A stretch of 64,000 bases of DNA from the NCBI RefSeq assembly GCF_029846235.1, contig NZ_JARVWP010000008.1:1-64000 (forward strand). The letters run 5' to 3'. A program made the translations under genes and the position numbers. Each line of letters begins with the position of its first letter. Position 1 is the first letter of the stretch. The DNA is from Bradyrhizobium sp. CER78 (GTDB lineage Bacteria; Pseudomonadota; Alphaproteobacteria; Rhizobiales; Xanthobacteraceae). The notes beneath the pieces were generated by a model, which was given only the letters and a program-made list of their open reading frames with translations, did no database searches and was not told the origin of the DNA. Positions 1 to 64,000 of the stretch are shown here, in pieces.

Positions 1-29
1 TCCAGGGGAGGGTGACGGCGTGGCAGCCC

Positions 30-2354
30 TTACGCCCCCGCCTTGGCGTCCTGGATCGCCTGCCAGATCTTCACCGGCGTCAGCGGCGTGTTGAGCTGGG
101 TGATGCCGACCTCGCTCAAGGCATCCATCACGCCATTGGTGATGCAGGGCGGCCCGCCGATCGCCCCGGACTCGCCGCAGCCCTTGGCGCCCAGCGGATT
201 GGTCTTGCAGGGCGCGGAGGGATCGAGCGTCACTGACATCGGCGGAATGTCCGAGGCGCGCGGGATGCAATAGTCCTGATAGCTTGCGGTCAGCAGCTGG
301 CCTTCCTCGCTGTAGGCGACGCCTTCGTACAGGGCCTGGCCGATGCCCTGGACAACGCCGCCATGCACCTGCCCCGTCACCAGCATCGGGTTGACCGCGA
401 CGCCGACGTCGTCGACCGTGGTGTAGCGCACCACGCGCGTGACGCCGGTCTCGGGATCGATCTCGACCTCGCAGATATGCGTGCCGTTCGGCCAGCTCGG
501 GCCGTCGACATTGCCCTCGCTCTCGACCGAGAGCTTGGCGCCGTTTTCCTTCTTCGCGATCTCGAACAGGCTGATGCGCCTGTCGGTGCCGACCACGGTG
601 AGGAAGCCGTCGCGATACTCGATGTCCCCGACGGAGGCTTCCAGCAGGTTTGAGGCCTTGTCGCGCGCCTTGTTGATCATGTCGTTGGCGGAGACCGCAA
701 CCGCGGTGCCGCCGACGAACAGCGAGCGCGAGCCGACGCTGCCGAAGCCGGTGGCAAGATCCGTGTCGCCCTGGATGACGTCGATCTTGTCCATGGCGAT
801 GCCGAGCGTATCGGCGATCATCTGGGTGTAGGTGGTGGCAAGGCCCTGCCCCATCGCCATGGTGCCGGAATGCAGGACGATGCGGCCTTCCGCGGTCGCA
901 TGCAGCGAGACGTTTTCGGTGTGGGCGCGGCCGCCGGTCCATTCGATGTAGCTGGTCAGGCCGCGGCCGTAGAGCAGGCCCTTCTTCTTGGCCGCCTTCT
1001 TGCGCGCGGCAAAGCCGTTCCAATCGGCGAGATCGGACGCGCGCTCCAGCATGTGGGCGAACGCGCCGGAGTCATACACCTGCCCGACCGCGTTGGTGTA
1101 GGGCAGCTGCGCCGGCTTGATGTAGTTGGCCTTGCGGATGGTGCGCGGGTCCATGCCGATCTGGCGCGCGGCGGCGTCGAACAGGCGCTCGACGATGAAC
1201 ACCGCCTCCGGCCTGCCGGCGCCGCGATAGGCGCCGACTGGCGCGGTGTGGGTCATCACCGACTTCACCTCGAAATGCACCAGCGGAAGATCGTACACGC
1301 CGGTCTGCACGAACGGGCCGAGCACCAGCGGAATGATGTTGGCGGTGCCTGACGAATAGGCGCCGGTGCCGCCGATCGAGCGCACGCGATAGGCCAGCAC
1401 GCGGCCCTTGGCGTCGAGCGCGAACTCGCCGGTCGAGGTGAGGTCGCGGCCGTGGGTGCCGCCGACGAACTCGTCGGTGCGGTCGCCGCGCCAGCGGATC
1501 TTCTCGTTCAGCTTGGTCGCGGCATAGGCGACCATGCCGTCCTCCGGATAGAGGCTGGTCTTCTGGCCGAAGCCCCCGCCGATGTCGCCGACCAGCACGC
1601 GCACACTGTCCTTCGGCCGCTTCAGGATCGATTCCGCGAGGAGATCGCGCGTCGAGCCCGGGGTCTGCGACTGCACATGGAGAATGAGCCGTCCGGTCTT
1701 CTTCTCGATCTCGGCAATGGTCGAGCGCGGCTCCATCGCCGACGGCACCAGGCGCTGGCTGACCAGGTCGAGTGACACCTTATGCGCGGCGCTGGCGAAG
1801 GCTTGCTCGACCTTGGCGGCATCGCCATAGCTCATCGCGGCGACGATGTTGTCAGGCGCATCCGGCCAGACCGCCGGCGCGCCCGGCTTGATCGCCTCGA
1901 CCGGATCGACCACCGAGGGCAGCACCTCGTAGTCGACCTCGATCGCCTCCGCCGCGGTCTGCGCCAGCACGCGCGAGGTCGCGACCACGGCCGCGACACC
2001 CTCGCCGGCATAGCGCACCACCTCATGCGCCAGCAGGCGCCGCGGCGGCACCGTCATCGGCGAGCCGTCGGGCCGCTTGAAGATCGCGAGCGTCGGCAGC
2101 GTGCCGATATCGTCCTTGACGAGGTCGGCGCCGGTATAGACCGCCTTGACGCCGGGCATCTCCAGCGCCGCCTTGGCGTCGATCGACTTGATGTTGGCAT
2201 GGGCATGCGGCGAGCGCAGCACGTGCAGCCAGAGCGCACCGTCCTGCGGCTTGTCGTCGATGAAATGCCCCTTCCCGGTGACCAGCCGCTGGTCTTCCAG
2301 ACGCTTGACTGGCTGGCCCGCACCAAAACGCATATTGCCGGGAAGAATGTTCAT
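30..2354 (-). CDS. Xanthine dehydrogenase family molybdopterin-binding subunit (CoxL-like, form II)
   Basis: A 774-residue large subunit of the molybdenum hydroxylase family (aldehyde oxidase, xanthine and CO dehydrogenases), which normally works with an FAD subunit and a 2Fe-2S subunit to hydroxylate an aldehyde or heterocycle in the cytoplasm. Seen: the molybdopterin-contact motif GGGFGQK at residues 259-265, the active-site loop AYRGAGR at 375-381, and the catalytic Glu (E728) in GCGESG near the C-terminus. AYRGAGR is the form II signature; genuine CO dehydrogenases carry AYxCSFR, so CO oxidation is unlikely. Partner subunits are not upstream and would have to lie beyond the left edge. The start is ATG; M8 is an alternative start. 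Substrate unknown. Confidence 0.9.
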   Translation of the reverse strand: MNILPGNMRFGAGQPVKRLEDQRLVTGKGHFIDDKPQDGALWLHVLRSPHAHANIKSIDAKAALEMPGVKAVYTGADLVKDDIGTLPTLAIFKRPDGSPMTVPPRRLLAHEVVRYAGEGVAAVVATSRVLAQTAAEAIEVDYEVLPSVVDPVEAIKPGAPAVWPDAPDNIVAAMSYGDAAKVEQAFASAAHKVSLDLVSQRLVPSAMEPRSTIAEIEKKTGRLILHVQSQTPGSTRDLLAESILKRPKDSVRVLVGDIGGGFGQKTSLYPEDGMVAYAATKLNEKIRWRGDRTDEFVGGTHGRDLTSTGEFALDAKGRVLAYRVRSIGGTGAYSSGTANIIPLVLGPFVQTGVYDLPLVHFEVKSVMTHTAPVGAYRGAGRPEAVFIVERLFDAAARQIGMDPRTIRKANYIKPAQLPYTNAVGQVYDSGAFAHMLERASDLADWNGFAARKKAAKKKGLLYGRGLTSYIEWTGGRAHTENVSLHATAEGRIVLHSGTMAMGQGLATTYTQMIADTLGIAMDKIDVIQGDTDLATGFGSVGSRSLFVGGTAVAVSANDMINKARDKASNLLEASVGDIEYRDGFLTVVGTDRRISLFEIAKKENGAKLSVESEGNVDGPSWPNGTHICEVEIDPETGVTRVVRYTTVDDVGVAVNPMLVTGQVHGGVVQGIGQALYEGVAYSEEGQLLTASYQDYCIPRASDIPPMSVTLDPSAPCKTNPLGAKGCGESGAIGGPPCITNGVMDALSEVGITQLNTPLTPVKIWQAIQDAKAGA

Positions 2355-2493
2355 CAGAGGGTCCTTCGAGCTTCCAAATATTTGGCGGGGGTTTTAGCGG
2401 ATTTTGGCGGCCTGACAACCGCGCGCCGAGCGCGTCCACCCTGCGGCGCGTGCGAGCGCGCTGCCCGTGGCACGCGACCGGCCAATCGCACCA

Positions 2494-3582
2494 TCATTGC
2501 GTTCGGCCGATATCGGCGACGGCGACCTCGACATCGCGCGCAGAGCCGTCGCGGCTCACGGTAAGGCGCACCTTCTTGCCGACCCCGATCTGCTCGAGCT
2601 GATCGGCCAGGTCGGAGAGCCGACGGACCGGCTTGCCATCGACCGCGGTGATCACATCGCCGAGCTCACCGGTCGACATATCGACGCCGCGGAGCCCGGC
2701 GCGCTCGGCGGGCGAGCCCTGGGTAGTGCGCACGATGATCAATCCCTCGGCGCCGATGCGCGTGGCGACCGCCTCGTTCGCGGTCACGATGCCGATCCCC
2801 GGCGTCGGCACACGGCCGTTGCGGATCAGCTCGGGGACGACACGATTGACGATGTCGACCGGGATCGCAAAGCCGATGCCGGCATACGAGCCCGACGGCG
2901 ACAGGATCGCCGTGGTCACACCGATCAGGCGGCCGGCTGAATCCAGCAACGGGCCGCCCGAATTACCGGGATTGATCGCGGTATCGGTCTGGATCACGTT
3001 GGAGATCTCGCGGCCGCTGGAGGTCGGCAGCCTGCGCTTGAGGGCGCTGATGATGCCGCTCGACATCGATTGATCGAGCCCGAACGGATTGCCGATCGCA
3101 TAGGCAAACTGCCCGACCTTGAGGTCGGCCGAGCTGCCGAGCGCCAATGGCGGCGGCAGCTTGCGTGCGTTGCGGATGCGCAGCACCGCAAGGTCGTAGT
3201 TCGGCGCCGTGCCGACGATCTCGGCGCGCACCGCCTCGCCGGACGCAAAGCGGATCGCGACCTGGCTTGCGTTCTGCACCACATGGTTGTTGGTGACGAC
3301 GTGGCCGTCATTGTCCCAGACAATGCCGGTGCCGGACGCCGAGCCGCTCTCCTGGTCCTCGCTCAGCGGATTGGCGGCAGTCTGCGTCACCACCTGCACG
3401 ACCGACGGCGACGCCTTCTCGAATATCTCGACATTGGACTTTTCGGCATCCGACAATGCGCTCCGTTCGGCGACCGCCCGGGCAGCCGGGCCCGTCCACG
3501 GTGCCTGACGGATGCTGCCGGCCGCGACGATCAACAAGATGGCCGCGATGACGGCCACGATAACGGCGGTGCGCCGGTTCAT
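2494..3582 (-). CDS. HtrA/DegP-like trypsin-type serine protease with one PDZ domain
   Basis: A 362-residue membrane-anchored or exported protease. Residues 6-22 form one hydrophobic segment after an Arg-rich start, consistent with an uncleaved anchor or signal. The catalytic triad is complete: H100 in VVTNNHVV, D130 in NYDLAVLRI and S208 in NPGNSGGP. A single PDZ domain fills roughly residues 260-355 and includes GSPAERAGL. Family knowledge: such one-PDZ DegS/HhoA-like proteins degrade or process misfolded envelope proteins in the periplasm. It is monocistronic as far as can be seen, between the CoxL-like gene and a lyase gene. It makes a useful contrast to the dead homologue at 27445. Confidence 0.92.
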   Translation of the reverse strand: MNRRTAVIVAVIAAILLIVAAGSIRQAPWTGPAARAVAERSALSDAEKSNVEIFEKASPSVVQVVTQTAANPLSEDQESGSASGTGIVWDNDGHVVTNNHVVQNASQVAIRFASGEAVRAEIVGTAPNYDLAVLRIRNARKLPPPLALGSSADLKVGQFAYAIGNPFGLDQSMSSGIISALKRRLPTSSGREISNVIQTDTAINPGNSGGPLLDSAGRLIGVTTAILSPSGSYAGIGFAIPVDIVNRVVPELIRNGRVPTPGIGIVTANEAVATRIGAEGLIIVRTTQGSPAERAGLRGVDMSTGELGDVITAVDGKPVRRLSDLADQLEQIGVGKKVRLTVSRDGSARDVEVAVADIGRTQ

Positions 3583-3679
3583 GAGTATGCTCCAAGCAAC
3601 AAACGCCTGGGATCAACAGAGGTTTCTGGCGCGGCCAAGGTGGAATACCCGGCATTTTGCCGCGCGGGCGGACGCGCGT

Positions 3680-4555
3680 TCAGGCCAGATCCCGCAGGGC
3701 CGCCTCGACCACCTTGCGTTGTTCGGCGGTGAGCGGCGCCTGCGGCGGCACGGGGTCGCCGACATCGTAGCCCTGGATCGCGAGCCCGGCCTTGATGCAG
3801 GCGGCGAGGTTGAAGCGGGCGAACGCCTCGTTGATGCGCCAGAGCTTGCGCTGCACGGTCATCGCCTCGTCCCAGCGGGCGCGGCGGCAGAGATTGTAGA
3901 GTTCGACGCTCTGACGCGGGATGATGCAGGCCGGGCCCGCCATCCAGCCATGGCCGCCGATCAGCATCACCGCGGCCGGAATATGCGCGGACGCCGAGAA
4001 CACTTTCAGGCTGTCGCCGCAGCGGTTCATGATCGACAGCAGCCGGCCGGTGTTGGTCGAGGCGTCCTTGATGTAGCCGATGCGGGGGTGCTGGGCGAGG
4101 CGCGCGATGACGTCGAGCGTGAGGTCAGAGCGCTGGAAATTCGGATTGGTGTAGATCACGACGGGAATATCGACCGCGTCGGCGATGGCGCGGAAATAGG
4201 CTTCCACCTGCGCGTCACTGAGCGGAAAATACGCCTCCAGGATCGCGAGAATGCCGGCAGCGCCCCGCTTCTGGTAAGCCTTGGCCTGCGCCACCGCATC
4301 AGCCGTCGAGGTCGAGGCGACGCCGGCCACGACAGGCACGCGGCCCTGCGCGGCCTCGATCGTGGTCGCCACCACCTGCATGCGCTGCGCATTGTTGAGA
4401 TAGGCGAACTCGCCGGTCGAGCCGAGCGGCGTCAAGCCGTGGACGCCCGCCTTGATCAAATCGTCACACAGCCGCCCCAGCACCTCGGTGCGGACATGGC
4501 CGGCTGGATCGACCGGGGACACCAGATACGGAAAGACGCCGTGGAAGTCAGCCAT
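3680..4555 (-). CDS. Dihydrodipicolinate synthase family protein
   Basis: A 291-residue TIM-barrel class I aldolase/lyase of the DapA/NanA superfamily. Seen: the substrate-carboxylate loop TPLGSTGEF at 42-50, the catalytic Tyr (Y135 in VVIYTNPNF) and the Schiff-base Lys (K163 in GYIKDAS). The frame is open further upstream, but I start at the ATG of MADFHGVF because it aligns with the family N-terminus and overlaps the end of the preceding epimerase gene by only 8 bases. That overlap implies a shared transcript with the epimerase. The neighbour suggests a sugar-acid or keto-acid aldolase/dehydratase rather than the lysine-pathway DapA; the substrate cannot be read from the sequence. Confidence 0.88.
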
Positions 4556-5504
4556 TTGCGAGCCTCGTTGACGGCGAGACATAATCGGGATCGTGCGCAA
4601 AGGGAAGCGGCTCGCCGCTGCGCAGGGCGCCGAGCACCGCTGCAAAGTCGGTTGCCGCGCGGAAACCGAGCAGGCGTTCCGCCTTGCTCGCGTCATAGAT
4701 CCGGCCGATCGATTCAGGCAGCCGCCAGCCGCGCTTTGCAAATAGCGCCGGCGCGTCGGGGAAATAGCCCGCGATCACGTCGGCCGCATCCGTCTTCAAA
4801 TCAGCGACATCGCTGCGCGCAAACGGCGTCGGCGCGCTGATCACGAAAACCTCGAAGCCGCGGATATTCTGCAGCGCCACGACATGAGCATCGGCGGCGT
4901 CCTCCACCGTGAGGCGGCGGTACAGAAGCTCGGTCGCCTTCAGGTTCTCGCCATGGATGTCGCGGATCGTGTCGTCATCCTCGGGGAAGAAGCGGCTGGT
5001 GCGCAGCACCGCGCAGTTCAGCCCGTGCTCGCGGCTGTACAGCCGGCACAGCGCTTCGGCGGCGAGTTTTGTAATGCCGTAGATGTTGCGCGGCTCGAGC
5101 GGCCCCGAGGTCTCGTCGAGCCAGACCGCCGCATGGCCTTCCTCGTCGCGGATCGCCTGCGAGATCATCAACGACGTAGTCGAAGTAAAGACAAAGCGGT
5201 CGTGGCCGGCGGCCGCGGCGGCCTGCAGCAGGTTGAGCGTGCCTGACACGTTGACGTCGACAAAGGCCTGCGGCCCGAACCGCGCGATATCAGGCTTGTG
5301 CAGCGCGCCGCCATGGATCACGGTCTCGATGCCGTGATCGCCGAACACCCGATCGACCACCGATCGCTCGGCCACCGAGCCTATGACATCGGTCGCCTCG
5401 CCTGCGACGACGTCGAGGCCGGTCACGTGATGACCGGCCTGTCGAAGCCGCGGCGCAAGGAACCGGCCGAGCCAGCCGGAGGAGCCGGTCAATAAGACGC
5501 GCAT
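4548..5504 (-). CDS. NAD-dependent epimerase/dehydratase (extended SDR)
   Basis: A 318-residue extended short-chain dehydrogenase. The Rossmann glycine motif GSSGWLG is at residues 7-13 and the catalytic Tyr/Lys pair is in YGITK (Y142, K146), with TSTTS supplying the Ser/Thr. Family members oxidise or epimerise sugar nucleotides or oxidise free sugars such as uronic acids. The start is the ATG of [10 protein letters not shown]; more upstream codons in this frame read through the end of pgm and have no family similarity. It sits 23 bases after the pgm stop and overlaps the DapA-family gene by 8 bases, so pgm, epimerase and lyase probably form one operon for sugar activation and breakdown. Confidence 0.87.
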
Positions 5505-5527
5505 GAATTCCGCCCCGCCTCGCGCCT

Positions 5528-7168
5528 TCAGAACACCTTGGCGATCGCGGCCTGCGCGTCGCTTTGGATCTGCTTCAGATGATCCGGCCCGCGGAAGCTT
5601 TCGGCGTAGATCTTGTAGACATCCTCGGTGCCGGAGGGACGCGCGGCGAACCAGCCCGCCTCGCTCTCGACCTTGATGCCGCCGAACGGCTGATCGTTGC
5701 CCGGCGCCTTGGTCCTGACCGCGCGCACGGCATCGCCGGCGAGCTCGGTCATGTTGAGCTGGTCGGGCCCGAGCGCCTTCAGCGCGTTCTTCTGCTTCGG
5801 TGTCGCCGCGACGTCGATGCGCTCGTAGTAGGGCACACCGAGCTCGGCGGTCAGCTCCTTGAACAGTTCGCTGGGATCGCGGCCGGTCTTGGCGATGATC
5901 TCCGCCGCCAAGAGGCCGAGGATGATGCCGTCCTTGTCGGTGGTCCAGGCCGAGCCGTCGCGCTTCAGGAACGACGCGCCGGCGCTTTCCTCTCCGGCAA
6001 AACCGAAGCCGCCGCTGCCGAGCCCGTCGACGAACCATTTGAAGCCGACCGGCGTCTCGACCAGCTTGCGGCCGAGCTTCTTCGCCACGCGATCGATGAT
6101 CGAGCTCGACACGATGGTCTTGCCGATTGCGGCGTCCTTGCTCCATTGCGGCCGGTGCGCGAACAGATATGCGATCGCGGTGGCGAGGAAGTGGTTCGGG
6201 TTCATCAGCCCGTTCGAACGCGTCACGATGCCGTGACGATCGGCATCGGTGTCGTTGGCAAAGGCGACGTCGAACCGGTCGCGCATCCCGATCAGGCTCG
6301 CCATCGCATAGGGCGACGAGCAGTCCATCCGGATCTTGCCGTCCCAATCCGCGGTCATGAAGCGGAAGGTCGGATCGACCGCATTGTTGACGACCGTGGC
6401 GTTGATGCCATAGCGCGCGATGATCGGCTGCCAGTAATGCACCGCCGCGCCGCCGAGCGGATCGATGCCGATCTTGACGCCGGCGGATTTGATCAACGCA
6501 AGATCGACGGTGTTGCCGAGATCGGCGACATAGGGCGTGATGTAGTCGTGCAGATGCGTGGTCGCGGCCTTGCGCGCGCGATCATACGGCATCCGCGCGA
6601 CGCCCTTGAGGCCGGCCTCGATGTAGCGGTTGGCGTTCTTCTCGACCACCGCGGTGACATCGGTATCGGCCGGACCGCCATGCGGCGGATTGTACTTGTA
6701 GCCGCCGTCCTCCGGCGGATTGTGTGACGGCGTGATGACGACGCCGTCGGCAAGCCCCGTGCTGCGCCCCTTGTTGTAGCTCAGGATCGCGTGCGAGATC
6801 ACCGGCGTCGGGGTGTAGCCGCCCTGCGCGTCGATCATGATCTCGACGCCGTTCGCCGCGAAAACCTCGACCGCGCTGGCCAGCGCCGGCTCGGCCAGCG
6901 CATGGGTATCGATGCCGATGAACAGCGGCCCGGTGAGCCCCTTCTCGCGCCGGTAATCGCAGATCGCCTGCGTGGTCGCGAGGATGTGGTCCTCGTTGAA
7001 GGAGTTCTTCAGCGACGAGCCGCGATGGCCCGAAGTGCCGAACGCGACCCGCTGGGTGGGATCGCTGGCATCGGGCTTGCCGGCAAAATAGGCCGTGACA
7101 AGCCGCGGCACATTGGCGAGCGCTGAGGGATCGATGGGTTTGCCGGCGGCGGGATTTGGTGCAGTCAC
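5528..7168 (-). CDS. pgm: Phosphoglucomutase, alpha-D-glucose specific
   Basis: A 546-residue enzyme, the same length as E. coli Pgm, interconverting glucose 1-phosphate and glucose 6-phosphate in the cytoplasm. Seen: the phosphoserine loop ITPSHNPPEDGG (catalytic S148), the metal-binding DTDADRHG loop, and FGTSGHRG near residue 43 typical of the first domain. The C-terminal phosphate-binding ARPSGTEDVYK is intact. It starts at GTG, preceded by AGAGG a few bases upstream. It leads the epimerase and lyase genes on the same strand. Glucose 1-phosphate feeds exopolysaccharide, glycogen and sugar-nucleotide synthesis, which fits an epimerase next door. Confidence 0.95.
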   Translation of the reverse strand: MTAPNPAAGKPIDPSALANVPRLVTAYFAGKPDASDPTQRVAFGTSGHRGSSLKNSFNEDHILATTQAICDYRREKGLTGPLFIGIDTHALAEPALASAVEVFAANGVEIMIDAQGGYTPTPVISHAILSYNKGRSTGLADGVVITPSHNPPEDGGYKYNPPHGGPADTDVTAVVEKNANRYIEAGLKGVARMPYDRARKAATTHLHDYITPYVADLGNTVDLALIKSAGVKIGIDPLGGAAVHYWQPIIARYGINATVVNNAVDPTFRFMTADWDGKIRMDCSSPYAMASLIGMRDRFDVAFANDTDADRHGIVTRSNGLMNPNHFLATAIAYLFAHRPQWSKDAAIGKTIVSSSIIDRVAKKLGRKLVETPVGFKWFVDGLGSGGFGFAGEESAGASFLKRDGSAWTTDKDGIILGLLAAEIIAKTGRDPSELFKELTAELGVPYYERIDVAATPKQKNALKALGPDQLNMTELAGDAVRAVRTKAPGNDQPFGGIKVESEAGWFAARPSGTEDVYKIYAESFRGPDHLKQIQSDAQAAIAKVF

Positions 7169-7305
7169 GTGACCTCTCAGATCTGGTATCGCCGGCCATC
7201 AGCACGACGAGTGATGCCGAGGTTTGATCGCTCGGCCTGCTACCATGGCGGCTTACGTTCAATCAAGCCGAGGGCATTTCGTTCCGTGCCGTCAGCGGCA
7301 ATCCG

Positions 7306-8958
7306 CTATTCGACGTCGATCTGCTGCACTTTCTCGCGCAGCTCGTCGACCAGCACCCGCTTGTTCTCGGTATAGTTGATCGGCACCACGACGAGGTGCA
7401 CGCCGCCGCCGGAGAAGGCCCGCTCTAGGGTCGGCACGATCGCCTCCGTGCTCTCGATCCGCGAGCCCTTGGCGCCATAGCTTTCGGCGTATTTGACGAA
7501 ATCCGGATTGCCGAAGGTAAGGCCGAAATCCGGGAAATTATCGACCGCCTGCTTCCAGCGGATCATGCCGTAGGCGGAATCTTCCAGGATCAGGATCACC
7601 AGATTGAGCTTGAGGCGGACCGCGGTCTCGAGCTCCTGCGAATTCATCATGAAGCCGCCGTCGCCGCAGACCGCGAGCACGCGGTTCTTCGGATACAGCA
7701 TCGCCGCCATCATCGCCGACGGCAGGCCGGCACCCATGGTGGCGAGCGCGTTGTCGAGCAGCAGCGAGTTCGCGAGCAGCGTGCGGTAGTTGCGCGCGAA
7801 CCAGATCTTGTACATGCCGTTGTCGAGCGCGACGATGCCGTCCTCGGGAATGACCTGCCGCACATCGTGCACGATGCGCTGCGGCGTCGGCGGCCAGCGC
7901 CCCTCGGTGGCGCGATCGGTGATCTTCGCCAAAATGCCTTCGCGCAGGCTGAGCAGCGCACTGGCATGCGGCAGCTTGCCCTCGACCCGATCTGCCAGCA
8001 GTTCGAGACTGGGGCCGACATCGCCGATCACCTCGCATTGCGGGAAATAGACCTGCTCGACATTCGCCGGCATGTAGCTGACATGGATTACCTGCGGCCC
8101 CTTCGGGCCCATGATGAAGGGCGGCTTCTCGATCGTGTCGTGACCGATCGCAATGATCAGGTCGGCGCGATCGATCGCCTCATGCACATAGTCGCGCTCG
8201 CTCAGCGCGGCGGTCCCCATATACTGATTGGTACCGCCCGACACCGTGCCCTTGCCCATCTGGGTGGTGAAGAACGGAATTTTCGTGCGCCGCACGAAGT
8301 CGCCGATCCCGGCGGTCGAGCGCGGCCGCGATGCTGCCGCGCCGAGCATGATCAGCGGCCGCTGCGCCTTGAGGATCATGTCGGCGGCACGGTCGAGCGC
8401 GGCGGCATGCGCGATCGGAATCTCGATCGGATGCGGATGCACCAGCTCGACCGGTTCGGTCTCCTCGCCCGCGATATCCTCCGGCAGTTCGAGCAGCACG
8501 GGCCCCGGCCGCTCCTGGGTCGCGATCCGGAACGCGTCGCGGACCAGCGTCGGAATGGTCGCGCCAGAGACGATCTGCAGCGACAGCTTGGTCAGGGGCC
8601 GGAAGGTGTTGACGATGTCGACGATCTGGAACTTGGCCTGCCGGCTGCTCAAGATGCCCTTCTGCCCGGTGAGCATCACCATCGGCATCGCGCCAAGCAA
8701 CGCATAGGCCGCGCCGGTGGTCAAATTGAGCGCGCCCGGGCCGAGTGTCGTGATGCAGACGCCGGGCTTACCGGTCAGCCGGCCATAGGTCGCCGCCATG
8801 AACGCCGCCGCCTGCTCATGGCGGGTCACGATCAGCTTGATCGAGGATTTACGCAGGCTCTCGACGACGTCGAGATTCTCCTCGCCGGGAACGCCGAACA
8901 CCCGTTCCACGCCCTCATTCTCGAGGGCCGCGACCAGCAAATCGGAACCTTTGACCAT
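7306..8958 (-). CDS. Acetolactate synthase large-subunit-like ThDP enzyme
   Basis: A 550-residue thiamine-diphosphate enzyme of the acetohydroxyacid synthase family. The ThDP-activating Glu is E48 in TRHEQAAAF, and the C-terminal ThDP/Mg motif GDGGFMMNSQELETA begins near residue 435. All three family domains are present. No small regulatory subunit (IlvH) lies next to it, and the GVPGEENLD start resembles stand-alone catabolic AlsS/BudB-like enzymes that condense two pyruvates to 2-acetolactate, so it need not belong to valine/isoleucine synthesis. ATG start. It lies 137 bases upstream of pgm on the same strand and may be transcribed separately. Confidence 0.85.
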   Translation of the reverse strand: MVKGSDLLVAALENEGVERVFGVPGEENLDVVESLRKSSIKLIVTRHEQAAAFMAATYGRLTGKPGVCITTLGPGALNLTTGAAYALLGAMPMVMLTGQKGILSSRQAKFQIVDIVNTFRPLTKLSLQIVSGATIPTLVRDAFRIATQERPGPVLLELPEDIAGEETEPVELVHPHPIEIPIAHAAALDRAADMILKAQRPLIMLGAAASRPRSTAGIGDFVRRTKIPFFTTQMGKGTVSGGTNQYMGTAALSERDYVHEAIDRADLIIAIGHDTIEKPPFIMGPKGPQVIHVSYMPANVEQVYFPQCEVIGDVGPSLELLADRVEGKLPHASALLSLREGILAKITDRATEGRWPPTPQRIVHDVRQVIPEDGIVALDNGMYKIWFARNYRTLLANSLLLDNALATMGAGLPSAMMAAMLYPKNRVLAVCGDGGFMMNSQELETAVRLKLNLVILILEDSAYGMIRWKQAVDNFPDFGLTFGNPDFVKYAESYGAKGSRIESTEAIVPTLERAFSGGGVHLVVVPINYTENKRVLVDELREKVQQIDVE

Positions 8959-9036
8959 CTCAGCCTCACATCGTTGATTGCATGCCGCCCGCGCAGCATA
9001 GCCGCATCGCGCGCCGCCGGAAACTCCCTCGCAATG

Positions 9037-11700
9037 TCACGGCTTATGCGCCCTGATCCAGGCGTCGGCGGCGGGCAGCACGCGCGCGGCGAGATCGGCC
9101 GAGATCGCGATCGCCTGTATAGACCGCGCCACCATCACCCGTCCGCCACTGGTCGATTGCGACGGAGCAAACGCGGCCAGTTCTGCCGCGTGGGCCTCAT
9201 CGGTAAAATTAGTCATGAAGTTCGGCACGAATTGGTCGCGGAAGTTCGGCCCCTGCCTCGCCAGCAGCGTGTCGAAATTGGCCCGGACGAAGTCCCACGC
9301 AAGCTGCGGCTGTTCGCCTGCGGATGCAACGGTGCTGATCATCCCGGACACGATCGTGTCGGGCAGCTCGCTAGTCAGCGTCAACGCCAGCGTCGCGCGC
9401 GCCAGCTCGACATCGCGGGCGCTGGCCGCGGCGAAATAATAGCGCAGCCGCTCATTGGTCGCCGTGCTGTTGCGCGCAAGTGCCAGCAGTCTGTCATAGG
9501 TCGCACGGTCAGCCGTGATGCCGACGACATGGGTGACCGCATCGCGCAGCGTGGTCGGCAGCGAGCTGGGGTCGTCGAGGAACGCCGCAAAGCGTCGCTT
9601 CGCCTCGGCCACCACGGCGGCGTCACCGAGGTCGCCAAGCGTCGAGATCAGGCTTGCGCGCAACAGCGCGGTGTCATCGTCGCCCGAGCGGCCATCCCAT
9701 CCGATTCGATCGAACACCGGGCGCAGCTTGGCCCGGGCATAGGCCTGGATCACCGGCCGCGCGCTCCGATCGTGCGACAAGCGGTTGAGCGTAGCGAATG
9801 TCGAGATCACCTGGTCCCACACCGCACGATGGTCGCCGGCATCGAGCGCGTCGAGCAGCGCGAGGTAGGACGGCGGCTCGGCGCGGCCCGCCTGCACCAG
9901 CGCCCAGCTGTCGGTGACGACGTTGAGCCGGTCAATAACCTGCATTTGCGGGAATGCGTTCAGCAGCGCCGCGCGGTTCTTCAGGCCGTATTCGACCCTG
10001 TAGTAGCCGACGTCGCCGAGATTGACCTTGATCGCATCGCCGCAGGTGCCGGCCGCGATATCGGCGCTGCCCTTCAGCAGGATCTCGTCGAACGGCTTGC
10101 CATGCGCCGGTCCCACGGCAATCGGGATTTGCCAGGAATGAGCCGGCAGCGACGGATCGTTGGCCGGTGCGATCACGAAGCGGTCCTGCCGCAACGTCAA
10201 TCGTTGCATGGCGCCATCGCAGGTCGTCTCGGCCACGACCAGCGGCACGCCGTCCTGCTCGGTGAAGGAGGCGGCGATGCCGGTGATCGGCTTGCCGCCG
10301 GCACTTTCGAGCGCCTGCCAGAGATCGGCGGTGGTGGAATTGCTGTAGGCATGCGCGGCCATATATTTGCGGATGCCGTCGCGGAACGCCTGCTCGCCGA
10401 GATAGGTCTCGAGCATCCGGATCAGCGCCTGCCCCTTGTTGTAGGTGATGGCATCGAACGCCGTGACCGCTTCGCTGTGATCGGCGATCGGCTGCTGCAC
10501 CGGATGCGAGGTGCGGCGCGCATCGAGCGTCATCGCAAACTGCTTCGCGCCATAGCCGTTCAGCCAGCTCTGCCATTGCGGATAGAACTGCTCCGAGGCC
10601 TTGGTCGCCATCCAGCTGGCAAAGCCCTCGTTGAGCCAGAGATTGTCCCACCACGCCATGGTGACGAGATCGCCGAACCACATATGCGCCATCTCATGCG
10701 CGATGATGGCGAAGATGCCGCGCCGCGCGGTCTCGGCGTTGGTCGCGGGGTCGAACAGCAGCCGGCTTTCGAAGAAGGTGATGCCGCCCCAATTCTCCAT
10801 CGCGCCGCCGAACCCGCCGGGAACGGCGATCAAATCGAGCTTCGGCAGCGGATATTTCACGCCGAAATAATCGTTGTAATAGCCGAGCAGTTTCACCGCG
10901 CTATCCAGCGCAAACCGGCCCTGCCCGCTCTTGCCCGCCGTCGTCACCACGCCGACAGTGACGCCGCCGGCATCCGCGGTCACGCGCTCGAGTTCGCCGA
11001 CCGTGAGCACGAACAGATAACTCGACATGTTCGGCGTGGGCGCGAACGCAACCTTCTTCAGATCGCCGGCGACCGGCTCTTCGCTCGCGATGGGCATGTT
11101 GCCGACCGCGAGCAGATTGCGCGGGATCACGACGGTCAACGCAAAGCTCGCCTTGAACGACGGCTCATCCCAGCACGGGAATATCCGCCGTGCATCGGCC
11201 GGCTCGAGCTTGCTGGAGATCAACCGCTTGATCCCGCTTGGGGTCGGATAATCGACCGAGAACAGTCCGGTGCCGAACTTGTTGATCTGCGCCGTGAAGG
11301 CGATGCGCAGTCTGTGCCGGCCCACCGCCAGCGGCTTGGCGAAGGTCAAGGTCGCGGTCTGCGCGGCGGCGTCGGTCGAAACCTCCGCGCGCTGCGCGCC
11401 GTCATCGATCGTAACTTCGGTGAAGGTCGTGTTGACCGCATTCAGCGTCAGTTGCGCGGTGGCCTCGCGCACCTCGATGTCGACGGTCTCAATGCCCGGC
11501 AGCGCGAGGCTGGTGAAGTCAGGAGTCAGCTCGATCGCGTAGCTCAACGGGACAACCGTCTTCGGCAGCTTTCCCGGCGTGCTGTCGAACGAGAAGGTCT
11601 GCTCGGCCTGCGCGCCTGCGACTGTGACCAGCAGCAAGCAGATTGCCGTGGCAAGACGACGCAGCAACGCAACTCGGACATCGCTGGCAGGCTTGTTCAT
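9037..11700 (-). CDS. M1 family metallopeptidase (aminopeptidase N-like), exported
   Basis: An 887-residue zinc aminopeptidase. A signal peptide (ALLRRLATAICLLLVTVAGA, ending at AQA/EQ near residue 32) predicts periplasmic location. The exopeptidase motif GAMEN is at 299-303, the zinc motif HEMAH at 335-339, and the third zinc ligand is E358 in WLNEGF. The C-terminal half matches the helical ERAP1-C-like domain of M1 enzymes, so the protein is full length. It trims N-terminal residues from peptides. I chose the ATG of MNKPASD over an upstream non-ATG start because it puts the signal peptide at the N-terminus. No operon partner is evident. Confidence 0.92.
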   Translation of the reverse strand: MNKPASDVRVALLRRLATAICLLLVTVAGAQAEQTFSFDSTPGKLPKTVVPLSYAIELTPDFTSLALPGIETVDIEVREATAQLTLNAVNTTFTEVTIDDGAQRAEVSTDAAAQTATLTFAKPLAVGRHRLRIAFTAQINKFGTGLFSVDYPTPSGIKRLISSKLEPADARRIFPCWDEPSFKASFALTVVIPRNLLAVGNMPIASEEPVAGDLKKVAFAPTPNMSSYLFVLTVGELERVTADAGGVTVGVVTTAGKSGQGRFALDSAVKLLGYYNDYFGVKYPLPKLDLIAVPGGFGGAMENWGGITFFESRLLFDPATNAETARRGIFAIIAHEMAHMWFGDLVTMAWWDNLWLNEGFASWMATKASEQFYPQWQSWLNGYGAKQFAMTLDARRTSHPVQQPIADHSEAVTAFDAITYNKGQALIRMLETYLGEQAFRDGIRKYMAAHAYSNSTTADLWQALESAGGKPITGIAASFTEQDGVPLVVAETTCDGAMQRLTLRQDRFVIAPANDPSLPAHSWQIPIAVGPAHGKPFDEILLKGSADIAAGTCGDAIKVNLGDVGYYRVEYGLKNRAALLNAFPQMQVIDRLNVVTDSWALVQAGRAEPPSYLALLDALDAGDHRAVWDQVISTFATLNRLSHDRSARPVIQAYARAKLRPVFDRIGWDGRSGDDDTALLRASLISTLGDLGDAAVVAEAKRRFAAFLDDPSSLPTTLRDAVTHVVGITADRATYDRLLALARNSTATNERLRYYFAAASARDVELARATLALTLTSELPDTIVSGMISTVASAGEQPQLAWDFVRANFDTLLARQGPNFRDQFVPNFMTNFTDEAHAAELAAFAPSQSTSGGRVMVARSIQAIAISADLAARVLPAADAWIRAHKP

Positions 11701-11936
11701 TGTGCGCGGCTCACAGGGATTTTCGGATGTCATTGCGGAAGGACGTAGCAGGCAATCTAGTAGAGAACATGTCGCCACAAAACTGACAACTCCGCGACAT
11801 TGACATCACAACGGGTCGCATTGATTGGTGCGCCGTTCGCCACCGCGCGCCGGTCCCGGCCCTTGTTGCTCAACCGCGGGGTGGAAGGCTAACCTGAGGC
11901 TGGCATTCCAGCCGCGGCGTCCGTCGACGGGAGAAA

Positions 11937-13394
11937 ATGATGTTCGGTAAGTTCTCGCGCCGGCAGTTTGCGGGCCTTGCAGGCCTCTCGGCGCTCGGCC
12001 TGTCGGCCCCTGCACAGGCCGCGAACCACGTCCCACGGCCGGACGGCGCGAACTTCCCCGCCGGCTTCATCTGGGGCACCGCGACCTCGTCCTATCAGGT
12101 CGAGGGCGCGGTCAACGAGGACGGCCGCGGCCGTTCGATCTGGGACACCTTCACCCATACATCGGGCAAGATCGAGGACGGCTCGACCGGCGATCGCGCC
12201 AACGACCATTATCATCGCTACAAGGAGGATGTCGGCCTTATCAAGGAACTCGGCGCCAAAGCGTATCGATTTTCAATCGCCTGGCCGCGGGTGTTTCCCG
12301 ATGGCAGCGGCGCACCGAACCCGAAGGGCCTCGACTTCTACAACCGCCTGGTCGACGAGCTCCTGGCCAACGGCATCGAGCCCTATGCCACGCTCTATCA
12401 CTGGGACCTGCCGCAGGCGTTGCAGGACCGCGTCGGCGGGTGGCGTTCGCGCGATACTTCGAAGGCGTTCGGCGACTACGCCGGCTATGTGGCGCAGCGA
12501 CTGACCGACCGGGTGAAGAACATCTTCACCCTCAACGAGGTCGGGCGTTTCCTCCCGTTCGGCTATGCACTCGGCGTCGACGCGCCGGGGCTGACGCTGC
12601 CGCCGGCCGAGGTGAACCAGGCGCGCCACCACGTCGCGCTGGCGCATGGCCTTGCGGTGCAAGCGATCCGCGCCAAGGGCCGCGCCGGCACGCGGGTTGG
12701 GCCGGCCGAGAACATCACCGCCTGCGTGCCGGCGTTCAACACGCCGGAGAACATCCGCGCCACCGAGATCGCGACGCGTGAACTGAATGCGGGCTTCCTC
12801 GGCGTCGTGCTCGAGGGCAAGTACACCGAGGGCTTCCTGCAATATGCCGGCACTGATGCGCCCAAATTCACCGCGGAGGATCTGAAGATCATCGCGCAGC
12901 CCAACGATTTCGTCGGGCTCAACATCTACGCGCCGCACTGCTATGTGCTCGCCACCGACAGCGCGCCGGGGTGGAAGCCGCTGCCGATGCCGGCCTCGTT
13001 CCCGCATATGAATTCGGATTGGCTGCGGATCGCGCCGGAGACGATCTACTGGGCGCCGCGGATTGCGGCCAAGCTGTGGAACATCAAGAGCATCTATATC
13101 AGCGAGAACGGCACCTCCGGCGAGGACAAGGTGCAGCCGGATGGGCAGATCTACGACCTCGACCGCATCATGTTCCTGCGCAACTACCTCACCCAGTTGC
13201 AGCGCGCGACCGCCGACGGCGTCCCGATCCATGGCTATTTCCTGTGGAGCCTGATGGACAATTTCGAATGGATCTTCGGCTATGCGAAGCGCTTCGGCCT
13301 GTACCGGGTGGATTTCGAGACCCAGGCGCGCGTGCCGAAGCTGAGCGCGGCGTTCTACCGCGACGTGATCGTGCGCAACGCGATCGGGGTGTAA
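11937..13394 (+). CDS. Glycoside hydrolase family 1 (beta-glucosidase-like), Tat-exported
   Basis: A 485-residue GH1 barrel: FIWGTATSSYQVEGA near residue 44, LYHWDLPQAL at 153, nucleophile E390 in IYISENG, and WSLMDNFEW near the C-terminus. The N-terminus FSRRQFAGLAG followed by a hydrophobic stretch and AQA is a twin-arginine signal, so export of the folded enzyme is predicted; most bacterial GH1 enzymes are cytoplasmic. Oddity: the acid/base motif is TLNEVGRF, with E201 kept but the near-invariant Pro of NEP replaced by Val. Activity is probably retained but may be shifted. It starts with two adjacent ATGs. Its TAA directly abuts the stop of the convergent maleylacetate reductase. Confidence 0.9.
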   Translation: MMFGKFSRRQFAGLAGLSALGLSAPAQAANHVPRPDGANFPAGFIWGTATSSYQVEGAVNEDGRGRSIWDTFTHTSGKIEDGSTGDRANDHYHRYKEDVGLIKELGAKAYRFSIAWPRVFPDGSGAPNPKGLDFYNRLVDELLANGIEPYATLYHWDLPQALQDRVGGWRSRDTSKAFGDYAGYVAQRLTDRVKNIFTLNEVGRFLPFGYALGVDAPGLTLPPAEVNQARHHVALAHGLAVQAIRAKGRAGTRVGPAENITACVPAFNTPENIRATEIATRELNAGFLGVVLEGKYTEGFLQYAGTDAPKFTAEDLKIIAQPNDFVGLNIYAPHCYVLATDSAPGWKPLPMPASFPHMNSDWLRIAPETIYWAPRIAAKLWNIKSIYISENGTSGEDKVQPDGQIYDLDRIMFLRNYLTQLQRATADGVPIHGYFLWSLMDNFEWIFGYAKRFGLYRVDFETQARVPKLSAAFYRDVIVRNAIGV

Positions 13395-14468
13395 TCATCC
13401 GGCCTGCGGCCGCGCACCGGACCACGCGCGCCCGAGCAGATCGGCGATGCCACGCTCTTCGATCGGACGCGGATTCCAATAAGGATTCCTGGTGGCAAGC
13501 GCGGCCGCCTTGGCGATGCCGTCCTCTGGCATGCCGATCTCGGCGAGCGAGCGCGGCGCGCCGAGCCTTGCCGACAGTTCGAACAGTCCGTCGGCCGCGT
13601 CAGATGCGCCGAGCGCCCGTGCGGCACGGCCGATCGCATCGCGCGCCGCCGGCGTGTTGTAGGCGATGGTGTGCGGCAGCAGCACCGCATGGGTCTCCGC
13701 ATGCGGCAGGTCGAACAGCGCACCGACGGTGTGGCAGAGCTTGTGATGAAGCGCCATGCCGACGGTGCCGAGACACACCGCGCACAGCCAGGCGCCATAC
13801 AGCGCGTCCGAGCGCGCATCGGGATCGTGCGGCCGTGCGATCACCTCCGGCAGCGACGCTGCGAGCTTCGCGATCGCCTCTTCCGCCATCAGCGAGGTGA
13901 TCGGATTGCCATCCCGCGCATACAGCGCCTCGGCCGCATGCGCGATCGCGTTGAGGCCTGATATCGCGGAAAACTTCGCCGGCATCGGGAGCGTCAGATT
14001 GACGTCGTAGATCACGGCCTCCGGCAATATCTTCGGCGAGGACTGCGTGGTCTTGACGCCGTCCACGGTCTCGCCGAGCACTGCCGTCATCTCGGAGCCG
14101 GCATAGCTGGTCGGCACGATCAGTTGCGGCAGGTCGGTGCGCAGCGCGATCGCCTTGCTGAGGCCGGTCGCGGCGCCCGCGCCGATCGCAACGACGCCGT
14201 CGGGTCTGAGCTCGCCGACCAGCGCCATCGCACGTTCGGTGACCGCAACCGGCGTGTGCACCACAGCGCCGTCGAACACGCCAGCCATGCGGCCGCCGGT
14301 CAGGGCGGCGAGATCGCCGAGCTCGGCCTGCTGCCGCCGGCTCGCCAGCACCAGCGCGCGCCTGATACCGAGCCGATCGAGTTCGTCGGCCAGCTGCGCG
14401 ATCGTGCCGGTCCCGAACACGACCCGCATCGGGCTGACCTGATAGGTGAAGGACTGTGCCATGGGCAT
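13395..14468 (-). CDS. Maleylacetate reductase (iron-containing alcohol dehydrogenase family)
   Basis: A 357-residue group III alcohol-dehydrogenase-fold protein. It has the nucleotide-binding GVVAIGAGAATGLSKAIA region, PTSYAGSEMTAVLGET, and metal-site regions GLNAIAHAAEALYA and HHKLCHTVG, all matching maleylacetate reductases, which reduce maleylacetate to 3-oxoadipate in chloroaromatic and resorcinol/hydroxyquinol breakdown. The start is the ATG of MPMAQSF; a second ATG two codons later is equally plausible. It follows the AraC regulator gene by 14 bases on the same strand, so the two are probably co-transcribed. No hydroxyquinol dioxygenase is in the window, so its pathway partner is elsewhere or the substrate differs. 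Confidence 0.88.
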   Translation of the reverse strand: MPMAQSFTYQVSPMRVVFGTGTIAQLADELDRLGIRRALVLASRRQQAELGDLAALTGGRMAGVFDGAVVHTPVAVTERAMALVGELRPDGVVAIGAGAATGLSKAIALRTDLPQLIVPTSYAGSEMTAVLGETVDGVKTTQSSPKILPEAVIYDVNLTLPMPAKFSAISGLNAIAHAAEALYARDGNPITSLMAEEAIAKLAASLPEVIARPHDPDARSDALYGAWLCAVCLGTVGMALHHKLCHTVGALFDLPHAETHAVLLPHTIAYNTPAARDAIGRAARALGASDAADGLFELSARLGAPRSLAEIGMPEDGIAKAAALATRNPYWNPRPIEERGIADLLGRAWSGARPQAG

Positions 14469-14482
14469 TTCCGAAACGTTGG

Positions 14483-15460
14483 TCAGCCGCGGCGCCAGTC
14501 GCGCGGCGTGCAGCCGAACCGATGCCGGAACCGGCGGGTGAAATGCGACAGATCGGAGAAGCCCCAGTCGAACGCAATGTCGCCGATCGCGCGCCCGGCG
14601 ATCGCCGGGTCCTTCAGATCGCGCGCCGCGCCGTCGAGGCGACGGTCCATCAAATAGCTGGCGAATGTGGTGCCGGCCCGTTCGAACAGCTTGTGGACAT
14701 AGCGTTCGCTGATGCCGATCGCAGCAGCGACGGCGGCGACACCGAGCCCGGGTTCGCACAGCCTATGGTCCACGGCGCGGCGCAGCGCGATCCAGGTCGC
14801 CTCCACCAGGCTCATCGGGTCCGCGCCGCGCCGGCCATCACGCGACAGGCTCAGCGCCACGAGGTCGAGCAGCACGCCGAACAGCCGCGCGCTTTCCGCT
14901 TCCGGCATGGCGGGCACCGCCGAATTGAGCGCCTGCGCGGTCTCCACGATGAGATGGCCGACCAGCGGATCGTCGGACACCCGCGCAGGCCTGAATTCGA
15001 ACGATGGCGGCAGGCGATCGCGCAACAGTTGCGTCGGGACCCAGAAGGACGCGACGTGCAGCGAAGGCTCCTGACTGTGATGCAGCGCGAACGGCCGCTC
15101 GCTGTCGAAGATGCCGACCTGTCCCGGCGACAGTTCGACAGCCCGTCCGTCCTGATCGATCCGGCAGCGCCCGGCCAGCTTCAGATTGAGGTAGAAGCAG
15201 CTGCTGCTCGAGGCCGCGATGTCGCTCGCCGAACGGCGCACCAGGTGACCGGGAAACGTCACGCGATTGATGGCGCCCGCGCCGAGCCCGATCCGTTCAA
15301 TCCGTGCAGGAAAACTGGACCTGTCCGTTGGCTCGGGCGTCAACTTCATGAACACCTGGCAGATCGCCTCCCGATAGTAGGCGAACTGCTCGGCAGGCCG
15401 CACATCCTCGGTATTCCAGGCGAGACCCGGCGCGCGGTCCGGGCGAGCGATTTGTTGCAT
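14483..15460 (-). CDS. AraC family transcriptional regulator
   Basis: A 325-residue regulator. The N-terminal ~200 residues form an AraC-type ligand-binding domain of the AraC_binding_2 (NahR/OxyR-unrelated, cupin-like) type, and the C-terminal ~100 residues hold two helix-turn-helix motifs, with GFSDLSHFTRRFRHRFGCTP the conserved second-helix signature. It lies immediately upstream of maleylacetate reductase on the same strand and divergent from the alpha/beta hydrolase at 15620, with 159 bases between. Position suggests it controls one or both in response to an aromatic or derived compound. That is inference; no operator repeat was identified with confidence in the intergenic DNA. Confidence 0.88.
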   Translation of the reverse strand: MQQIARPDRAPGLAWNTEDVRPAEQFAYYREAICQVFMKLTPEPTDRSSFPARIERIGLGAGAINRVTFPGHLVRRSASDIAASSSSCFYLNLKLAGRCRIDQDGRAVELSPGQVGIFDSERPFALHHSQEPSLHVASFWVPTQLLRDRLPPSFEFRPARVSDDPLVGHLIVETAQALNSAVPAMPEAESARLFGVLLDLVALSLSRDGRRGADPMSLVEATWIALRRAVDHRLCEPGLGVAAVAAAIGISERYVHKLFERAGTTFASYLMDRRLDGAARDLKDPAIAGRAIGDIAFDWGFSDLSHFTRRFRHRFGCTPRDWRRG

Positions 15461-15619
15461 CAGTTCACTCCGAGCCTAGTCCAGTGCAGTCTCAGCCAAG
15501 CACGGCCGGTCCGGCTACCGCAATATCCGACAAACCGCCGCACGAACGTCGCGCCATAACCGGAAGCGAGCGTCGATCTAACCAAACCGCATCAAGATGC
15601 ACAATTGGAGAAGCACACC

Positions 15620-16345
15620 ATGTCGACCTATGTTCTCGTCCATGGCGCCTGGCATACCGGCGCCGAGTTTGAGCCGGTTGCGGCGGCCATCCGCAAGGCC
15701 GGTCATGTCGTCCACACCCCGACCATCAAGGGCAACCGCTCCGGCGACCGGAAGGATTCCGGCCTCCCCGAGGCGATCCAGTCGATCGTGGACTATCTCG
15801 CCGAACATGACCTGAACGACATCGTGCTGGTCGGTCACAGCTATGGCGGCATGGTCATCACAGGCGTTGCCGACGCCGCACCCGATCGCATCCGCCGCCT
15901 CGTCTACTGGAATGCGTTCGTGCCGAACAATGGCGAGTGTCTCAACGACATGGTGCCGCCGCACTATCGCGGCCTGTTCGACGCCATCCATGCCGAGCGC
16001 GGCGACGGCTCGGTGGTGCTGCCGTTCCCGATCTGGCGCGAGGCGTTCATCAACGATGCCGACCTCGAGACCGCGCAGCGGGCCTATGACAAGCTCAACC
16101 CGCACCCGCTGAAGACCTTCCAGGACAAGATCGTCCTGCGGACCAATCCGGCAGAGATGCCGATCGCGAAGTCCTACGTCAACTGCACCGAGGACACCGC
16201 GCTGCCGCACGGCCTGCCCTGGCATCCGCGGCTGTCGGAGAAGCTCGGACTGTTCCGCCTGGTCCAGGTGCCGGGCAGCCACGAGCTGTGCTTCTCCAAT
16301 CCCGAGCGCCTCGCGCAAGCCTTCCTGGATGCCGGGCGGGATTAG
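15620..16345 (+). CDS. Alpha/beta hydrolase (EstC/hydroxynitrile-lyase-like)
   Basis: A 241-residue compact alpha/beta hydrolase. The oxyanion-hole HGAWHTG is at residues 8-14, the nucleophile elbow is GHSYGG, and the catalytic His is in PGSHELCFSNP near the C-terminus. This compact group contains plant-type hydroxynitrile lyases, methyl-ester esterases and bacterial EstC-like esterases. I start at the ATG of MSTYVLVHG, which has GGAG nine bases upstream; an in-frame TTG five codons earlier is less likely. It faces the AraC regulator and may process an ester feeding the maleylacetate step. Its stop codon overlaps the stop of the convergent monooxygenase gene. Confidence 0.88.
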   Translation: MSTYVLVHGAWHTGAEFEPVAAAIRKAGHVVHTPTIKGNRSGDRKDSGLPEAIQSIVDYLAEHDLNDIVLVGHSYGGMVITGVADAAPDRIRRLVYWNAFVPNNGECLNDMVPPHYRGLFDAIHAERGDGSVVLPFPIWREAFINDADLETAQRAYDKLNPHPLKTFQDKIVLRTNPAEMPIAKSYVNCTEDTALPHGLPWHPRLSEKLGLFRLVQVPGSHELCFSNPERLAQAFLDAGRD

Positions 16346-17835
16346 GCGACTGCCGTATACACCGGCGCGGTCGCGAGGAAGCGCGCATAGGCGTCCGCGT
16401 CCGGCGGCGTGAACTTTTCGACGAGCGGGTTGCGGCGCGACGCCTTGGTGCCGATGTCCGCGAGCAGCTCGTCGAAATGCTTGAAGTGATAGGGCGCGAC
16501 GCACAGACCGCCATAGACACCTGCCGCCGGGCGCTCGACGCGCTTGAAGTTCAGCATCATCGCGATGTTGTCGTGCATCTCGGCCGCGCTCGGCTGCCGC
16601 GCAAGCTGCCCGTCGGCATAGCGCACCAGCCAGTTCGCGGCGAGATCGGCGCACAGCACGGTGCAGAAGCTCGAATTGAAGCCGACGAAGCCCATGTCCG
16701 GCAGATCGGGATTGGCGATCAGCCGGTAGAGCCGGTACTGCCCGTCGGGCTCGACCAGCTTCTTCCGGTACTCCTCGGGGAGGAACGGCACGCCGAGTTT
16801 ATAACCGATCGCGAGCACCGCGACGTCTGCCGCAACGCGCTGGCCGCCGCGCATCACGATGGTCTTGCCGTCATAATGGTCGAAGGTGCCTAGCACCGCC
16901 TTGATCCGACCGTCGGCGACCATCGGATAGAAGCCGGGGGTTGCGATCGGTACCGAGCAGTTGACACCGTCCTCGATCCGCTCCTTCGGCACCATGCCGC
17001 ATTGCTTCAGCTTGAGCTGCATCTTCAGCATGCTCTCCAGCCCGCGCCAGTTCGCCCAGACGAACGGCTTTGCCACGGCATGCGCGAGACGCGCCATCGA
17101 GCCGATGCCCCAACTTGCGAACATCTGCTCCTGCGCGCGGATGTAGAGGATGCGCTTGAAGTTGACGAGGCCGCCGATGAAATAGGGAATCCGCCACACC
17201 GGCTCGCGAAACACGATGGTAACTTCGCTGGCGCCGGAATTGACCGCATTCACCGCGATATCGGTCGCCGATTTGGAGCCGCCGAGCACGACCACCTTGC
17301 GCCCCTTGGCGAGATCAGGGTCGCCATATTGCGACGAGTGCAGGATCTGGCCGCCCTGCGCCTTGAAGCCGTCCTCGCCGGGAAGCGGCAGCGACTGCGG
17401 CTCGTTGAATTGCCCGGTGCAGACTGCGACAAAGTCGAAATCCTCGTGGCCGGTGGCACCATCAGTCGAGCTCAGCGCGAGCGTCCAGCCCGGCCTGCCG
17501 TCGGCCCTGCGCTTCATGCCCTCGACCCTGGTGTTGAACCGCATCGCGCCGTCGAGCCCATGGCTGCGCGCATAATCGCGCAAGTAAGCATGGACCTGCG
17601 GTCCCTTCGGCCATTCCGGATAGGACTCCGGCATCGCCCTGTCGGTGTAGCGATAGAGCTCCTTCGGGCTCTGGGTCTGCACATCGGGGTAGGTGCGCGC
17701 GGGCTCCCAGACCCCGCCGAGATCGCCGCTGCGCTCGATGATGGTCACGTTGTGACCGCGACCGGCAAAGGCCTTGCCGGCGGCGAGGCCGGAAATGCCG
17801 GCGCCGATGACGCACACATGCTTCTGCTTGACCAT
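16342..17835 (-). CDS. Flavin-containing monooxygenase-like NAD(P)/FAD oxidoreductase
   Basis: A 497-residue class B flavoprotein monooxygenase-like protein. The FAD-binding GAGISGLAAGKAF follows a short N-terminal strand at residues 10-22, and a second dinucleotide motif, VVVLGGSKSATDIA, binds NADPH in the middle; a VAVLAIGYKLGVPF segment matches the FMO ATG-like motif. Such enzymes oxygenate N, S or carbonyl carbons using NADPH and O2. The start is the ATG of MVKQKHV; the frame stays open upstream but runs into the cupin gene. The cupin gene lies 121 bases upstream on the same strand, and a divergent AraC gene beyond it probably controls both. Confidence 0.88.
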   Translation of the reverse strand: MVKQKHVCVIGAGISGLAAGKAFAGRGHNVTIIERSGDLGGVWEPARTYPDVQTQSPKELYRYTDRAMPESYPEWPKGPQVHAYLRDYARSHGLDGAMRFNTRVEGMKRRADGRPGWTLALSSTDGATGHEDFDFVAVCTGQFNEPQSLPLPGEDGFKAQGGQILHSSQYGDPDLAKGRKVVVLGGSKSATDIAVNAVNSGASEVTIVFREPVWRIPYFIGGLVNFKRILYIRAQEQMFASWGIGSMARLAHAVAKPFVWANWRGLESMLKMQLKLKQCGMVPKERIEDGVNCSVPIATPGFYPMVADGRIKAVLGTFDHYDGKTIVMRGGQRVAADVAVLAIGYKLGVPFLPEEYRKKLVEPDGQYRLYRLIANPDLPDMGFVGFNSSFCTVLCADLAANWLVRYADGQLARQPSAAEMHDNIAMMLNFKRVERPAAGVYGGLCVAPYHFKHFDELLADIGTKASRRNPLVEKFTPPDADAYARFLATAPVYTAVA

Positions 17836-17897
17836 GAAATCGCTCCGCGTTGAATGAACAGGTCCAATTTGCTTGAGCACGCGCGCGTCCCCGTCAT

Positions 17898-17917
17898 CGC
17901 CGGAGCCAGCTCCGGCG
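17898..17917 (-). other. GC-rich perfect hairpin between cupin and monooxygenase genes
   Basis: The arms CGCCGGAGC and GCTCCGGCG pair perfectly around two central bases, giving a stable stem in the 121-base gap between the cupin stop and the monooxygenase start. There is no run of T after it on the transcribed strand, so it is more likely an mRNA stabiliser or attenuating stem that sets the ratio of the two products than a true terminator. Confidence 0.5.
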
Positions 17918-17956
17918 ACTGCCGCCTCGCATGCGAATTTTTGTCGAGCCGCCGGG

Positions 17957-18406
17957 CTAGTCGTTGGCTTCCGGCGGCAGGAAGTCCACCTCGTGCTCGG
18001 CGGAAATACGCACCACCTCGACGGGGTCCTGCAGATTGTGCAGCTTGTCGAACAGCGCCTCGAGCTTCTGCATCGGCGATACCCAGAACAGCGCCCGCGC
18101 CGGCTTGTCCGACTTGTTGAAATAGCCATGCGGAATGCCGCGCGGCATGCGCACGAGGTCGCCGGCCTTGGCCTGCACCCAGACGCCGTCGAGCTTGAGG
18201 TCGAGCACGCCTTCCTGCACCAGGATGAACTCGTCTTGGGTCGGGTGGATGTGCACCGGCACGAACTGGCCGGGATCGCTGTTGGTCTCGAACGCGAAGG
18301 TCGAGTCGGTGACCGCCTTCGGATAATAGACCTGGCCAAGGATATTCCAGGTCTTGCCGCCGTAGCCGGTGCCGGTGCGGGTAATGCCTTTCTCGAGCGT
18401 GCCCAT
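17957..18406 (-). CDS. Cupin domain protein
   Basis: A 149-residue single-domain cupin. Motif 1 is HIHPTQDEFILVQEG with the HxH and Glu metal ligands, and motif 2 is MPRGIPHGYFN with the last His ligand, so a divalent metal site is complete. Small cupins of this type act as dioxygenases, isomerases or small-molecule sensors. I start at the ATG of MGTLEKGI; upstream sequence in this frame lies inside the divergent regulator. It is the first gene of the cupin-monooxygenase pair, divergent from an AraC regulator, suggesting a two-step oxidative conversion. Substrate unknown. Confidence 0.87.
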   Translation of the reverse strand: MGTLEKGITRTGTGYGGKTWNILGQVYYPKAVTDSTFAFETNSDPGQFVPVHIHPTQDEFILVQEGVLDLKLDGVWVQAKAGDLVRMPRGIPHGYFNKSDKPARALFWVSPMQKLEALFDKLHNLQDPVEVVRISAEHEVDFLPPEAND

Positions 18407-18607
18407 GTCAGCCTCTCCCAGTTTTGCTGCGTATTGCGGACACGGAGCCTGTCGCCGGCCGGTGGGGCTGTCTAGCCGATAAACGAATCCCGCTCCGGCA
18501 GGGTCATGCTGCAATGCGGGAGCAACTTTCTGCCCAAGGTCGCCGCAGCCGCCTGCGCGCCGATCGGGCAGTTTGCGCGACGAAACGGCGTTCCCCTTTG
18601 CCCGCGA

Positions 18608-19681
18608 ATGGATTACGCTGCCCGATATTTTAGACCTCAAACAACTCGGACGGCCGGCGTGACTGCTGTTGGCAACGAGGTTTCGGCACGGGCAAGTTCG
18701 GCAAGGCTCAAGGATTTCGCGCGCGTCGCGACGGCCCGCGTCGACGACGCGGCCGAAGCGATCGGCCGCATCTTCTGTCCGCACGATCTGATGCCGGTCG
18801 ATCACTCCGAGCGCGATTTCTCCGCGCATCACAATTGCGCAGACTTCGGCGGTTTCTCGGTCAACTATGTCGCCTATGGCGGATCGGTCGCGATCAATCC
18901 CGGCTGCCTCGACCGGTTCTTCCTGTTGCAGATGCCGCTGTCCGGCTCGGCCTCGATCCGGACCGCCGCGCGCGAGCTCACCACCGGGCCGCGACACTGC
19001 GCTTCGCTGCTGTCGCCGACAATCCCAACCGAGATGACCTGGCGCGATGACTGCGCCCAGCTCATCGTGCTGCTCGACCGCAAGCTGGTCGAGCATCGTG
19101 CCGCTGCGCTCGCCGGCGTGGCGGTGCGGCCGGTCGAATTCGATCCGGCGGTCGAATTGAGCGGGCCGCTCGGGCAAACGCTCTCGGCCAGGATCGAGCA
19201 GCTCGTGACGACAGCCGAGCAGCTTGGGCCGCGTAAAACCTTATCCGCGGTCGCGGCGGCCGATTGGCGCGAACAGTTTCTCAATGTCCTGCTCGACGGG
19301 CAGCGGCACAGCCTGAGCTCGGCGATCGATGCGTTCAACGGCCGCACCGAGGCCCAGCCGGCGGCGCTGAAACGCGTGCGGGCCTATCTGGAAACGCGCG
19401 CGACCGAGCCGCTGGATCTCGCCGAGCTTGCGGAGATCGCCGGCACCGGCATCCGCGCGCTGCAACTGGGCTTCCGCCGCCACTTCGGGACCACCGTCTC
19501 CGAGATGCTGCTCGACATCCGCCTTGCCCAGCTGAACGCCCGTCTCAAGACGGCGCGGCCGGGTGAACGCATCGTCGATATTGCATTCGACCTCGGCTTT
19601 ACCCATCTGAGCAGGATGGCGAGCGCCTACCGCGCCAAGTTCGGCGAGAGCCCGAAGGCGACCCTGCAACGGCTGAGCTGA
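18608..19681 (+). CDS. AraC family transcriptional regulator
   Basis: A 357-residue regulator with an N-terminal cupin-like ligand domain (roughly residues 60-190) and a C-terminal double helix-turn-helix (roughly 260-355) including IVDIAFDLGFTHLSRMASAY. It is transcribed away from the cupin-monooxygenase pair across about 200 bases, the classic layout of a substrate-responsive activator and its target operon. I start at the ATG of MDYAARYF; a GTG 17 codons later is an alternative, and the frame also stays open further upstream. DNA just before either start has no strong ribosome site, so the exact start is uncertain. Confidence 0.86.
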   Translation: MDYAARYFRPQTTRTAGVTAVGNEVSARASSARLKDFARVATARVDDAAEAIGRIFCPHDLMPVDHSERDFSAHHNCADFGGFSVNYVAYGGSVAINPGCLDRFFLLQMPLSGSASIRTAARELTTGPRHCASLLSPTIPTEMTWRDDCAQLIVLLDRKLVEHRAAALAGVAVRPVEFDPAVELSGPLGQTLSARIEQLVTTAEQLGPRKTLSAVAAADWREQFLNVLLDGQRHSLSSAIDAFNGRTEAQPAALKRVRAYLETRATEPLDLAELAEIAGTGIRALQLGFRRHFGTTVSEMLLDIRLAQLNARLKTARPGERIVDIAFDLGFTHLSRMASAYRAKFGESPKATLQRLS

Positions 19682-19686
19682 GCGGC

Positions 19687-19902
19687 CTAGCGGTGAAACG
19701 GCGCCGTCTTTGCCTGCGCCGAAAAATCGGTGATCGCCGGTTCGATCCGCCTAGTCTGCCTGACCATGCGCACGCTTGTCACCTGCTGTGAACGCTGTAC
19801 GTATTTTGTCGGCGCGCTGGCGGAGGCTCCGGCATGGGCGGCCGGCGCGATCAAGGCGGCAATCGCAACGGCACTGATCAGGGTCGCAAGGGACTTCAGC
19901 AT
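19687..19902 (-). CDS. Small secreted protein of unknown function
   Basis: A 71-residue predicted exported protein. The N-terminus MLKSLATLISAVAIAALIAP followed by AAHAGA is a convincing signal peptide with cleavage after AHA, leaving a mature peptide of about 47 residues rich in Gln, Arg, Thr and Ser, with no Cys. GGAGGG sits just upstream of the ATG, which supports this start over further upstream codons. I do not recognise the family. It is convergent with the AraC gene, with only 5 bases between stops. The mature part is basic (VRMVRQTRR), so binding to the cell envelope or nucleic acid is conceivable. Confidence 0.65.
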   Translation of the reverse strand: MLKSLATLISAVAIAALIAPAAHAGASASAPTKYVQRSQQVTSVRMVRQTRRIEPAITDFSAQAKTAPFHR

Positions 19903-20144
19903 CGCACCCTCCAAGAGGCTGAGACACGTCCGAACAGCAACAGGCGTTTCCGAGCGACGCCTCTGCCCGGCGTCTTGTTGACGATGCGGAATGCTGGTCC
20001 CGATTTCTATGAATCGCAACAATAATCATCAGTTGCTGATTTTTTGGACAAGCGGCCGCATCGATCAGGAAAGCGGCACGCGGCGCTGCCCTGCCGATTG
20101 CGATGCAGCACGAGTTGCGAATGGAGCAGTCCCTGGCGTTCGCG

Positions 20145-20796
20145 CTACCCCGTCCGGCTCGCCGTCGCTTCCGGCGCCGCGACCTCTTCCGCCGGCAGTC
20201 GGCAGAGCTACTCGGCGATCCGGCCCGCTTCGATCGCCGCCTGTCCCGGCGGGACGATCATGTCGATCAATCCCGACTCATAGGCTCTCTCCACGCGCAT
20301 GGAGCGTCCGGGAACAAGCATCGAAGGCACGCTGCTGAGCAAGCCGTCGGGGTATCAGCGAGCTCATCGCGCCGTCCGGGACCAGATCATGAGAATAGAG
20401 TGGCGAGGTAAACGTCGCGGATGCGGCGGCGATGACCTGGTCGCAATAGAACACAATGGCCGTACCGATGCCCGCCGTCGCTCCCTCGACGGCGGCGATG
20501 ATCGGCTTTGCATTGTTGGCGAGCGCGTTCAGGAGGCTGATTACGTTCTGTGGCGGAAGCGCTTCCGGCACCCCGCCACCGACAGCACGATGCCCCGCGG
20601 TCTCGACGCCTGTCGCGAAGACATCGAACCCGCCGGCAACGACGATACAGCGGATGGCAGAATTGTGCTGCGCCGATTCGATGGCCCTCGTCATGGCGAG
20701 ATACATCTCATCCGCGAGCGCGTTCCTCCCTTCCGCGAGCAGCACCGCGATCGTACGCACCGCACCCTGTTCGCCGACCGCGACAAGTCCTGCCAC
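20145..20796 (-). pseudogene. Enoyl-CoA hydratase/isomerase family pseudogene
   Basis: The first ~160 codons from a GTG at 20796 read as a crotonase-fold protein: GEQGAVRTIAVLLAEGRNAL, an oxyanion-hole region AAVEGATAGIGTAIVF, and LVPDGAMSSLIPRRLAQQRAF. Just after AFDAC the frame runs to a stop, but the +1 frame continues as GRSMRVERAYESGLIDMIVP, the expected crotonase continuation, so one base has been lost or gained near 20313-20322. That second frame then hits an amber codon at 20208-20210 before LPAEEVAA, which is again family-like, and ends at 20145. Two independent lesions argue for a decaying gene rather than a sequencing error. It begins 5 bases after the lipoprotein stop. Confidence 0.75.
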
Positions 20797-20800
20797 CGGG

Positions 20801-20977
20801 TCAATTCTCCGCGGGTGCACGCCACATCGGAGATTTCGGACCGCCATAGTAACGCATTTGCGAGGCGCCGGACGTATCCGGCGCTCCGACGTCGCTGGCA
20901 CAGCCGGCGGCCGTGGCGCAGACGCCGGCGAGCACAACGATACGCAGCAGCAGCTGCCTTGATGTCGAGATCGTCAC
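20801..20977 (-). CDS. Small predicted lipoprotein
   Basis: About 58 codons. A hydrophobic segment LLLRIVVLAGVCATAAGC ends in a lipobox (TAAGC, Cys at residue 26), predicting lipid attachment and an outer-membrane or periplasmic tether; the mature part is only about 32 residues and contains MRYYGGPKSPMW. I prefer the GTG at 20977, which has GGGGAGGA five bases upstream. An ATG at 21007 overlaps the stop of the outer-membrane barrel gene (TGATG) and is the alternative. Either way it directly follows that gene and is probably co-transcribed with it. Function unknown. Confidence 0.65.
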   Translation of the reverse strand: MTISTSRQLLLRIVVLAGVCATAAGCASDVGAPDTSGASQMRYYGGPKSPMWRAPAEN

Positions 20978-21006
20978 GGCATCCTCCCCATTCGTCCCGC
21001 GCGGCA

Positions 21007-21750
21007 TCAGTATTTCGCGACCACCGGCCCGCCGAACTTGTAGTCGAGGCCCAGCGTCACGACCGAGTAGGTGTTATCGACCGTGTAGGGAATCTGGCCG
21101 TTGAGCGGCGCTGCACGCTCGTACCGGCCGAAGTCGTAGTAGCGATACTCGAACTTGCCGATCAGGTTGTTGGTAAGCGCATAGGCGATGCCGCCGCCTG
21201 CGGTCAGACCGCTTCGGTTCGCGGAGAACTGATCGACGCCGAACACCGGATCGGTGTTGGTGTGCTGGAATTCGCCATAGGCCCAGCCGCCGGTGAAGAA
21301 CAGCAGCAAGCGGTCGACGGCGATGCCGCCGCGGGCACGGACGGTGAATCCGTCGCGCAGACTGGTCGCATCGACCGAACCGATCGGCAAGGTCCCGGCG
21401 TTGAACTGATCGACATCACTGCCCTTGATGCCGGACCAGAAGCCGTCGGCCTCCAGGCCGACCACAATGCTCCCGCTCTGCACGTTGTAGCCGATCTCGC
21501 CGCCGGCGATCCCGCCGGTCGACGAGTAGTTGATGGTGTAGTTGGCAAAGCCGGCCGGACCGAGCGCGTTGTTGAGATTGTGGTTGCCGAAGCCGCCGCC
21601 GCCGAACACACCGACATAGAAGCCGGACCAGTCGTATGCCGGCGCTGCGATCGCAGGCGCCTTGGTATAGAGTGGAAGGTCAGCACTCTTTGCCGGAGCG
21701 GCCAGCAGCAACGCTCCAAGCGCCGCGGCGGTGAAGAGAACGTGTTTCAT
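21007..21750 (-). CDS. Outer membrane beta-barrel protein, Omp25/RopB-like
   Basis: A 247-residue protein with a signal peptide (MKHVLFTAAALGALLLAAPAKSA) followed by YDWSGFYVGVFGGGGFG, the usual first strand of rhizobial 8-stranded porin-family barrels, alternating polar/hydrophobic strands, and a terminal strand TLGLDYKFGG. Family members (Omp25, Omp31, RopB) are structural outer-membrane proteins that face the host or soil. The ATG at 21750 has AGAGGA seven bases upstream. It is followed closely by a small lipoprotein gene and preceded by a stable hairpin separating it from the larger barrel gene. No regulatory gene is adjacent. Confidence 0.88.
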   Translation of the reverse strand: MKHVLFTAAALGALLLAAPAKSADLPLYTKAPAIAAPAYDWSGFYVGVFGGGGFGNHNLNNALGPAGFANYTINYSSTGGIAGGEIGYNVQSGSIVVGLEADGFWSGIKGSDVDQFNAGTLPIGSVDATSLRDGFTVRARGGIAVDRLLLFFTGGWAYGEFQHTNTDPVFGVDQFSANRSGLTAGGGIAYALTNNLIGKFEYRYYDFGRYERAAPLNGQIPYTVDNTYSVVTLGLDYKFGGPVVAKY

Positions 21751-21776
21751 GGTCAATCCTCTAATTTCTGATGGAA

Positions 21777-21799
21777 GCGCCGGGCGGCCCGCCCGGCGC
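21777..21799 (-). terminator. Hairpin between two outer-membrane barrel genes
   Basis: Ten paired bases (GCGCCGGGCG with CGCCCGGCGC) around a three-base loop lie 16 bases after the stop of the 544-residue barrel gene, and on that transcript are followed by TTCC. The U tract is short, so termination may be partial. It probably separates expression of the two barrels. Confidence 0.6.
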
Positions 21800-21814
21800 C
21801 TTTGCCCCTTGCGA

Positions 21815-23449
21815 TCAGAAGTGAATGATGATGTCGGCCGAGCCGATCAGAGCGTCCTTCTTGGTGGGCGCTATGCCGAGATTGGAGTTGCCGTTGAACG
21901 CCGCTGCATCGAGGGCCCTGTAGTAGGAGACCTCAGGCCTGATCTCGATCTGCGGCGAGAACCAGTGCTGCCAGCCGATACCGGTCTCGACGTAGCGGGT
22001 CTTGACGCCAGTGCGTTGTCCCTGCTGGTCATCGAAATATTCGAGACGATAGGAGATGTTGTCGAGCGGCGTCGGCTTGTAGCTGATGTAAGTCAGGAAG
22101 GTCTGCACCGAAGCCGTACAGGAGAACACGGCAGCGCTGCTGCATTGTGCAAGGAACGGCGAGTTGTAGGGCATCACCTGCGGCGAGAACGGAGTGCCTC
22201 CCGCAAGAAACGCCGCCATCGCCGCGGGGTTGTTCCCATTCAGCACATTGTTCTGGTGCTCATTGTAGGTCTCGAAGGAGATGTGCCACTGCTCGTTGAA
22301 CTTGTGATAGTAGGTCAGGCCGTACCACTGCAGGTTATTGTAACCCCAGGTGCCGTTGTTGATGCCGTTGGCGACGACATAGATACCGTCATTGCCGCTA
22401 TCGGTCGTATAGCGAACGCCAACACTGACGCTAGGCTGGGCGCCGGGATCCTTCAGCATCGTCGAGTCCGGGAACAGCGGGTTCGGAGCAGGATTCGGGA
22501 TCTTCTCGCCGACATGCCACGGCATCGCCTCGGTGCCGACGGTGATGCCAAGCTGAACCATCCAGTTCTTGGTCACCGCGAGCGTGGTGTTGAGGCCCGT
22601 GTTCGTATAGTTGTCGAACGTATACGTCATCGAATGCGTATACATGTAGTTGTTAGGCGCGAGCTGCGCTTCGATGTCCGGGATCGAGATGTAACGGCCG
22701 AACCGGAACATCAGGCCCTCCAGCACTTGCGGAACGAATACCTCGCCGTAGGCCATCGGCAAGTCATAGCCGTTGTTCTTGTTCTGGTTCAGGAGCTGGT
22801 TGCTCCACAGGCCGTAGGCGGTCGTATAGCGATAGTTCTCGCCATAGATCGGCGCGATCCGGAAACCCCAGTCGACGTGATCCTTCTGAACCGTGTCAGG
22901 CAGGCGCTCGATGTAGACCACGGCCTGGTCGAGTTGGACCGTGTTCGGGTTGTAGTCGTAGGCGGCTGGCGAATTGCCGCCGCGGACGGTGTTGTTGCTG
23001 AGATTGCCGCCGGCATTGATCCAGCCATAGACCTGGATGTGCGCATCGTTCATCCACTGCCCGGCGGGCGTATTGCCCAGCGCAGCCATCAGCGGGCTAT
23101 CGACCGAGCCTGGCCGCGTGTCGCCGATGTTCGTGGTGCCGCCATACGGCCAGTCGGCGAATGGCATCGGAGGCGTGCTTTGCGGCGTCGCCGGCCAATA
23201 GTCGCGGCGGCCGGGCGGCGCCTTCGGATCCGACGGCGCGGCGTCATGGCCCCACTCGAGCCGGTAATAGTTGACGAACCGCGAGAAGAAGTCGCTGCCG
23301 AGATAGCTGTCGAGGCAGGAGTAATTCTTGTAAGGATCGCACGTCGATGACGGCGCCTTCAACAACGGTGGATTGGCGTCGGCTGCGTGTGCCGCGTTGA
23401 ACAGGCTCAGCGCCGTCAACGATACGCCCGCCAAAACAAGTCTCTTCAT
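21815..23449 (-). CDS. Outer membrane beta-barrel protein (BBP2-like putative porin)
   Basis: A 544-residue predicted outer-membrane protein. A signal peptide, MKRLVLAGVSLTALSLFNAA ending HAA/DAN, precedes a long stretch of aromatic, amphipathic strands (for example WGFRIAPIYGENYRYTTAYG) and a final strand ALIGSADIIIHF typical of barrel ends. Proteins of this size with this pattern in rhizobia are annotated as BBP2-family putative porins; the substrate is not known. The four Cys in the N-terminal and late-middle parts are unusual for a barrel. I chose the ATG of MKRLVLAG rather than the earlier in-frame ATG because it begins the signal peptide. It appears monocistronic. Confidence 0.82.
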   Translation of the reverse strand: MKRLVLAGVSLTALSLFNAAHAADANPPLLKAPSSTCDPYKNYSCLDSYLGSDFFSRFVNYYRLEWGHDAAPSDPKAPPGRRDYWPATPQSTPPMPFADWPYGGTTNIGDTRPGSVDSPLMAALGNTPAGQWMNDAHIQVYGWINAGGNLSNNTVRGGNSPAAYDYNPNTVQLDQAVVYIERLPDTVQKDHVDWGFRIAPIYGENYRYTTAYGLWSNQLLNQNKNNGYDLPMAYGEVFVPQVLEGLMFRFGRYISIPDIEAQLAPNNYMYTHSMTYTFDNYTNTGLNTTLAVTKNWMVQLGITVGTEAMPWHVGEKIPNPAPNPLFPDSTMLKDPGAQPSVSVGVRYTTDSGNDGIYVVANGINNGTWGYNNLQWYGLTYYHKFNEQWHISFETYNEHQNNVLNGNNPAAMAAFLAGGTPFSPQVMPYNSPFLAQCSSAAVFSCTASVQTFLTYISYKPTPLDNISYRLEYFDDQQGQRTGVKTRYVETGIGWQHWFSPQIEIRPEVSYYRALDAAAFNGNSNLGIAPTKKDALIGSADIIIHF

Positions 23450-23877
23450 GATTTTGCCCCAGGATATTGCTACCGACGCTTCGAGCGCTCTCGCGATTAA
23501 CGTCTGTGTAATCTTTCGTGGGGGCTTGAGAAAAAGGCGATACGGGTCTCCTCGCGCTTTCATTAAGATAAAATAGCCGAAACACCTCTCTTCGCTGTGC
23601 TTGATCAGATAAGCATCATTTGCTTCCGCGACTGCTGAAGAACGCGGCGAAAATCATGATGTTTTGTGACAGCGGCACGCTGCGGTGCGATAGATTCCCG
23701 ATCGCCTGTGCCATTTCCGCCATAGCTCGATCGACTTCGTACTCAGCACCGTCGCACGCGCTATTTTATTGCTATGTCGATCGCGATGAATCTGCATCGA
23801 AGATATACACGCTCAGCAGCTAAGCTCGCTTCATCAGACGAATCCTTCGTGCTGATCGCAATGGAGCGCTGCGCATC
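23450..23877. other. Intergenic region, divergent promoters
   Basis: 428 bases between the large barrel gene (minus) and a hypothetical gene (plus). It is visibly richer in A and T than the flanking genes, especially 23500-23830, and must hold the promoters of both. I saw no coding frame with convincing protein character and no RNA gene. Confidence 0.6.
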
Positions 23878-24468
23878 GTGGCCAACGTGACGAACTGTGC
23901 AAGCGGCGACGAGATCGACGACATCGATTTGAATTTCCTGCCGGCCGATCTCACGGCGCAATGCCGCAACCTGATCGAGAGCTATCACGACATCCATGGC
24001 TACGCCTGCCTGCCCGACATGCTGTGGCGGGCGCGGCTCGGGCCGTTCATCGAACGGCATCACGAGTTCAGGCAGCGGCTGCGCAAGGCTTCGACCACCC
24101 GAAGCGCCAAGAAGTCCAACCAGGGCTTTGCCGAGATCGCGACGGCGATCCTGTCGCTGGAGATATTGGCGAGCAGCTTTGCGGGCTGGACCGCACTTTA
24201 TCCGGAGGCGGGCGCGAGGGCGCTTGCAGTCCTGAAGCGGCAATCCGGCGGCTCGCAGACCCCGCTGATGGACTTCTATCTCTACCCGCCGAAATACTTC
24301 AGCTCGGCTGCGATCGCCAAACTGACCCCGCCGAGGGCGAGCCAGACCGGCGAATTTGGTCTCTACCGCGCCTCGAAGCCGGAGCTTGCGGGAGAGCGGC
24401 TGGCGCTCAGCTATATCGGTGAGATGTTGCAGAAATCGGATGATGCCGCCCTGCTCGAGCAGCGCTGA
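23878..24468 (+). CDS. Hypothetical protein, no recognised domain
   Basis: A 196-residue soluble protein starting at GTG with GGAG about 11 bases upstream. It is probably real: codon use is like that of its neighbours, and the composition is protein-like, with an acidic N-terminus (DEIDDIDLNFLPADL), a short mildly hydrophobic segment near residues 85-105 (IATAILSLEILASSFAGWTA), and a C-terminal part with conserved-looking aromatic motifs (LMDFYLYPPKYF). I recognise no family. It stands alone upstream of the KdpD-like kinase, separated by 305 bases, so a functional link is uncertain. Confidence 0.6.
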   Translation: MANVTNCASGDEIDDIDLNFLPADLTAQCRNLIESYHDIHGYACLPDMLWRARLGPFIERHHEFRQRLRKASTTRSAKKSNQGFAEIATAILSLEILASSFAGWTALYPEAGARALAVLKRQSGGSQTPLMDFYLYPPKYFSSAAIAKLTPPRASQTGEFGLYRASKPELAGERLALSYIGEMLQKSDDAALLEQR

Positions 24469-24773
24469 ATGTGTTTCGCGCCGATGTCGCGTGCAGTCAC
24501 TCGACGGCGCCAGCGACGGCGGCTCCCGCGTCGACTATTTCTTTTATATTTCTCCTCCGCCTCAACAACATGGATTTTCTATCCGTTCCTGGGGAATGCT
24601 CGGCTCGCTGGGTAGTTGGTGACATCGGAGCAGTAACCGACGGTCGAACGTTGAACCATTCGCGAGGGCGTGCGCCGTTCTGACGGCGCTGGACCCGCGT
24701 CTTCAGCGCTCCCATCGGATGTTGCGGGGGCGGATTTCGTTCTGGCCGGGGCGGCCGTGACGAGGATCTTCCG
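24469..24773. other. Intergenic region upstream of the kinase gene
   Basis: 305 bases with a short A/T-rich patch at about 24535-24560 that could carry a promoter for the kinase-regulator pair. No gene, repeat or terminator with a T run was seen. Confidence 0.5.
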
Positions 24774-26429
24774 GTGTCTTGCTCTACGAAGGCAAAATCC
24801 TTGATCTATCCCCTGCCCCTGTTTCAACGGCTCGCGGATATCCGCGCGCGTCGCGCCGAAGCGGGGCGCGCGTTCGTGCCGGGTTTCGATGCGAGCCCAA
24901 GACGGGTCACGTGGACCGACGTCCTGCCCCTGCTTTGGTCGGTTGGATCGGTCGCCATCATCACCGCGATCCTGTTCGCGCTCGACGAGCCGATCGCCGC
25001 GAATCTGGTGCCGATCGCCTATCTGATCCCGGTGATCTTTGCAGCCACACGATGGGGCGTCTGGTCGGGCACGCTGGCATCGCTCGCGGCGATCGCCGCC
25101 GCCGATTTCTTCTTTTTCACACCGCTCTACAGCCTTCGGGTCGACAGCCCGCAGGAGGCCATCGACCTGCTTGTCTTCCTGGTCGTCGCGCTGGTGAGCA
25201 GCAATCTGGCATCGCGCCTGCAACAGGAGACCAAAAGATTGCGGCGCCGGGAGCGGGAGATCCAGCACCTCTACGAATTCTCCAAGCGTCTGGCCGCCTG
25301 CTTCACGATCTCCGATCTGATCGATGCCATCAGACACTATCTGGCGCGTACGCTCGGCCAGCGCGCGGCGCTGTTCGTCGCATCCGCTGGAGGTCATTTC
25401 GAATCCTCGCCGGGATCGGGAGCGGCCCCGCCTTCCGTCCAGGAAAGCGTGGCGGCGATGATGGTCGCCGTCGGCGCAACAGATCGCAGCGTCGTCGATG
25501 AACAGACCCAGGACGTGTGGTTGCTCCGTGCCATCGGATCGAAAACCGTGGTGCACGGCGTCATCGCCATCAATGTCGGACGCGGCACGCACGATGCGAT
25601 CAAGTCGCGCGCACGCCGAATCGAGGCGGTGCTCGAGGAGGTCTCGTTGACCCTGCAGCGACTCGATATCGGAAAGGCAATGGACGACGCCAGACTGCAT
25701 CTGCAAGCCGAGCTGTTGCGGGACGCGTTCCACGGCACGCTCTCGCACGAGCTGTGCTCGCCGCTCGCCGCCATCCAGGGATCGGTCAGCGTCATGCGGG
25801 AGATGCCGGCCGTTGCGGCCGATGACCGGCTGCGCTTGCTGACCGAAGCTGTCGCGGACGAGGTCGTCCGGCTCGACGGTCACATCCGCAATCTCCTGAA
25901 CGCGACGCGTGTGACCGCCGGCGGGCTCACGCCTCGCCTCGAATGGTCCGACCCGCGCGACATCGTCAACGCCGCGGTCAAGGCCCGTGCGCGACGGCTG
26001 GCGGCGCACCGCCTCGAGATCGGATTTGACGACGATCTCCCGCTGCTTAATGTCGATTCCGGCCTGGTCGAGGAGGCCTGCGGCCAGCTGCTGGAAAATG
26101 CCGCCAAATACTCCCCGTCCGGATCGACGATCTCCGTGCAAACCCGGCATGAGGCCGGGCGCATCGTGATGGCGATCATCGATCAAGGGGTCGGCGTCAC
26201 GCCCGACGAGCAGCGCCACCTCGGCCGCAAGTCGTTCCGCAGCCCCCGGCACCAGGCGAGCGTCCCGGGCTCCGGCCTCGGCTTCTGGATCGCATCGACC
26301 TTCATCAAGGCGCATGACGGCTCCGTGGAGGTCGTGAGCCGCGGCCAGGGTCTCGGGACATCGGCATCGATCTTGCTACCGGCATCGCAGACCATCGATT
26401 CGGAACTGGTGACCTGCGACGATGAGTAA
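24774..26429 (+). CDS. KdpD-like sensor histidine kinase lacking the KdpD N-terminal domain
   Basis: A 551-residue membrane kinase. Residues ~50-148 contain the DUF4118 transmembrane block (WSVGSVAIITAILFAL, LIPVIFAATRWGVWSG, LLVFLVVALVSSNLA). A GAF-like region follows at ~165-300, then the H box LSHELCSPLA (H325), N box LLENAAKYSP, and G boxes DQGVGVTPDE and GSGLGFWIA. Full KdpD proteins are ~900 residues with an N-terminal nucleotide/USP region that senses K+; that part is missing here. It starts at GTG, with GAGGA about 8 bases upstream. It overlaps its response regulator by 8 bases. No kdpFABC genes are nearby, so the regulated output is open. Confidence 0.9.
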   Translation: MSCSTKAKSLIYPLPLFQRLADIRARRAEAGRAFVPGFDASPRRVTWTDVLPLLWSVGSVAIITAILFALDEPIAANLVPIAYLIPVIFAATRWGVWSGTLASLAAIAAADFFFFTPLYSLRVDSPQEAIDLLVFLVVALVSSNLASRLQQETKRLRRREREIQHLYEFSKRLAACFTISDLIDAIRHYLARTLGQRAALFVASAGGHFESSPGSGAAPPSVQESVAAMMVAVGATDRSVVDEQTQDVWLLRAIGSKTVVHGVIAINVGRGTHDAIKSRARRIEAVLEEVSLTLQRLDIGKAMDDARLHLQAELLRDAFHGTLSHELCSPLAAIQGSVSVMREMPAVAADDRLRLLTEAVADEVVRLDGHIRNLLNATRVTAGGLTPRLEWSDPRDIVNAAVKARARRLAAHRLEIGFDDDLPLLNVDSGLVEEACGQLLENAAKYSPSGSTISVQTRHEAGRIVMAIIDQGVGVTPDEQRHLGRKSFRSPRHQASVPGSGLGFWIASTFIKAHDGSVEVVSRGQGLGTSASILLPASQTIDSELVTCDDE

Positions 26430-27135
26430 TCCGCGTAACCTTGTCCTCTTGATCGACGACGAACCGAAGATCCGGCGCTTCCTGCGCGCCGGCTTCGAAA
26501 TCCACGGCTTCTCCGTCGTCGAGGCCGAGAACGCCGCCGACGGCTTGAAGATCGCGACCTTCAATGCACCGGATCTCGTCATCCTCGACCTCGGTCTGCC
26601 GGACCTGCACGGCAGCGAGACGCTGGAGCGGCTGCGCTCCTGGTCCAACGTTCCGGTGATCGTGCTCTCCGTCGAATCCAACGAGGACGAAAAGGTTCGC
26701 CTGTTGCAAGCGGGGGCTGACGACTATGTCGTGAAGCCGTTCGGCATGGCCGAGTTGCTGGCGCGGAGCGATGCCGCCTTGCGGCGCTATTTCAAGAGCG
26801 CCACCGAGAATCCGGTCGTCATGGTCGGGCCGCTCTCCGTCGATCTCGCCAGCCGGGCCGTTTCGCTGAACCAGACCAGGATCAAGCTGACACGAAAGGA
26901 ATATCGCCTGCTGCACGTGCTGGCGGTGCATGTCGGCCTGGTGGTGACGCACGATCAGCTGCTGAAGGAGATCTGGACCGGCAATCAGCGCGACAACATC
27001 CAGTATCTGCGCATCCTGGTGCGCAAGCTGCGCCAGAAGATCGAGACCGACCCGAACCAGCCCCGTCTGCTGGTAACCGAGTCCGGCGTTGGCTATCGGC
27101 TGGAGAACCGGCTGGAGACCAGCGTTGCCAATTGA
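26422..27135 (+). CDS. KdpE-like OmpR-family response regulator
   Basis: A 237-residue two-domain regulator. The receiver has the acidic pair DDE at 12-14, phospho-acceptor D56 in VILDLGLPD, the switch Ser in IVLSVES and Lys in DDYVVKPFG. The winged-helix DNA-binding domain spans ~130-230 (LTRKEYRLLHVLAVHVG, YLRILVRKLRQKIE, TESGVGYRL). All phosphorelay residues are intact. Its start lies inside the 3' end of the kinase gene, so the two are translationally coupled partners. It resembles KdpE, but without an adjacent Kdp ATPase its targets cannot be named. Confidence 0.93.
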   Translation: MSNPRNLVLLIDDEPKIRRFLRAGFEIHGFSVVEAENAADGLKIATFNAPDLVILDLGLPDLHGSETLERLRSWSNVPVIVLSVESNEDEKVRLLQAGADDYVVKPFGMAELLARSDAALRRYFKSATENPVVMVGPLSVDLASRAVSLNQTRIKLTRKEYRLLHVLAVHVGLVVTHDQLLKEIWTGNQRDNIQYLRILVRKLRQKIETDPNQPRLLVTESGVGYRLENRLETSVAN

Positions 27136-27157
27136 GCATTCGGTCGGCCGCGGGCTG

Positions 27158-27181
27158 GCATATATAGAAAAATAATATATT
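27158..27181. promoter_or_regulatory. A/T-rich patch after the regulator gene
   Basis: A run with ATATATAG and AATAATATAT, nearly all A/T in an otherwise GC-rich context, placed between the response-regulator stop and the small membrane ORF. It looks like a promoter core or regulator-binding dyad for the downstream genes. Confidence 0.45.
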
Positions 27182-27200
27182 TCCGACCGAGAAAGCCTTA

Positions 27201-27223
27201 GCGTGCCCCGAAAAGGGGCACGC
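27201..27223 (+). promoter_or_regulatory. Perfect hairpin enclosing the ribosome site of the 40-residue ORF
   Basis: GCGTGCCCC (27201-27209) pairs exactly with GGGGCACGC (27215-27223) around a GAAAA loop. It ends one base before the GTG at 27225, and the likely ribosome site AGGGG lies in the 3' arm. It lacks a following T run, so it is not an ordinary terminator. It may block or control translation of the small ORF. Confidence 0.5.
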
Positions 27224-27224
27224 G

Positions 27225-27347
27225 GTGCAGTTTCTGATCCAACCGTTTCACATCTTCGGCTTCGAGGGTCAGATCTGGATGCTGATCGTGATCGCGCTGA
27301 TTGCCGGCTTTGCCCTGCTTGGCTTGCGGACCCGGGACCGGGGCTGA
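27225..27347 (+). CDS. Small membrane peptide (40 residues)
   Basis: A 40-codon frame from GTG to TGA, encoding a peptide with one hydrophobic helix (IWMLIVIALIAGFALLGL) flanked by an aromatic N-terminal part (FLIQPFHIFGFEGQ) and a charged C-terminus RTRDRG, consistent with an inner-membrane protein with the C-terminus inside. It lies 89 bases after the response-regulator gene and 97 bases before the dead-HtrA gene on the same strand. The sequence does not resemble KdpF, the small Kdp subunit. It could be a signalling micropeptide for the cluster. Support is the codon pattern and helix only. Confidence 0.5.
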   Translation: MQFLIQPFHIFGFEGQIWMLIVIALIAGFALLGLRTRDRG

Positions 27348-27444
27348 GCGGCGGTTCCGAGCGGCGCGTCCCGGCCCTGCCCATCCGGCCAGTTTCGCCG
27401 CCGGCCGCAACATCCCAGATTGCGGGAAGCCAACGGAGTTTCCC

Positions 27445-28311
27445 ATGACCGAACCGAACATCCTTGCCTCGTTGTCGTCAGCCCTGTCGGAGACCATTGC
27501 GCGCGCGGCGCCATCGGTCGTCTCGGTGCATTCGCATCGCGCGCGCGCCTCGGGCTTTGTCTGGAAGGCGGGCCTGATCGTCACTGCGGACGAAGCGCTG
27601 GCCGACGAGGGCGAGATCGAAATCCAGTTCGCCGACGGCAGCCGCCGCCAGGCAACCGTCGCCGGACGCGACCACACCACCGACATCGCGCTGCTGCGCG
27701 TCGATGGCGACGTCGCGCCGATCAAGCTATCGAGCGAGATCCCCGCGCTCGGATCGCTCGCGGTGCTCGTCGCGGCCGACCGCGGCGCGCCGGTCGCGCG
27801 GCTCGGCATGGTCTCGCGGTCGGGCGCCGCCTGGCGCAGCCTGCGCGGCGGCGAGATCGACGCACGGATCGAGCTTGACGTCCGGCTGCGGCACAGCCAG
27901 CAGGGTGGACTAGCGCTGAATGCCGCCGGCGTGCCGTTCGGCATGGCGGTGCTCGGCCCGCGCCGCGTGCTGACGATTCCGGCTGCGACCATCGAGCGGG
28001 TCGCAGCCCAACTCGAGAAGAGCGGCCGCATCGCGCGCGGATATCTCGGCGTCGGGCTGCAGCCGGTCCGTCTCGACGACGGCCTCGGCGCCATGGTGAT
28101 GAATGTCGACAAGGCCGGCCCCTCGGCCACAGCCGGCATCCGCCAGGGCGACGTGATCATTGCCGTCAACGGGGAGAAGCTGTCCGGCGTGCGGGCGCTG
28201 TCGCGCGGCCTCGGGCCACAGAGCGTCGGCAGCGTCGTCGAGCTGACCGTGCATCGCGGCGGCGAGCCGATGATCTTCAAGGTCACAGTCGGAGAGAGGC
28301 CCGAGACGTGA
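27445..28311 (+). CDS. Catalytically degenerate, cytoplasmic HtrA-like protein with PDZ domain
   Basis: A 288-residue protein with the trypsin-like double-barrel and a C-terminal PDZ domain (~197-285, GPSATAGIRQGDVIIAVNGE). Aligned with active HtrA, the His position reads IVTADEA (E50 in place of His), Asp is kept (D80 in TDIALLRV), and the GNSGG loop reads SQQGG (Q153 in place of Ser). Two of three triad residues are gone, so proteolysis is not expected. There is no signal peptide or membrane segment, so it should stay in the cytoplasm. It overlaps the LuxR-type gene by 4 bases. A likely role is peptide sensing or scaffolding for that regulator; this is inference. Confidence 0.85.
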   Translation: MTEPNILASLSSALSETIARAAPSVVSVHSHRARASGFVWKAGLIVTADEALADEGEIEIQFADGSRRQATVAGRDHTTDIALLRVDGDVAPIKLSSEIPALGSLAVLVAADRGAPVARLGMVSRSGAAWRSLRGGEIDARIELDVRLRHSQQGGLALNAAGVPFGMAVLGPRRVLTIPAATIERVAAQLEKSGRIARGYLGVGLQPVRLDDGLGAMVMNVDKAGPSATAGIRQGDVIIAVNGEKLSGVRALSRGLGPQSVGSVVELTVHRGGEPMIFKVTVGERPET

Positions 28312-28679
28312 GCAGTGAGCCTGCCGCCGACATCGTCATCGCGCTCGAGATCGACGACCCCGTCCTCGCCGACCGGCTGGCGACGTTGCTCGGCAGCGTC
28401 GCCGGCCTGCGGCTCGCCGTGCCGGGCGAGCAGGCGGCCGCCGCGATCGTCGCACGTAACCGCGAGGCCGCCGGCGGCGACTTTGAGCTCACGCCGCGCG
28501 AGCTCGACGTGCTGGCGCTGCTGGCCGAAGGCGCATCCAACAAGATGATCGCGCAGCGGCTCGGAATTTCCGTCCACACCGCCAAGTTTCATGTCGGCTC
28601 CCTGCTCGACAAGCTCGACGCCACCGGCCGCACCGATGCCGTCGCACATGCCGCGCGGCGCGGCGTGATCGATTTGTGA
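28308..28679 (+). CDS. LuxR-type helix-turn-helix protein with truncated receiver
   Basis: A 123-residue DNA-binding protein. The C-terminal half is a GerE/LuxR domain (LTPRELDVLALLAEGASNK, then IAQRLGISVHTAKFHV and LLDKLDATGRTDAVAHA). The N-terminal ~45 residues (IVIALEIDDPVLADRLATLL) look like the first strand and helix of a receiver domain, but the phospho-acceptor Asp and switch residues are missing, so it cannot be controlled by phosphorylation in the usual way. Its GTG start lies in GTGA with the stop of the dead-HtrA gene, so the two are made together and probably act together. Confidence 0.85.
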   Translation: MSSEPAADIVIALEIDDPVLADRLATLLGSVAGLRLAVPGEQAAAAIVARNREAAGGDFELTPRELDVLALLAEGASNKMIAQRLGISVHTAKFHVGSLLDKLDATGRTDAVAHAARRGVIDL

Positions 28680-28704
28680 GGCGTGCGCGGAGGTCTCTCC
28701 ACAC

Positions 28705-28945
28705 GTCGTCCCTGCGAAAGCAGGACTCCGTCGCATGTTGCACGCGGGACCCACCGTTCGTCGTCCTGGCGAAAGCCAGGACCCATAACCACGGCATTGG
28801 ATTGTGAAAGGAATCGTGACCCCAGCATCGCGCAACAATGAACTTTCGGGGTAATCGGTCCTGGCTTTCGCCAGGACGACGATGAGGATGGTTCTCGATT
28901 CAAGGTGTCACGCGGTGTCATCACCCGCGAAAGCGGGACAACGCC
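28705..28945. repeat. Palindromic intergenic repeat cluster
   Basis: The 23-base unit at 28761-28783 (containing CCTGGCGAAAGCCAGG) reappears in inverted form at 28858-28880, with related half-palindromes CCTGCGAAAGCAGG near 28708 and CCCGCGAAAGCGGG near 28923. The whole block could fold into nested hairpins. It fills most of the gap between the LuxR-type gene and the next small ORF. Similar GAAAGC-centred palindromes are common between Bradyrhizobium genes; it may also end transcription of the signalling cluster. Confidence 0.8.
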
Positions 28946-29070
28946 CCCAACTCAGTGATCTGCGAAAATTCCGTCGCGCGGGCGCTTAGACCAAATATGT
29001 AAGTAGTCGTCCGGATACAGACGCCTTCTCGATCTCGCTATGCAAGCTTCAGCCAACAAAAAGAAACGGC

Positions 29071-29283
29071 ATGAAGAAGCTGATCGATCGCCACCGGGAC
29101 ATTCAATACACGCTCACCAACATCGAACCCGACCTCTGGAGCTGGTCATTCGAAATCAACGGAAAGATCAAGCGTGGCACCACACGTGTGCGGCTAGGCC
29201 TGCTGGCGCAGCGCCGCGTCCGTACGCTGATCGATCGCGAATTGAAAGACGCGGAACGGGGCAAGCCGAAGAAGCCTGACTAG
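29071..29283 (+). CDS. Small hypothetical protein, 70 residues
   Basis: A 70-residue soluble, basic protein (IDRHRDIQYTLTNIEPDLWS followed by FEINGKIKRGTTRVR and RRVRTLIDREL). The alternating strand-turn-strand pattern and a final helix look like a genuine small fold. A second overlapping frame on the same strand from 29040 is His/Arg/Pro-rich and reads as a shadow. There is no strong ribosome site (AAAGAAACGG precedes the ATG). I recognise no family with certainty. It is isolated, with the repeat block upstream and a convergent metallophosphatase-like gene downstream. Confidence 0.6.
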   Translation: MKKLIDRHRDIQYTLTNIEPDLWSWSFEINGKIKRGTTRVRLGLLAQRRVRTLIDRELKDAERGKPKKPD

Positions 29284-29321
29284 GCCACCGCTTCGCCGCC
29301 GACTTGGCTCAAGGCAGCGCC

Positions 29322-30683
29322 TTATGACAACGCGATCACGGTCGCAGCGACATCGAGCCGCGGCCCGGCATATCGCCGGTCATCCGGTCCATGCTGTGCA
29401 CACCCGACGCTCCAGAGCGCGGGCCACGACAACCGCTCGAGCCCCGTCGCCGATATCGCCGCGAACGACGTCCAGCTGACGTCACCGCGGCATCGCCACA
29501 GCACGCCGCCGGGTCCCATATCCGGATAGAAGGCGATGTCGAGGTCGAAATCCCGCGCGTCGCCGAAATCCGGACCGACCCAGTAGTGCGGACTGCGCCC
29601 TTGCTCACGCCCGAGGATCAGCGTGAGCGTCTGGTTCGGCCCGCGCAAACCCAACCAGAGCGGTGCGATCATGTCAGGGACGGGCGTGCAGAGCATCGTT
29701 TGCGGCGCGGCGCTTGCCGCCGCGGTGCGGCCCGACAGTCTCAGGGCGACCACCGTCGCGGGCGCGGCCATCCCGGACAGCGGTGCAGGGCTGGTCCCGT
29801 GCGGCAATGGCGACCACACGGCGTGATCGAGAGAGGGCAACGGCCATGCGAGCCGCTCGCACACGGCGCCTTCGGTGTCGAGCACCTGGTAACGCAGCCC
29901 GTCCTGATCGAGCGCCGCCTGCACGCAATGCAGATACTCGACGCCTTCGGGCATCCGGTGCGCGGTGCCTGCGCCCGCCGTACAGATCTGCAGCACGCCG
30001 CGATGAACCTGGACGTCGAATGCGAGGATGTGGCTGCAGACATAGGCCGTCACACCGGCGCGGACCAGGATATCCCAGAAGCGCGCACTGTATTCGTGAC
30101 CGATCTCGCGCTGATAGCTGCCGCTGTAGCCATTGATCGGGAATACGGGATGATGACCCAGCACCAGCTTGTATCTCGCGTCCTTGTGCTGCTCGAGGAT
30201 CCCGTGCAGCCAGTCGGTCTCGACGTGCCCCTCGCCGCCGAGCCCGGTCCAGAGCGTGTGCACGAACACCATCAGCAGATCGTCGCGGCGGACCCAATAG
30301 GACAGGCCCTCCTGACCCGGCGGCCCGTTGCGCGGCAGCTTCAGCACCTCGCGAAACACCGCCTCGCTCATCTCGTCATAGGTGGTGTGGTTGCCGGTCG
30401 TGTGCCACAGCGGCACCGCACGGCGGTCGAGCCAGCCCATTTCGACCTCAAACCAATGCCGCCATTGCGCGCGCAACGCATCCGCATCGGCGGTGAGGCC
30501 GATGATCTCGTCGCCGGGGAAGAGGATGAACTCAGGCCGCGGATGCAGCCGGCGGACCACGTTGTTGACCGACGCGAAGGTGCGCTCATGCAGCGCGCCG
30601 GCAACGCCCGAGCAGGCGTCGGCATAGATCACGAACTGGTGGCCCGAATTTCTCGGCAACAGAGACGGAATTGTATCATTCAT
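29322..30683 (-). CDS. Metallophosphoesterase-like protein
   Basis: A 453-residue protein whose N-terminal ~270 residues follow the calcineurin-like phosphoesterase plan: FILFPGDEI (GD motif), WHTTGNHTTYDE (GNH motif), LVLGHHPVFP (GHxP motif) and a final VCSHILAFD. The first motif, normally DxH, reads DAC (residues 22-24), and the last, normally GHxH, reads CSHIL, so one or two metal ligands differ and activity is uncertain. The C-terminal ~170 residues show beta-rich character and no family I recognise. No signal peptide. It is divergent from the M20 hydrolase gene and may be an extracytoplasmic-type phosphatase or a binding protein. Confidence 0.75.
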   Translation of the reverse strand: MNDTIPSLLPRNSGHQFVIYADACSGVAGALHERTFASVNNVVRRLHPRPEFILFPGDEIIGLTADADALRAQWRHWFEVEMGWLDRRAVPLWHTTGNHTTYDEMSEAVFREVLKLPRNGPPGQEGLSYWVRRDDLLMVFVHTLWTGLGGEGHVETDWLHGILEQHKDARYKLVLGHHPVFPINGYSGSYQREIGHEYSARFWDILVRAGVTAYVCSHILAFDVQVHRGVLQICTAGAGTAHRMPEGVEYLHCVQAALDQDGLRYQVLDTEGAVCERLAWPLPSLDHAVWSPLPHGTSPAPLSGMAAPATVVALRLSGRTAAASAAPQTMLCTPVPDMIAPLWLGLRGPNQTLTLILGREQGRSPHYWVGPDFGDARDFDLDIAFYPDMGPGGVLWRCRGDVSWTSFAAISATGLERLSWPALWSVGCAQHGPDDRRYAGPRLDVAATVIALS

Positions 30684-30932
30684 GGTTGGACCACGTCCTC
30701 GCGAGCCGCATCATAGGGGAAGGCAGACCAACCGCTCAAGGCACGCGCAAGGTTACGGTCGGAGCGCTCGAGGTCGTTCAGTCCGACGACGGGACTTTGG
30801 CGAGCCGGACACATTTCCGCACACCAAGACGTGACTTTCGGAAAAGCTGGTCTGCCGGCAGGCGCTAGGCGGCGGCGCGGCAAGCTGCTAGCGTTTTGCG
30901 CTTCAGATTGCCTTACTCGAGGATCGGAGCAA

Positions 30933-32351
30933 ATGGACAACCGTAATGATGTTTGGCGCGGCGTTGACACGATCAAGCCGCGTTTCATCGAATTGAGCGA
31001 CCGGGTCTGGGCAATGCCCGAGGTCTGCTACACCGAGGCGCGCTCCTCCGCCGAACATCTGGCCGAACTGCGCCATCAAGGTTTCCGCATCACCGAGAAC
31101 CTCGCCGACATCCCGACCGCGGTGATGGGCGAATGGGGTGAAGGCGGGCCCGTGATCGCCTTCCTCGGCGAATATGACGCCCTGCCCGGCCTCAGCCAGG
31201 AGGCCGGCGTCGCCGAGCATCGCCCGGTCGAGACCGGCGGCCACGGCCATGGCTGCGGCCACAATCTGCTCGGCTCCTCCGCGCTGCTCGCGGCCACCGC
31301 CGTGAAGGACTGGCTTGCCGCCAACAAGGTGCCGGGCCGGGTCCGCTATTACGGCTGCCCCGCCGAGGAAGGCGGCGCGGCCAAGGCCTTCATGGTGCGC
31401 TGTGGCGCGTTCGAGGACGCCGACATCGCCATCACCTGGCATCCGCACAGTTTCTGGGAGGTGGCGGTGACGCCGTCGCTCGCCAACACCCGGGCTGATT
31501 TCATCTTCACCGGGCGGACCTCGCATGCGGCCGCCTCGCCGCATCTCGGCCGCAGCGCGCTCGACGCGGTGGAATTGATGAATGTCGGCGTCAATTACAT
31601 GCGCGAGCACATGCCGAGCGATGCCCGCGTGCATTACGCGCTGCTCGACACCGGCGGCATCGCGCCGAACGTGGTGCAGGCACATGCCAGGGTGCGCTAC
31701 TCGATCCGTGCCCGCGACCTGCCCGGTATGAACGAGCTGGTCGAGCGCGTGCACAAGATCGCGCAGGGCGCAGCCCTGATGACCGAGACCAAGGTCGAGA
31801 TGAAGATCATCTCCGCGGTCTCCAACATCCTGCCCAACACCCCGCTGGAAGAGACGCTGCACCGGATCATGGAAGATCTCGGCCCGCCGCATTTCGACGA
31901 TGCCGACAAGGAATTTGCCGGCAAGATCCGCGCGACCTTGACCGACAAGGACATCGCCTCGGTCTACTATGCGATCGGCATGGAGCCGACCGACCGGCCA
32001 CTGGCCGATTTCCTGGTGCCGATCGACGCCAAGCGCAATCCGCTGATCGGCTCGACCGATGTCGGCGACGTCAGCTGGGTGGTGCCGACGGTGCAGGTCC
32101 ATGCACCGACGGTTGCAATCGGCACGCCGTTCCACACCTGGCAGGTTGTGGCGCAGGGCAAGACGCCGGCCGCGCACAAGGCGATGGTGCAGGCCGCCAA
32201 GGCGATGGCCGGCCTCGGCGTCAAGGCGCTGATGGAGCCGGAGCTGATCGCGGCCGCCAAGGCCGACCTCAAGAAGCGGACCACGCGAACGCCCTACATT
32301 AGTCCGCTGCCGGCGAATGTTGCACCGCCGTTGGACATGTCGGTCGCCTGA
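30933..32351 (+). CDS. M20 family amidohydrolase (AbgB-like)
   Basis: A 472-residue zinc amidohydrolase. Seen: FLGEYDALPG, metal ligands in GHGHGCGHN, the catalytic/metal Glu pair in CPAEEGGAAK, the dimerisation domain starting at FTGRTSHAAASP, and a last ligand near HTWQVVAQG. It matches AbgB-type proteins that cleave p-aminobenzoyl-glutamate or other N-acyl amino acids in the cytoplasm. I start at the ATG of MDNRNDV, which has GGAG nine bases upstream; the frame stays open earlier without family similarity. It lies upstream of a full Dpp/Opp transporter on the same strand, which suggests uptake of the acylated amino acid followed by hydrolysis. Confidence 0.9.
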   Translation: MDNRNDVWRGVDTIKPRFIELSDRVWAMPEVCYTEARSSAEHLAELRHQGFRITENLADIPTAVMGEWGEGGPVIAFLGEYDALPGLSQEAGVAEHRPVETGGHGHGCGHNLLGSSALLAATAVKDWLAANKVPGRVRYYGCPAEEGGAAKAFMVRCGAFEDADIAITWHPHSFWEVAVTPSLANTRADFIFTGRTSHAAASPHLGRSALDAVELMNVGVNYMREHMPSDARVHYALLDTGGIAPNVVQAHARVRYSIRARDLPGMNELVERVHKIAQGAALMTETKVEMKIISAVSNILPNTPLEETLHRIMEDLGPPHFDDADKEFAGKIRATLTDKDIASVYYAIGMEPTDRPLADFLVPIDAKRNPLIGSTDVGDVSWVVPTVQVHAPTVAIGTPFHTWQVVAQGKTPAAHKAMVQAAKAMAGLGVKALMEPELIAAAKADLKKRTTRTPYISPLPANVAPPLDMSVA

Positions 32352-32683
32352 GCGCCGCATCCTGGGGGCCAGACCTGCGCTTCGTGCGCGGGCCGGCAGC
32401 CGCTTCGCGCGAAAACATGGTTGCGTGGCAAAAAAGCATCTCGGAACAAAGGATAACGAACAAATTTTCCGCAATGCGAGGCGCGCATCAGCGCGCTTTG
32501 GCGCCGATATGCTGAACCGATGTGCGCCTAGGAGAGGTTCTGCACAAGCGATAGCCAAAAGACCTAGACGCTGGAGGGCGGGAGGCGTTGACCTTCGCGT
32601 TCATTCGGTGTGCCATCTGCCGCCAGAACGGCGGCCGGTTCCAAGGCCCGCCGCAAACACACGTGAGCCGGACCGAGGGGACA
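32352..32683. other. Intergenic region before the peptide-type transporter
   Basis: 332 bases between the M20 gene and the substrate-binding protein gene. Several short GC-rich inverted repeats near 32370-32410 and 32485-32505 may end part of the upstream transcript. TTGACC at 32588 is a possible -35 element. GAGGGG lies just before the ATG at 32684. No further gene. Confidence 0.45.
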
Positions 32684-34474
32684 ATGTTCGACAATAATCT
32701 GCGAGGCATGATCGACGACGTGAAGGACGGACGGATGGACCGCCGCGCCTTCGTCAAGCGAATGATTGCCGTCGGCCTCACCGCGCCGATGGCCAACCAA
32801 ATTCTGGCGATCGGCGGCGTCGCGATGGCGCAGAGCCCGAACCCCTACAAGCCGACCAAGCGCGGCGGCGGCGGCCCGCTGAAGCTGTTGTGGTGGCAAG
32901 GCCCGACATTGCTCAATCCGCATTTCGCCACCGGCACCAAGGACCAGGACGGCTCGCGCATCTTCTACGAACCGCTGGCCAGCTGGGACGTCGACGGCCA
33001 TCTCAACCCGATCCTCGCCGCCGAGATCCCCTCGATCCAGAATGGCGGACTCTCCGCCGACGCCAAGCAGGTGATCTGGAAACTCAAACCGGGCGTCAAA
33101 TGGCACGACGGCAAGCCGGTGACGGCCGACGATCTGGTGTTCAACTGGGAATATGCCAGCGATCCTGCGACCGCGGCCGTCTCGATTGAAACCTACAGCG
33201 GCCTGACCGTCGAAAAGATCGACGATCTCACGATCCGCATCACTTTCAAGAAGCCGACACCGTTCTGGGCCAATGCCTTTGTCGGGGCCTATGGCTGCGT
33301 CATCCCGAAGCATTTGTTCGCGGATTACAAGGGCGGCAAGTCCCGCGAGGCGCCCAACAATCTGAAGCCCGTCGGTACCGGTCCGTACAAGTTCGTCGAG
33401 TTCAAGCCGGGCGATCTGATTCGTGGCGAGATCAACCCCGACTACCATATGGCCAACCGTCCATCCTTCGACACGATCGAGATGAAGGGTGGCGGCGATG
33501 CCGTCTCGGCGGCACGCGCGGTGATCCAGACCGGCGAATATGATTTCGCCTGGAACATCCAGGTCGAAGACGAAGTGCTGCAGCGGCTCGAAAAGGGCGG
33601 CAAGGGCAAGGCCCTGTTCGCGGTCGGCGGCGACATCGAGTTCATTGCGATCAACTTCACCGACCCCAACACCGAGGTCGACGGCGAGCGCTCGTCGATC
33701 AAGACCAAGCATCCGATCCTGTCCGATCCGAAGGTCCGTCAGGCGCTGGCGCTGCTGGTCGACCGCGACTCCGTCAAGAAGGCGATCTACGGCCGCGCCG
33801 GCCGCACCACCGCCAACTATCTCAATGGTCCCGAGGAGTTCGTCTCCAAGAACACCAAATGGGAGTTCTCGGTCGAGAAGGCGAGCGCGCTGCTCGAGCA
33901 GGCCGGCTGGAAGCTGGGCTCCGACGGCATCCGCGAAAAGGACGGCAAGAAGCTGAAGCTTTTGTATCAGACTTCGATCAACGGACCGCGGCAGAAGACC
34001 CAGGCGATCGTCAAGCAGGCCTGCCAGAAGGCCGGCATCGACGTCGAGCTAAAATCGGTGGTGGCCTCGGTGTTCTTCTCCTCCGACGTCGCCAACCCCG
34101 ACACCTACGCCCATTTCTATGCCGACATCGAGATGTTCCAGATCCCGATGACGCAGCCCGATCCCGCTTTGCACATGCGCCGCTACCACTCGCGCAACAT
34201 CGCCACCAAGGAGAACAAGTGGCAGGGGCCGAACTTCCCGCGCTGGGCCAACAAGGAATTCGACGCCGCGGTCGACGCGGCCGATACCGAGACCGATCCG
34301 ATCAAGCGGGCGGACCTCTACATCAAGGGCAATGACCTGATGTGGCAGGACAACGTGATGATCCCCGTGATGCATCGGCTTGCGGTGGAAGCCTCCTCCA
34401 ACACGCTGCGTCCCGCGCTCTCCGGCTGGGCCAACCAAACCGACAATCTGCAAGACTGGTATCGTGAAACCTGA
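32684..34474 (+). CDS. ABC transporter substrate-binding protein, family 5 (peptide type), Tat-exported
   Basis: A 596-residue SBP_bac_5 protein of the DppA/OppA type, which binds di/oligopeptides or similar solutes in the periplasm and delivers them to the permease. An N-terminal MDRRAFVKRMIAVGL twin-arginine motif with a hydrophobic tail and AMA/QS cleavage site indicates Tat export. The body has WHDGKPVTADDLVFNWEYA and SDPKVRQALALLVDRD, both family hallmarks. It starts at the ATG of MFDNNLRG, 32 codons into the open frame, with GAGGGG upstream. It is the first structural gene of a five-gene transporter cluster, with a 241-base gap holding a repeat before the permeases. Confidence 0.92.
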   Translation: MFDNNLRGMIDDVKDGRMDRRAFVKRMIAVGLTAPMANQILAIGGVAMAQSPNPYKPTKRGGGGPLKLLWWQGPTLLNPHFATGTKDQDGSRIFYEPLASWDVDGHLNPILAAEIPSIQNGGLSADAKQVIWKLKPGVKWHDGKPVTADDLVFNWEYASDPATAAVSIETYSGLTVEKIDDLTIRITFKKPTPFWANAFVGAYGCVIPKHLFADYKGGKSREAPNNLKPVGTGPYKFVEFKPGDLIRGEINPDYHMANRPSFDTIEMKGGGDAVSAARAVIQTGEYDFAWNIQVEDEVLQRLEKGGKGKALFAVGGDIEFIAINFTDPNTEVDGERSSIKTKHPILSDPKVRQALALLVDRDSVKKAIYGRAGRTTANYLNGPEEFVSKNTKWEFSVEKASALLEQAGWKLGSDGIREKDGKKLKLLYQTSINGPRQKTQAIVKQACQKAGIDVELKSVVASVFFSSDVANPDTYAHFYADIEMFQIPMTQPDPALHMRRYHSRNIATKENKWQGPNFPRWANKEFDAAVDAADTETDPIKRADLYIKGNDLMWQDNVMIPVMHRLAVEASSNTLRPALSGWANQTDNLQDWYRET

Positions 34475-34504
34475 GCCGTGAGGGGCTCGCAATCGAACCG
34501 GCGC

Positions 34505-34650
34505 GCCTGTTCTCCCTCTCCTCGTTCCCACGGAGAGAGGGGCTCGATCCGGAAATGCCGTGACAGGTGAGTTCGTGGAGAGTCCCCTCACCCGGAATTC
34601 AAGCCATGCTTGAATTCCGGCCTCTCCCCGCACGCCGGGCGAGGTGAAGC
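34505..34650. repeat. Dispersed intergenic repeat, copy A
   Basis: A block with CCTCTCC and GGAGAG palindromes and the core CCTCACCCGGAATTC...GAATTCCGG...GGCGAGGTGAA. It is one of four related copies in this window (others near 40831, 51582 and 61370). It lies between the SBP gene and the first permease gene, so it is in the transporter mRNA and could lower or stabilise downstream expression. Confidence 0.8.
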
Positions 34651-34715
34651 TCGCCTTTCGATTGGAAGCAAGATCAACGTGCTCAAGGTGCGAGCGTTAG
34701 TTAGATGATCTCTCG

Positions 34716-35672
34716 ATGAGTCAATATATCCTGCGCCGTCTGATGATCGCGATCCCGAGCCTGCTCGGAATCTCGCTCGTGCTGTTCGTCGTGCTGGCGC
34801 TCGCGCCGGGCGATCCGTTCAGCGAGCTCGCGACCAACCCGAACGTGCCGCCCGAGGTGCAGGCCGCACTACGCGCCAAGTTCGGCCTCGATGACCCGAT
34901 CTATCTGCGTTATCTGCACTGGATCGCGGCGATGGCCCATGGCGATTGGGGCTTCTCGTTCGTCAGCAGGGTCGATGTCGATACGCTGATCCTGCAACGG
35001 CTGCCGACCACGCTTTACGTGGTCGGCTCGTCGCAGCTGCTGGCACTCCTGATCGCGATCCCGGTCGGCGTCTATGCCGCCACCCGGCCCTATTCGCTGT
35101 TCGACCAGCTCGCCAACACCTTCGCCTTCATCGGCTTCTCGCTGCCGACCTTCTTCACCGGCATCCTGTTCATCCTGGTGTTCTCCGTGAAGCTGGACTG
35201 GCTGCCCTTCGTCTACACCAGCGTGCCGGGGAGCGGCATCCCCTGGCTACTGGAGATGGTCCGGCAGGCCATCATGCCGGTGATGGTGCTCGGCCTGTTC
35301 CAGGCGGCCTCGATGACCCGCTTCGTGCGCTCGGCAATGCTCGACGTGATCCGGCTCGACTATGTCACCACCGCACGCGCCAAGGGGCTTGGGCAGGCCA
35401 AGGTGATCGTCAAGCATGTGATGCGCAATGCGATGATCCCGGTGGTCACGCTGATCGCACTGCAGATGCCCGCCGTGTTCGGCGGCGCCATCGTCACCGA
35501 GCAGATATTCCGGATTCCCGGTATCGGCTCGCTCCTGATTTCCTCCATCCTCGCCAATGATACGCCGGTCGTGATGGCCGTGACCTTCGTCTTCGCGTGT
35601 CTCGTGGTGCTGTTCAACCTGATCGCAGATGTCCTCTATGGCTGGCTTGACCCTCGCATCTCCTTCCGCTGA
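34716..35672 (+). CDS. ABC transporter permease, DppB type
   Basis: A 318-residue inner-membrane permease with six hydrophobic helices, beginning with MSQYILRRLMIAIPSLLGIS. The EAA loop that docks the ATPase is recognisable in ARAKGLGQAKVIVKHVMRNA (~215-235). It pairs with the DppC-type permease encoded by the next gene, with which it overlaps by up to 44 bases. It is the channel half of the peptide-type importer encoded by 32684-38497. Confidence 0.93.
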   Translation: MSQYILRRLMIAIPSLLGISLVLFVVLALAPGDPFSELATNPNVPPEVQAALRAKFGLDDPIYLRYLHWIAAMAHGDWGFSFVSRVDVDTLILQRLPTTLYVVGSSQLLALLIAIPVGVYAATRPYSLFDQLANTFAFIGFSLPTFFTGILFILVFSVKLDWLPFVYTSVPGSGIPWLLEMVRQAIMPVMVLGLFQAASMTRFVRSAMLDVIRLDYVTTARAKGLGQAKVIVKHVMRNAMIPVVTLIALQMPAVFGGAIVTEQIFRIPGIGSLLISSILANDTPVVMAVTFVFACLVVLFNLIADVLYGWLDPRISFR

Positions 35673-36554
35673 GCGGCGCGGTTATTCGCCCTGGCGCGAA
35701 ACCTGGCGGCGCTACCGCCGGCACCGGCCGGCGGTGATCAGCGCCGTGCTGCTGCTGCTGCTGATCGCGGCCGTCGTGATCGGCCCGTTCATCTGGCGCG
35801 TCTCGATCAGCGACATCGACGTGGTGGCAGGCCTGCAGGGCCCCTCGCTGGCGCATCCGTTCGGCACCGACGATCTCGGCCAGGACCTGCTCGCCCGCAT
35901 GATCTATGGCGGGCGCATCTCGCTTGCGGTCGGCCTCGCCGCGATGCTGGTCTCGGTGTTCGTCGGCACGCTGATCGGCGCGCTGGCCGGCATGTCGCGC
36001 GGCGCGCTCGGCTACGCGCTGATGTGGCTCACCGACCTGTTCCTGTCGCTGCCGCAACTGCCGCTGCTGTTGATGCTGATCTATTTGTTCCGGGACGGGC
36101 TCAAGGCCTTGTTCGGCCCGGAGGGCGGCATCTTCATCCTGATCGTGCTCGTGATCGGCGGCCTGCGCTGGATGCCGGTCGCCCGCCTGGTGCGCGCCCA
36201 GTTCCTCTCGCTGCGCGAGAAGGAATTCGTCGAGGCGGCGCGCGCGCTCGGCGCAAGCCCGGTGCGGCAGGTGGTGCGCCACATCCTGCCCAATGCGCTG
36301 GGACCCGTGATCATCGCCGGCACGATCGACGTCGCCGCGGCGATCATCGCCGAATCGACACTGTCGTTCCTCGGCCTCGGCTTTCCGCCTGACACCCCGA
36401 CCTGGGGCCGCATCCTGTATGACGCCAAGGACTTTCTCGACATCGGCCCGCATTGGGCGCTGTTCCCGGGCGGCGCGATCTTCATCGCGGTCGTCGCCAT
36501 CAACTTCATCGGCGACGGGCTGCGCGACGCGCTCGACGCGCGCAAGGTGATCTG

Positions 36555-36555
<1 letters not shown>
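35629..36555 (+). CDS. ABC transporter permease, DppC type
   Basis: A 308-residue permease with an N-terminal cytoplasmic tail ([20 protein letters not shown] starts the first helix), six helices and an EAA loop in [20 protein letters not shown]. An alternative ATG three codons downstream also fits; either leaves a long overlap (35-44 bases) with the DppB-type gene, unusually large for this operon type. Its stop overlaps the next start as TGATG. The DppC N-terminal tail normally contacts the ATPase. Confidence 0.93.
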
Positions 36556-37528
<973 letters not shown>

Positions 37529-37532
<4 letters not shown>

Positions 37533-38497
37533 GCGAGCCGCTGCTGCGCGTCAGCAATCTGAAAAAGCACTTTCCGGTGCTCGGCGGCCTGCTGTCGCGC
37601 GAGGTCGGCCAGGTCTATGCGGTCGATGGTGTGTCGTTCACGGTCAACCGCGGCGAGACGCTGGGACTGGTCGGCGAATCCGGCTGCGGCAAGTCGACCA
37701 CCGGCCGCTGCGTGCTGCGGCTGATCGAGCCGACCTCGGGCGAAATCGTGTTCGACGGCCAGAGCGTGACGGGTTTGGGCAGCGGCGATCTGCGCGCCAT
37801 GCGTCGCAACATGCAGCTGGTGTTCCAGGACCCGTTCGCCTCGCTCAATCCGCGGATGACGGTCGGTGCGATCCTCGGCGAGCCCTTCATCATCCATAAC
37901 CTCGTCACGTCAGCCAGCGAGCGCGAGGACCGCGTCGCGAGCCTGTTGGTCAAGGTCGGGCTGAAGGCCGAGCACATGCGGCGCTACCCGCATGAATTCT
38001 CCGGCGGCCAGCGCCAGCGCATCGCGATCGCCCGGGCGCTGACGCTGGAGCCGAAGCTGATCGTGTGCGACGAGCCGGTCTCGGCGCTCGACGTCTCGAT
38101 CCAGGCCCAGGTCATCAACCTGCTCGAGGACCTGCAGGCCGAGCTCAACCTCACCTATCTGTTCGTGGCCCACGATCTCTCCGTGGTCGAGCACATCTCG
38201 GACCGCGTCGCCGTGATGTATCTCGGCCGCATCGTCGAGCTCGCCAAAGCCAGCGATCTCTATCGCAACCCGCAGCATCCCTACACCAAGGCGCTGCTCT
38301 CGGCAGTGCCGGTCGCCGATCCCAAGGCGAAGCGCGACCGCATCCGCCTGAAGGGCGACGTGCCGAGCCCGATGAATCCCCCGCAGGGCTGTCACTTCCA
38401 CACGAGATGCCCGATTGCCGAAGAGCGCTGCCGGCAGGCGTCGCCGGAATTGCGGGAAGGACGCAACGGGCACTTCGTGGCGTGCCATCTGGCCTAG
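37529..38497 (+). CDS. ABC transporter ATP-binding protein, DppF type
   Basis: A 322-residue ATPase with Walker [10 protein letters not shown], signature [15 protein letters not shown], Walker [14 protein letters not shown] and the C-terminal Cys cluster [14 protein letters not shown]. It overlaps DppD by four bases (ATGA). It is the last gene of the transporter. With the DppD-type protein it forms the heterodimeric motor typical of peptide and nickel importers. No gene follows on this strand before a 325-base gap. Confidence 0.94.
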
Positions 38498-38822
38498 GTG
38501 CTCCTGCGGCGATCAAGCTGCTGACGCTCCCTCACCGTTACCCTGAGGTGGCCGCTTCTTCAGCGGCCCTCGAAGGGTCGACGGCCACCGGCCGGGCCGT
38601 ACATCCTTCGAGGCTCGCTCTGCTCGCACCTCCACCGACAAAGGCGGAGCCCTTTGCGCGGGGATGACGGGGCCAAAATATCGAAAACAACCCCATGCAA
38701 AGGAGCTGGCGGCTGCCGGCGTCCGACCGGGCGGCTTGACACGTCGGGCAAATCAGGGATACATTTCCAATATTCCGAAATTGTACAAGCACCGCTCGCC
38801 GCAGCAGGTTGCGCCACATCCG
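38498..38822. repeat. Intergenic region with palindromic repeat
   Basis: 325 bases between convergent genes. From about 38533 to 38665 it holds a mosaic of inverted segments (CCCTGAGGTGGCC, CCCTCGAAGGGTCG, CATCCTTCGAGGCTCGC) of a kind scattered through Bradyrhizobium-like genomes. The stem around CCTCGAAGG could act as a bidirectional terminator for the transporter and the AmpR-like gene. No coding frame of note. Confidence 0.65.
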
Positions 38823-39791
38823 CTAGCGACGGCGCTTCTTCGACGCGGACCTTACCGGCGTACGCTTTGCCTTGGCCTTCGCCCTTGGCCGCGGAGCCGA
38901 TGCGCTCTTCTCGCTCTCATTCACTTCCGCCCGCAACGTATCGAGCAGCCAGTCGCGGAAAGCGCGCATGCCCGGCGTGACCTCGCGCGACTTCAGCCAG
39001 GTCAGCCAGTACGACCCCGCCGGCACCTCGGCCGCGAACGGCCGCACCAGCCGGCCGGACGCCAGCTCGTTCGCAAACATCGCAATCGGCACCAGCCCGA
39101 CGCCGACGCCGCGTGCCGCGGCCTCCGCCATACCAACCGAGCTGTCGAAGATCGGCCCCTGGATCTTCGGACACGGCGCGCCGGCCACCGCAAACCACAA
39201 CGGCCATTCCTCGGCGCGGTAGGAGCGCAGCAAAAATTCCTGCGCGAGATCGGACGGCTTGCGCAGCCGGTCCGCCGCCTCCGGGCAACACACCGGCGAG
39301 AGCGGCGCGGACAACAGATGGATCGCCTCGGTGCCGTGCCACGAGCCGTCGCCGAAGCGCAGCGCGAGATCCAGCCCGTCGCCCGCGATGTCGACGCGGT
39401 TGTTGTTGGTGAGCAGGCGCAGGTCGATATAGGGATGCGCGCGCTTGAAGCAGTCGACCCGTTGCAGCAGCCACCCGGTCGCAAACGTCGTGACGCAGCC
39501 GACGGTGACGACCTCGCGCGTGCCCTTGGCCTCGATCCGATCGATCGCAGCGCCGATCCGGTCGAACGTGTCCGACAGCACCGGCAACAGCGCCAGCCCT
39601 TCGTCGGTGAGCACCAGCCCGCGCGGCAGGCGGCGGAACAGGCTCGCGCCGAGCAGCTCCTCAAGCTGCTTGACCTGATGGCTGATCGCGGTCTGCGTCA
39701 CGCGCAGCTCCATCCCCGCGCGGGTGAAGCTCAAGAGCCGCGCGGAGGCCTCGAAGGCGCGCAACGCGTTCAGCGGGAGATGCCGGCGCAT
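38823..39791 (-). CDS. ampR: LysR family regulator of the AmpR type (beta-lactamase regulator)
   Basis: A 322-residue LysR-type regulator. The N-terminal helix-turn-helix region (LNALRAFEASARLLSFTRA and TQTAISHQVKQLEELLG) and the effector domain (NNNRVDIAGDGLDLALRFG, FLLRSYRAEEWPLW, FDSSVGMAEAAARGVGVGL) match AmpR of enterobacteria closely from memory, better than GcvA. AmpR binds cell-wall recycling muropeptides: UDP-MurNAc-pentapeptide keeps it a repressor, and anhydro-muropeptides make it an activator of ampC/bla. It faces a class A beta-lactamase gene across 100 bases, the classic arrangement. The basic C-terminal tail (RPRAKAKAKR) is an extension beyond normal AmpR length. Confidence 0.87.
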   Translation of the reverse strand: MRRHLPLNALRAFEASARLLSFTRAGMELRVTQTAISHQVKQLEELLGASLFRRLPRGLVLTDEGLALLPVLSDTFDRIGAAIDRIEAKGTREVVTVGCVTTFATGWLLQRVDCFKRAHPYIDLRLLTNNNRVDIAGDGLDLALRFGDGSWHGTEAIHLLSAPLSPVCCPEAADRLRKPSDLAQEFLLRSYRAEEWPLWFAVAGAPCPKIQGPIFDSSVGMAEAAARGVGVGLVPIAMFANELASGRLVRPFAAEVPAGSYWLTWLKSREVTPGMRAFRDWLLDTLRAEVNESEKSASAPRPRAKAKAKRTPVRSASKKRRR

Positions 39792-39891
39792 GGCGTCATG
39801 ACCAAGTTTTTCTCATGCCTCGTTGTATAAATGATTGTTTGTGCGCCGTCACGCCGCCCGGCAGGTTCGCGCCGCCAACGGGAGATTCGAC
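39792..39891. promoter_or_regulatory. ampR-bla divergent control region
   Basis: 100 bases between the two divergent starts. An A/T-rich section at about 39805-39840 contains TATAAA at 39826-39831, a plausible -10 element for the beta-lactamase, next to TTTTTCTCATG. The AmpR-type operator should lie here, but I could not define a clean T-N11-A dyad by eye. GGGAG lies eight bases before the bla ATG. Confidence 0.55.
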
Positions 39892-40812
39892 ATGCTGACT
39901 AGACGGATATTTGGATTGCGCGCGCTGGGCCTTGCGGTGTCCTGCGCCACCCTGCCGCGGCAAAGCGCCGCGGCCGGACAGAGTGCGGCGGCAGGAGCAA
40001 GCGAGCCGGCGCAGCGGCTGCAGCAGGAATTTGCGCGCATCGAGCTCGCGACCAGCGGCCGGCTCGGCGTCGCCGCGCTCGACATGGAGACGGGATTGCG
40101 CGCGAGCCAACGCGGCGACGAGCGGTTCCCGATGTGCAGCACCTTCAAGGCGATGCTGTCAGCTGCCGTGCTGCACCGGGTCGATCGCGGCGAATCCAGC
40201 CTTGATCAGCGGATGCAAGTCGAGGCCAAGGATATCTTGGCCTACGCGCCCGTCGCCAAGCAACACGTCGGGTCGAGCATGACGCTGGCCGAACTCTGCG
40301 AGGCTGCGATCACGCTCAGCGACAATACCGCGGCCAACCTGCTGCTGCGTGAGATCGGCGGGCCTGCCGGCTTGACCAGCTTCTTCCGCACCATCGGCGA
40401 CAATGTCAGCCGGCTCGATCGCTGGGAGGTCGCTCTGAATGAAGCCGTGCCCGGCGATCCGCGCGACACCACCAGCCCGGTGGCGATGCTGAAGAATCTG
40501 CAGCGCGTGGTGCTCGGCGATGTCCTGCAGGCCAATTCGCGCCAGAAGCTGGTGGACTGGGTGGTCGCCAACAAGACCGGCGACACAAGGCTGCGCGCCG
40601 GCGTGCCGCGCGACTGGCAGGTCGGCGACAAGACCGGCACCGGCGAGCGCGGCACCTACAACGATATCGGCGTGTTCTGGCCGCCCGGCCGCAAGCCGAT
40701 CGTGGTGACGGTCTACCTGACCGGGGCAAGTGCGCCGATGGAGAAGTGCAACGAGGTGATCGCCAACGTCGCGCGCGCCGTTGCGAATGCGAGCACCGGG
40801 CAGACCGGCTAG
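39892..40812 (+). CDS. bla: Class A beta-lactamase
   Basis: A 306-residue serine beta-lactamase, complete. Active-site S83 and K86 are in CSTFK, the SDN loop is at 143-145, the general-base Glu is E179 in RWEVALNEA, and the KTG triad is at 247-249. The residue after E179 is Val rather than the usual Pro of the omega loop. The N-terminus MLTRRIFGLRALGLAV is a twin-arginine-like signal, so export by Tat is likely, as for some other class A enzymes. A Cys precedes S83, but the partner Cys found in carbapenemases after KTG is absent. It should hydrolyse penicillins and perhaps early cephalosporins; induction by the divergent AmpR is expected. Confidence 0.95.
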   Translation: MLTRRIFGLRALGLAVSCATLPRQSAAAGQSAAAGASEPAQRLQQEFARIELATSGRLGVAALDMETGLRASQRGDERFPMCSTFKAMLSAAVLHRVDRGESSLDQRMQVEAKDILAYAPVAKQHVGSSMTLAELCEAAITLSDNTAANLLLREIGGPAGLTSFFRTIGDNVSRLDRWEVALNEAVPGDPRDTTSPVAMLKNLQRVVLGDVLQANSRQKLVDWVVANKTGDTRLRAGVPRDWQVGDKTGTGERGTYNDIGVFWPPGRKPIVVTVYLTGASAPMEKCNEVIANVARAVANASTGQTG

Positions 40813-40830
40813 AGCGGCGACGGGCTCTGC

Positions 40831-40983
40831 TTCACCTCGCCCCGCATGCGGGGAGAGGTCGGAACGCATCGCCAGATGCGTTCCGGGTGAGGGGGAGTCT
40901 CCGCGCATCCGTCTGCTTTCGCATGCGCCGAGAGAGCCCCTCACCCCAACCCTCTCCCCGTAAGAACGGGGCGAGGGAGCGCA
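40831..40983. repeat. Dispersed intergenic repeat, copy B
   Basis: About 150 bases beginning TTCACCTCGCCCCGC and ending CGGGGCGAGGGAGC. It is close to the reverse complement of copy D at 61370-61524, with only scattered differences, and each has inner palindromes (GGAACGCATC / GATGCGTTCC). It separates bla from the ankyrin gene. Confidence 0.85.
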
Positions 40984-41093
40984 GCGCCCTTGCCCCGCGG
41001 CTTGGGATCGCTGCGCGGCTTGGCAGCGACCGAGGATCATGCGACGCTCGACCCGGATGGCGATGCGCCCAGCAGCCATCCGGAGGACACGTC

Positions 41094-42008
41094 TTGTATC
41101 GCCGCATCGCCCTCGCCGCGCTGCTTGTTGCCGGCCACGTCCACGCTGGCTTTGCTGCGGCCGACCCGGCGCGGTGCCGCGAGCTGATCCGCAAATATGA
41201 AACCGACAAGGCCCAGCTCGGCGCGATCGAGATCTCGCTGACCTTGTTCGCGGCCGCCAATGCCGATTGCATCAACCTGGCCACCGAGTTGCTCGACGGC
41301 GGTGCCTCGGTCGACGCGCGAGACCGGCTTGGCGCACGGCCACTGAGCCACGCCGCCCGCTCCGGCCATCTCGACATGGTCGACCTGCTGCTGGCACGCG
41401 GCGCACCGGTCGATGCGCGCAACCTCGCGGGATCGACCGCGCTGTATTTTGCCGCCGAGCGCGGCCATGTCGCGATCGTGCAGCGCCTGATCGACCGCGG
41501 CGCCGACGTCAATCTCACCGGACGCAGCGGCGCTTCCCCGGTCGCGGCCGCTGCCTATGCCGGCCGGGACATGGTGGTGCGGACGCTGCTCGCGCACGGC
41601 GCCGACGGCCGCAAGGCCGACGACACCGGCAAGCCCCCGGTCGTGTATGCGGCGGCCGGCGGCCAGCTCGGCATCGTCAAGCAGCTGCTCGCGCGCGACA
41701 TCGACATCAATGCGCGCTACGCCAACGACCTCACTCTCCTGATGTGGGCAGCCGGACCGGACGAAACCGTGCCGGAGGCGCAGGCGCTCGAGGTCGTCTC
41801 GTATCTCCTGGACGCCGGCGCCAGGGTCGACGAGCGCGACGCGCGCGGCCGCACCGCGCTGATGATCGCCGCCGAAGGCAACCATCCTGCCATTGCCAAG
41901 GCGCTGCTGGCCCACGGCGCCGACGCCGCGCTGGCCGACAAGGCGGGCAAGCACGCCGCTGATCTCACCATCCTGTCGGCGCTGCGCGCGGAGCTGACGC
42001 CGCGCTGA
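41094..42008 (+). CDS. Periplasmic ankyrin-repeat protein
   Basis: A 304-residue protein with a signal peptide (YRRIALAALLVAGHVHAGFA) followed by about six ankyrin repeats (for example GARPLSHAARSGHLDMVDLL and GRTALMIAAEGNHPAIAKAL). I start at a TTG because GGAGGA lies 6-7 bases upstream and it begins the signal peptide; the open frame further 5' reads through the repeat. Two Cys in the mature N-terminal part (residues near 30 and 62) could form a disulfide. Bacterial periplasmic ankyrin proteins such as Pseudomonas AnkB protect other envelope enzymes; here the neighbour is a beta-lactamase, but a link is only positional. Confidence 0.85.
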   Translation: MYRRIALAALLVAGHVHAGFAAADPARCRELIRKYETDKAQLGAIEISLTLFAAANADCINLATELLDGGASVDARDRLGARPLSHAARSGHLDMVDLLLARGAPVDARNLAGSTALYFAAERGHVAIVQRLIDRGADVNLTGRSGASPVAAAAYAGRDMVVRTLLAHGADGRKADDTGKPPVVYAAAGGQLGIVKQLLARDIDINARYANDLTLLMWAAGPDETVPEAQALEVVSYLLDAGARVDERDARGRTALMIAAEGNHPAIAKALLAHGADAALADKAGKHAADLTILSALRAELTPR

Positions 42009-42174
42009 GACCGCTTACGAACCAGGACACGTAGTCATAAATCGTTCGCGATATCCGCTTTGCTCCGATACCGACCGCCTTTGTGCAACCGCGGCAAATG
42101 CCGAAATGGGCCACGAGCAGACATTACGCATCGAGTGGTTGGGGAAGGTTTGAGCGCTACCCTGTCTGCCGAAC
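42009..42174. other. Lower-GC intergenic DNA with repeat-like sequence
   Basis: 166 bases at the left edge of the low-GC tract. The segment GCCGAAATGGGCCACGAGCAGACATT (about 42099-42124 in part) resembles, from memory, a short sequence recurring between Bradyrhizobium genes. No gene is supported. Confidence 0.4.
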
Positions 42175-42510
42175 TTATCTGCTCGCTTGGATACGATCGG
42201 CAACAACTTGCAACGTGTCTTGGCTATCGCTTATCAGCGCAAGGTAGCTGAGGGAGTGTTCGTAATAGATGCGAAGCATCGTTCCCTCAAACCGAAGCGT
42301 GCCCTCAACGAAATCCTCAAAATCCTCGTAAGGCGGTAACTCCAGATCGGTTTGAGGGTCTTGCCCAAGAGCTTGCGCCGTATCGCTCAGCAAGGCACGA
42401 AATGGCGTCGTATAGTCAAAGCTATCTCCGACAAAAAACACGAGCTTCCAACCACCTTGTGGGTTGGGCTCTATTGGCTGCAACTCAAATGACAGACGAG
42501 ACGTAACCAT
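42175..42510 (-). CDS. Hypothetical protein in low-GC island
   Basis: A 111-residue acidic protein with strand-rich character (LVFFVGDSFDYTTPFRALL, PPYEDFEDFVEGTLRFEG, MLRIYYEHSLSYLALISD). The reading frame looks real, but base composition is near 50% GC against about 65% around it, and codon use differs accordingly, which points to horizontal origin. I recognise no domain; size, acidity and fold style resemble immunity proteins of toxin-immunity pairs, and a small basic protein is encoded 40 bases upstream. That reading is a guess. ATG start, no strong ribosome site. Confidence 0.6.
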   Translation of the reverse strand: MVTSRLSFELQPIEPNPQGGWKLVFFVGDSFDYTTPFRALLSDTAQALGQDPQTDLELPPYEDFEDFVEGTLRFEGTMLRIYYEHSLSYLALISDSQDTLQVVADRIQASR

Positions 42511-42549
42511 GCAGCACTTATTCCATCGCGAGTACGAGCAACGCTGCCG

Positions 42550-42825
42550 TCAAGGAACTATACCGTCTTTTCTTGCCCGTTTCTGCAACCGGTCCTTAAC
42601 AACTTCGCCTAGCGGAGTATCCGGTGACTTGCGGAACGCCCACAAGTTCTGCAACCGACCTTTTTCTATCACCTGCGACTGCGCTTCATCTGCGACGCTC
42701 CCCTGCGATCCGGTGAGGACTTGCCGGACAACACGACGCTCAGCTTGATGAGAGAGCTGTTTGCCTGCGAGGAATGTTTTTCCGGCTACTCTTCTGGTTC
42801 TCACCGTAAGTGTTACGTCGATCAT
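42550..42825 (-). CDS. Small basic hypothetical protein in low-GC island
   Basis: A 91-residue Lys/Arg-rich protein (VRTRRVAGKTFLAGKQ, HQAERRVVRQVL, KDRLQKRARKDG), also of low GC. No Cys, no signal peptide and no domain I can name. It directly precedes the acidic 111-residue protein on the same strand. The opposite-strand frame over the same DNA is Cys/Ser-rich and less protein-like, so I favour this strand. It may be a short effector or a fragment of a larger gene. Confidence 0.45.
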   Translation of the reverse strand: MIDVTLTVRTRRVAGKTFLAGKQLSHQAERRVVRQVLTGSQGSVADEAQSQVIEKGRLQNLWAFRKSPDTPLGEVVKDRLQKRARKDGIVP

Positions 42826-43196
42826 GCGCGTAGCTTAGCCGTTTCTTTTCTTGAGGGGGTCTTAACTTTGCTCACGGGGCGCTTCCAACGTTGACACTGG
42901 TTCTTGAGATCGATCCCAGGATCGCCGAAGTTCGTCAACCGGACTGATTGCGGACTGAGACAATTTTATACAACCCGATTTATACAACCGAACCCCATGG
43001 CGGCTATGGGTCATTCTCGACGGTTTCGGCTGAGTTTGTCGGTTGATTGATGTCGGCTTCCGTCCAAAAGCACCGAAGCTAGGACCGGGCCAGCAGCGCT
43101 GCGTTCGGCCAGAGCCCCGTGATGGCTATGGCTGCGTCCAAATGAGTTCGCTCCCTGGCTGCACTGCTCCTTGCCCGCAGGACAAGACTTCGCGCC
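42826..43196. other. Low-GC non-coding DNA with short direct repeat
   Basis: 371 bases with no convincing gene. TTTATACAACC occurs twice about 16 bases apart near 42965-42990, followed by relic-like sequence (GTCGGCTTCCGTCCAAAAGC) resembling dispersed rhizobial repeats. It is consistent with an old insertion scar. Confidence 0.5.
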
Positions 43197-43763
43197 TCAA
43201 AGCCCAGCCAGATAGTCCACCAGCGCGGCGAGGTCGTCGGGCGACGTCGCCAGCATCAGGTCCGACATGCCGGGATTGTTGCCGCGCGCGCGGGTGCGGA
43301 AATCGGCGATGGTCTTGGCGAGATAATCCCGTCCCATGCCGGCAAGCCGCGGCACCGTCCCGTCGCCCTGGAAGCGATCGAGGTGACAGGCCGGGCAGCC
43401 GACCGAAGCGCTGGCGCTGACCGCCTTCGCCGTGACGTCCTTGGGCGCGCGCGGCTGGCCGAGGTCAGGCCATGGCTTCTGCGAGAAATATTCCGCGATC
43501 GCCAGCATGTCGTCGCGCTCGAACTGCGTCGCGATCGGCTGCATGATCTCGCTCTTGCGATCGCCGCGCTTGAAGTCGCGAAGCTGGATATAGAGATAGC
43601 CGGCCTGCTGGCCCCAGATCGTCGGAATGGTCTTGTCGACGGGCTTGCCGTCGGCGCCATGGCAGCCGGCGCAGACCGCGACCTTGTCGTCGATCGTCTC
43701 CGCCCGCGCCTGCGCCGCAAGCAACAGCAGCGCGGTGGTGCCAATCATCAGTTTACCGAACAT
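43197..43763 (-). CDS. Diheme c-type cytochrome (c4-like)
   Basis: A 188-residue exported cytochrome with a signal peptide (MFGKLMIGTTALLLLAAQARA) and two heme-attachment motifs, CAGCH (~31-35) and CPACH (~123-127), each followed by Met-containing loops (SEIMQPIATQF; PGMSDLMLA) that can supply the sixth iron ligand. The start is the ATG of MFGKLMIG; upstream codons in frame fall in a repeat. It lies downstream of a PQQ alcohol dehydrogenase on the same strand, separated by 241 bases, and is the natural electron acceptor candidate that would pass electrons to a terminal oxidase. Confidence 0.9.
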   Translation of the reverse strand: MFGKLMIGTTALLLLAAQARAETIDDKVAVCAGCHGADGKPVDKTIPTIWGQQAGYLYIQLRDFKRGDRKSEIMQPIATQFERDDMLAIAEYFSQKPWPDLGQPRAPKDVTAKAVSASASVGCPACHLDRFQGDGTVPRLAGMGRDYLAKTIADFRTRARGNNPGMSDLMLATSPDDLAALVDYLAGL

Positions 43764-43787
43764 GAGTTGATTCCGAAGTACTGTGTC

Positions 43788-43910
43788 TGCCGTCATTGCG
43801 AGGAGCTCGCGACAAAATTGCAAGGCAATTTTGCGCTGAAGCGACGAAGCAATCCATGCCTCCGCTTGCGCGGCACGATGGATTGCTTCGCTTCGCTCGC
43901 AATGACGCGG
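43788..43910. repeat. Imperfect palindromic repeat element
   Basis: Outer arms GTCATTGCGAG (about 43793) and CTCGCAATGAC (about 43896) are inverted copies, and inner arms GAAGCAATCCAT / ATGGATTGCTTC pair as well. It sits between the PQQ dehydrogenase and the cytochrome gene, so it could trim or stabilise the mRNA between them. This family is widely scattered in Bradyrhizobium-like genomes. Confidence 0.8.
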
Positions 43911-44004
43911 GGCTGATCTCTCATCCGAAGAAACAGAAGCGGGACCAAACGGGCCCCGCTTCAACGTCAATGTGTACAGGCGTGATTATGCACCGCGCCC
44001 CGGC

Positions 44005-45714
44005 TCAGTCGAGCGTGAAGGCGATGATGTTGTTGCCGCGCTTGTAGTCGAGCTGGGTGTTGCCACCGGCGCCGACCACCACATACTGCTTGCCGCCGAC
44101 CATGTAGCTCGACGGCGGCGCGTTGACGCCGGCGCCGGCCCGGAAGCTCCACAGCTCCTTGCCGTTCGACGAATTGTAGGCCGCGAACTTGCCGTTGCCT
44201 TCGCCGGTGAACACCAGCCCGCCGGCCGTGGCGAGGATGCCGCCGATCATCGGCTCGGGCGTCTGGACCTGCCACGTGATCTTGCCGGTGTTGTAGTTCA
44301 CAGCGGTGATGTTGCCCGACTGCTTCTCGCTCGGGATCACCTTGAAGGCGCCGCCCAGCCACAGCTTGCCGTTCGGATAGGCCGAGCTCTCGACGTGATA
44401 GGTCATCGGCTGGTGCAGGTTGATGGCATAGGCCAGCGACTGTCCCGGGTCGGTCGCGATCGGCGACCATTCGACGCCGCCATTGGCGCCCGGCAGCATG
44501 CGCGCGCCTTCCTTGGTCGGCAGCACCCACATGTTCTCCTGCGGCACCATCGCCTCGGAGAAGCGGATCAGGCTGCAGTCCTTGCGATCGTGCACATTGA
44601 TGTGCCCGGTCTTGCCGGCATGAATGACGCCGGGAATGGTCTTGCCGCCCTTGTCCTTGACGTCGACCAGCACCGTCGGGCTGACCGCGTCGAGGTCCCA
44701 CACGTCATGGGCGATGTACTGGAAGTGGCAGACATACTTGCCGGTGTCGAGATCGAGCGAAACGAGCGAGTTGGTGTAGAGGTTGTCGCCGGGCCGGTTC
44801 GAACCGTCGAGGTCTGGCGACGGGTTGCCGACGACGAAGTAGATCCGGTTGGTCGCGAGATCGACCGACGGGTTCTGCCACACGCCGCCGCCGAGCTTGG
44901 CGTAGGGATCGCCGATCTTGGCGAGCATGTCCTTCTCGGCCTGGATGTTGCGATGCATGTCGCGGCCGGTGGCGTCCTTGGTCGCCCAGACGCCGACCGA
45001 GTTCTCCGGAATGGTGTTGAAATTCCAGAGCTGCTTGCCGGTCTTGGCGTCATAGGCGCGCACGAAGCCGCGGATGCCGTATTCGCCGCCATTGGTGCCG
45101 ATCAAGACCTTGTCCTTGACTACGGTCGGCGCCATCGTCTCGCTGTAACCCAGCTCGGGATCGGCTATGTTGGTGGTCCACACCACCTCGCCGGTCTTGG
45201 CATTCAGCGCCATCAGCTTGGAATCCAGCGTCGCCAGATAGACCCGGTCGCCGAGCACCTGGACGCCGCGATTGTTGGGACCGCAGCAATAGACGGTGAT
45301 CGGGCCCATCTTGTGGGCGTAGTGCCAGAGCTGCTGGCCGGTCTTGGCGTCCAGCGCATAGACGTGGCTGAACGACGTCGTGACATACATCACGCCGTCG
45401 ACGACGATCGGCGATGTCTCGAGCGATTCCTTGACGTCGGTTTGGAATATCCAGGCGACATGCAGGTTCTTCACATTGTCGCGGCTGATCTGCTTGCCCG
45501 GATAAAACCGCGTCTGGGCGTAATTGCCGTTGGTGAGCAGGAAGTCCTTGCTGTTCTTGTCGGCGGCGTTGAGCTGCTCCTGGGTCACCGGCGGGACATT
45601 GGCGTTGCCGAGGACCGACTGCTTCTCCTGCTTGACTTCCTGTGCGATGGCGGCGCCGGACAACAGGCCAACGCCGACCGCTGCGGCAAATGCCGCAAGC
45701 CCCTTCACATGCAT
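44005..45714 (-). CDS. PQQ-dependent alcohol dehydrogenase, lanthanide-type active site
   Basis: A 569-residue quinoprotein beta-propeller with a signal peptide (cleaved near AIA/QE at residue 25). The adjacent-Cys disulfide pair is C143-C144 in [10 protein letters not shown], and metal/PQQ residues align as E211 (GGEYG), N297 (GNPSP) and catalytic D340 (VWD). Spacing E-N-D (86, 43) nearly equals methanol dehydrogenase (84, 42). The residue two after the catalytic Asp is D342 (WDLD); in calcium enzymes it is Ala or Ser, while XoxF and PedH have Asp, which binds a lanthanide. I therefore predict a Ln-dependent periplasmic alcohol dehydrogenase. No dedicated XoxG/XoxJ genes are adjacent; a diheme cytochrome follows. 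Confidence 0.92.
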
Positions 45715-46108
45715 GATTTTCCCCCGTTATCTCTTGGCTGGAATATTAGGGATGGTGTTTGCTACTTCGCCTTCGAGGCCTGGCCGCGTGATCCGGTTGC
45801 GCTGCAACAGATAGTCAAAAAGACAACGACAGGTATCGATGGACGGGTGCCATGTTAGCGCTGTCCTTCACAAAGACAATCGATGCGCTCAATGCGAAGC
45901 CGGAACAGCGTGCATTCGCACGGGCGAAACGCGATGATGCCCGGCAAGCATCAACCCAAGCGATATCGGTCACTTGCGGCGCCCGCGTGCGACGCCCGAC
46001 GCATTCGCCTTCGCAAGCGCAGCACGCAAAATGAGACTACGCGTCAAGCGACGGCATCGCGCGAGGCGCCGCGCCGGCTCAGGTCATCGCTCTCGCCGGC
46101 GCGATCGC
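45715..46108. promoter_or_regulatory. Upstream region of the PQQ dehydrogenase gene
   Basis: 394 bases between the end of the second substrate-binding protein gene and the start of the PQQ dehydrogenase gene, both minus strand. CGGGGG precedes the ATG as ribosome site. An A/T-richer part at 45720-45850 probably holds the promoter. No gene or clear terminator seen. Confidence 0.45.
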
Positions 46109-47599
46109 CTACTCCCAGGACCAGGCCGAGAAATCATTCTCGAACTGCGGGACTTCCTTCCACACGCCCTTCAGCTTCTTGCTGGCGATCGTGATCCATT
46201 GCGGCTGAAACAGGAAGCCGGCCACCGCATCCGTCGCCAGCATCCGCTGCGCGTCGCCGAGCAGCTTGGCGCGGCCGGCCTCGTCCGGCGTCGCCATGAT
46301 CTGCAGGTAGAGCGCATTGAACGCCTCGGACTTGTAGCCGAGATAGTAGTCCGGCTCGGTCAGCTTCACGAGATCGAACGGCTCGACATGCGAGACGATG
46401 GTGAGGTCGTAATTGTGCGGGCCGGTGAAGACCTGCGACAGCCACTGCGCCCATTCCACGTTCTCGATCTTGGCAATGATGCCGACCTTGGCGAGCTGCG
46501 CCGCGAGGATCTCGCCGCCCTGCCGCGCATAGGCCGGCGGCGGCAGCCTGAGGCTGAGCTCGAGCGGCGTCTTGACGCCGGCTTCCGCCAGCAGCTTCTT
46601 GGCCAGTTCCGGATCGTAGGGATTGATGCCGGTGGTGTCGACATAACCGAGCGAACCCGGAGTGTAGAAGCTGCCGATCGGCGTGCCAAAGCCGTCGACC
46701 GCACCGTCGATCATCGCCTTGCGGTCGATCGCGGCCAGGATGGCGCGGCGAACGCGGACATCGTCGAGCGGCTTCTTGCGCTCGTTGATGCCGACGATGG
46801 TCTTGGCCTTGGAGCCGCCGATCAGGACGCTGAAGCGCGGATCGGCCTTGAACTGCGCCAGGCTGCGCGCCGCACCGACCCGCGGAAAGGCGTCGACGTC
46901 GCCCGACAGCAGCGCTGCGACCTGCGCTGCGGGATCGCCGATGAAGCGGATCGTCACTTTGGCGAGTTTGATCGCAGCGGCGTTGCGATAGTCGGGCCAT
47001 TTCACCAGCGTGATCGACGAGCCCTTGGCCCAGCTGCCGAGCGTGTAGGGACCGGTGCCGACCGGCTGCGTCACATCGGTCGGCGCGCTCTTCGGCTCGA
47101 CGATCGAGCCCGACGCCTGGCCGAGCAGGAACGGCAGGTTCGGCTCGGAATATTTCAACGCGACGACGACGGTCTCAGGGTCCGGCGCCGTCACCGACGC
47201 GAAGGCCTGGTACAGGCTCTTGTCCTTGTTGGTCGAGGTCGGCGCCGCAGCGCGGTCGAACGTGAACTTCACGGCGGCGGAATAGAACGGCTCGCCATTG
47301 TGGAATTTGACGCCCTTGCGGAGCTTGAAGGTATAGGTCTTGAGATCCGCCGAGGCCTGCCAGCTCTCGGCGAGCAGCGGCGACACCGAGCCGTCCTCGT
47401 TGATCTTGGTCAGGGTCTCGTAGACGTTATAGAGCGTGACTTCGGCGATCGCCGCCGCTGCCGCGTTGGTGGGATCGAGGCCCGGCGGCTCCAGCGTCAT
47501 GCCCATCACGACGCTGTCCTTCTTGCCCTGCGCGAGGCTCGGCAGCGGTGCTGCAACGAGTGCGGCAGCCGCCGCGATGACGCACAATTTCCTCAACAT
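46109..47599 (-). CDS. ABC transporter substrate-binding protein, family 5 (peptide type)
   Basis: A 496-residue periplasmic SBP_bac_5 protein with a classical Sec signal peptide (MLRKLCVIAAAAALVAAPLP, cleaved before QGKKD). Family features include LEPPGLDPTNAAAA, KLRKGVKFHNGEPFYSAAVK and VRRAILAAIDRKAMIDGA. It is the last gene of the second transporter operon, 56 bases after the DppF-type gene, whereas in the first cluster the SBP comes first. Solute unknown; the amidase upstream of the permeases hints at an amide-bearing compound. Confidence 0.92.
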   Translation of the reverse strand: MLRKLCVIAAAAALVAAPLPSLAQGKKDSVVMGMTLEPPGLDPTNAAAAAIAEVTLYNVYETLTKINEDGSVSPLLAESWQASADLKTYTFKLRKGVKFHNGEPFYSAAVKFTFDRAAAPTSTNKDKSLYQAFASVTAPDPETVVVALKYSEPNLPFLLGQASGSIVEPKSAPTDVTQPVGTGPYTLGSWAKGSSITLVKWPDYRNAAAIKLAKVTIRFIGDPAAQVAALLSGDVDAFPRVGAARSLAQFKADPRFSVLIGGSKAKTIVGINERKKPLDDVRVRRAILAAIDRKAMIDGAVDGFGTPIGSFYTPGSLGYVDTTGINPYDPELAKKLLAEAGVKTPLELSLRLPPPAYARQGGEILAAQLAKVGIIAKIENVEWAQWLSQVFTGPHNYDLTIVSHVEPFDLVKLTEPDYYLGYKSEAFNALYLQIMATPDEAGRAKLLGDAQRMLATDAVAGFLFQPQWITIASKKLKGVWKEVPQFENDFSAWSWE

Positions 47600-47655
47600 T
47601 GGTTTGCTCCCCGGACGTGCTCTTTGATCAGCCTAGGTCAACCTCACTTGAAGGA

Positions 47656-48684
47656 CTAACCGGCCTCGGCGACCACAGGCGGCAGCGCCATCACGGCTTC
47701 GGCGTGATGGCAGGCCGCCAGATGGGCGTCTCCGACATTGCGTAGCGCAGGCGCGGTCTCGCGACAATGCTGGTCGGCCAGGGGACAGCGCGGCGCGTAA
47801 GGGCATCCGGCCGCGGCCGACGCCTGCGAGCCGATCGCCTGCGCGCCGCGGCGCCGCCGGACGCCCCCGGCCCGCGCCCGCGGAACCGCATCGAGCAGCG
47901 CGCGCGTATAAGGATGGGCGCCGTGCGCGAACAGATCGGCGGGCCGCCCCTGCTCGACGATCCGCCCGAGATACATCACCGCGATCTCGTCGCAGAGCAG
48001 ATCGACCACCGCGAGGTCGTGGCTGATCAGGATGTAGCTCAGCCCGAACTCGTCCTGCAGGTCCTGCATCAGATTGAGCACCTGCGCCTGCACGGAAACG
48101 TCGAGCGCCGAGACCGGCTCGTCGGCGACGATCAGCTTCGGCTGGGTGATCAGTGCGCGCGCAATCGCGATGCGCTGGCGCTGGCCGCCGGAGAATTCGT
48201 GCGGAAACTTGTCCATGTCGGCATCGCGCAAGCCTACCTGCCGCAGCACCGTGGCAACGCGTTCGCGCAGGCCAGCGCGATCGATGCGTCCGAGGGCGGT
48301 CAGCGGCTCGGCGACGATGCGCGCGATGGTCTGCCGCGGATCGAGCGAGCCATAGGGATCCTGGAACACCATCTGGAAATCGCGGCGGGCGCGGCGCAGC
48401 TCATCCGGCGGCATCCGGTTGAGGTCGCGGCCGAGCAGCGAGACCTGCCCCGACGTCGGCCGCTCCAGCGCCATCACCAGCCGCGCAAAGGTCGATTTGC
48501 CCGAACCGGATTCGCCGACGACGCCGAGGCTCTTGCCCGACATGACCTGCGCGGTGACGCCGTTGAGCGCGTGCACCTGCGCCGCTGGCTTGAACAGGCT
48601 TTCACGCGGCAGCGTGTAGCGTTGCGCGAGATCCGTGACCGCGAGCAGCGGCGTTGCGGGTGAAGGCTGGTCCAACATTGTCAT
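47656..48684 (-). CDS. ABC transporter ATP-binding protein, OppF/DppF type
   Basis: A 342-residue ATPase: Walker A GESGSGKST, signature [15 protein letters not shown], Walker [14 protein letters not shown], and a C-terminal CPYAPRCPLADQHC Cys cluster. I start at the ATG in ATGACAATG, which overlaps the DppD stop by four bases (ATGA); the frame upstream is shadow. It works with the DppD-type ATPase as a heterodimer beneath the permeases. An Arg/Gly-rich insert (RARAGGVRRRRGAQ) before the Cys cluster is longer than usual. Confidence 0.93.
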   Translation of the reverse strand: MTMLDQPSPATPLLAVTDLAQRYTLPRESLFKPAAQVHALNGVTAQVMSGKSLGVVGESGSGKSTFARLVMALERPTSGQVSLLGRDLNRMPPDELRRARRDFQMVFQDPYGSLDPRQTIARIVAEPLTALGRIDRAGLRERVATVLRQVGLRDADMDKFPHEFSGGQRQRIAIARALITQPKLIVADEPVSALDVSVQAQVLNLMQDLQDEFGLSYILISHDLAVVDLLCDEIAVMYLGRIVEQGRPADLFAHGAHPYTRALLDAVPRARAGGVRRRRGAQAIGSQASAAAGCPYAPRCPLADQHCRETAPALRNVGDAHLAACHHAEAVMALPPVVAEAG

Positions 48685-49679
48685 GCGCCAACGCCCCCGG
48701 CGGCCATCGAGACGTCGGTCCTGATGCAACGCACGCCATGCGCGGCGCCGACATCGACCACGGCCGGCAGCGCCGCGCGGCAGCGCGCCTCGGCGATCGT
48801 GCAGCGATCGGCGAAGGTGCAGCCCGCGGGCAGATCGGCCAGCTCCGGCACGGTGCCGGCGATGGTCTTGAGCCGCGTCCCCTTGCGCGCGCCGAGCCGC
48901 GGGCGGGCGCGGAACAGGCCCTGCGTGTAGGGATGGCCCATCCGCGTGAACACGGCATTGGTCTCGCCGCTTTCGACGACGGTGCCGCCATACATCACCA
49001 TCATGCGCTCGACATTCTCGGCGATCACGCCGAGATCATGCGAAATCAGGATCATCGACATGCCGCGCTCCGCGACGAGGCCGGCGATCAGATCGAGGAT
49101 CTGGCCCTGGATCGTGACGTCGAGCGCAGTTGTCGGCTCGTCGGCGATCAGGACATCAGGCTGGCAGGCCAGCGCCATCGCGATCGTGATGCGTTGGCGC
49201 TGGCCGCCGGAGAATTGGTGCGGATAGGCATCGACGCGCTTCGCCGCGTCCGGCAGTCCGACGCGATCGAGCAAGGCGATCGCCTCCTGCCGCGCCTGCG
49301 TAGCCGAAACACCGGTGTGGCGCAGCAAGGGCTCAGCGACCTGGTGCCCGATCGTGTGCATCGGATTGAGCGCGGTCATCGGCTCCTGGAAGATCATGCT
49401 GATGCGGTTGCCGCGCAGCTTGCAATAGGCCGCGTCAGGCAGCCCGACGAGCTCCGCGCCGTCGAGCCGGATGCTGCCGCTGACCTCAGCGCTGTCCGGC
49501 AACAGCCCCATCAGGGCCAGCGCCGTGACCGACTTGCCGCAACCGGATTCGCCGACCAGCCCGAGCGTCTCGCCGCGGCGAAGCGCAAAGCTGACGCCGC
49601 GCACGGCCTGCGCCGGGCCGCGGCTGGTGTTGAGCCGGACGCCCAGGTCCTTCACCTCGATCAGCGGCGCGTCGCCCAT
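48681..49679 (-). CDS. ABC transporter ATP-binding protein, OppD/DppD type
   Basis: A 332-residue ATPase with Walker [10 protein letters not shown], signature [15 protein letters not shown], Walker [14 protein letters not shown] and the C-terminal CTFADRCTIAEARC cluster. I prefer the ATG two bases after the DppC stop; a TTG two codons earlier would overlap it by four bases. It overlaps the DppF gene by four bases. All nucleotide-binding residues are present. Confidence 0.93.
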   Translation of the reverse strand: MGDAPLIEVKDLGVRLNTSRGPAQAVRGVSFALRRGETLGLVGESGCGKSVTALALMGLLPDSAEVSGSIRLDGAELVGLPDAAYCKLRGNRISMIFQEPMTALNPMHTIGHQVAEPLLRHTGVSATQARQEAIALLDRVGLPDAAKRVDAYPHQFSGGQRQRITIAMALACQPDVLIADEPTTALDVTIQGQILDLIAGLVAERGMSMILISHDLGVIAENVERMMVMYGGTVVESGETNAVFTRMGHPYTQGLFRARPRLGARKGTRLKTIAGTVPELADLPAGCTFADRCTIAEARCRAALPAVVDVGAAHGVRCIRTDVSMAAGGVGA

Positions 49680-49681
49680 GC

Positions 49682-50578
49682 TCAACGCTCCCGCGCCAGA
49701 CGGGGATCAAGCAGATCGCGCAAACCGTCGCCGAGCAGATTGAGCCCGAGCACGGCGATCGCGATCGCAGCTCCCGGATAGACCGCAAGCATCGGCGACT
49801 GGAACAGCAGGGTTTGCGCGTCGTTGAGCATGCGGCCCCAGGACGGCTGCGGCGGCTGGGTGCCCAGCCCGAGATAGGACAGCGCGGCTTCGGCGAGGAT
49901 TGCGAGCGCGAACTGGATCGTCGCCTGTACGATCAGGATCGACAGGATGTTCGGCAGCACGTGCTCGATGGTGATGCGGAACGCCCCCTTGCCGGCGGCG
50001 CGCGCGGCCAGCACGAATTCGCGGGCCCAGATCGCATTGGCCGAGCCGCGGGTGACGCGGACGAAGGTCGGGATCTGGAAGATGCCGATCGCGGTGATCG
50101 ACGTCACCATGCCCGGCCCTGCGACCGCCGCCAGCATGATGGCCGATAGCACCGCGGGGAACGCGAAGGTGAAATCGCTCATCCGCATGATGAGCTCCTC
50201 GGTCCAGCCCTTGCGCGCAGCCGCGATCAGGCCGAGGCCAACGCCGAAGCTGAGGCCGATACCCACCGCAATGACGCCGACCATGATGGTGGAGCGTGCG
50301 CCGACCAGCAGCAGCGAGACGATGTCGCGGCCGAGCACGTCGGTGCCGAGCCAATGCGCCGCCGACGGCGCGTGCAGTTTTGACGCGACATCGATGTCGT
50401 AGGCCGACCACGGCGTCCAGACCAGCGACAGCAGCGCCGCGCCGAGCACGAACAGGCTGAGCACCGCGCCGAGCACGAAGCTGCGATGGCGCAGCGCGCG
50501 GCGCCAGAAGCCGGTCACAGGCCGCGCGCCGGGTGTGATCGCCGCGGTGCCGACGGGTGCGGTCAGCGGCGTGCTCAC
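49682..50578 (-). CDS. ABC transporter permease, DppC type
   Basis: A 298-residue permease with the DppC tail (FWRRALRHRSFVLGAVLSLF), six helices and an EAA loop in AARAAGKGAFRITIEHVLPN. It starts at GTG inside GTGA with the DppB stop, so translation is coupled to it. It forms the channel with the DppB-type protein. Confidence 0.93.
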   Translation of the reverse strand: MSTPLTAPVGTAAITPGARPVTGFWRRALRHRSFVLGAVLSLFVLGAALLSLVWTPWSAYDIDVASKLHAPSAAHWLGTDVLGRDIVSLLLVGARSTIMVGVIAVGIGLSFGVGLGLIAAARKGWTEELIMRMSDFTFAFPAVLSAIMLAAVAGPGMVTSITAIGIFQIPTFVRVTRGSANAIWAREFVLAARAAGKGAFRITIEHVLPNILSILIVQATIQFALAILAEAALSYLGLGTQPPQPSWGRMLNDAQTLLFQSPMLAVYPGAAIAIAVLGLNLLGDGLRDLLDPRLARER

Positions 50579-51525
50579 AGGTTGGCGACCTTGATGCGCG
50601 GATCAATGAAGCCATAGAGCACATCGACCACGAAATTGACGATCACGACCATTGCGGCGAGCAGCATCACGCAGTTGCGCACCACGATCAGATCGCGATT
50701 GGCGATCGACTGGAAGATCAGCCGTCCCAGGCCCGGCAGATAGAACACGTTCTCGATCACGATGGTGCCTGCCAGGAGATTGGCGAATTGCAGGCCCATG
50801 ACCGTCATGACCGGGATCATGGCGTTGCGCAGCACGTGGCGCCACAGCACCTCGCGCTTGCCGAGCCCCTTTGCGCGCGCGGTGCGGACGAAATCCTCGC
50901 GCAGCACCTCCAGCACCGCCGAGCGCGTGACGCGAGCGAGGATCGCGGCCTGCACCACGGCGAGCGAGATCGCGGGCAGCAGCAGCGAGCGGATGCCGGG
51001 CCAGATGCCGTCATCCCAGCCGGCGAAGCCGCCGGCGGACAGCAATTGCAGCTTCACCGAGAACAGCAGGATCAGGAGGATCGCGAACCAGAAGTTCGGC
51101 AGCGCGATGCCGACTTGCGTCAGCGACATGACGCCGACATCGCCGAGCTTGTTGTGGTTGGCCGCGGTGTAGATGCCGGCGGCGAGCGCCAGCACCACGG
51201 TGATCGACATCGACATGATCGCGAGCGGGATGGTCAGCACCAGCCGCTCCGCGATCAGGCCGGCGACCGGCGTGCCGTAGACATAGCTGTTGCCGAGATC
51301 ACCAACCGCCATGCCCTTGATCCAGAGCAGATAGCGAACCGTGAGCGGCTGATCGAGCCCGAGCTTGACGGTGAGCGCGTGCACCGCATCGGGCGATGCG
51401 TCAGCGCCCATCAGCATCTGCGCGGCATTGCCGGGCAGCGCGTCGAGCACCAGGAAAATGATCAGCGAGGCCGCGACCAGCGTCGCCACCAGGGTCAGGA
51501 TCCGCCGCAGGAAGAATACGCTCAT
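50575..51525 (-). CDS. ABC transporter permease, DppB type
   Basis: A 316-residue permease, first gene of the second transporter operon. It has MSVFFLRRILTLVATLVAAS as first helix, a periplasmic domain carrying LGLDQPLTVRYLLWIKG, and an EAA loop in ARAKGLGKREVLWRHVLRNA. I start at the ATG of MSVFF; a TTG four codons upstream is less likely. It overlaps the DppC gene by four bases. A dispersed repeat and the amidase gene lie upstream. Confidence 0.93.
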   Translation of the reverse strand: MSVFFLRRILTLVATLVAASLIIFLVLDALPGNAAQMLMGADASPDAVHALTVKLGLDQPLTVRYLLWIKGMAVGDLGNSYVYGTPVAGLIAERLVLTIPLAIMSMSITVVLALAAGIYTAANHNKLGDVGVMSLTQVGIALPNFWFAILLILLFSVKLQLLSAGGFAGWDDGIWPGIRSLLLPAISLAVVQAAILARVTRSAVLEVLREDFVRTARAKGLGKREVLWRHVLRNAMIPVMTVMGLQFANLLAGTIVIENVFYLPGLGRLIFQSIANRDLIVVRNCVMLLAAMVVIVNFVVDVLYGFIDPRIKVANL

Positions 51526-51581
51526 GCCGGTCAGCAACTAGTGCAGGGTGTGGCTGTGCCAAGCCGGTACCGCAGCGGCGG

Positions 51582-51706
51582 TTCACCTCTCCCTTGGGAG
51601 AGGTCGGCGCGTAGCGCCGGGTGAGGGGTTGCGGTCTCTCGTTGGAGCGGCACCCCCTCACCCGATTTGCTGCGCAAATCGACCTCTCCCCGCTGGGGAG
51701 AGGTAG
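51582..51706. repeat. Dispersed intergenic repeat, copy C
   Basis: About 125 bases starting TTCACCTCTCCC and ending GGGGAGAGGTAGA, with inner palindromes CGATTTGCTGCGCAAATCG and CGGCGCGTAGCGCCG. It is a shorter, diverged member of the same family as copies A, B and D. It separates the amidase gene from the permease operon. Confidence 0.8.
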
Positions 51707-51814
51707 ACCGAGCCCGCGGTCGAACTGATTCAATCAACCTTCATCACCCCTGATGTCACGGTCACGTTCAACAAGTTCGCAGCCGAATGCAAGCGCTTCG
51801 CGCAGGCCGGACCG

Positions 51815-53242
51815 TCAGGGCAAGGCCGGCCAGCGGCCGAGCAGGTCGCTCGCCGCTTCGAACAGCGCCGCGACGCGCAGCAGTTCCGCGTCGGCCCGGA
51901 AGCGGCCGACCAGGTGCAGCCCGATCGGCAGGCCATCGCGGCCGAACCCTGCGGGGATGCTGATTGCGGGATGCCCGGTCATGTTGAACAGCATGGTCCA
52001 GGGAAACCAGTGCGGCCGCACGCTGTCGAAGTTCTGGCCGTCGATCTCGATCGTGCCGAACAAATCCTGGTCGATCGGCAGCGCCGTGCGGGTCAGAGTC
52101 GGCATCGCCAAGAGGTCGCCGCGCGCAAGCAACGACTGCACGCGGCGGAACAGCGCGGTGCGGTCGAACATCGCCTGCTGGTAGTCGACGCCGCTCACCT
52201 TCGCGGCAAGCGCGAGCTGTTTCAGGAAAGTCGGACTGAGCTCGTCGGGATGATCGGCCGCGAGCTTGTCGAAACGGGTGCGCCAGACCGTGTGATTGAT
52301 GGCGCGCCAGATCGGCTCGATGTCGAAACCGTCGCCGGAGAATTCCTCGAGTTCAGCACCTAAGCCGGCCAGCCGATCGAGGCTCGCCTTGAACGCAGCG
52401 GCGACGTCCGCGGTCACCGGGCGGCCCGGCGGCGACAAGCAGAACAGCACCCGCCTGCCCTTGAGATCGCCGCGCGGCGCCGCACGTTCGAGATAATCGG
52501 GCACGGGCACGCCGATCGACCAGGGATCGGACGGATCCTCGCCGGCCATCGCCTGCATCATCAGCGCCGTATCCGCCACGGTGCGCGTGGTCGGCGTGAC
52601 ATAGGTCTGGTTGCCGAAGGCGTCCTGCACCTGGCTGTGCGGGATCACGCCGTTGCTCTGCTTGATCCCGACCACGCCGTTGCAGGCCGCGGGAATCCGT
52701 GTCGAGCCGCCACCGTCGGTCGCAACCGCCAGCGGCGCGATGCCGCTCGCAACCGCCACCGCCGCGCCGCCGCTGGAGCCGCCGCTGGAACGCTCGGCGC
52801 TCCACGCATTGCGGGTGCGGCCGAACAGCGGCGAGTCCGTCAGGCACTTGCTGCCGAACTCCGGCGTCGTGGTCTTGCCGAGCAATATTCCGCCCTGCGC
52901 ACGAAGCCGGGCCACCGCCACGGCATCATGATCGGGCACGTTGTCCTTGTACGGCACCGCGCCGAAGGTCGTCCGCACGCCCTTGGTGCTGACGATGTCC
53001 TTCACGGTGAAGGGGATGCCGTGCAGCAGGCCGAGCGGCTCGCCGGCCATCACCTGGCGCTCCGCGGCCTTCGCCCGCGCCATCGCCTCGTCGCCGCACA
53101 GCGTGATGAAGCAATTCAATTCCGGCTGCAGCCGCTCGGCGCGGGCGAGTACAGCCGCCATGATCTCGACGGGAGAGAGGTCCTTGGCAGCGATGCGCGC
53201 GCGAAGGTCAATTGCTGACAGCAGGCACAGGTCGTCGCTCAT
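51815..53242 (-). CDS. Amidase (amidase signature family)
   Basis: A 475-residue serine amidase. The Ser-cisSer-Lys triad is visible: Lys in HGIPFTVKD, cis-Ser in SSGGSSGGAA and the nucleophile Ser in DGGGSTRIPA. It hydrolyses carboxamides to acid and ammonia in the cytoplasm. I start at the ATG of MSDDLCLL rather than an earlier in-frame ATG. It lies upstream of the second peptide-type transporter on the same strand with a repeat between, so uptake of an amide followed by hydrolysis is a reasonable model. It is not GatA: no GatB/GatC nearby. Confidence 0.9.
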   Translation of the reverse strand: MSDDLCLLSAIDLRARIAAKDLSPVEIMAAVLARAERLQPELNCFITLCGDEAMARAKAAERQVMAGEPLGLLHGIPFTVKDIVSTKGVRTTFGAVPYKDNVPDHDAVAVARLRAQGGILLGKTTTPEFGSKCLTDSPLFGRTRNAWSAERSSGGSSGGAAVAVASGIAPLAVATDGGGSTRIPAACNGVVGIKQSNGVIPHSQVQDAFGNQTYVTPTTRTVADTALMMQAMAGEDPSDPWSIGVPVPDYLERAAPRGDLKGRRVLFCLSPPGRPVTADVAAAFKASLDRLAGLGAELEEFSGDGFDIEPIWRAINHTVWRTRFDKLAADHPDELSPTFLKQLALAAKVSGVDYQQAMFDRTALFRRVQSLLARGDLLAMPTLTRTALPIDQDLFGTIEIDGQNFDSVRPHWFPWTMLFNMTGHPAISIPAGFGRDGLPIGLHLVGRFRADAELLRVAALFEAASDLLGRWPALP

Positions 53243-53324
53243 TTGCAAAGGCGCTCGCATCGGTCTTCGATGACGGCATCGTGCCGCGCCCCGTGCGGCA
53301 AGTCCATCGCCTCAGGTGCATGGC

Positions 53325-54263
53325 TTACCAATAATCGGCAGGCAGCTCCCGGCTCCTCGGCGGATCGGCGCCGGCGCGGGTGCAGGTGAAGGCGGCGCAT
53401 TTGCAGGCAAAGGCCAGCGCGCGGGTGAGCTCGGCGGCGGAGATGTCGCGCAGCCGCTGCCGCGCGATCCGATCCAGCCGATGCAACGCGGCGAGCAGCG
53501 CCGCCTGACAAGAGTCGCCGGCGCCGATCGTATCCACGACATTCACGACCGGCGCCTTGACCTCGATTGATCCAGCCTTGCGATGCCAGGCAGATGCGCC
53601 CTCGTTGCCGCGCGTGACGACGACGAGCGACGCGTCGCCCGACAGCAGCGCCTCGGCCCTGTCAACATAGGCCTCATCGCCGAACAGATAGGCGAAGTCG
53701 ACGTCGGACATTTTCACGATATCGGCCTTGCCGCAGAACGCCAGCATCCGTGCGCGGTAGGCGTCCTTGTCCTTGACCAAATTCGGCCTGCAATTCGGAT
53801 CGAGCGAGATCGTCACGTTGGCCCTGATATCCTCGATGAAGGCCAGCGTCTCGGCCGCGCCCTGGTCATGGACCAGCGTGGTCGAGCCGGTGTGCAGGCA
53901 GGTGACGCCGTCAAGCGCGATCGCCTCGCGCCGATAGGTCCAGTTCCGCGCTGCGGTGTCGGCGTCATAGAAGGCGTATTGCGTCTCGGTGCCGGTGACG
54001 CGCGCAAAGGCCAGCGTAGCCTGGTCGTCGCTGCGCGTGGCGCGGCTGAGATCGACGCCGGACGCAGTTGCATGATCGGCGATCATCCGGCCGAACGTGT
54101 CGGTCGCGATGCCGCCGACAAAGCCGGTGGGCACATCGAGCCGCGCGCTGCCGATCGCGATGTTGAGACAGGAGCCGCCGACTGCCGGCGTCATCGCCTC
54201 GCGTCCATCCGCCGTCCGCGACGGCAGGAAATCGATCAGCGCATCTCCGCAACTCAGCAGCAT
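53325..54263 (-). CDS. PfkB family carbohydrate kinase (fructokinase-like)
   Basis: A 312-residue ribokinase-fold sugar kinase. The N-terminal GGSCLNIAIGSARLD region matches the first PfkB signature, and the anion-hole/catalytic DTIGAGDSCQAALLAAL the second, with Asp as base. As last gene of the polyol operon it corresponds to MtlZ-type fructokinases, phosphorylating fructose produced from mannitol or sorbitol. It starts nine bases after the FGGY kinase stop. Another sugar substrate is possible. Confidence 0.9.
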   Translation of the reverse strand: MLLSCGDALIDFLPSRTADGREAMTPAVGGSCLNIAIGSARLDVPTGFVGGIATDTFGRMIADHATASGVDLSRATRSDDQATLAFARVTGTETQYAFYDADTAARNWTYRREAIALDGVTCLHTGSTTLVHDQGAAETLAFIEDIRANVTISLDPNCRPNLVKDKDAYRARMLAFCGKADIVKMSDVDFAYLFGDEAYVDRAEALLSGDASLVVVTRGNEGASAWHRKAGSIEVKAPVVNVVDTIGAGDSCQAALLAALHRLDRIARQRLRDISAAELTRALAFACKCAAFTCTRAGADPPRSRELPADYW

Positions 54264-54272
54264 GCAAACACC

Positions 54273-55925
54273 TTAAGCCAGCGGCTCGCCGGGCGCCCGC
54301 TTCATCGCCTCGCGGCTGTCGCGATCGAGCGTCCGCAGCATCTTGTGCACGCCGCGCTTCTTGCGGTGGAAATCGGCCAGCTCGGGCCGCGTCGGCTCGC
54401 TCAACCGACCGAGCGCCGACATGCCGGCCATCGCGGAGTTGATTGAATGATGCGCACCGCTGGCGACCGCGCCCAGCATCGCGGCACCGAGCAGCACCGG
54501 CTCCTGGGTCTGCGGCAACGCCACGGTGTAGCCTGTCGTGTCGGCCATGATCTGGCGCACCAAGGGGCTACGGCTAGCGCCGCCCCCGATCACGATGGTC
54601 TTGCCGCTGACGCCGTGAGCCTGCAGGGCGTCGATGACATCGGCGAGACCGTAGGCCAACCCGCACAGGCCGGCAATGAACAGCCGCTCCAGCGCCGACA
54701 CGTCGGTGTCGAGATCGAGCCCCGCGATCACCGCGCGCGAGCCGGGATCGGCATAGGGCGAACGGTTGCCGAGAAATTCCGGCAGGACGTGGACGTTGCG
54801 CGCGAGCAGCGCGGCCGCGCCGGCATTGCCGCTGCGCGCCAGGATGCGCCTTTCGAGGTATTCGATCACATCGACGCCGTCGCTCTTCGCAGCAGCCAAG
54901 ACCTCGGCATGCGCCGGGTGCGATTTGAGCAGATGGTCAATCGCGGCGCCGGCCGCGGATTGACCGCCCTCGTTGAGCCAGAAGCCCGGCACCATGCCTT
55001 CGAAATACGGGCCCCAGACGCCGGGCACGAAGCAGGGATCGACGGTCGTCGCCATGATGCAGGCCGACGTTCCCATGATGTAAGCGAGGCGCTGGCAGAC
55101 ATCGACCTCGGCGCCGGAGCCGTCGCGGCCGCCGATCGCGCCGACGCCGCCGGCATGGGCATCGATCAGCGATGCGCCGACCGCGGTTCCCGGCAGCAGG
55201 CCGAGATCGCGCGCGGCATCCTCCGACAACCCGCGGCCGAGCGGCGAGCCGGGCGGCACGATCTCGGTGCCGATCCGCTCAAAGCGATCGGCCGCGAGCG
55301 CCTCGAGCCCGACGCGCTTGAGAAAGGGTTCGCTCCAGCCGCCCTCGCCGGCGACATAGGTCCATTTGCAGGTCACCGTGCAGGTAGAGCGCGCCAGCGA
55401 GCCGGTGGCGCGGAACGAGAGATAATCGGCGAGATCGAAGAAGTGCCCGGCGGCCTCGAAAGTCGCCGGCAAATGGCGCTTCAGCCACAGGATCTTCGGA
55501 ATCTCCATCTCCGGCGAGATCGCGCCGCCGACATAACGCAGCACGCGGTCGCCGGTCGCGTTGACGAACTCAGTCTCGTCCATCGCGCGGTGGTCCATCC
55601 AGACCACGACGTTGCGCGCGGGATCGCCGGACGGGCTGACGGTGAGCGGCCGCCCGGCCCGGTCGAGCACGACCAGTGAGCAGGTCGCGTCAAAGCCGAT
55701 GCCCTTGACCTGCTCGGCCGCGACCGCGGCCCCGCGCATCGCATTGCGCACGGAGGCGACGCAGGCTTCCCAGATGTCGTCGGACGATTGCTCGACGATG
55801 TCGCCAGGCTCATGCCAGACCCGGATTGGATGCCGGGCCGAGCCCAGCAGCTTGCCGGCCTCGTCGAATACGCCGGCGCGGGCGCTGGTGCTCCCGACGT
55901 CCACCCCGATATAGGCTTGCCGCAT
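54273..55925 (-). CDS. FGGY family pentulose kinase (ribulokinase-like)
   Basis: A 550-residue FGGY kinase. The N-terminal DVGSTSARAGVFDEAGKLLG binds phosphate, VVWMDHRAMDET and AHAGGVGAIGG line the active site, and the C-terminal VIGGGASRSPLVRQIMADTT is the FGGY signature 2 region. Length and motifs fit the FGGY/YDR109C group of D-ribulose and other pentulose kinases better than xylulokinase. In this operon it would phosphorylate a ketopentose formed by the SDR dehydrogenase from ribitol, arabitol or xylitol. Two kinases in one operon suggest that both pentitols and hexitols are used. Confidence 0.9.
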   Translation of the reverse strand: MRQAYIGVDVGSTSARAGVFDEAGKLLGSARHPIRVWHEPGDIVEQSSDDIWEACVASVRNAMRGAAVAAEQVKGIGFDATCSLVVLDRAGRPLTVSPSGDPARNVVVWMDHRAMDETEFVNATGDRVLRYVGGAISPEMEIPKILWLKRHLPATFEAAGHFFDLADYLSFRATGSLARSTCTVTCKWTYVAGEGGWSEPFLKRVGLEALAADRFERIGTEIVPPGSPLGRGLSEDAARDLGLLPGTAVGASLIDAHAGGVGAIGGRDGSGAEVDVCQRLAYIMGTSACIMATTVDPCFVPGVWGPYFEGMVPGFWLNEGGQSAAGAAIDHLLKSHPAHAEVLAAAKSDGVDVIEYLERRILARSGNAGAAALLARNVHVLPEFLGNRSPYADPGSRAVIAGLDLDTDVSALERLFIAGLCGLAYGLADVIDALQAHGVSGKTIVIGGGASRSPLVRQIMADTTGYTVALPQTQEPVLLGAAMLGAVASGAHHSINSAMAGMSALGRLSEPTRPELADFHRKKRGVHKMLRTLDRDSREAMKRAPGEPLA

Positions 55926-55959
55926 TTTCGCTCCGTCAGAGCGTGACGACGTTGCATGG

Positions 55960-56055
55960 GAACGTCATCGCGCCCTTACTTTCTGTGTCAGCATCGTCCG
56001 GAAAACCGGTCCCACGTTGCGCTAACGCGGCCGTTCCGGTCCGGATCATGCTTCG
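55960..56055. repeat. Short palindromic repeat (GATCATGC type), copy 1
   Basis: A segment with GTCCGGAAAACCGGTCCCAC, GCGCTAACGCGGCC and GTCCGGATCATGCTTC between the SDR and FGGY kinase genes. It matches the copy at 56925-57003 at most positions, so the same element sits twice in one operon. Confidence 0.75.
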
Positions 56056-56063
56056 ACGCGAGC

Positions 56064-56837
56064 CTACCAGCAAGTGTAACCGCCATCGACCAGAACGATG
56101 CTTCCGGTCATCAGGCTCGCCGCCTCGGAAGCCAGGAACAAGACCACGGAGGCGATCTCGTCGACCTGCCCCATCCGCGCCATCGGGGTTCCACCGATCC
56201 AGGCGTCGTACATTTTGGGGCTGTTCTTCACAAAAGCGTTCAGCGGCGTCTCGATATAGGTCGGCGCCACCGCATTGACGCGGACCCCGCGCGCGCCCCA
56301 TTCGGCCGCGAGCGATTTGGTGAGATGGTGCACCGCGGCCTTGGAGGCGTTGTAGAAGCACTGTTCCTGCGGCTTGTTGACGATGAAGCCGGACATCGAG
56401 CCGACATTGACGATGGTCCCGGACTTCGCCTTCAGCATGTGGTTGCCGAAGGCACGGCAGCACCAGAACGTGCCGTTCAGATTGACGTCGATGACGTTAA
56501 GCCAGTGCTCGTCGGTCACGGTCTCGGCCGGCGTCTCGCTACGGGCGATGCCGGCATTGTTGACGAGGATGTCGACCTTGCCGTACTTGCGGACCAGCTC
56601 ATCGGCGACCGCCGAGACCCGGCCGGAGTCCGTCACGTCCATCACCGCGATATCGGCGTCATAACCCTTGGCCTTCAGCGCCGCCTGCGCGTCATTGGCG
56701 ACCTTGGCGTCGCGGTCGCCGATGATGACCTTGGCGCCTGCTTCAGCCAGCGCCTCGGCACAGGCGAGCCCAATGCCCTGACCGGCGCCGGTGATGATGG
56801 CGGTCTTGCCGCCGAGCTTGAATTTCTCGAGATACAT
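56064..56837 (-). CDS. SDR family polyol dehydrogenase
   Basis: A 257-residue classical SDR: cofactor motif TGAGQGIG (~17-24), NNAG (~93-96), catalytic Ser in VGSMSGF and Y/K in YNASKAA. The Asp following the second strand (GDRDAK) favours NAD. In the operon context it should oxidise a polyol (sorbitol, mannitol, ribitol or arabitol) to the ketose. It corresponds to SmoS-type sorbitol dehydrogenase by position, but an arabitol or ribitol enzyme is equally possible. Confidence 0.9.
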   Translation of the reverse strand: MYLEKFKLGGKTAIITGAGQGIGLACAEALAEAGAKVIIGDRDAKVANDAQAALKAKGYDADIAVMDVTDSGRVSAVADELVRKYGKVDILVNNAGIARSETPAETVTDEHWLNVIDVNLNGTFWCCRAFGNHMLKAKSGTIVNVGSMSGFIVNKPQEQCFYNASKAAVHHLTKSLAAEWGARGVRVNAVAPTYIETPLNAFVKNSPKMYDAWIGGTPMARMGQVDEIASVVLFLASEAASLMTGSIVLVDGGYTCW

Positions 56838-56924
56838 TTTCTTCTTCCTTTGCCTAAAGCCCGCGTTTCGCGGGCGTGCCGCCCCGGCCAGAGCGAGATC
56901 GACGGCGGTGACCGTCCGTGCTTT

Positions 56925-56997
56925 TTCTGAGCATGATCTGTTCGGAAAACCGCTTCAGACTTTGCGCTAATGCGGCCCTCCGGGTCCGGATCATGCT

Positions 56998-57003
<6 letters not shown>
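56925..57003. repeat. Short palindromic repeat (GATCATGC type), copy 2
   Basis: GAGCATGATC at the left and GATCATGCTC at the right are exact inverted arms around TTCGGAAAACCGCTTCAGAC and GCGCTAATGCGGCC. It lies between the ATPase and dehydrogenase genes of the polyol operon. Related elements are frequent in Bradyrhizobium; here it may mark a 3' end protecting the transporter mRNA. Confidence 0.8.
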
Positions 57004-58005
<1,002 letters not shown>

Positions 58006-58020
58006 GGAAAAGCCTTTCTG

Positions 58021-58851
58021 CTACTTGACCGCGCCGAAGGTCAGGCCGCGGACGAGCTGCCGCTGACTGAACCAGCCGAGCACGAGAATGGGCGCGATCG
58101 CGAGCGTCGACGCCGCCGATAATTTCGCCCAGAACAAGCCTTCCGGGCTGGAATAGGATGCGATGAACACGGTGAGCGGCGCGGCCTCCAGCGTCGACAG
58201 ATTGAGCGTCCAGAACGCCTCGTTCCACGCCAGGATCAGATTGAGCAGCAAGGTCGAGGCGAGCCCAGGCACCGCCATCGGCGTCAACACATAGATCAGC
58301 TCGCGCCCGATCGTGGCGCCGTCCATCCGCGCCGCCTCTAAGATGTCCTTCGGGATCTCCTTGAAATAGGTGAACAGCATCCAGATCACGATCGGCAGAT
58401 TGCCGAGACACAGGATGAAGACCAGTCCGGTCCGGGTGTCGAGCAGGCCGACGGTCCGGAAGATCAAATAGATCGGCACCAGCACGCCGACCGGCGGCAT
58501 CATCTTGGTCGAGAGCATCCAGAGCAGCACGTCCTTGGTGCGCTTGGTCGGCGAGAACGCCATCGACCACGCCGCGGGAATCGCGATCAGCATCGCGATC
58601 AAGGTCGAGCCGCCGGCGATGATGATCGAGTTGAGCGCGTGGTGGAAATAATCGCTGCGCTCCTGCACCGTGACGTAGTTCTCCGTGGTCCAGTGGAAGA
58701 ACAGGAACGATGGCGGAATCGCGAACGCTTCAAGCTCGGTCTTGAAGCTCGCCAGAACCATCCAGAGGATCGGGAAGAAGATCAGGAAGCCGACCAGCCA
58801 GGCGGCTGCCGTCGAGATCACCTTGCGCCGTGTCGTGACCATGCGCGCCAT
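58021..58851 (-). CDS. Sugar-alcohol ABC transporter permease (SmoG/MtlG type)
   Basis: A 276-residue permease with six helices; first helix AAWLVGFLIFFPILWMVLAS, EAA loop in EAARMDGATIGRELIYVLTP. The start is the ATG of MARMVTTRR, four bases after the stop of the partner permease; more upstream sequence in the frame is shadow. With its partner it forms the channel for a polyol importer. Confidence 0.92.
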   Translation of the reverse strand: MARMVTTRRKVISTAAAWLVGFLIFFPILWMVLASFKTELEAFAIPPSFLFFHWTTENYVTVQERSDYFHHALNSIIIAGGSTLIAMLIAIPAAWSMAFSPTKRTKDVLLWMLSTKMMPPVGVLVPIYLIFRTVGLLDTRTGLVFILCLGNLPIVIWMLFTYFKEIPKDILEAARMDGATIGRELIYVLTPMAVPGLASTLLLNLILAWNEAFWTLNLSTLEAAPLTVFIASYSSPEGLFWAKLSAASTLAIAPILVLGWFSQRQLVRGLTFGAVK

Positions 58852-58855
58852 GACG

Positions 58856-59728
58856 TTACGCCTCCAGATTCCGGCCGACGATGCGAACGAGGAAGAACGC
58901 GACGATGTTGGCGAGCACCACCGCAACCAGGCCGCCCGCCGAAGCGCTGCCGACGTCGTACTGGATCAGCGCCTGCGAATAGATCAGGAAGGCGATGTTG
59001 GTGGTCTGCAGGCCGGGGCCGCCGCCGGTGGTGACGAAGATCTCGGCGAACACGGTAAGCAGGAAGATGGTCTCGATCAGGATCACCACCGTGATCGGGC
59101 GCGCCAGATGCGGCAGCGTGATGTAGATGAAGGTCGAGATCGCGCTCGCGCCATCCATCTCGGCCGCCTCCTTCTGCTCCTCGTCGAGCGATTGCAGCGC
59201 GGTCAAGAGGATCAGGGTCGCGAACGGCAGCCACTGCCAGGAGATGATCAGGATCACCGCGAACAGCGGCGCATCGTTGAACCAGTCGATCGCCGGCAGC
59301 CCGAACAGATGCGCGATCCAGGCGAACAGGCCCGAGACCGGATGCATCAACAGGTTCTTCCAGACCAGCGCGCTCACCGTCGGCATCACGAAGAACGGCG
59401 CGATCACCATCAGGCGGACGATCGAGAGCCCGACCACCTGCTGGTCCAGCAACAGCGCCAGCGGCACGCCGAGGATGATCGTGATCGCGAGCACCGACCC
59501 GACCAGCACCAGCGTGTTCTGCAGCGAGGCGAGGAAGGCCGGATCGGTGAGGAAGTAGCGGAAGTTCTCCAGGCCGACGAAGGATTCGGAGCCGGGATCG
59601 AGCAGATTGTAGTGCAGGGTCGCGAAGTAGATCGTGAGCGCCAGCGGCACGATCATCCAGATGAACAGCAGCGCCACCGCGGGCGTGAGCAGCGTGCGTG
59701 CGAGCAGTTGGGTCTGCTGGGTCGCCAT
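58856..59728 (-). CDS. Sugar-alcohol ABC transporter permease (SmoF/MtlF type)
   Basis: A 290-residue permease of the MalF type. First helix LLTPAVALLFIWMIVPLALT; EAA loop in EAAEMDGASAISTFIYITLP. The ATG of MATQQTQ has AAGGAGGCGGGG directly upstream, a strong ribosome site that decides the start. It follows the binding-protein gene by 133 bases, a gap that may hold a processing stem so that binding protein is made in excess. Confidence 0.92.
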   Translation of the reverse strand: MATQQTQLLARTLLTPAVALLFIWMIVPLALTIYFATLHYNLLDPGSESFVGLENFRYFLTDPAFLASLQNTLVLVGSVLAITIILGVPLALLLDQQVVGLSIVRLMVIAPFFVMPTVSALVWKNLLMHPVSGLFAWIAHLFGLPAIDWFNDAPLFAVILIISWQWLPFATLILLTALQSLDEEQKEAAEMDGASAISTFIYITLPHLARPITVVILIETIFLLTVFAEIFVTTGGGPGLQTTNIAFLIYSQALIQYDVGSASAGGLVAVVLANIVAFFLVRIVGRNLEA

Positions 59729-59861
59729 CCCCGCCTCCTTCTTTAAGGAAAGGAGCGACCATCCCGCTGCGGGACAGGATGGTCGCGAGTGATCCAGCTC
59801 GGGAGGTCTAAGCTGGTCGGCGGCCAGGGCGTTCGACACGCCCTGGCTTATCCGGAGTGAT

Positions 59862-61175
59862 TTACTTGATGTAGCCCGCGCGCTTCATCTCGCGCTCGGT
59901 CGCGGACTGCGCAGCTGACAGCGCAGCATCGACCGTGGTCGAGCCGGACAACGCGGCCGAGAACTGCTGGCCCACCGCGGTGCCGATGCCCTGGAATTCA
60001 GGGATCGCCGCATACTGCACGCCAACGTAAGGCACCGGCTTCACGGTCGGGTGGCTCGGATCAGCCGCATCGATCGAGGCCAAGGTCATCTTGGCGAACG
60101 GCGCTGCCTTCAGATATTCGGGGTTCTGGTACAGCGAGGTCCGTGTCCCCGGAGGCACGTTGGACCAGCCTTCCTTGGACGCGACGAGCTTGGAATAATC
60201 CTTGCTGGTCGCCCAGGCGATGAACTTCTCGGCCGCATCGACCTTCTTCGAGCCGGCGGGGATCGCGAGACTCCACGCCCACAGCCAGTTGGCGTTCTTG
60301 CCAAGGCCGATGTTCGGCGCCAGCGCGAAGCCGACCTTGCCTGCGACCGTGGACTGCGCCGGGTTGGTCACGAAGGAGGCCGCCACCGTGGCATCGATCC
60401 ACATCGCGCATTTGCCGGCGTTGAACAAAGCGAGGTTCTCGTTGAAGCCGTTCGAGGAGGCGCCGGGAGGGCCGGCCTGCTTCATCAGGTCGACATAGGT
60501 CGTCAGCGTCTTCTTCCATTCCGGCGTGTTGAATTGCGGCTCCCACTTCTCGTCGAACCAGCGGGCGCCATAGGAATTCGCCATCGCGGTCAGGAACGCC
60601 ATGTTCTCGCCCCAGCCCGCCTTGCCGCGCAGGCAGATGCCATAGACGCCGGCTGATTTGTCGGTGAGCTTCTTCGCCGCATCGACCACGAAATCCCAGG
60701 TCGGGCTGTCCGGCATCTTCAGGCCGGCTTTGTCGAACAAGTCGGTGCGATACATCATCATCGAGCTCTCGCCGTAGAACGGCGCGGCGTAGAGCTTGCC
60801 GTCGACCGAGACAGCATCCCTGATCTTGGGCAGGAGGTCATTGACGTCGTAATCGGCGCCGAGCTTGTCGAGCGGCACCAGCCAGCTCTTCTTGGCCCAG
60901 ATCGGCACCTCATAGGTGCCGATGGTCAGCACGTCGAATTGGCCGCCCTTGGTGGCGATGTCGGTGGTCACGCGCTGGCGAAGCACGTTCTCCTCGAGCG
61001 TCACCCATTTGACTGATATGTCGGGATTCTTCGCGGTGAATTCGCTGGTGAGCCCCTGCATGCGGATCATGTCGCCGTTGTTGACGGTCGCCACCGTCAG
61101 CGTGGTCTGGGCGATCGAGGGGGCAGAGATCAAAAGAGCAGCCGCGCCCGCAACGGCGCAAAGGACGTTTTTCAA
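59862..61175 (-). CDS. Sugar-alcohol ABC transporter substrate-binding protein (SmoE/MtlE type)
   Basis: A 437-residue periplasmic binding protein. A signal peptide (KNVLCAVAGAAALLISAPSI ending AQ/TT) is followed by VATVNNGDMIRMQGLTSEFT and FDVLTIGTYEVPIW, which recall SmoE/MtlE sorbitol/mannitol binding proteins almost word for word. It starts at TTG: GGGAGG lies six bases upstream and the signal peptide begins there; the open frame further 5' enters repeat D. It captures the polyol and defines the transporter's specificity. Confidence 0.9.
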   Translation of the reverse strand: MKNVLCAVAGAAALLISAPSIAQTTLTVATVNNGDMIRMQGLTSEFTAKNPDISVKWVTLEENVLRQRVTTDIATKGGQFDVLTIGTYEVPIWAKKSWLVPLDKLGADYDVNDLLPKIRDAVSVDGKLYAAPFYGESSMMMYRTDLFDKAGLKMPDSPTWDFVVDAAKKLTDKSAGVYGICLRGKAGWGENMAFLTAMANSYGARWFDEKWEPQFNTPEWKKTLTTYVDLMKQAGPPGASSNGFNENLALFNAGKCAMWIDATVAASFVTNPAQSTVAGKVGFALAPNIGLGKNANWLWAWSLAIPAGSKKVDAAEKFIAWATSKDYSKLVASKEGWSNVPPGTRTSLYQNPEYLKAAPFAKMTLASIDAADPSHPTVKPVPYVGVQYAAIPEFQGIGTAVGQQFSAALSGSTTVDAALSAAQSATEREMKRAGYIK

Positions 61176-61555
61176 GGTGACCTCCCTTATGTCACGTTGA
61201 GCATATGCCCACGTGTTGAGCGTATGTTCATCCTGTCGCCAAATTTTGTCAAGCGCGCGGTACGCCTTCCGGCGCGATTGCGGGTTCCACTGCACGTTGG
61301 AAGGGAGGTTTTTGCGGAGGCGAAGAGCGGCCAGCGCTGAGAAAGTTGAACTGCAACCGGGACGGGACTGCGCTCCCTCGCCCCGTTCTTCACGGGGAGA
61401 GGGTTGGGGTGAGGGGCCCTCTCCGCGCATGCGAAAGCAGAGGAATGCGTGGAGACTCCCCCTCACCCGGAATGCATCTGGCGATGCATTCCGACCTCTC
61501 CCCGCAGGCGGGGCGAGGTGAGCGTAGCGCGTGGCCCGATTCGATTATCTAACTC
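61176..61555. repeat. Operon leader region with dispersed repeat, copy D (61370-61524)
   Basis: 380 bases between the SorC-type regulator gene and the binding-protein gene. Positions 61370-61524 hold repeat copy D, nearly the reverse complement of copy B. Positions 61176-61260 are A/T-richer, with CATATGCCC and GCGTATGTTC segments, and are the probable promoter and SorC-type operator of the transporter genes. A similar CATATG-containing patch near 63200 precedes the HAD gene. Confidence 0.7.
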
Positions 61556-62509
61556 TTAGCGATCCAGCACCGCGCGGGCAGTCGCCTCATCGGTGATCAG
61601 GCCGTTGATCACCCGGCCCGCCAGTGCGGCCTTGATCGACGGCACCTTGGCGACGCCGACTGCGGCCGCGATCGTGGTCGAGACCGCGGGGATCTGCGGC
61701 GGAATGCTGGTCAGGCGCTTGTTGGTGCCGCCCTTGATCAGGCGGCCCTTGGCGTCATAGGCCCAGCCGGTCACCTCGCCGACCGCGCCGAGCCGCATCA
61801 TCTCCAGCAGCTCCTCGCGAGTGACGAAGCCGTCGACATGGACCTGGGCTTTCTGGTCCATCTGGCCGATGCCGATCAGCCGCAGGTCCGCCTTGGCGGC
61901 GACCGCCCTCACCCGCGCGATCGGATCGATGCGCACCATGCGGTTGCGCTCGTCCTCGCTCGACATCAAAAACGGCAGCGGCATCGGGTAGTGGCGCGCG
62001 CCGGTGCGGTCGGCGAGCCGCCCCACCGTGTCGTAGAAGCTCGCCGAGCCGTCGGCGGAGATGTTGCCGACCAGCGAGACGATCTGGTGATCCGGCCGTT
62101 CGATCGGCGAGACCCGCTCGACCGCAGCGCGCACCGCGCGGCCGGTGCCGAGCGCCACGATGACCGGCGTCTCCGAGCGCAGCGTCGTCTCCAGCAGATT
62201 GGCGCTGCGTTCGGCGATGCCCGCATTCGACAGCGGCGCAGCCGGGTCTGACGGCACGACGTCGCAATGCACCAGATCGAACCGCGCCTTCAGCCGCGAG
62301 GCAAGCTCCATGCAGGCCGCAATCGGGTGTTCGAGGCGAAACGTGATCAGCCGTTCCGCGAGGCACAGCGAGACCAGGCGCTGCGCCGAGGCGCGCGACA
62401 CTTGCAGCATTTTTGCAATTTCGTCCTGGGTGTGGCCCGCGATGAAATACAGCCAGCCGGCGCGCGCCGCATCGTCGAGGCGAGACTTTTCGTTGTCGGG
62501 CGCAGCCAT
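61556..62509 (-). CDS. SorC/DeoR-type sugar-binding transcriptional regulator
   Basis: A 317-residue regulator. An N-terminal helix-turn-helix (HTQDEIAKMLQVSRASAQRL) is followed by a SorC-type sugar-phosphate-binding domain (VIVALGTGRAVRAAVERV, IVSLVGNISADGSAS, GTNKRLTSIPPQIPAVSTTI). These tetrameric regulators bind phosphorylated sugars and switch polyol operons. It lies between the HAD gene (9 bases upstream) and the transporter genes, all on the same strand, so it is almost certainly the local regulator. Confidence 0.92.
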   Translation of the reverse strand: MAAPDNEKSRLDDAARAGWLYFIAGHTQDEIAKMLQVSRASAQRLVSLCLAERLITFRLEHPIAACMELASRLKARFDLVHCDVVPSDPAAPLSNAGIAERSANLLETTLRSETPVIVALGTGRAVRAAVERVSPIERPDHQIVSLVGNISADGSASFYDTVGRLADRTGARHYPMPLPFLMSSEDERNRMVRIDPIARVRAVAAKADLRLIGIGQMDQKAQVHVDGFVTREELLEMMRLGAVGEVTGWAYDAKGRLIKGGTNKRLTSIPPQIPAVSTTIAAAVGVAKVPSIKAALAGRVINGLITDEATARAVLDR

Positions 62510-62518
62510 CGTCCTGTG

Positions 62519-63184
62519 TCAGCCTTCCATCCAGAAATCATTCATCGCGGCGAAGATTCGATCCGCCCCGGCCTGCCGCAGCAGAGCACTGCCGTCCGCC
62601 AACCGATAGTGGGCGCCGCCGACAAATCCCCACACTTTCATGCCGGCCGCCTTCGCGGCCGTCACCCCGCTGACGCTGTCCTCGATGACGAGCGTGCGAC
62701 GCGGCTCGACACCCATCGCACTTGCCGCATGCAGGAACAGATCCGGCGCCGGCTTGCCGTGCTTGACCATCTGCGCAGTGTAGAGCCGCGGTCCGAAGGA
62801 CGCGGCAAGACCGGTCAGCTCCAGCGAGAACTTCACCCGCTCGAGATCGCTCGACGAGGCGACACAACACGGCAGGCGCAATTCCGCAAGCACTGCTGCG
62901 ATGCCGGCGATCGGCTTGAGCCGGGCGCGGAAGGTCTCACGCACCTTTAGCGCCAGTGCGGGCAGGAACGTCGCCGGCAACGGCTTGCCCACGTCCCGGC
63001 AATAGTCGAGCAAGGCCGCGGTGCTGCGGCCAAGGAAAAGTTCGAGCGCCCGCTCGGTACTCATCTCGATGCCGATCTGAACCATCGCCTCGGCAAGACA
63101 GCGGCAGCTCAATTCCTCGCTGTCGACGAGCACGCCGTCGCAGTCGAAGATGACCAGATCGGTCTCGGGGAGCCGCGGATCCAT
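62519..63184 (-). CDS. HAD superfamily hydrolase (beta-phosphoglucomutase-like)
   Basis: A 221-residue HAD protein: nucleophile motif FDCDGVLVDSEE (~14-25), motif II Ser in ASSSDLER, Lys in KHGKPAPDLF and motif IV IEDSVSGV. The helical cap places it in the subgroup of sugar-phosphate phosphatases and beta-phosphoglucomutases. As first gene of the polyol operon it may remove a phosphate from accumulated toxic sugar phosphates or handle a side product. The exact substrate cannot be read. Confidence 0.9.
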   Translation of the reverse strand: MDPRLPETDLVIFDCDGVLVDSEELSCRCLAEAMVQIGIEMSTERALELFLGRSTAALLDYCRDVGKPLPATFLPALALKVRETFRARLKPIAGIAAVLAELRLPCCVASSSDLERVKFSLELTGLAASFGPRLYTAQMVKHGKPAPDLFLHAASAMGVEPRRTLVIEDSVSGVTAAKAAGMKVWGFVGGAHYRLADGSALLRQAGADRIFAAMNDFWMEG

Positions 63185-63298
63185 CCCTGCATGAGATCAT
63201 ATGCTCACGCTATGAGCAATAGATCACGACTTTCGCGCGGAATGCCGCGCCTCAAATGGTCGCGGTGCACCGCCAACCATGCTGTGCGACAAGGCGAA
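63185..63298. promoter_or_regulatory. Divergent promoter region, polyol operon and antiporter
   Basis: 114 bases between the HAD gene and the antiporter gene, transcribed apart. ATATGCTCACGCTATGAGCAAT (from about 63199, given in part) contains inverted TGCTCA/TGAGCA half-sites, a candidate operator for the SorC-type regulator. Confidence 0.5.
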
Positions 63299-64000
63299 AT
63301 GCCGCATGACACACCTCTGATCGCGACCGTCGTCGCGGGTCTTGGACTCGCCTTCGTCTTCGGAACCATCGCCCAGCGCTTCCGGGTTCCGCCACTGGTC
63401 GGCTATCTGCTCGCAGGCGTCGCGGTCGGTCCGTTCACGCCCGGCTTCGTGGCCGATCAGGCGCTCGCCACCGAACTCGCCGAGCTCGGTATCATCCTGC
63501 TGATGTTCGGCGTCGGCCTGCATTTCTCGCTGAACGATCTGCTATCGGTGCGCGCGATCGCGGTGCCCGGTGCCATTGCGCAGATTGCGGTTGCGACACT
63601 GTTGGGCCTCGGCCTCGCATTGCTGATGGGCTGGACCGTCGGCGCCGGTCTGGTGTTCGGCCTCGCATTGTCAGTCGCGAGTACCGTCGTCTTGTTGCGC
63701 GCGCTGCAGGAGCGCCGCCTGATGGACACCGAACGCGGCAAGATCGCGGTCGGCTGGCTGATCGTCGAGGACCTCGCCATGGTGCTGGCGCTGGTGCTGT
63801 TCCCGGCGGTGGCGAGCTTCCAGGGCGGCGACGGCGCAGCGCTCGTCTCCGACCCGCTCGCCACCCGCTTCGGCCTCGGGCTGACCGGCGTGCTGGCGCT
63901 GACGCTGATCAAGATCGCGCTGTTCATCGCGCTGATGCTGGTGGTCGGACGCCGGCTGATCCCGTGGGTGCTGCATTACATCGCGCATACCGGCTCGCGC
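63299..64000 (+). CDS. Cation/proton antiporter, YbaL/Kef type (partial)
   Basis: 234 codons of a gene cut by the right edge. The start MPHDTPLIATVVAGLGLAFV and following LVGYLLAGVAVGPFTPGFVA, LGIILLMFGVGLHFSLNDLL, STVVLLRALQERRLMDTERG and IAVGWLIVEDLAMVLAL match E. coli YbaL, a CPA2-family K+/H+ antiporter-like inner-membrane protein, from the first residue on. The membrane domain is intact as far as it goes; the C-terminal TrkA-N domain would lie beyond the window. AAGG precedes the ATG. Divergent from the polyol operon and probably unrelated to it. Confidence 0.92.
   Translation, partial: MPHDTPLIATVVAGLGLAFVFGTIAQRFRVPPLVGYLLAGVAVGPFTPGFVADQALATELAELGIILLMFGVGLHFSLNDLLSVRAIAVPGAIAQIAVATLLGLGLALLMGWTVGAGLVFGLALSVASTVVLLRALQERRLMDTERGKIAVGWLIVEDLAMVLALVLFPAVASFQGGDGAALVSDPLATRFGLGLTGVLALTLIKIALFIALMLVVGRRLIPWVLHYIAHTGSR

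Follow-up and report, generated by a model that had tools for sequence, protein, structure and literature searches.

A gene pair in the window, which is the whole 64,000-nucleotide stretch of Bradyrhizobium sp. CER78 that was analysed, encodes an HtrA-PDZ protein without catalytic His and Ser followed by a LuxR-type DNA-binding protein. On balance, this pair is probably a dedicated regulatory module for a cytoplasmic HtrA, in which the LuxR-type protein would control its own operon and the gene of an intact HtrA paralogue (cytHtrA) via a 16-bp dyad and the dead HtrA would control the LuxR-type protein by contact. The reading starts from the pairing of the two genes, the loss of the catalytic residues, the conserved dyads before both the pair and cytHtrA and the pattern of the partner's C-terminal tail, and from these we infer the cytoplasmic location, the binding of the LuxR-type protein to the dyad and its sign, the contact between PDZ domain and tail and the competing ligand. 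The anatomy of the pair is, in our judgement, categorically new, and the mechanism remains a proposal. The public annotation of the first gene is "S1C family serine protease", and the second is given as a response regulator or LuxR-type regulator. The features of the locus are as follows:

27377..27392 (+): operator-like 16-bp dyad CTGCCCATCCGGCCAG, 52 bp upstream of the start codon, of the form CTRSCC-N4-GGSYAG
27414..27422 (+): conserved box CCCAGATTG, possibly the -10 region (role inferred), seen by eye in most of 42 Bradyrhizobium upstream regions
27433..27438 (+): ribosome-binding site ACGGAG, read from the sequence
27445..28311 (+): gene of the dead HtrA-PDZ protein, 288 amino acids, stop included in the coordinates
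27547..27945 (+): trypsin-like domain with lost catalytic residues, amino acids 35-167 (Pfam Trypsin_2, 56 bits, cut-off 27.6)
27592..27594 (+): codon of Glu50 at the place of the catalytic His, from alignment with DegP-type HtrAs
27682..27684 (+): codon of Asp80 at the place of the catalytic Asp, which is kept, from the same alignment
27901..27903 (+): codon of Gln153 at the place of the catalytic Ser, from the same alignment
28039..28290 (+): PDZ domain with RGYLGV motif, amino acids 199-282 (Pfam PDZ_2, 54.9 bits, cut-off 27)
28308..28311 (+): GTGA overlap of the stop of the HtrA frame and the start of the LuxR frame, read from the sequence
28308..28679 (+): gene of the LuxR-HTH partner, GTG start, 123 amino acids, stop included in the coordinates
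28332..28454 (+): receiver stub without phospho-acceptor, amino acids 9-49, from the structure model and alignment with longer partners
28488..28652 (+): LuxR/GerE helix-turn-helix, amino acids 61-115 (Pfam GerE, 64.4 bits, cut-off 23.5)
28665..28676 (+): C-terminal VIDL, a possible PDZ ligand (hydrophobic-x-hydrophobic-COOH), from the tail pattern of the partners

The first protein has the HtrA/DegP (S1C) layout of a trypsin-like domain and then a PDZ domain, both of which score above their Pfam cut-offs, and the PDZ domain is as originally predicted. In an alignment with DegP-type HtrAs, E50 lines up with the His of TNNHVV and Q153 with the Ser of GNSGGP, which confirms the claimed Glu for His and Gln for Ser; the catalytic Asp, which the original prediction did not mention, is retained as D80. 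The His-Asp-Ser triad of HtrA/DegP (S1C) is not found in the window protein, where these places are E50, D80 and Q153, and no NCBIfam subfamily or equivalog cut-off is reached by it, the best match being TIGR02037 with 101 bits versus 416.2. In an alignment of 25 rows R198, G199, L201 and G202 of the PDZ domain are invariant, and its RGYLGV motif is presumably the carboxylate loop. AlphaFold, given 42 close sequences, models the HtrA part poorly (mean pLDDT 44.5), and the fold assignment therefore rests on sequence profiles. In line with the claim that the protein lacks a signal peptide, by eye its N-terminus MTEPNILASLSSALSETIARAAPSVVSVH has neither a basic start nor a hydrophobic core; Kyte-Doolittle hydropathy does not discriminate, the DegP signal-peptide control (1.5) lying within the range of the family. 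No DegS-type membrane anchor was seen in the N-terminus, with family hydropathy at or below 1.88 versus 2.97 for an anchored control. From its N-terminus, the dead HtrA is predicted to be cytoplasmic.

The loss of the catalytic residues is a property of almost the whole family. A tally of proteins scoring 160 bits or more to any of seven family queries, a threshold that could miss distant intact relatives, comprises 209 loci with 151 distinct HtrA-like proteins, of which 150 were aligned and one, cut by a contig end, was left out. Their His/Asp/Ser places read EDQ in 69 proteins, EDE in 60, EGE in nine, EDH in four, QNE in three, EAE in two and DDE, DGG and HDS in one each; by position, these are E144/Q3/D2/H1 at position 50 and E75/Q69/H4/G1/S1 at position 153. 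Both His and Ser are absent from 149 of the 150, no close relative is intact, and the sole intact homologue (HDS) is a distant plasmid protein of Paraburkholderia sprentiae with 35% identity. The dN/dS of the HtrA gene ranges from 0.03 to 0.18 in 11 comparisons between close species. Given these values and the constrained substitutions in the 150 homologues, the loss of the catalytic residues is not the result of chance or decay. When the intact Paraburkholderia protein was searched against 319 genomes from the phylum, pair proteins were among the best matches listed, and the other listed ones were mostly longer frames of canonical size. A branch supported at 100/99 splits cytHtrA and DegP-type proteins from the rest of the tree, and the rows of Paraburkholderia and of locus L205 are on long branches near this split, their order being weakly supported. 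In Paraburkholderia phymatum pBPHY01 (L237), the homologue of the intact-type Paraburkholderia HtrA aligns as two separate pieces, and the ORFs listed downstream of it include no visible LuxR gene. HtrA-like genes are also found in 10 phage records, with 25-32% identity.

The two genes are tightly held together. Both ORFs were located and have the 4-bp GTGA overlap that had been claimed, which is identical in 127 of 129 Bradyrhizobium loci (some genomes counted twice), and for 149 of 150 distinct homologues the next gene downstream is that of the LuxR-type protein, as expected of a pair that stays together; in the exception, L205 (the same place as L203), the LuxR gene is directly upstream of the HtrA gene. 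A contig search, from which 80 named loci were kept, all of them from Bradyrhizobium, gave B. tropiciagri SEMIA 6148 as the best named match to the locus, with 99% identity. The pair was found in 50 of 60 Bradyrhizobium genomes (in two of them cut by contig ends), and 10 are without it. Profile searches extend the family to eight further genera of the family of Bradyrhizobium, three further families of its order and two families from other orders of the same class; members of the family have E values of 3e-53 or below, and the next matches, at about 3e-48 and weaker, are longer frames like canonical HtrAs. The pair is held as a unit while its flanking genes differ between clades.

The surroundings of the pair were also inspected. 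The kdpDE-like genes were considered as members of the system and rejected, as they are directly upstream of the pair at 7 of 129 loci only (L001 and L086, both of which are the window's own locus, and L006, L013, L014, L024 and L089). A 40-aa ORF with a hydrophobic stretch is found between the kdpE-like gene and the pair (window 27225-27347, + strand) and occurs at seven loci, all with kdpDE-like genes upstream of the pair. None of four neighbouring proteins scanned with Pfam belongs to an anti-sigma family. The window also contains a membrane-anchored HtrA with intact catalytic motifs (2494-3582, - strand) 24 kb from the pair, a relative of which is about 3.4 kb from the pair at L035. At L205, an ORF adjoining the pair (3210-3995, - strand) has an HtrA-like N-terminal part fused to a different, HTH-like C-terminal part.

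The partner contains the LuxR/GerE helix-turn-helix of NarL/FixJ response regulators, the solved relatives of which include NarL, LiaR and VraR. No match to Response_reg was found in its 123 amino acids up to an E value of 0.1 (Pfam) and the stub is about 50 amino acids long, in accordance with the predicted LuxR-HTH protein with a mere receiver stub; the NCBIfam matches listed are below their cut-offs and mainly over the HTH half. The model of the partner (mean pLDDT 76) shows beta-alpha-beta-beta ahead of the HTH, and a Foldseek search with it listed response regulators together with further proteins of the LuxR-type HTH class, one of the matches having an E value of 0.001 or below. The model is consistent with the N-terminal stub being an eroded receiver. 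In most Bradyrhizobium and a few neighbours the partner is nearly always a stub form of 119-129 amino acids, and elsewhere, as well as in four Bradyrhizobium genomes whose pair is more distant, it is longer (187-227 amino acids) and has a receiver-like N-terminus. In a scan of four such partners, two had weak Response_reg matches below the cut-off (E values of 0.003 and, for the Paraburkholderia partner, 0.05) and the other two had none; because longer partners match this weakly or not at all, the receiver was probably degenerate already before it shrank. The LuxR gene has dN/dS values of 0.05 and 0.10 in the two comparisons that could be computed.

A hydrophobic-x-hydrophobic-COOH tail, the pattern read by DegS-type PDZ domains, ends 149 of 152 partners (134 distinct), in the forms VIEL, VINL, LVLV, VIDL, LVML and others; the three without it are L183, L200 and L009, the last of which appears to be frame-shifted. 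The same pattern is found in 2 of 26 other distinct LuxR-type proteins of the window's genome, these being the distinct ones from 30 of 32 genome matches. The tail pattern is partly due to common descent, and plain common descent may suffice for it. The proposed control of the LuxR-type protein by contact through the PDZ domain is indirectly supported by the PDZ-ligand-like C-terminus of the partner.

The region upstream of the pair contains a candidate operator. With at most one mismatch, CTRSCC-N4-GGSYAG was found within 120 bp upstream in all 125 Bradyrhizobium loci of the main and sister clades (some genomes counted twice), 107 of them exact, compared with 12 of 1547 random windows from the same loci, and the dyad lies mostly 52-56 bp before the start codon. 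Of 26 more distant rows, 21 show it on inspection by eye, L200 and L207 have a weak form, and none was visible in L132, L204 and L205. The window dyad is the only exact match to CTGSCCAYCCGGSCAG in the genome, and with one mismatch there are six matches versus three for the reversed control. The distance from the end of the dyad to the CAGATT box is 23 bp in the window, a spacing that would fit an activator site over the -35 region. Positions 27377-27392 also fit, as a fit to sequence alone, the 16-bp CviR binding palindrome CTGNCCNNNNGGNCAG, as given in the available part of PMC12114271. CviR is an AHL-responsive LuxR protein, whereas the partner is without an autoinducer domain match; identity of the partner as a quorum-sensing regulator was rejected, since the autoinducer-binding domain has no match in it (Pfam).

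The dyad leads to a second HtrA. This protein, cytHtrA, shows no signal sequence to the eye and keeps its TN.HV and GNSGGP motifs intact; it adjoins the pair at nine loci (L183, L205, the divergent loci L194-L199 and L201), and its orthologue in the window's genome is unlinked (G000:C11:79668-80735, - strand). It was found at an E value of 1e-55 or below in 74 of 80 genomes, including all 50 Bradyrhizobium genomes with the pair of the 60, and the three of these 60 that are without cytHtrA are also without the pair. The promoters of cytHtrA were scanned with a matrix trained on pair dyads only, the background of which is 10 matches of score 12 or above in 858 kb; clades were assigned manually on the identity of the pair and, for those in which it was read, the type of operator, and the Bradyrhizobium counts leave out G017, a genome with the pair. 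A site is found upstream of the unlinked gene in 26 of 33 main-clade Bradyrhizobium genomes, with scores of 11.8-20.8, and a second dyad faces cytHtrA in all seven divergent linked loci. The matrix found no such site in 12 sister-clade genomes, in the four genomes with the distant pair type (where one weak, off-place match scores 11.1), in nine genomes without the pair (seven Bradyrhizobium and two of other genera) or in the seven scorable unlinked genes of other genera with the pair, two more not being scorable. The window's own cytHtrA promoter has a remnant and no recognisable site, and six other main-clade genomes are likewise site-less. Because the site is missing in whole clades and in some main-clade genomes, control of cytHtrA, as read from these promoters, is lineage-dependent, with presence and absence of the site following clades.

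The specificity of the dyad is seen in 20 whole Bradyrhizobium genomes, in which exact CTRGCCAYCNGGSCAG has 26 matches in 18 genomes, 13 before the pair, 10 before cytHtrA and three elsewhere, compared with one match of the reversed pattern; the letters of CTRGCCAYCNGGSCAG were chosen after the cytHtrA sites were known and these counts are not independent of them, but the near-absence of other places is independent. The window's genome has no match to CTRGCCAYCNGGSCAG. At unlinked loci CTAG, one half of the cytHtrA site, shares bases with the stop codon of the preceding gene, which, like the mere remnant in the window's genome, counts against the proposed control of cytHtrA. The cytHtrA promoters of L217-L236 share, by eye, CTTGCG and CACCAT about 15 bp apart even where the dyad is lost, an arrangement that we take to resemble a heat-shock (sigma32-type) promoter. 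The cytHtrA of the window's genome (L208) has a repeated AQVD segment in its N-terminus, which is not in the printed stretches of its relatives.

Since the conserved dyad is common to the cytHtrA promoter, the pair looks like a regulator of a living protease of the same family and not an isolated sensor, and the intact, signal-less cytHtrA is its likely target. We propose that the LuxR-type protein, which has no phospho-acceptor, would bind the 16-bp dyad upstream of its own operon and, in many genomes, that upstream of cytHtrA, and the position of the dyad in the window suggests activation; further, that the dead HtrA would set the activity of the LuxR-type protein by contact, its PDZ domain holding the hydrophobic C-terminal tail. 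The exposed C-termini of unfolded or cut proteins might then compete for the PDZ domain and in this way report the load of cytHtrA. We put forward more tentatively, as a possible rather than a probable elaboration, that the dead HtrA is a non-proteolytic sensor of C-termini: these would displace the LuxR tail from the PDZ groove and the freed regulator would switch on cytHtrA and its own operon, such that the dead copy would measure the substrate load of the live one.

The same promoters could be read differently if the dead HtrA entered mixed trimers with cytHtrA and tuned the protease by subunit poisoning, with the LuxR-type protein setting the expression of both and untouched by the dead HtrA. 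The dead and living paralogues do co-occur and are sometimes adjacent, the dyad is common to both, and by eye the N-terminal segments ahead of their protease domains are similar. However, poisoning leaves unexplained why the dead HtrA is tied by 4 bp to the LuxR gene and not to cytHtrA, it does not account for the partner's tail pattern, and many genomes have the pair without a detectable cytHtrA site; we consider it unlikely. A plain autoregulated operon, in which the LuxR-type protein regulates its own genes and the dead HtrA acts elsewhere as a chaperone or adaptor with no contact between the two, would be expected to have a dyad before it, as is found, but the dyad is elsewhere nearly confined to cytHtrA promoters (20 genomes) and the pair moves between neighbourhoods as a single unit, which makes this account quite improbable. 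Very doubtful is a ligand scaffold with an acidic pocket (E/D/Q or E/D/E) for a small molecule or metal, whose binding would be signalled to the LuxR-type protein, the PDZ domain being structural only, for although the substitutions in the pocket are under strong constraint (149 of 150 have Glu, Gln or Asp where the His would be and 148 of 150 have Glu, Gln or His where the Ser would be), the PDZ loop residues are constrained at least equally and the pocket Asp is replaced by Gly or Ala in 12 of 150 and by Asn in three of 150.

For a contact-controlled module directed at cytHtrA, the nearest working analogue is DegS-RseA-sigmaE, where an HtrA-type PDZ domain reads exposed C-termini and controls the transcription of proteases including DegP. 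The proposed link from C-termini read by an HtrA-type PDZ domain to transcription is alike in both. DegS, however, is membrane-anchored and periplasmic and acts by cutting RseA, whereas the dead HtrA is without a visible anchor and without the catalytic His and Ser and is paired with a LuxR-type protein. In Rap-ComA, contact with Rap, a TPR protein regulated by Phr peptides, controls a LuxR-type DNA-binding domain; RapF with the ComA DNA-binding domain (PDB 3ulq) is among the listed structural relatives of the partner. Control of such a domain by contact with a partner protein is what we propose for the pair, although Rap has no HtrA or PDZ part. The iRhoms are rhomboid-family membrane proteins of animals and are not known to have a transcription factor partner. 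As dead protease relatives regulating the pathway of live ones, iRhoms and other rhomboid pseudoproteases resemble the dead HtrA, as far as the available part of PMC3149277 goes. Aspartate-less receiver regulators are described in the accessible portion of PMC4395418 as response-regulator descendants that work without Asp phosphorylation; they keep their receiver domain, whereas the LuxR partner retains a receiver of only some 50 residues and is itself coupled to a dead protease. Judged by sequence features, the pair lacks a defining feature of each of three classes, active HtrA proteases, DegS-type proteases and phosphorylated response regulators.

The original prediction that no system of this form had been described agrees with the open-licence PMC literature, in the titles and abstract openings of which no description of an HtrA/LuxR pair was found. 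A survey lists 42 inactive serine-protease homologues in 91 genomes, and its available part does not name the pair genes (PMC2605481); there is likewise no sign of them in the available parts of PMC8632152 and PMC6320959, and the accessible text of PMC3575494 mentions a predicted Vibrio protein with a PDZ and an uncommon protease domain. The presence of the same dyad before the pair and cytHtrA suggests an undescribed way to sense the need for a protease. If the proposal is true, this would be an apparently undescribed bacterial circuit in which a pseudoprotease and not a protease reads substrate C-termini and, through contact, signals to a transcription factor whose target is the live paralogue, and it would give a function to a gene pair now annotated as above. 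With its small regulon, its dyad and the tail of the partner, the reading is readily testable in laboratory strains of Bradyrhizobium.

Two further occurrences of the dyad were noted. In a relative, an exact operator-type dyad, CTAGCCACCTGGGCAG, is found at L345:1501-1516 (G010:C1:4544469-4544484), in one genome and perhaps by chance, between genes that we take to be trigger-factor-like and clpP-like. In Bradyrhizobium sp. Ash2021 (L206), the pair and its dyad are on a plasmid typed as conjugative, where the annotation of the two genes reads S1C family serine protease and LuxR regulator.
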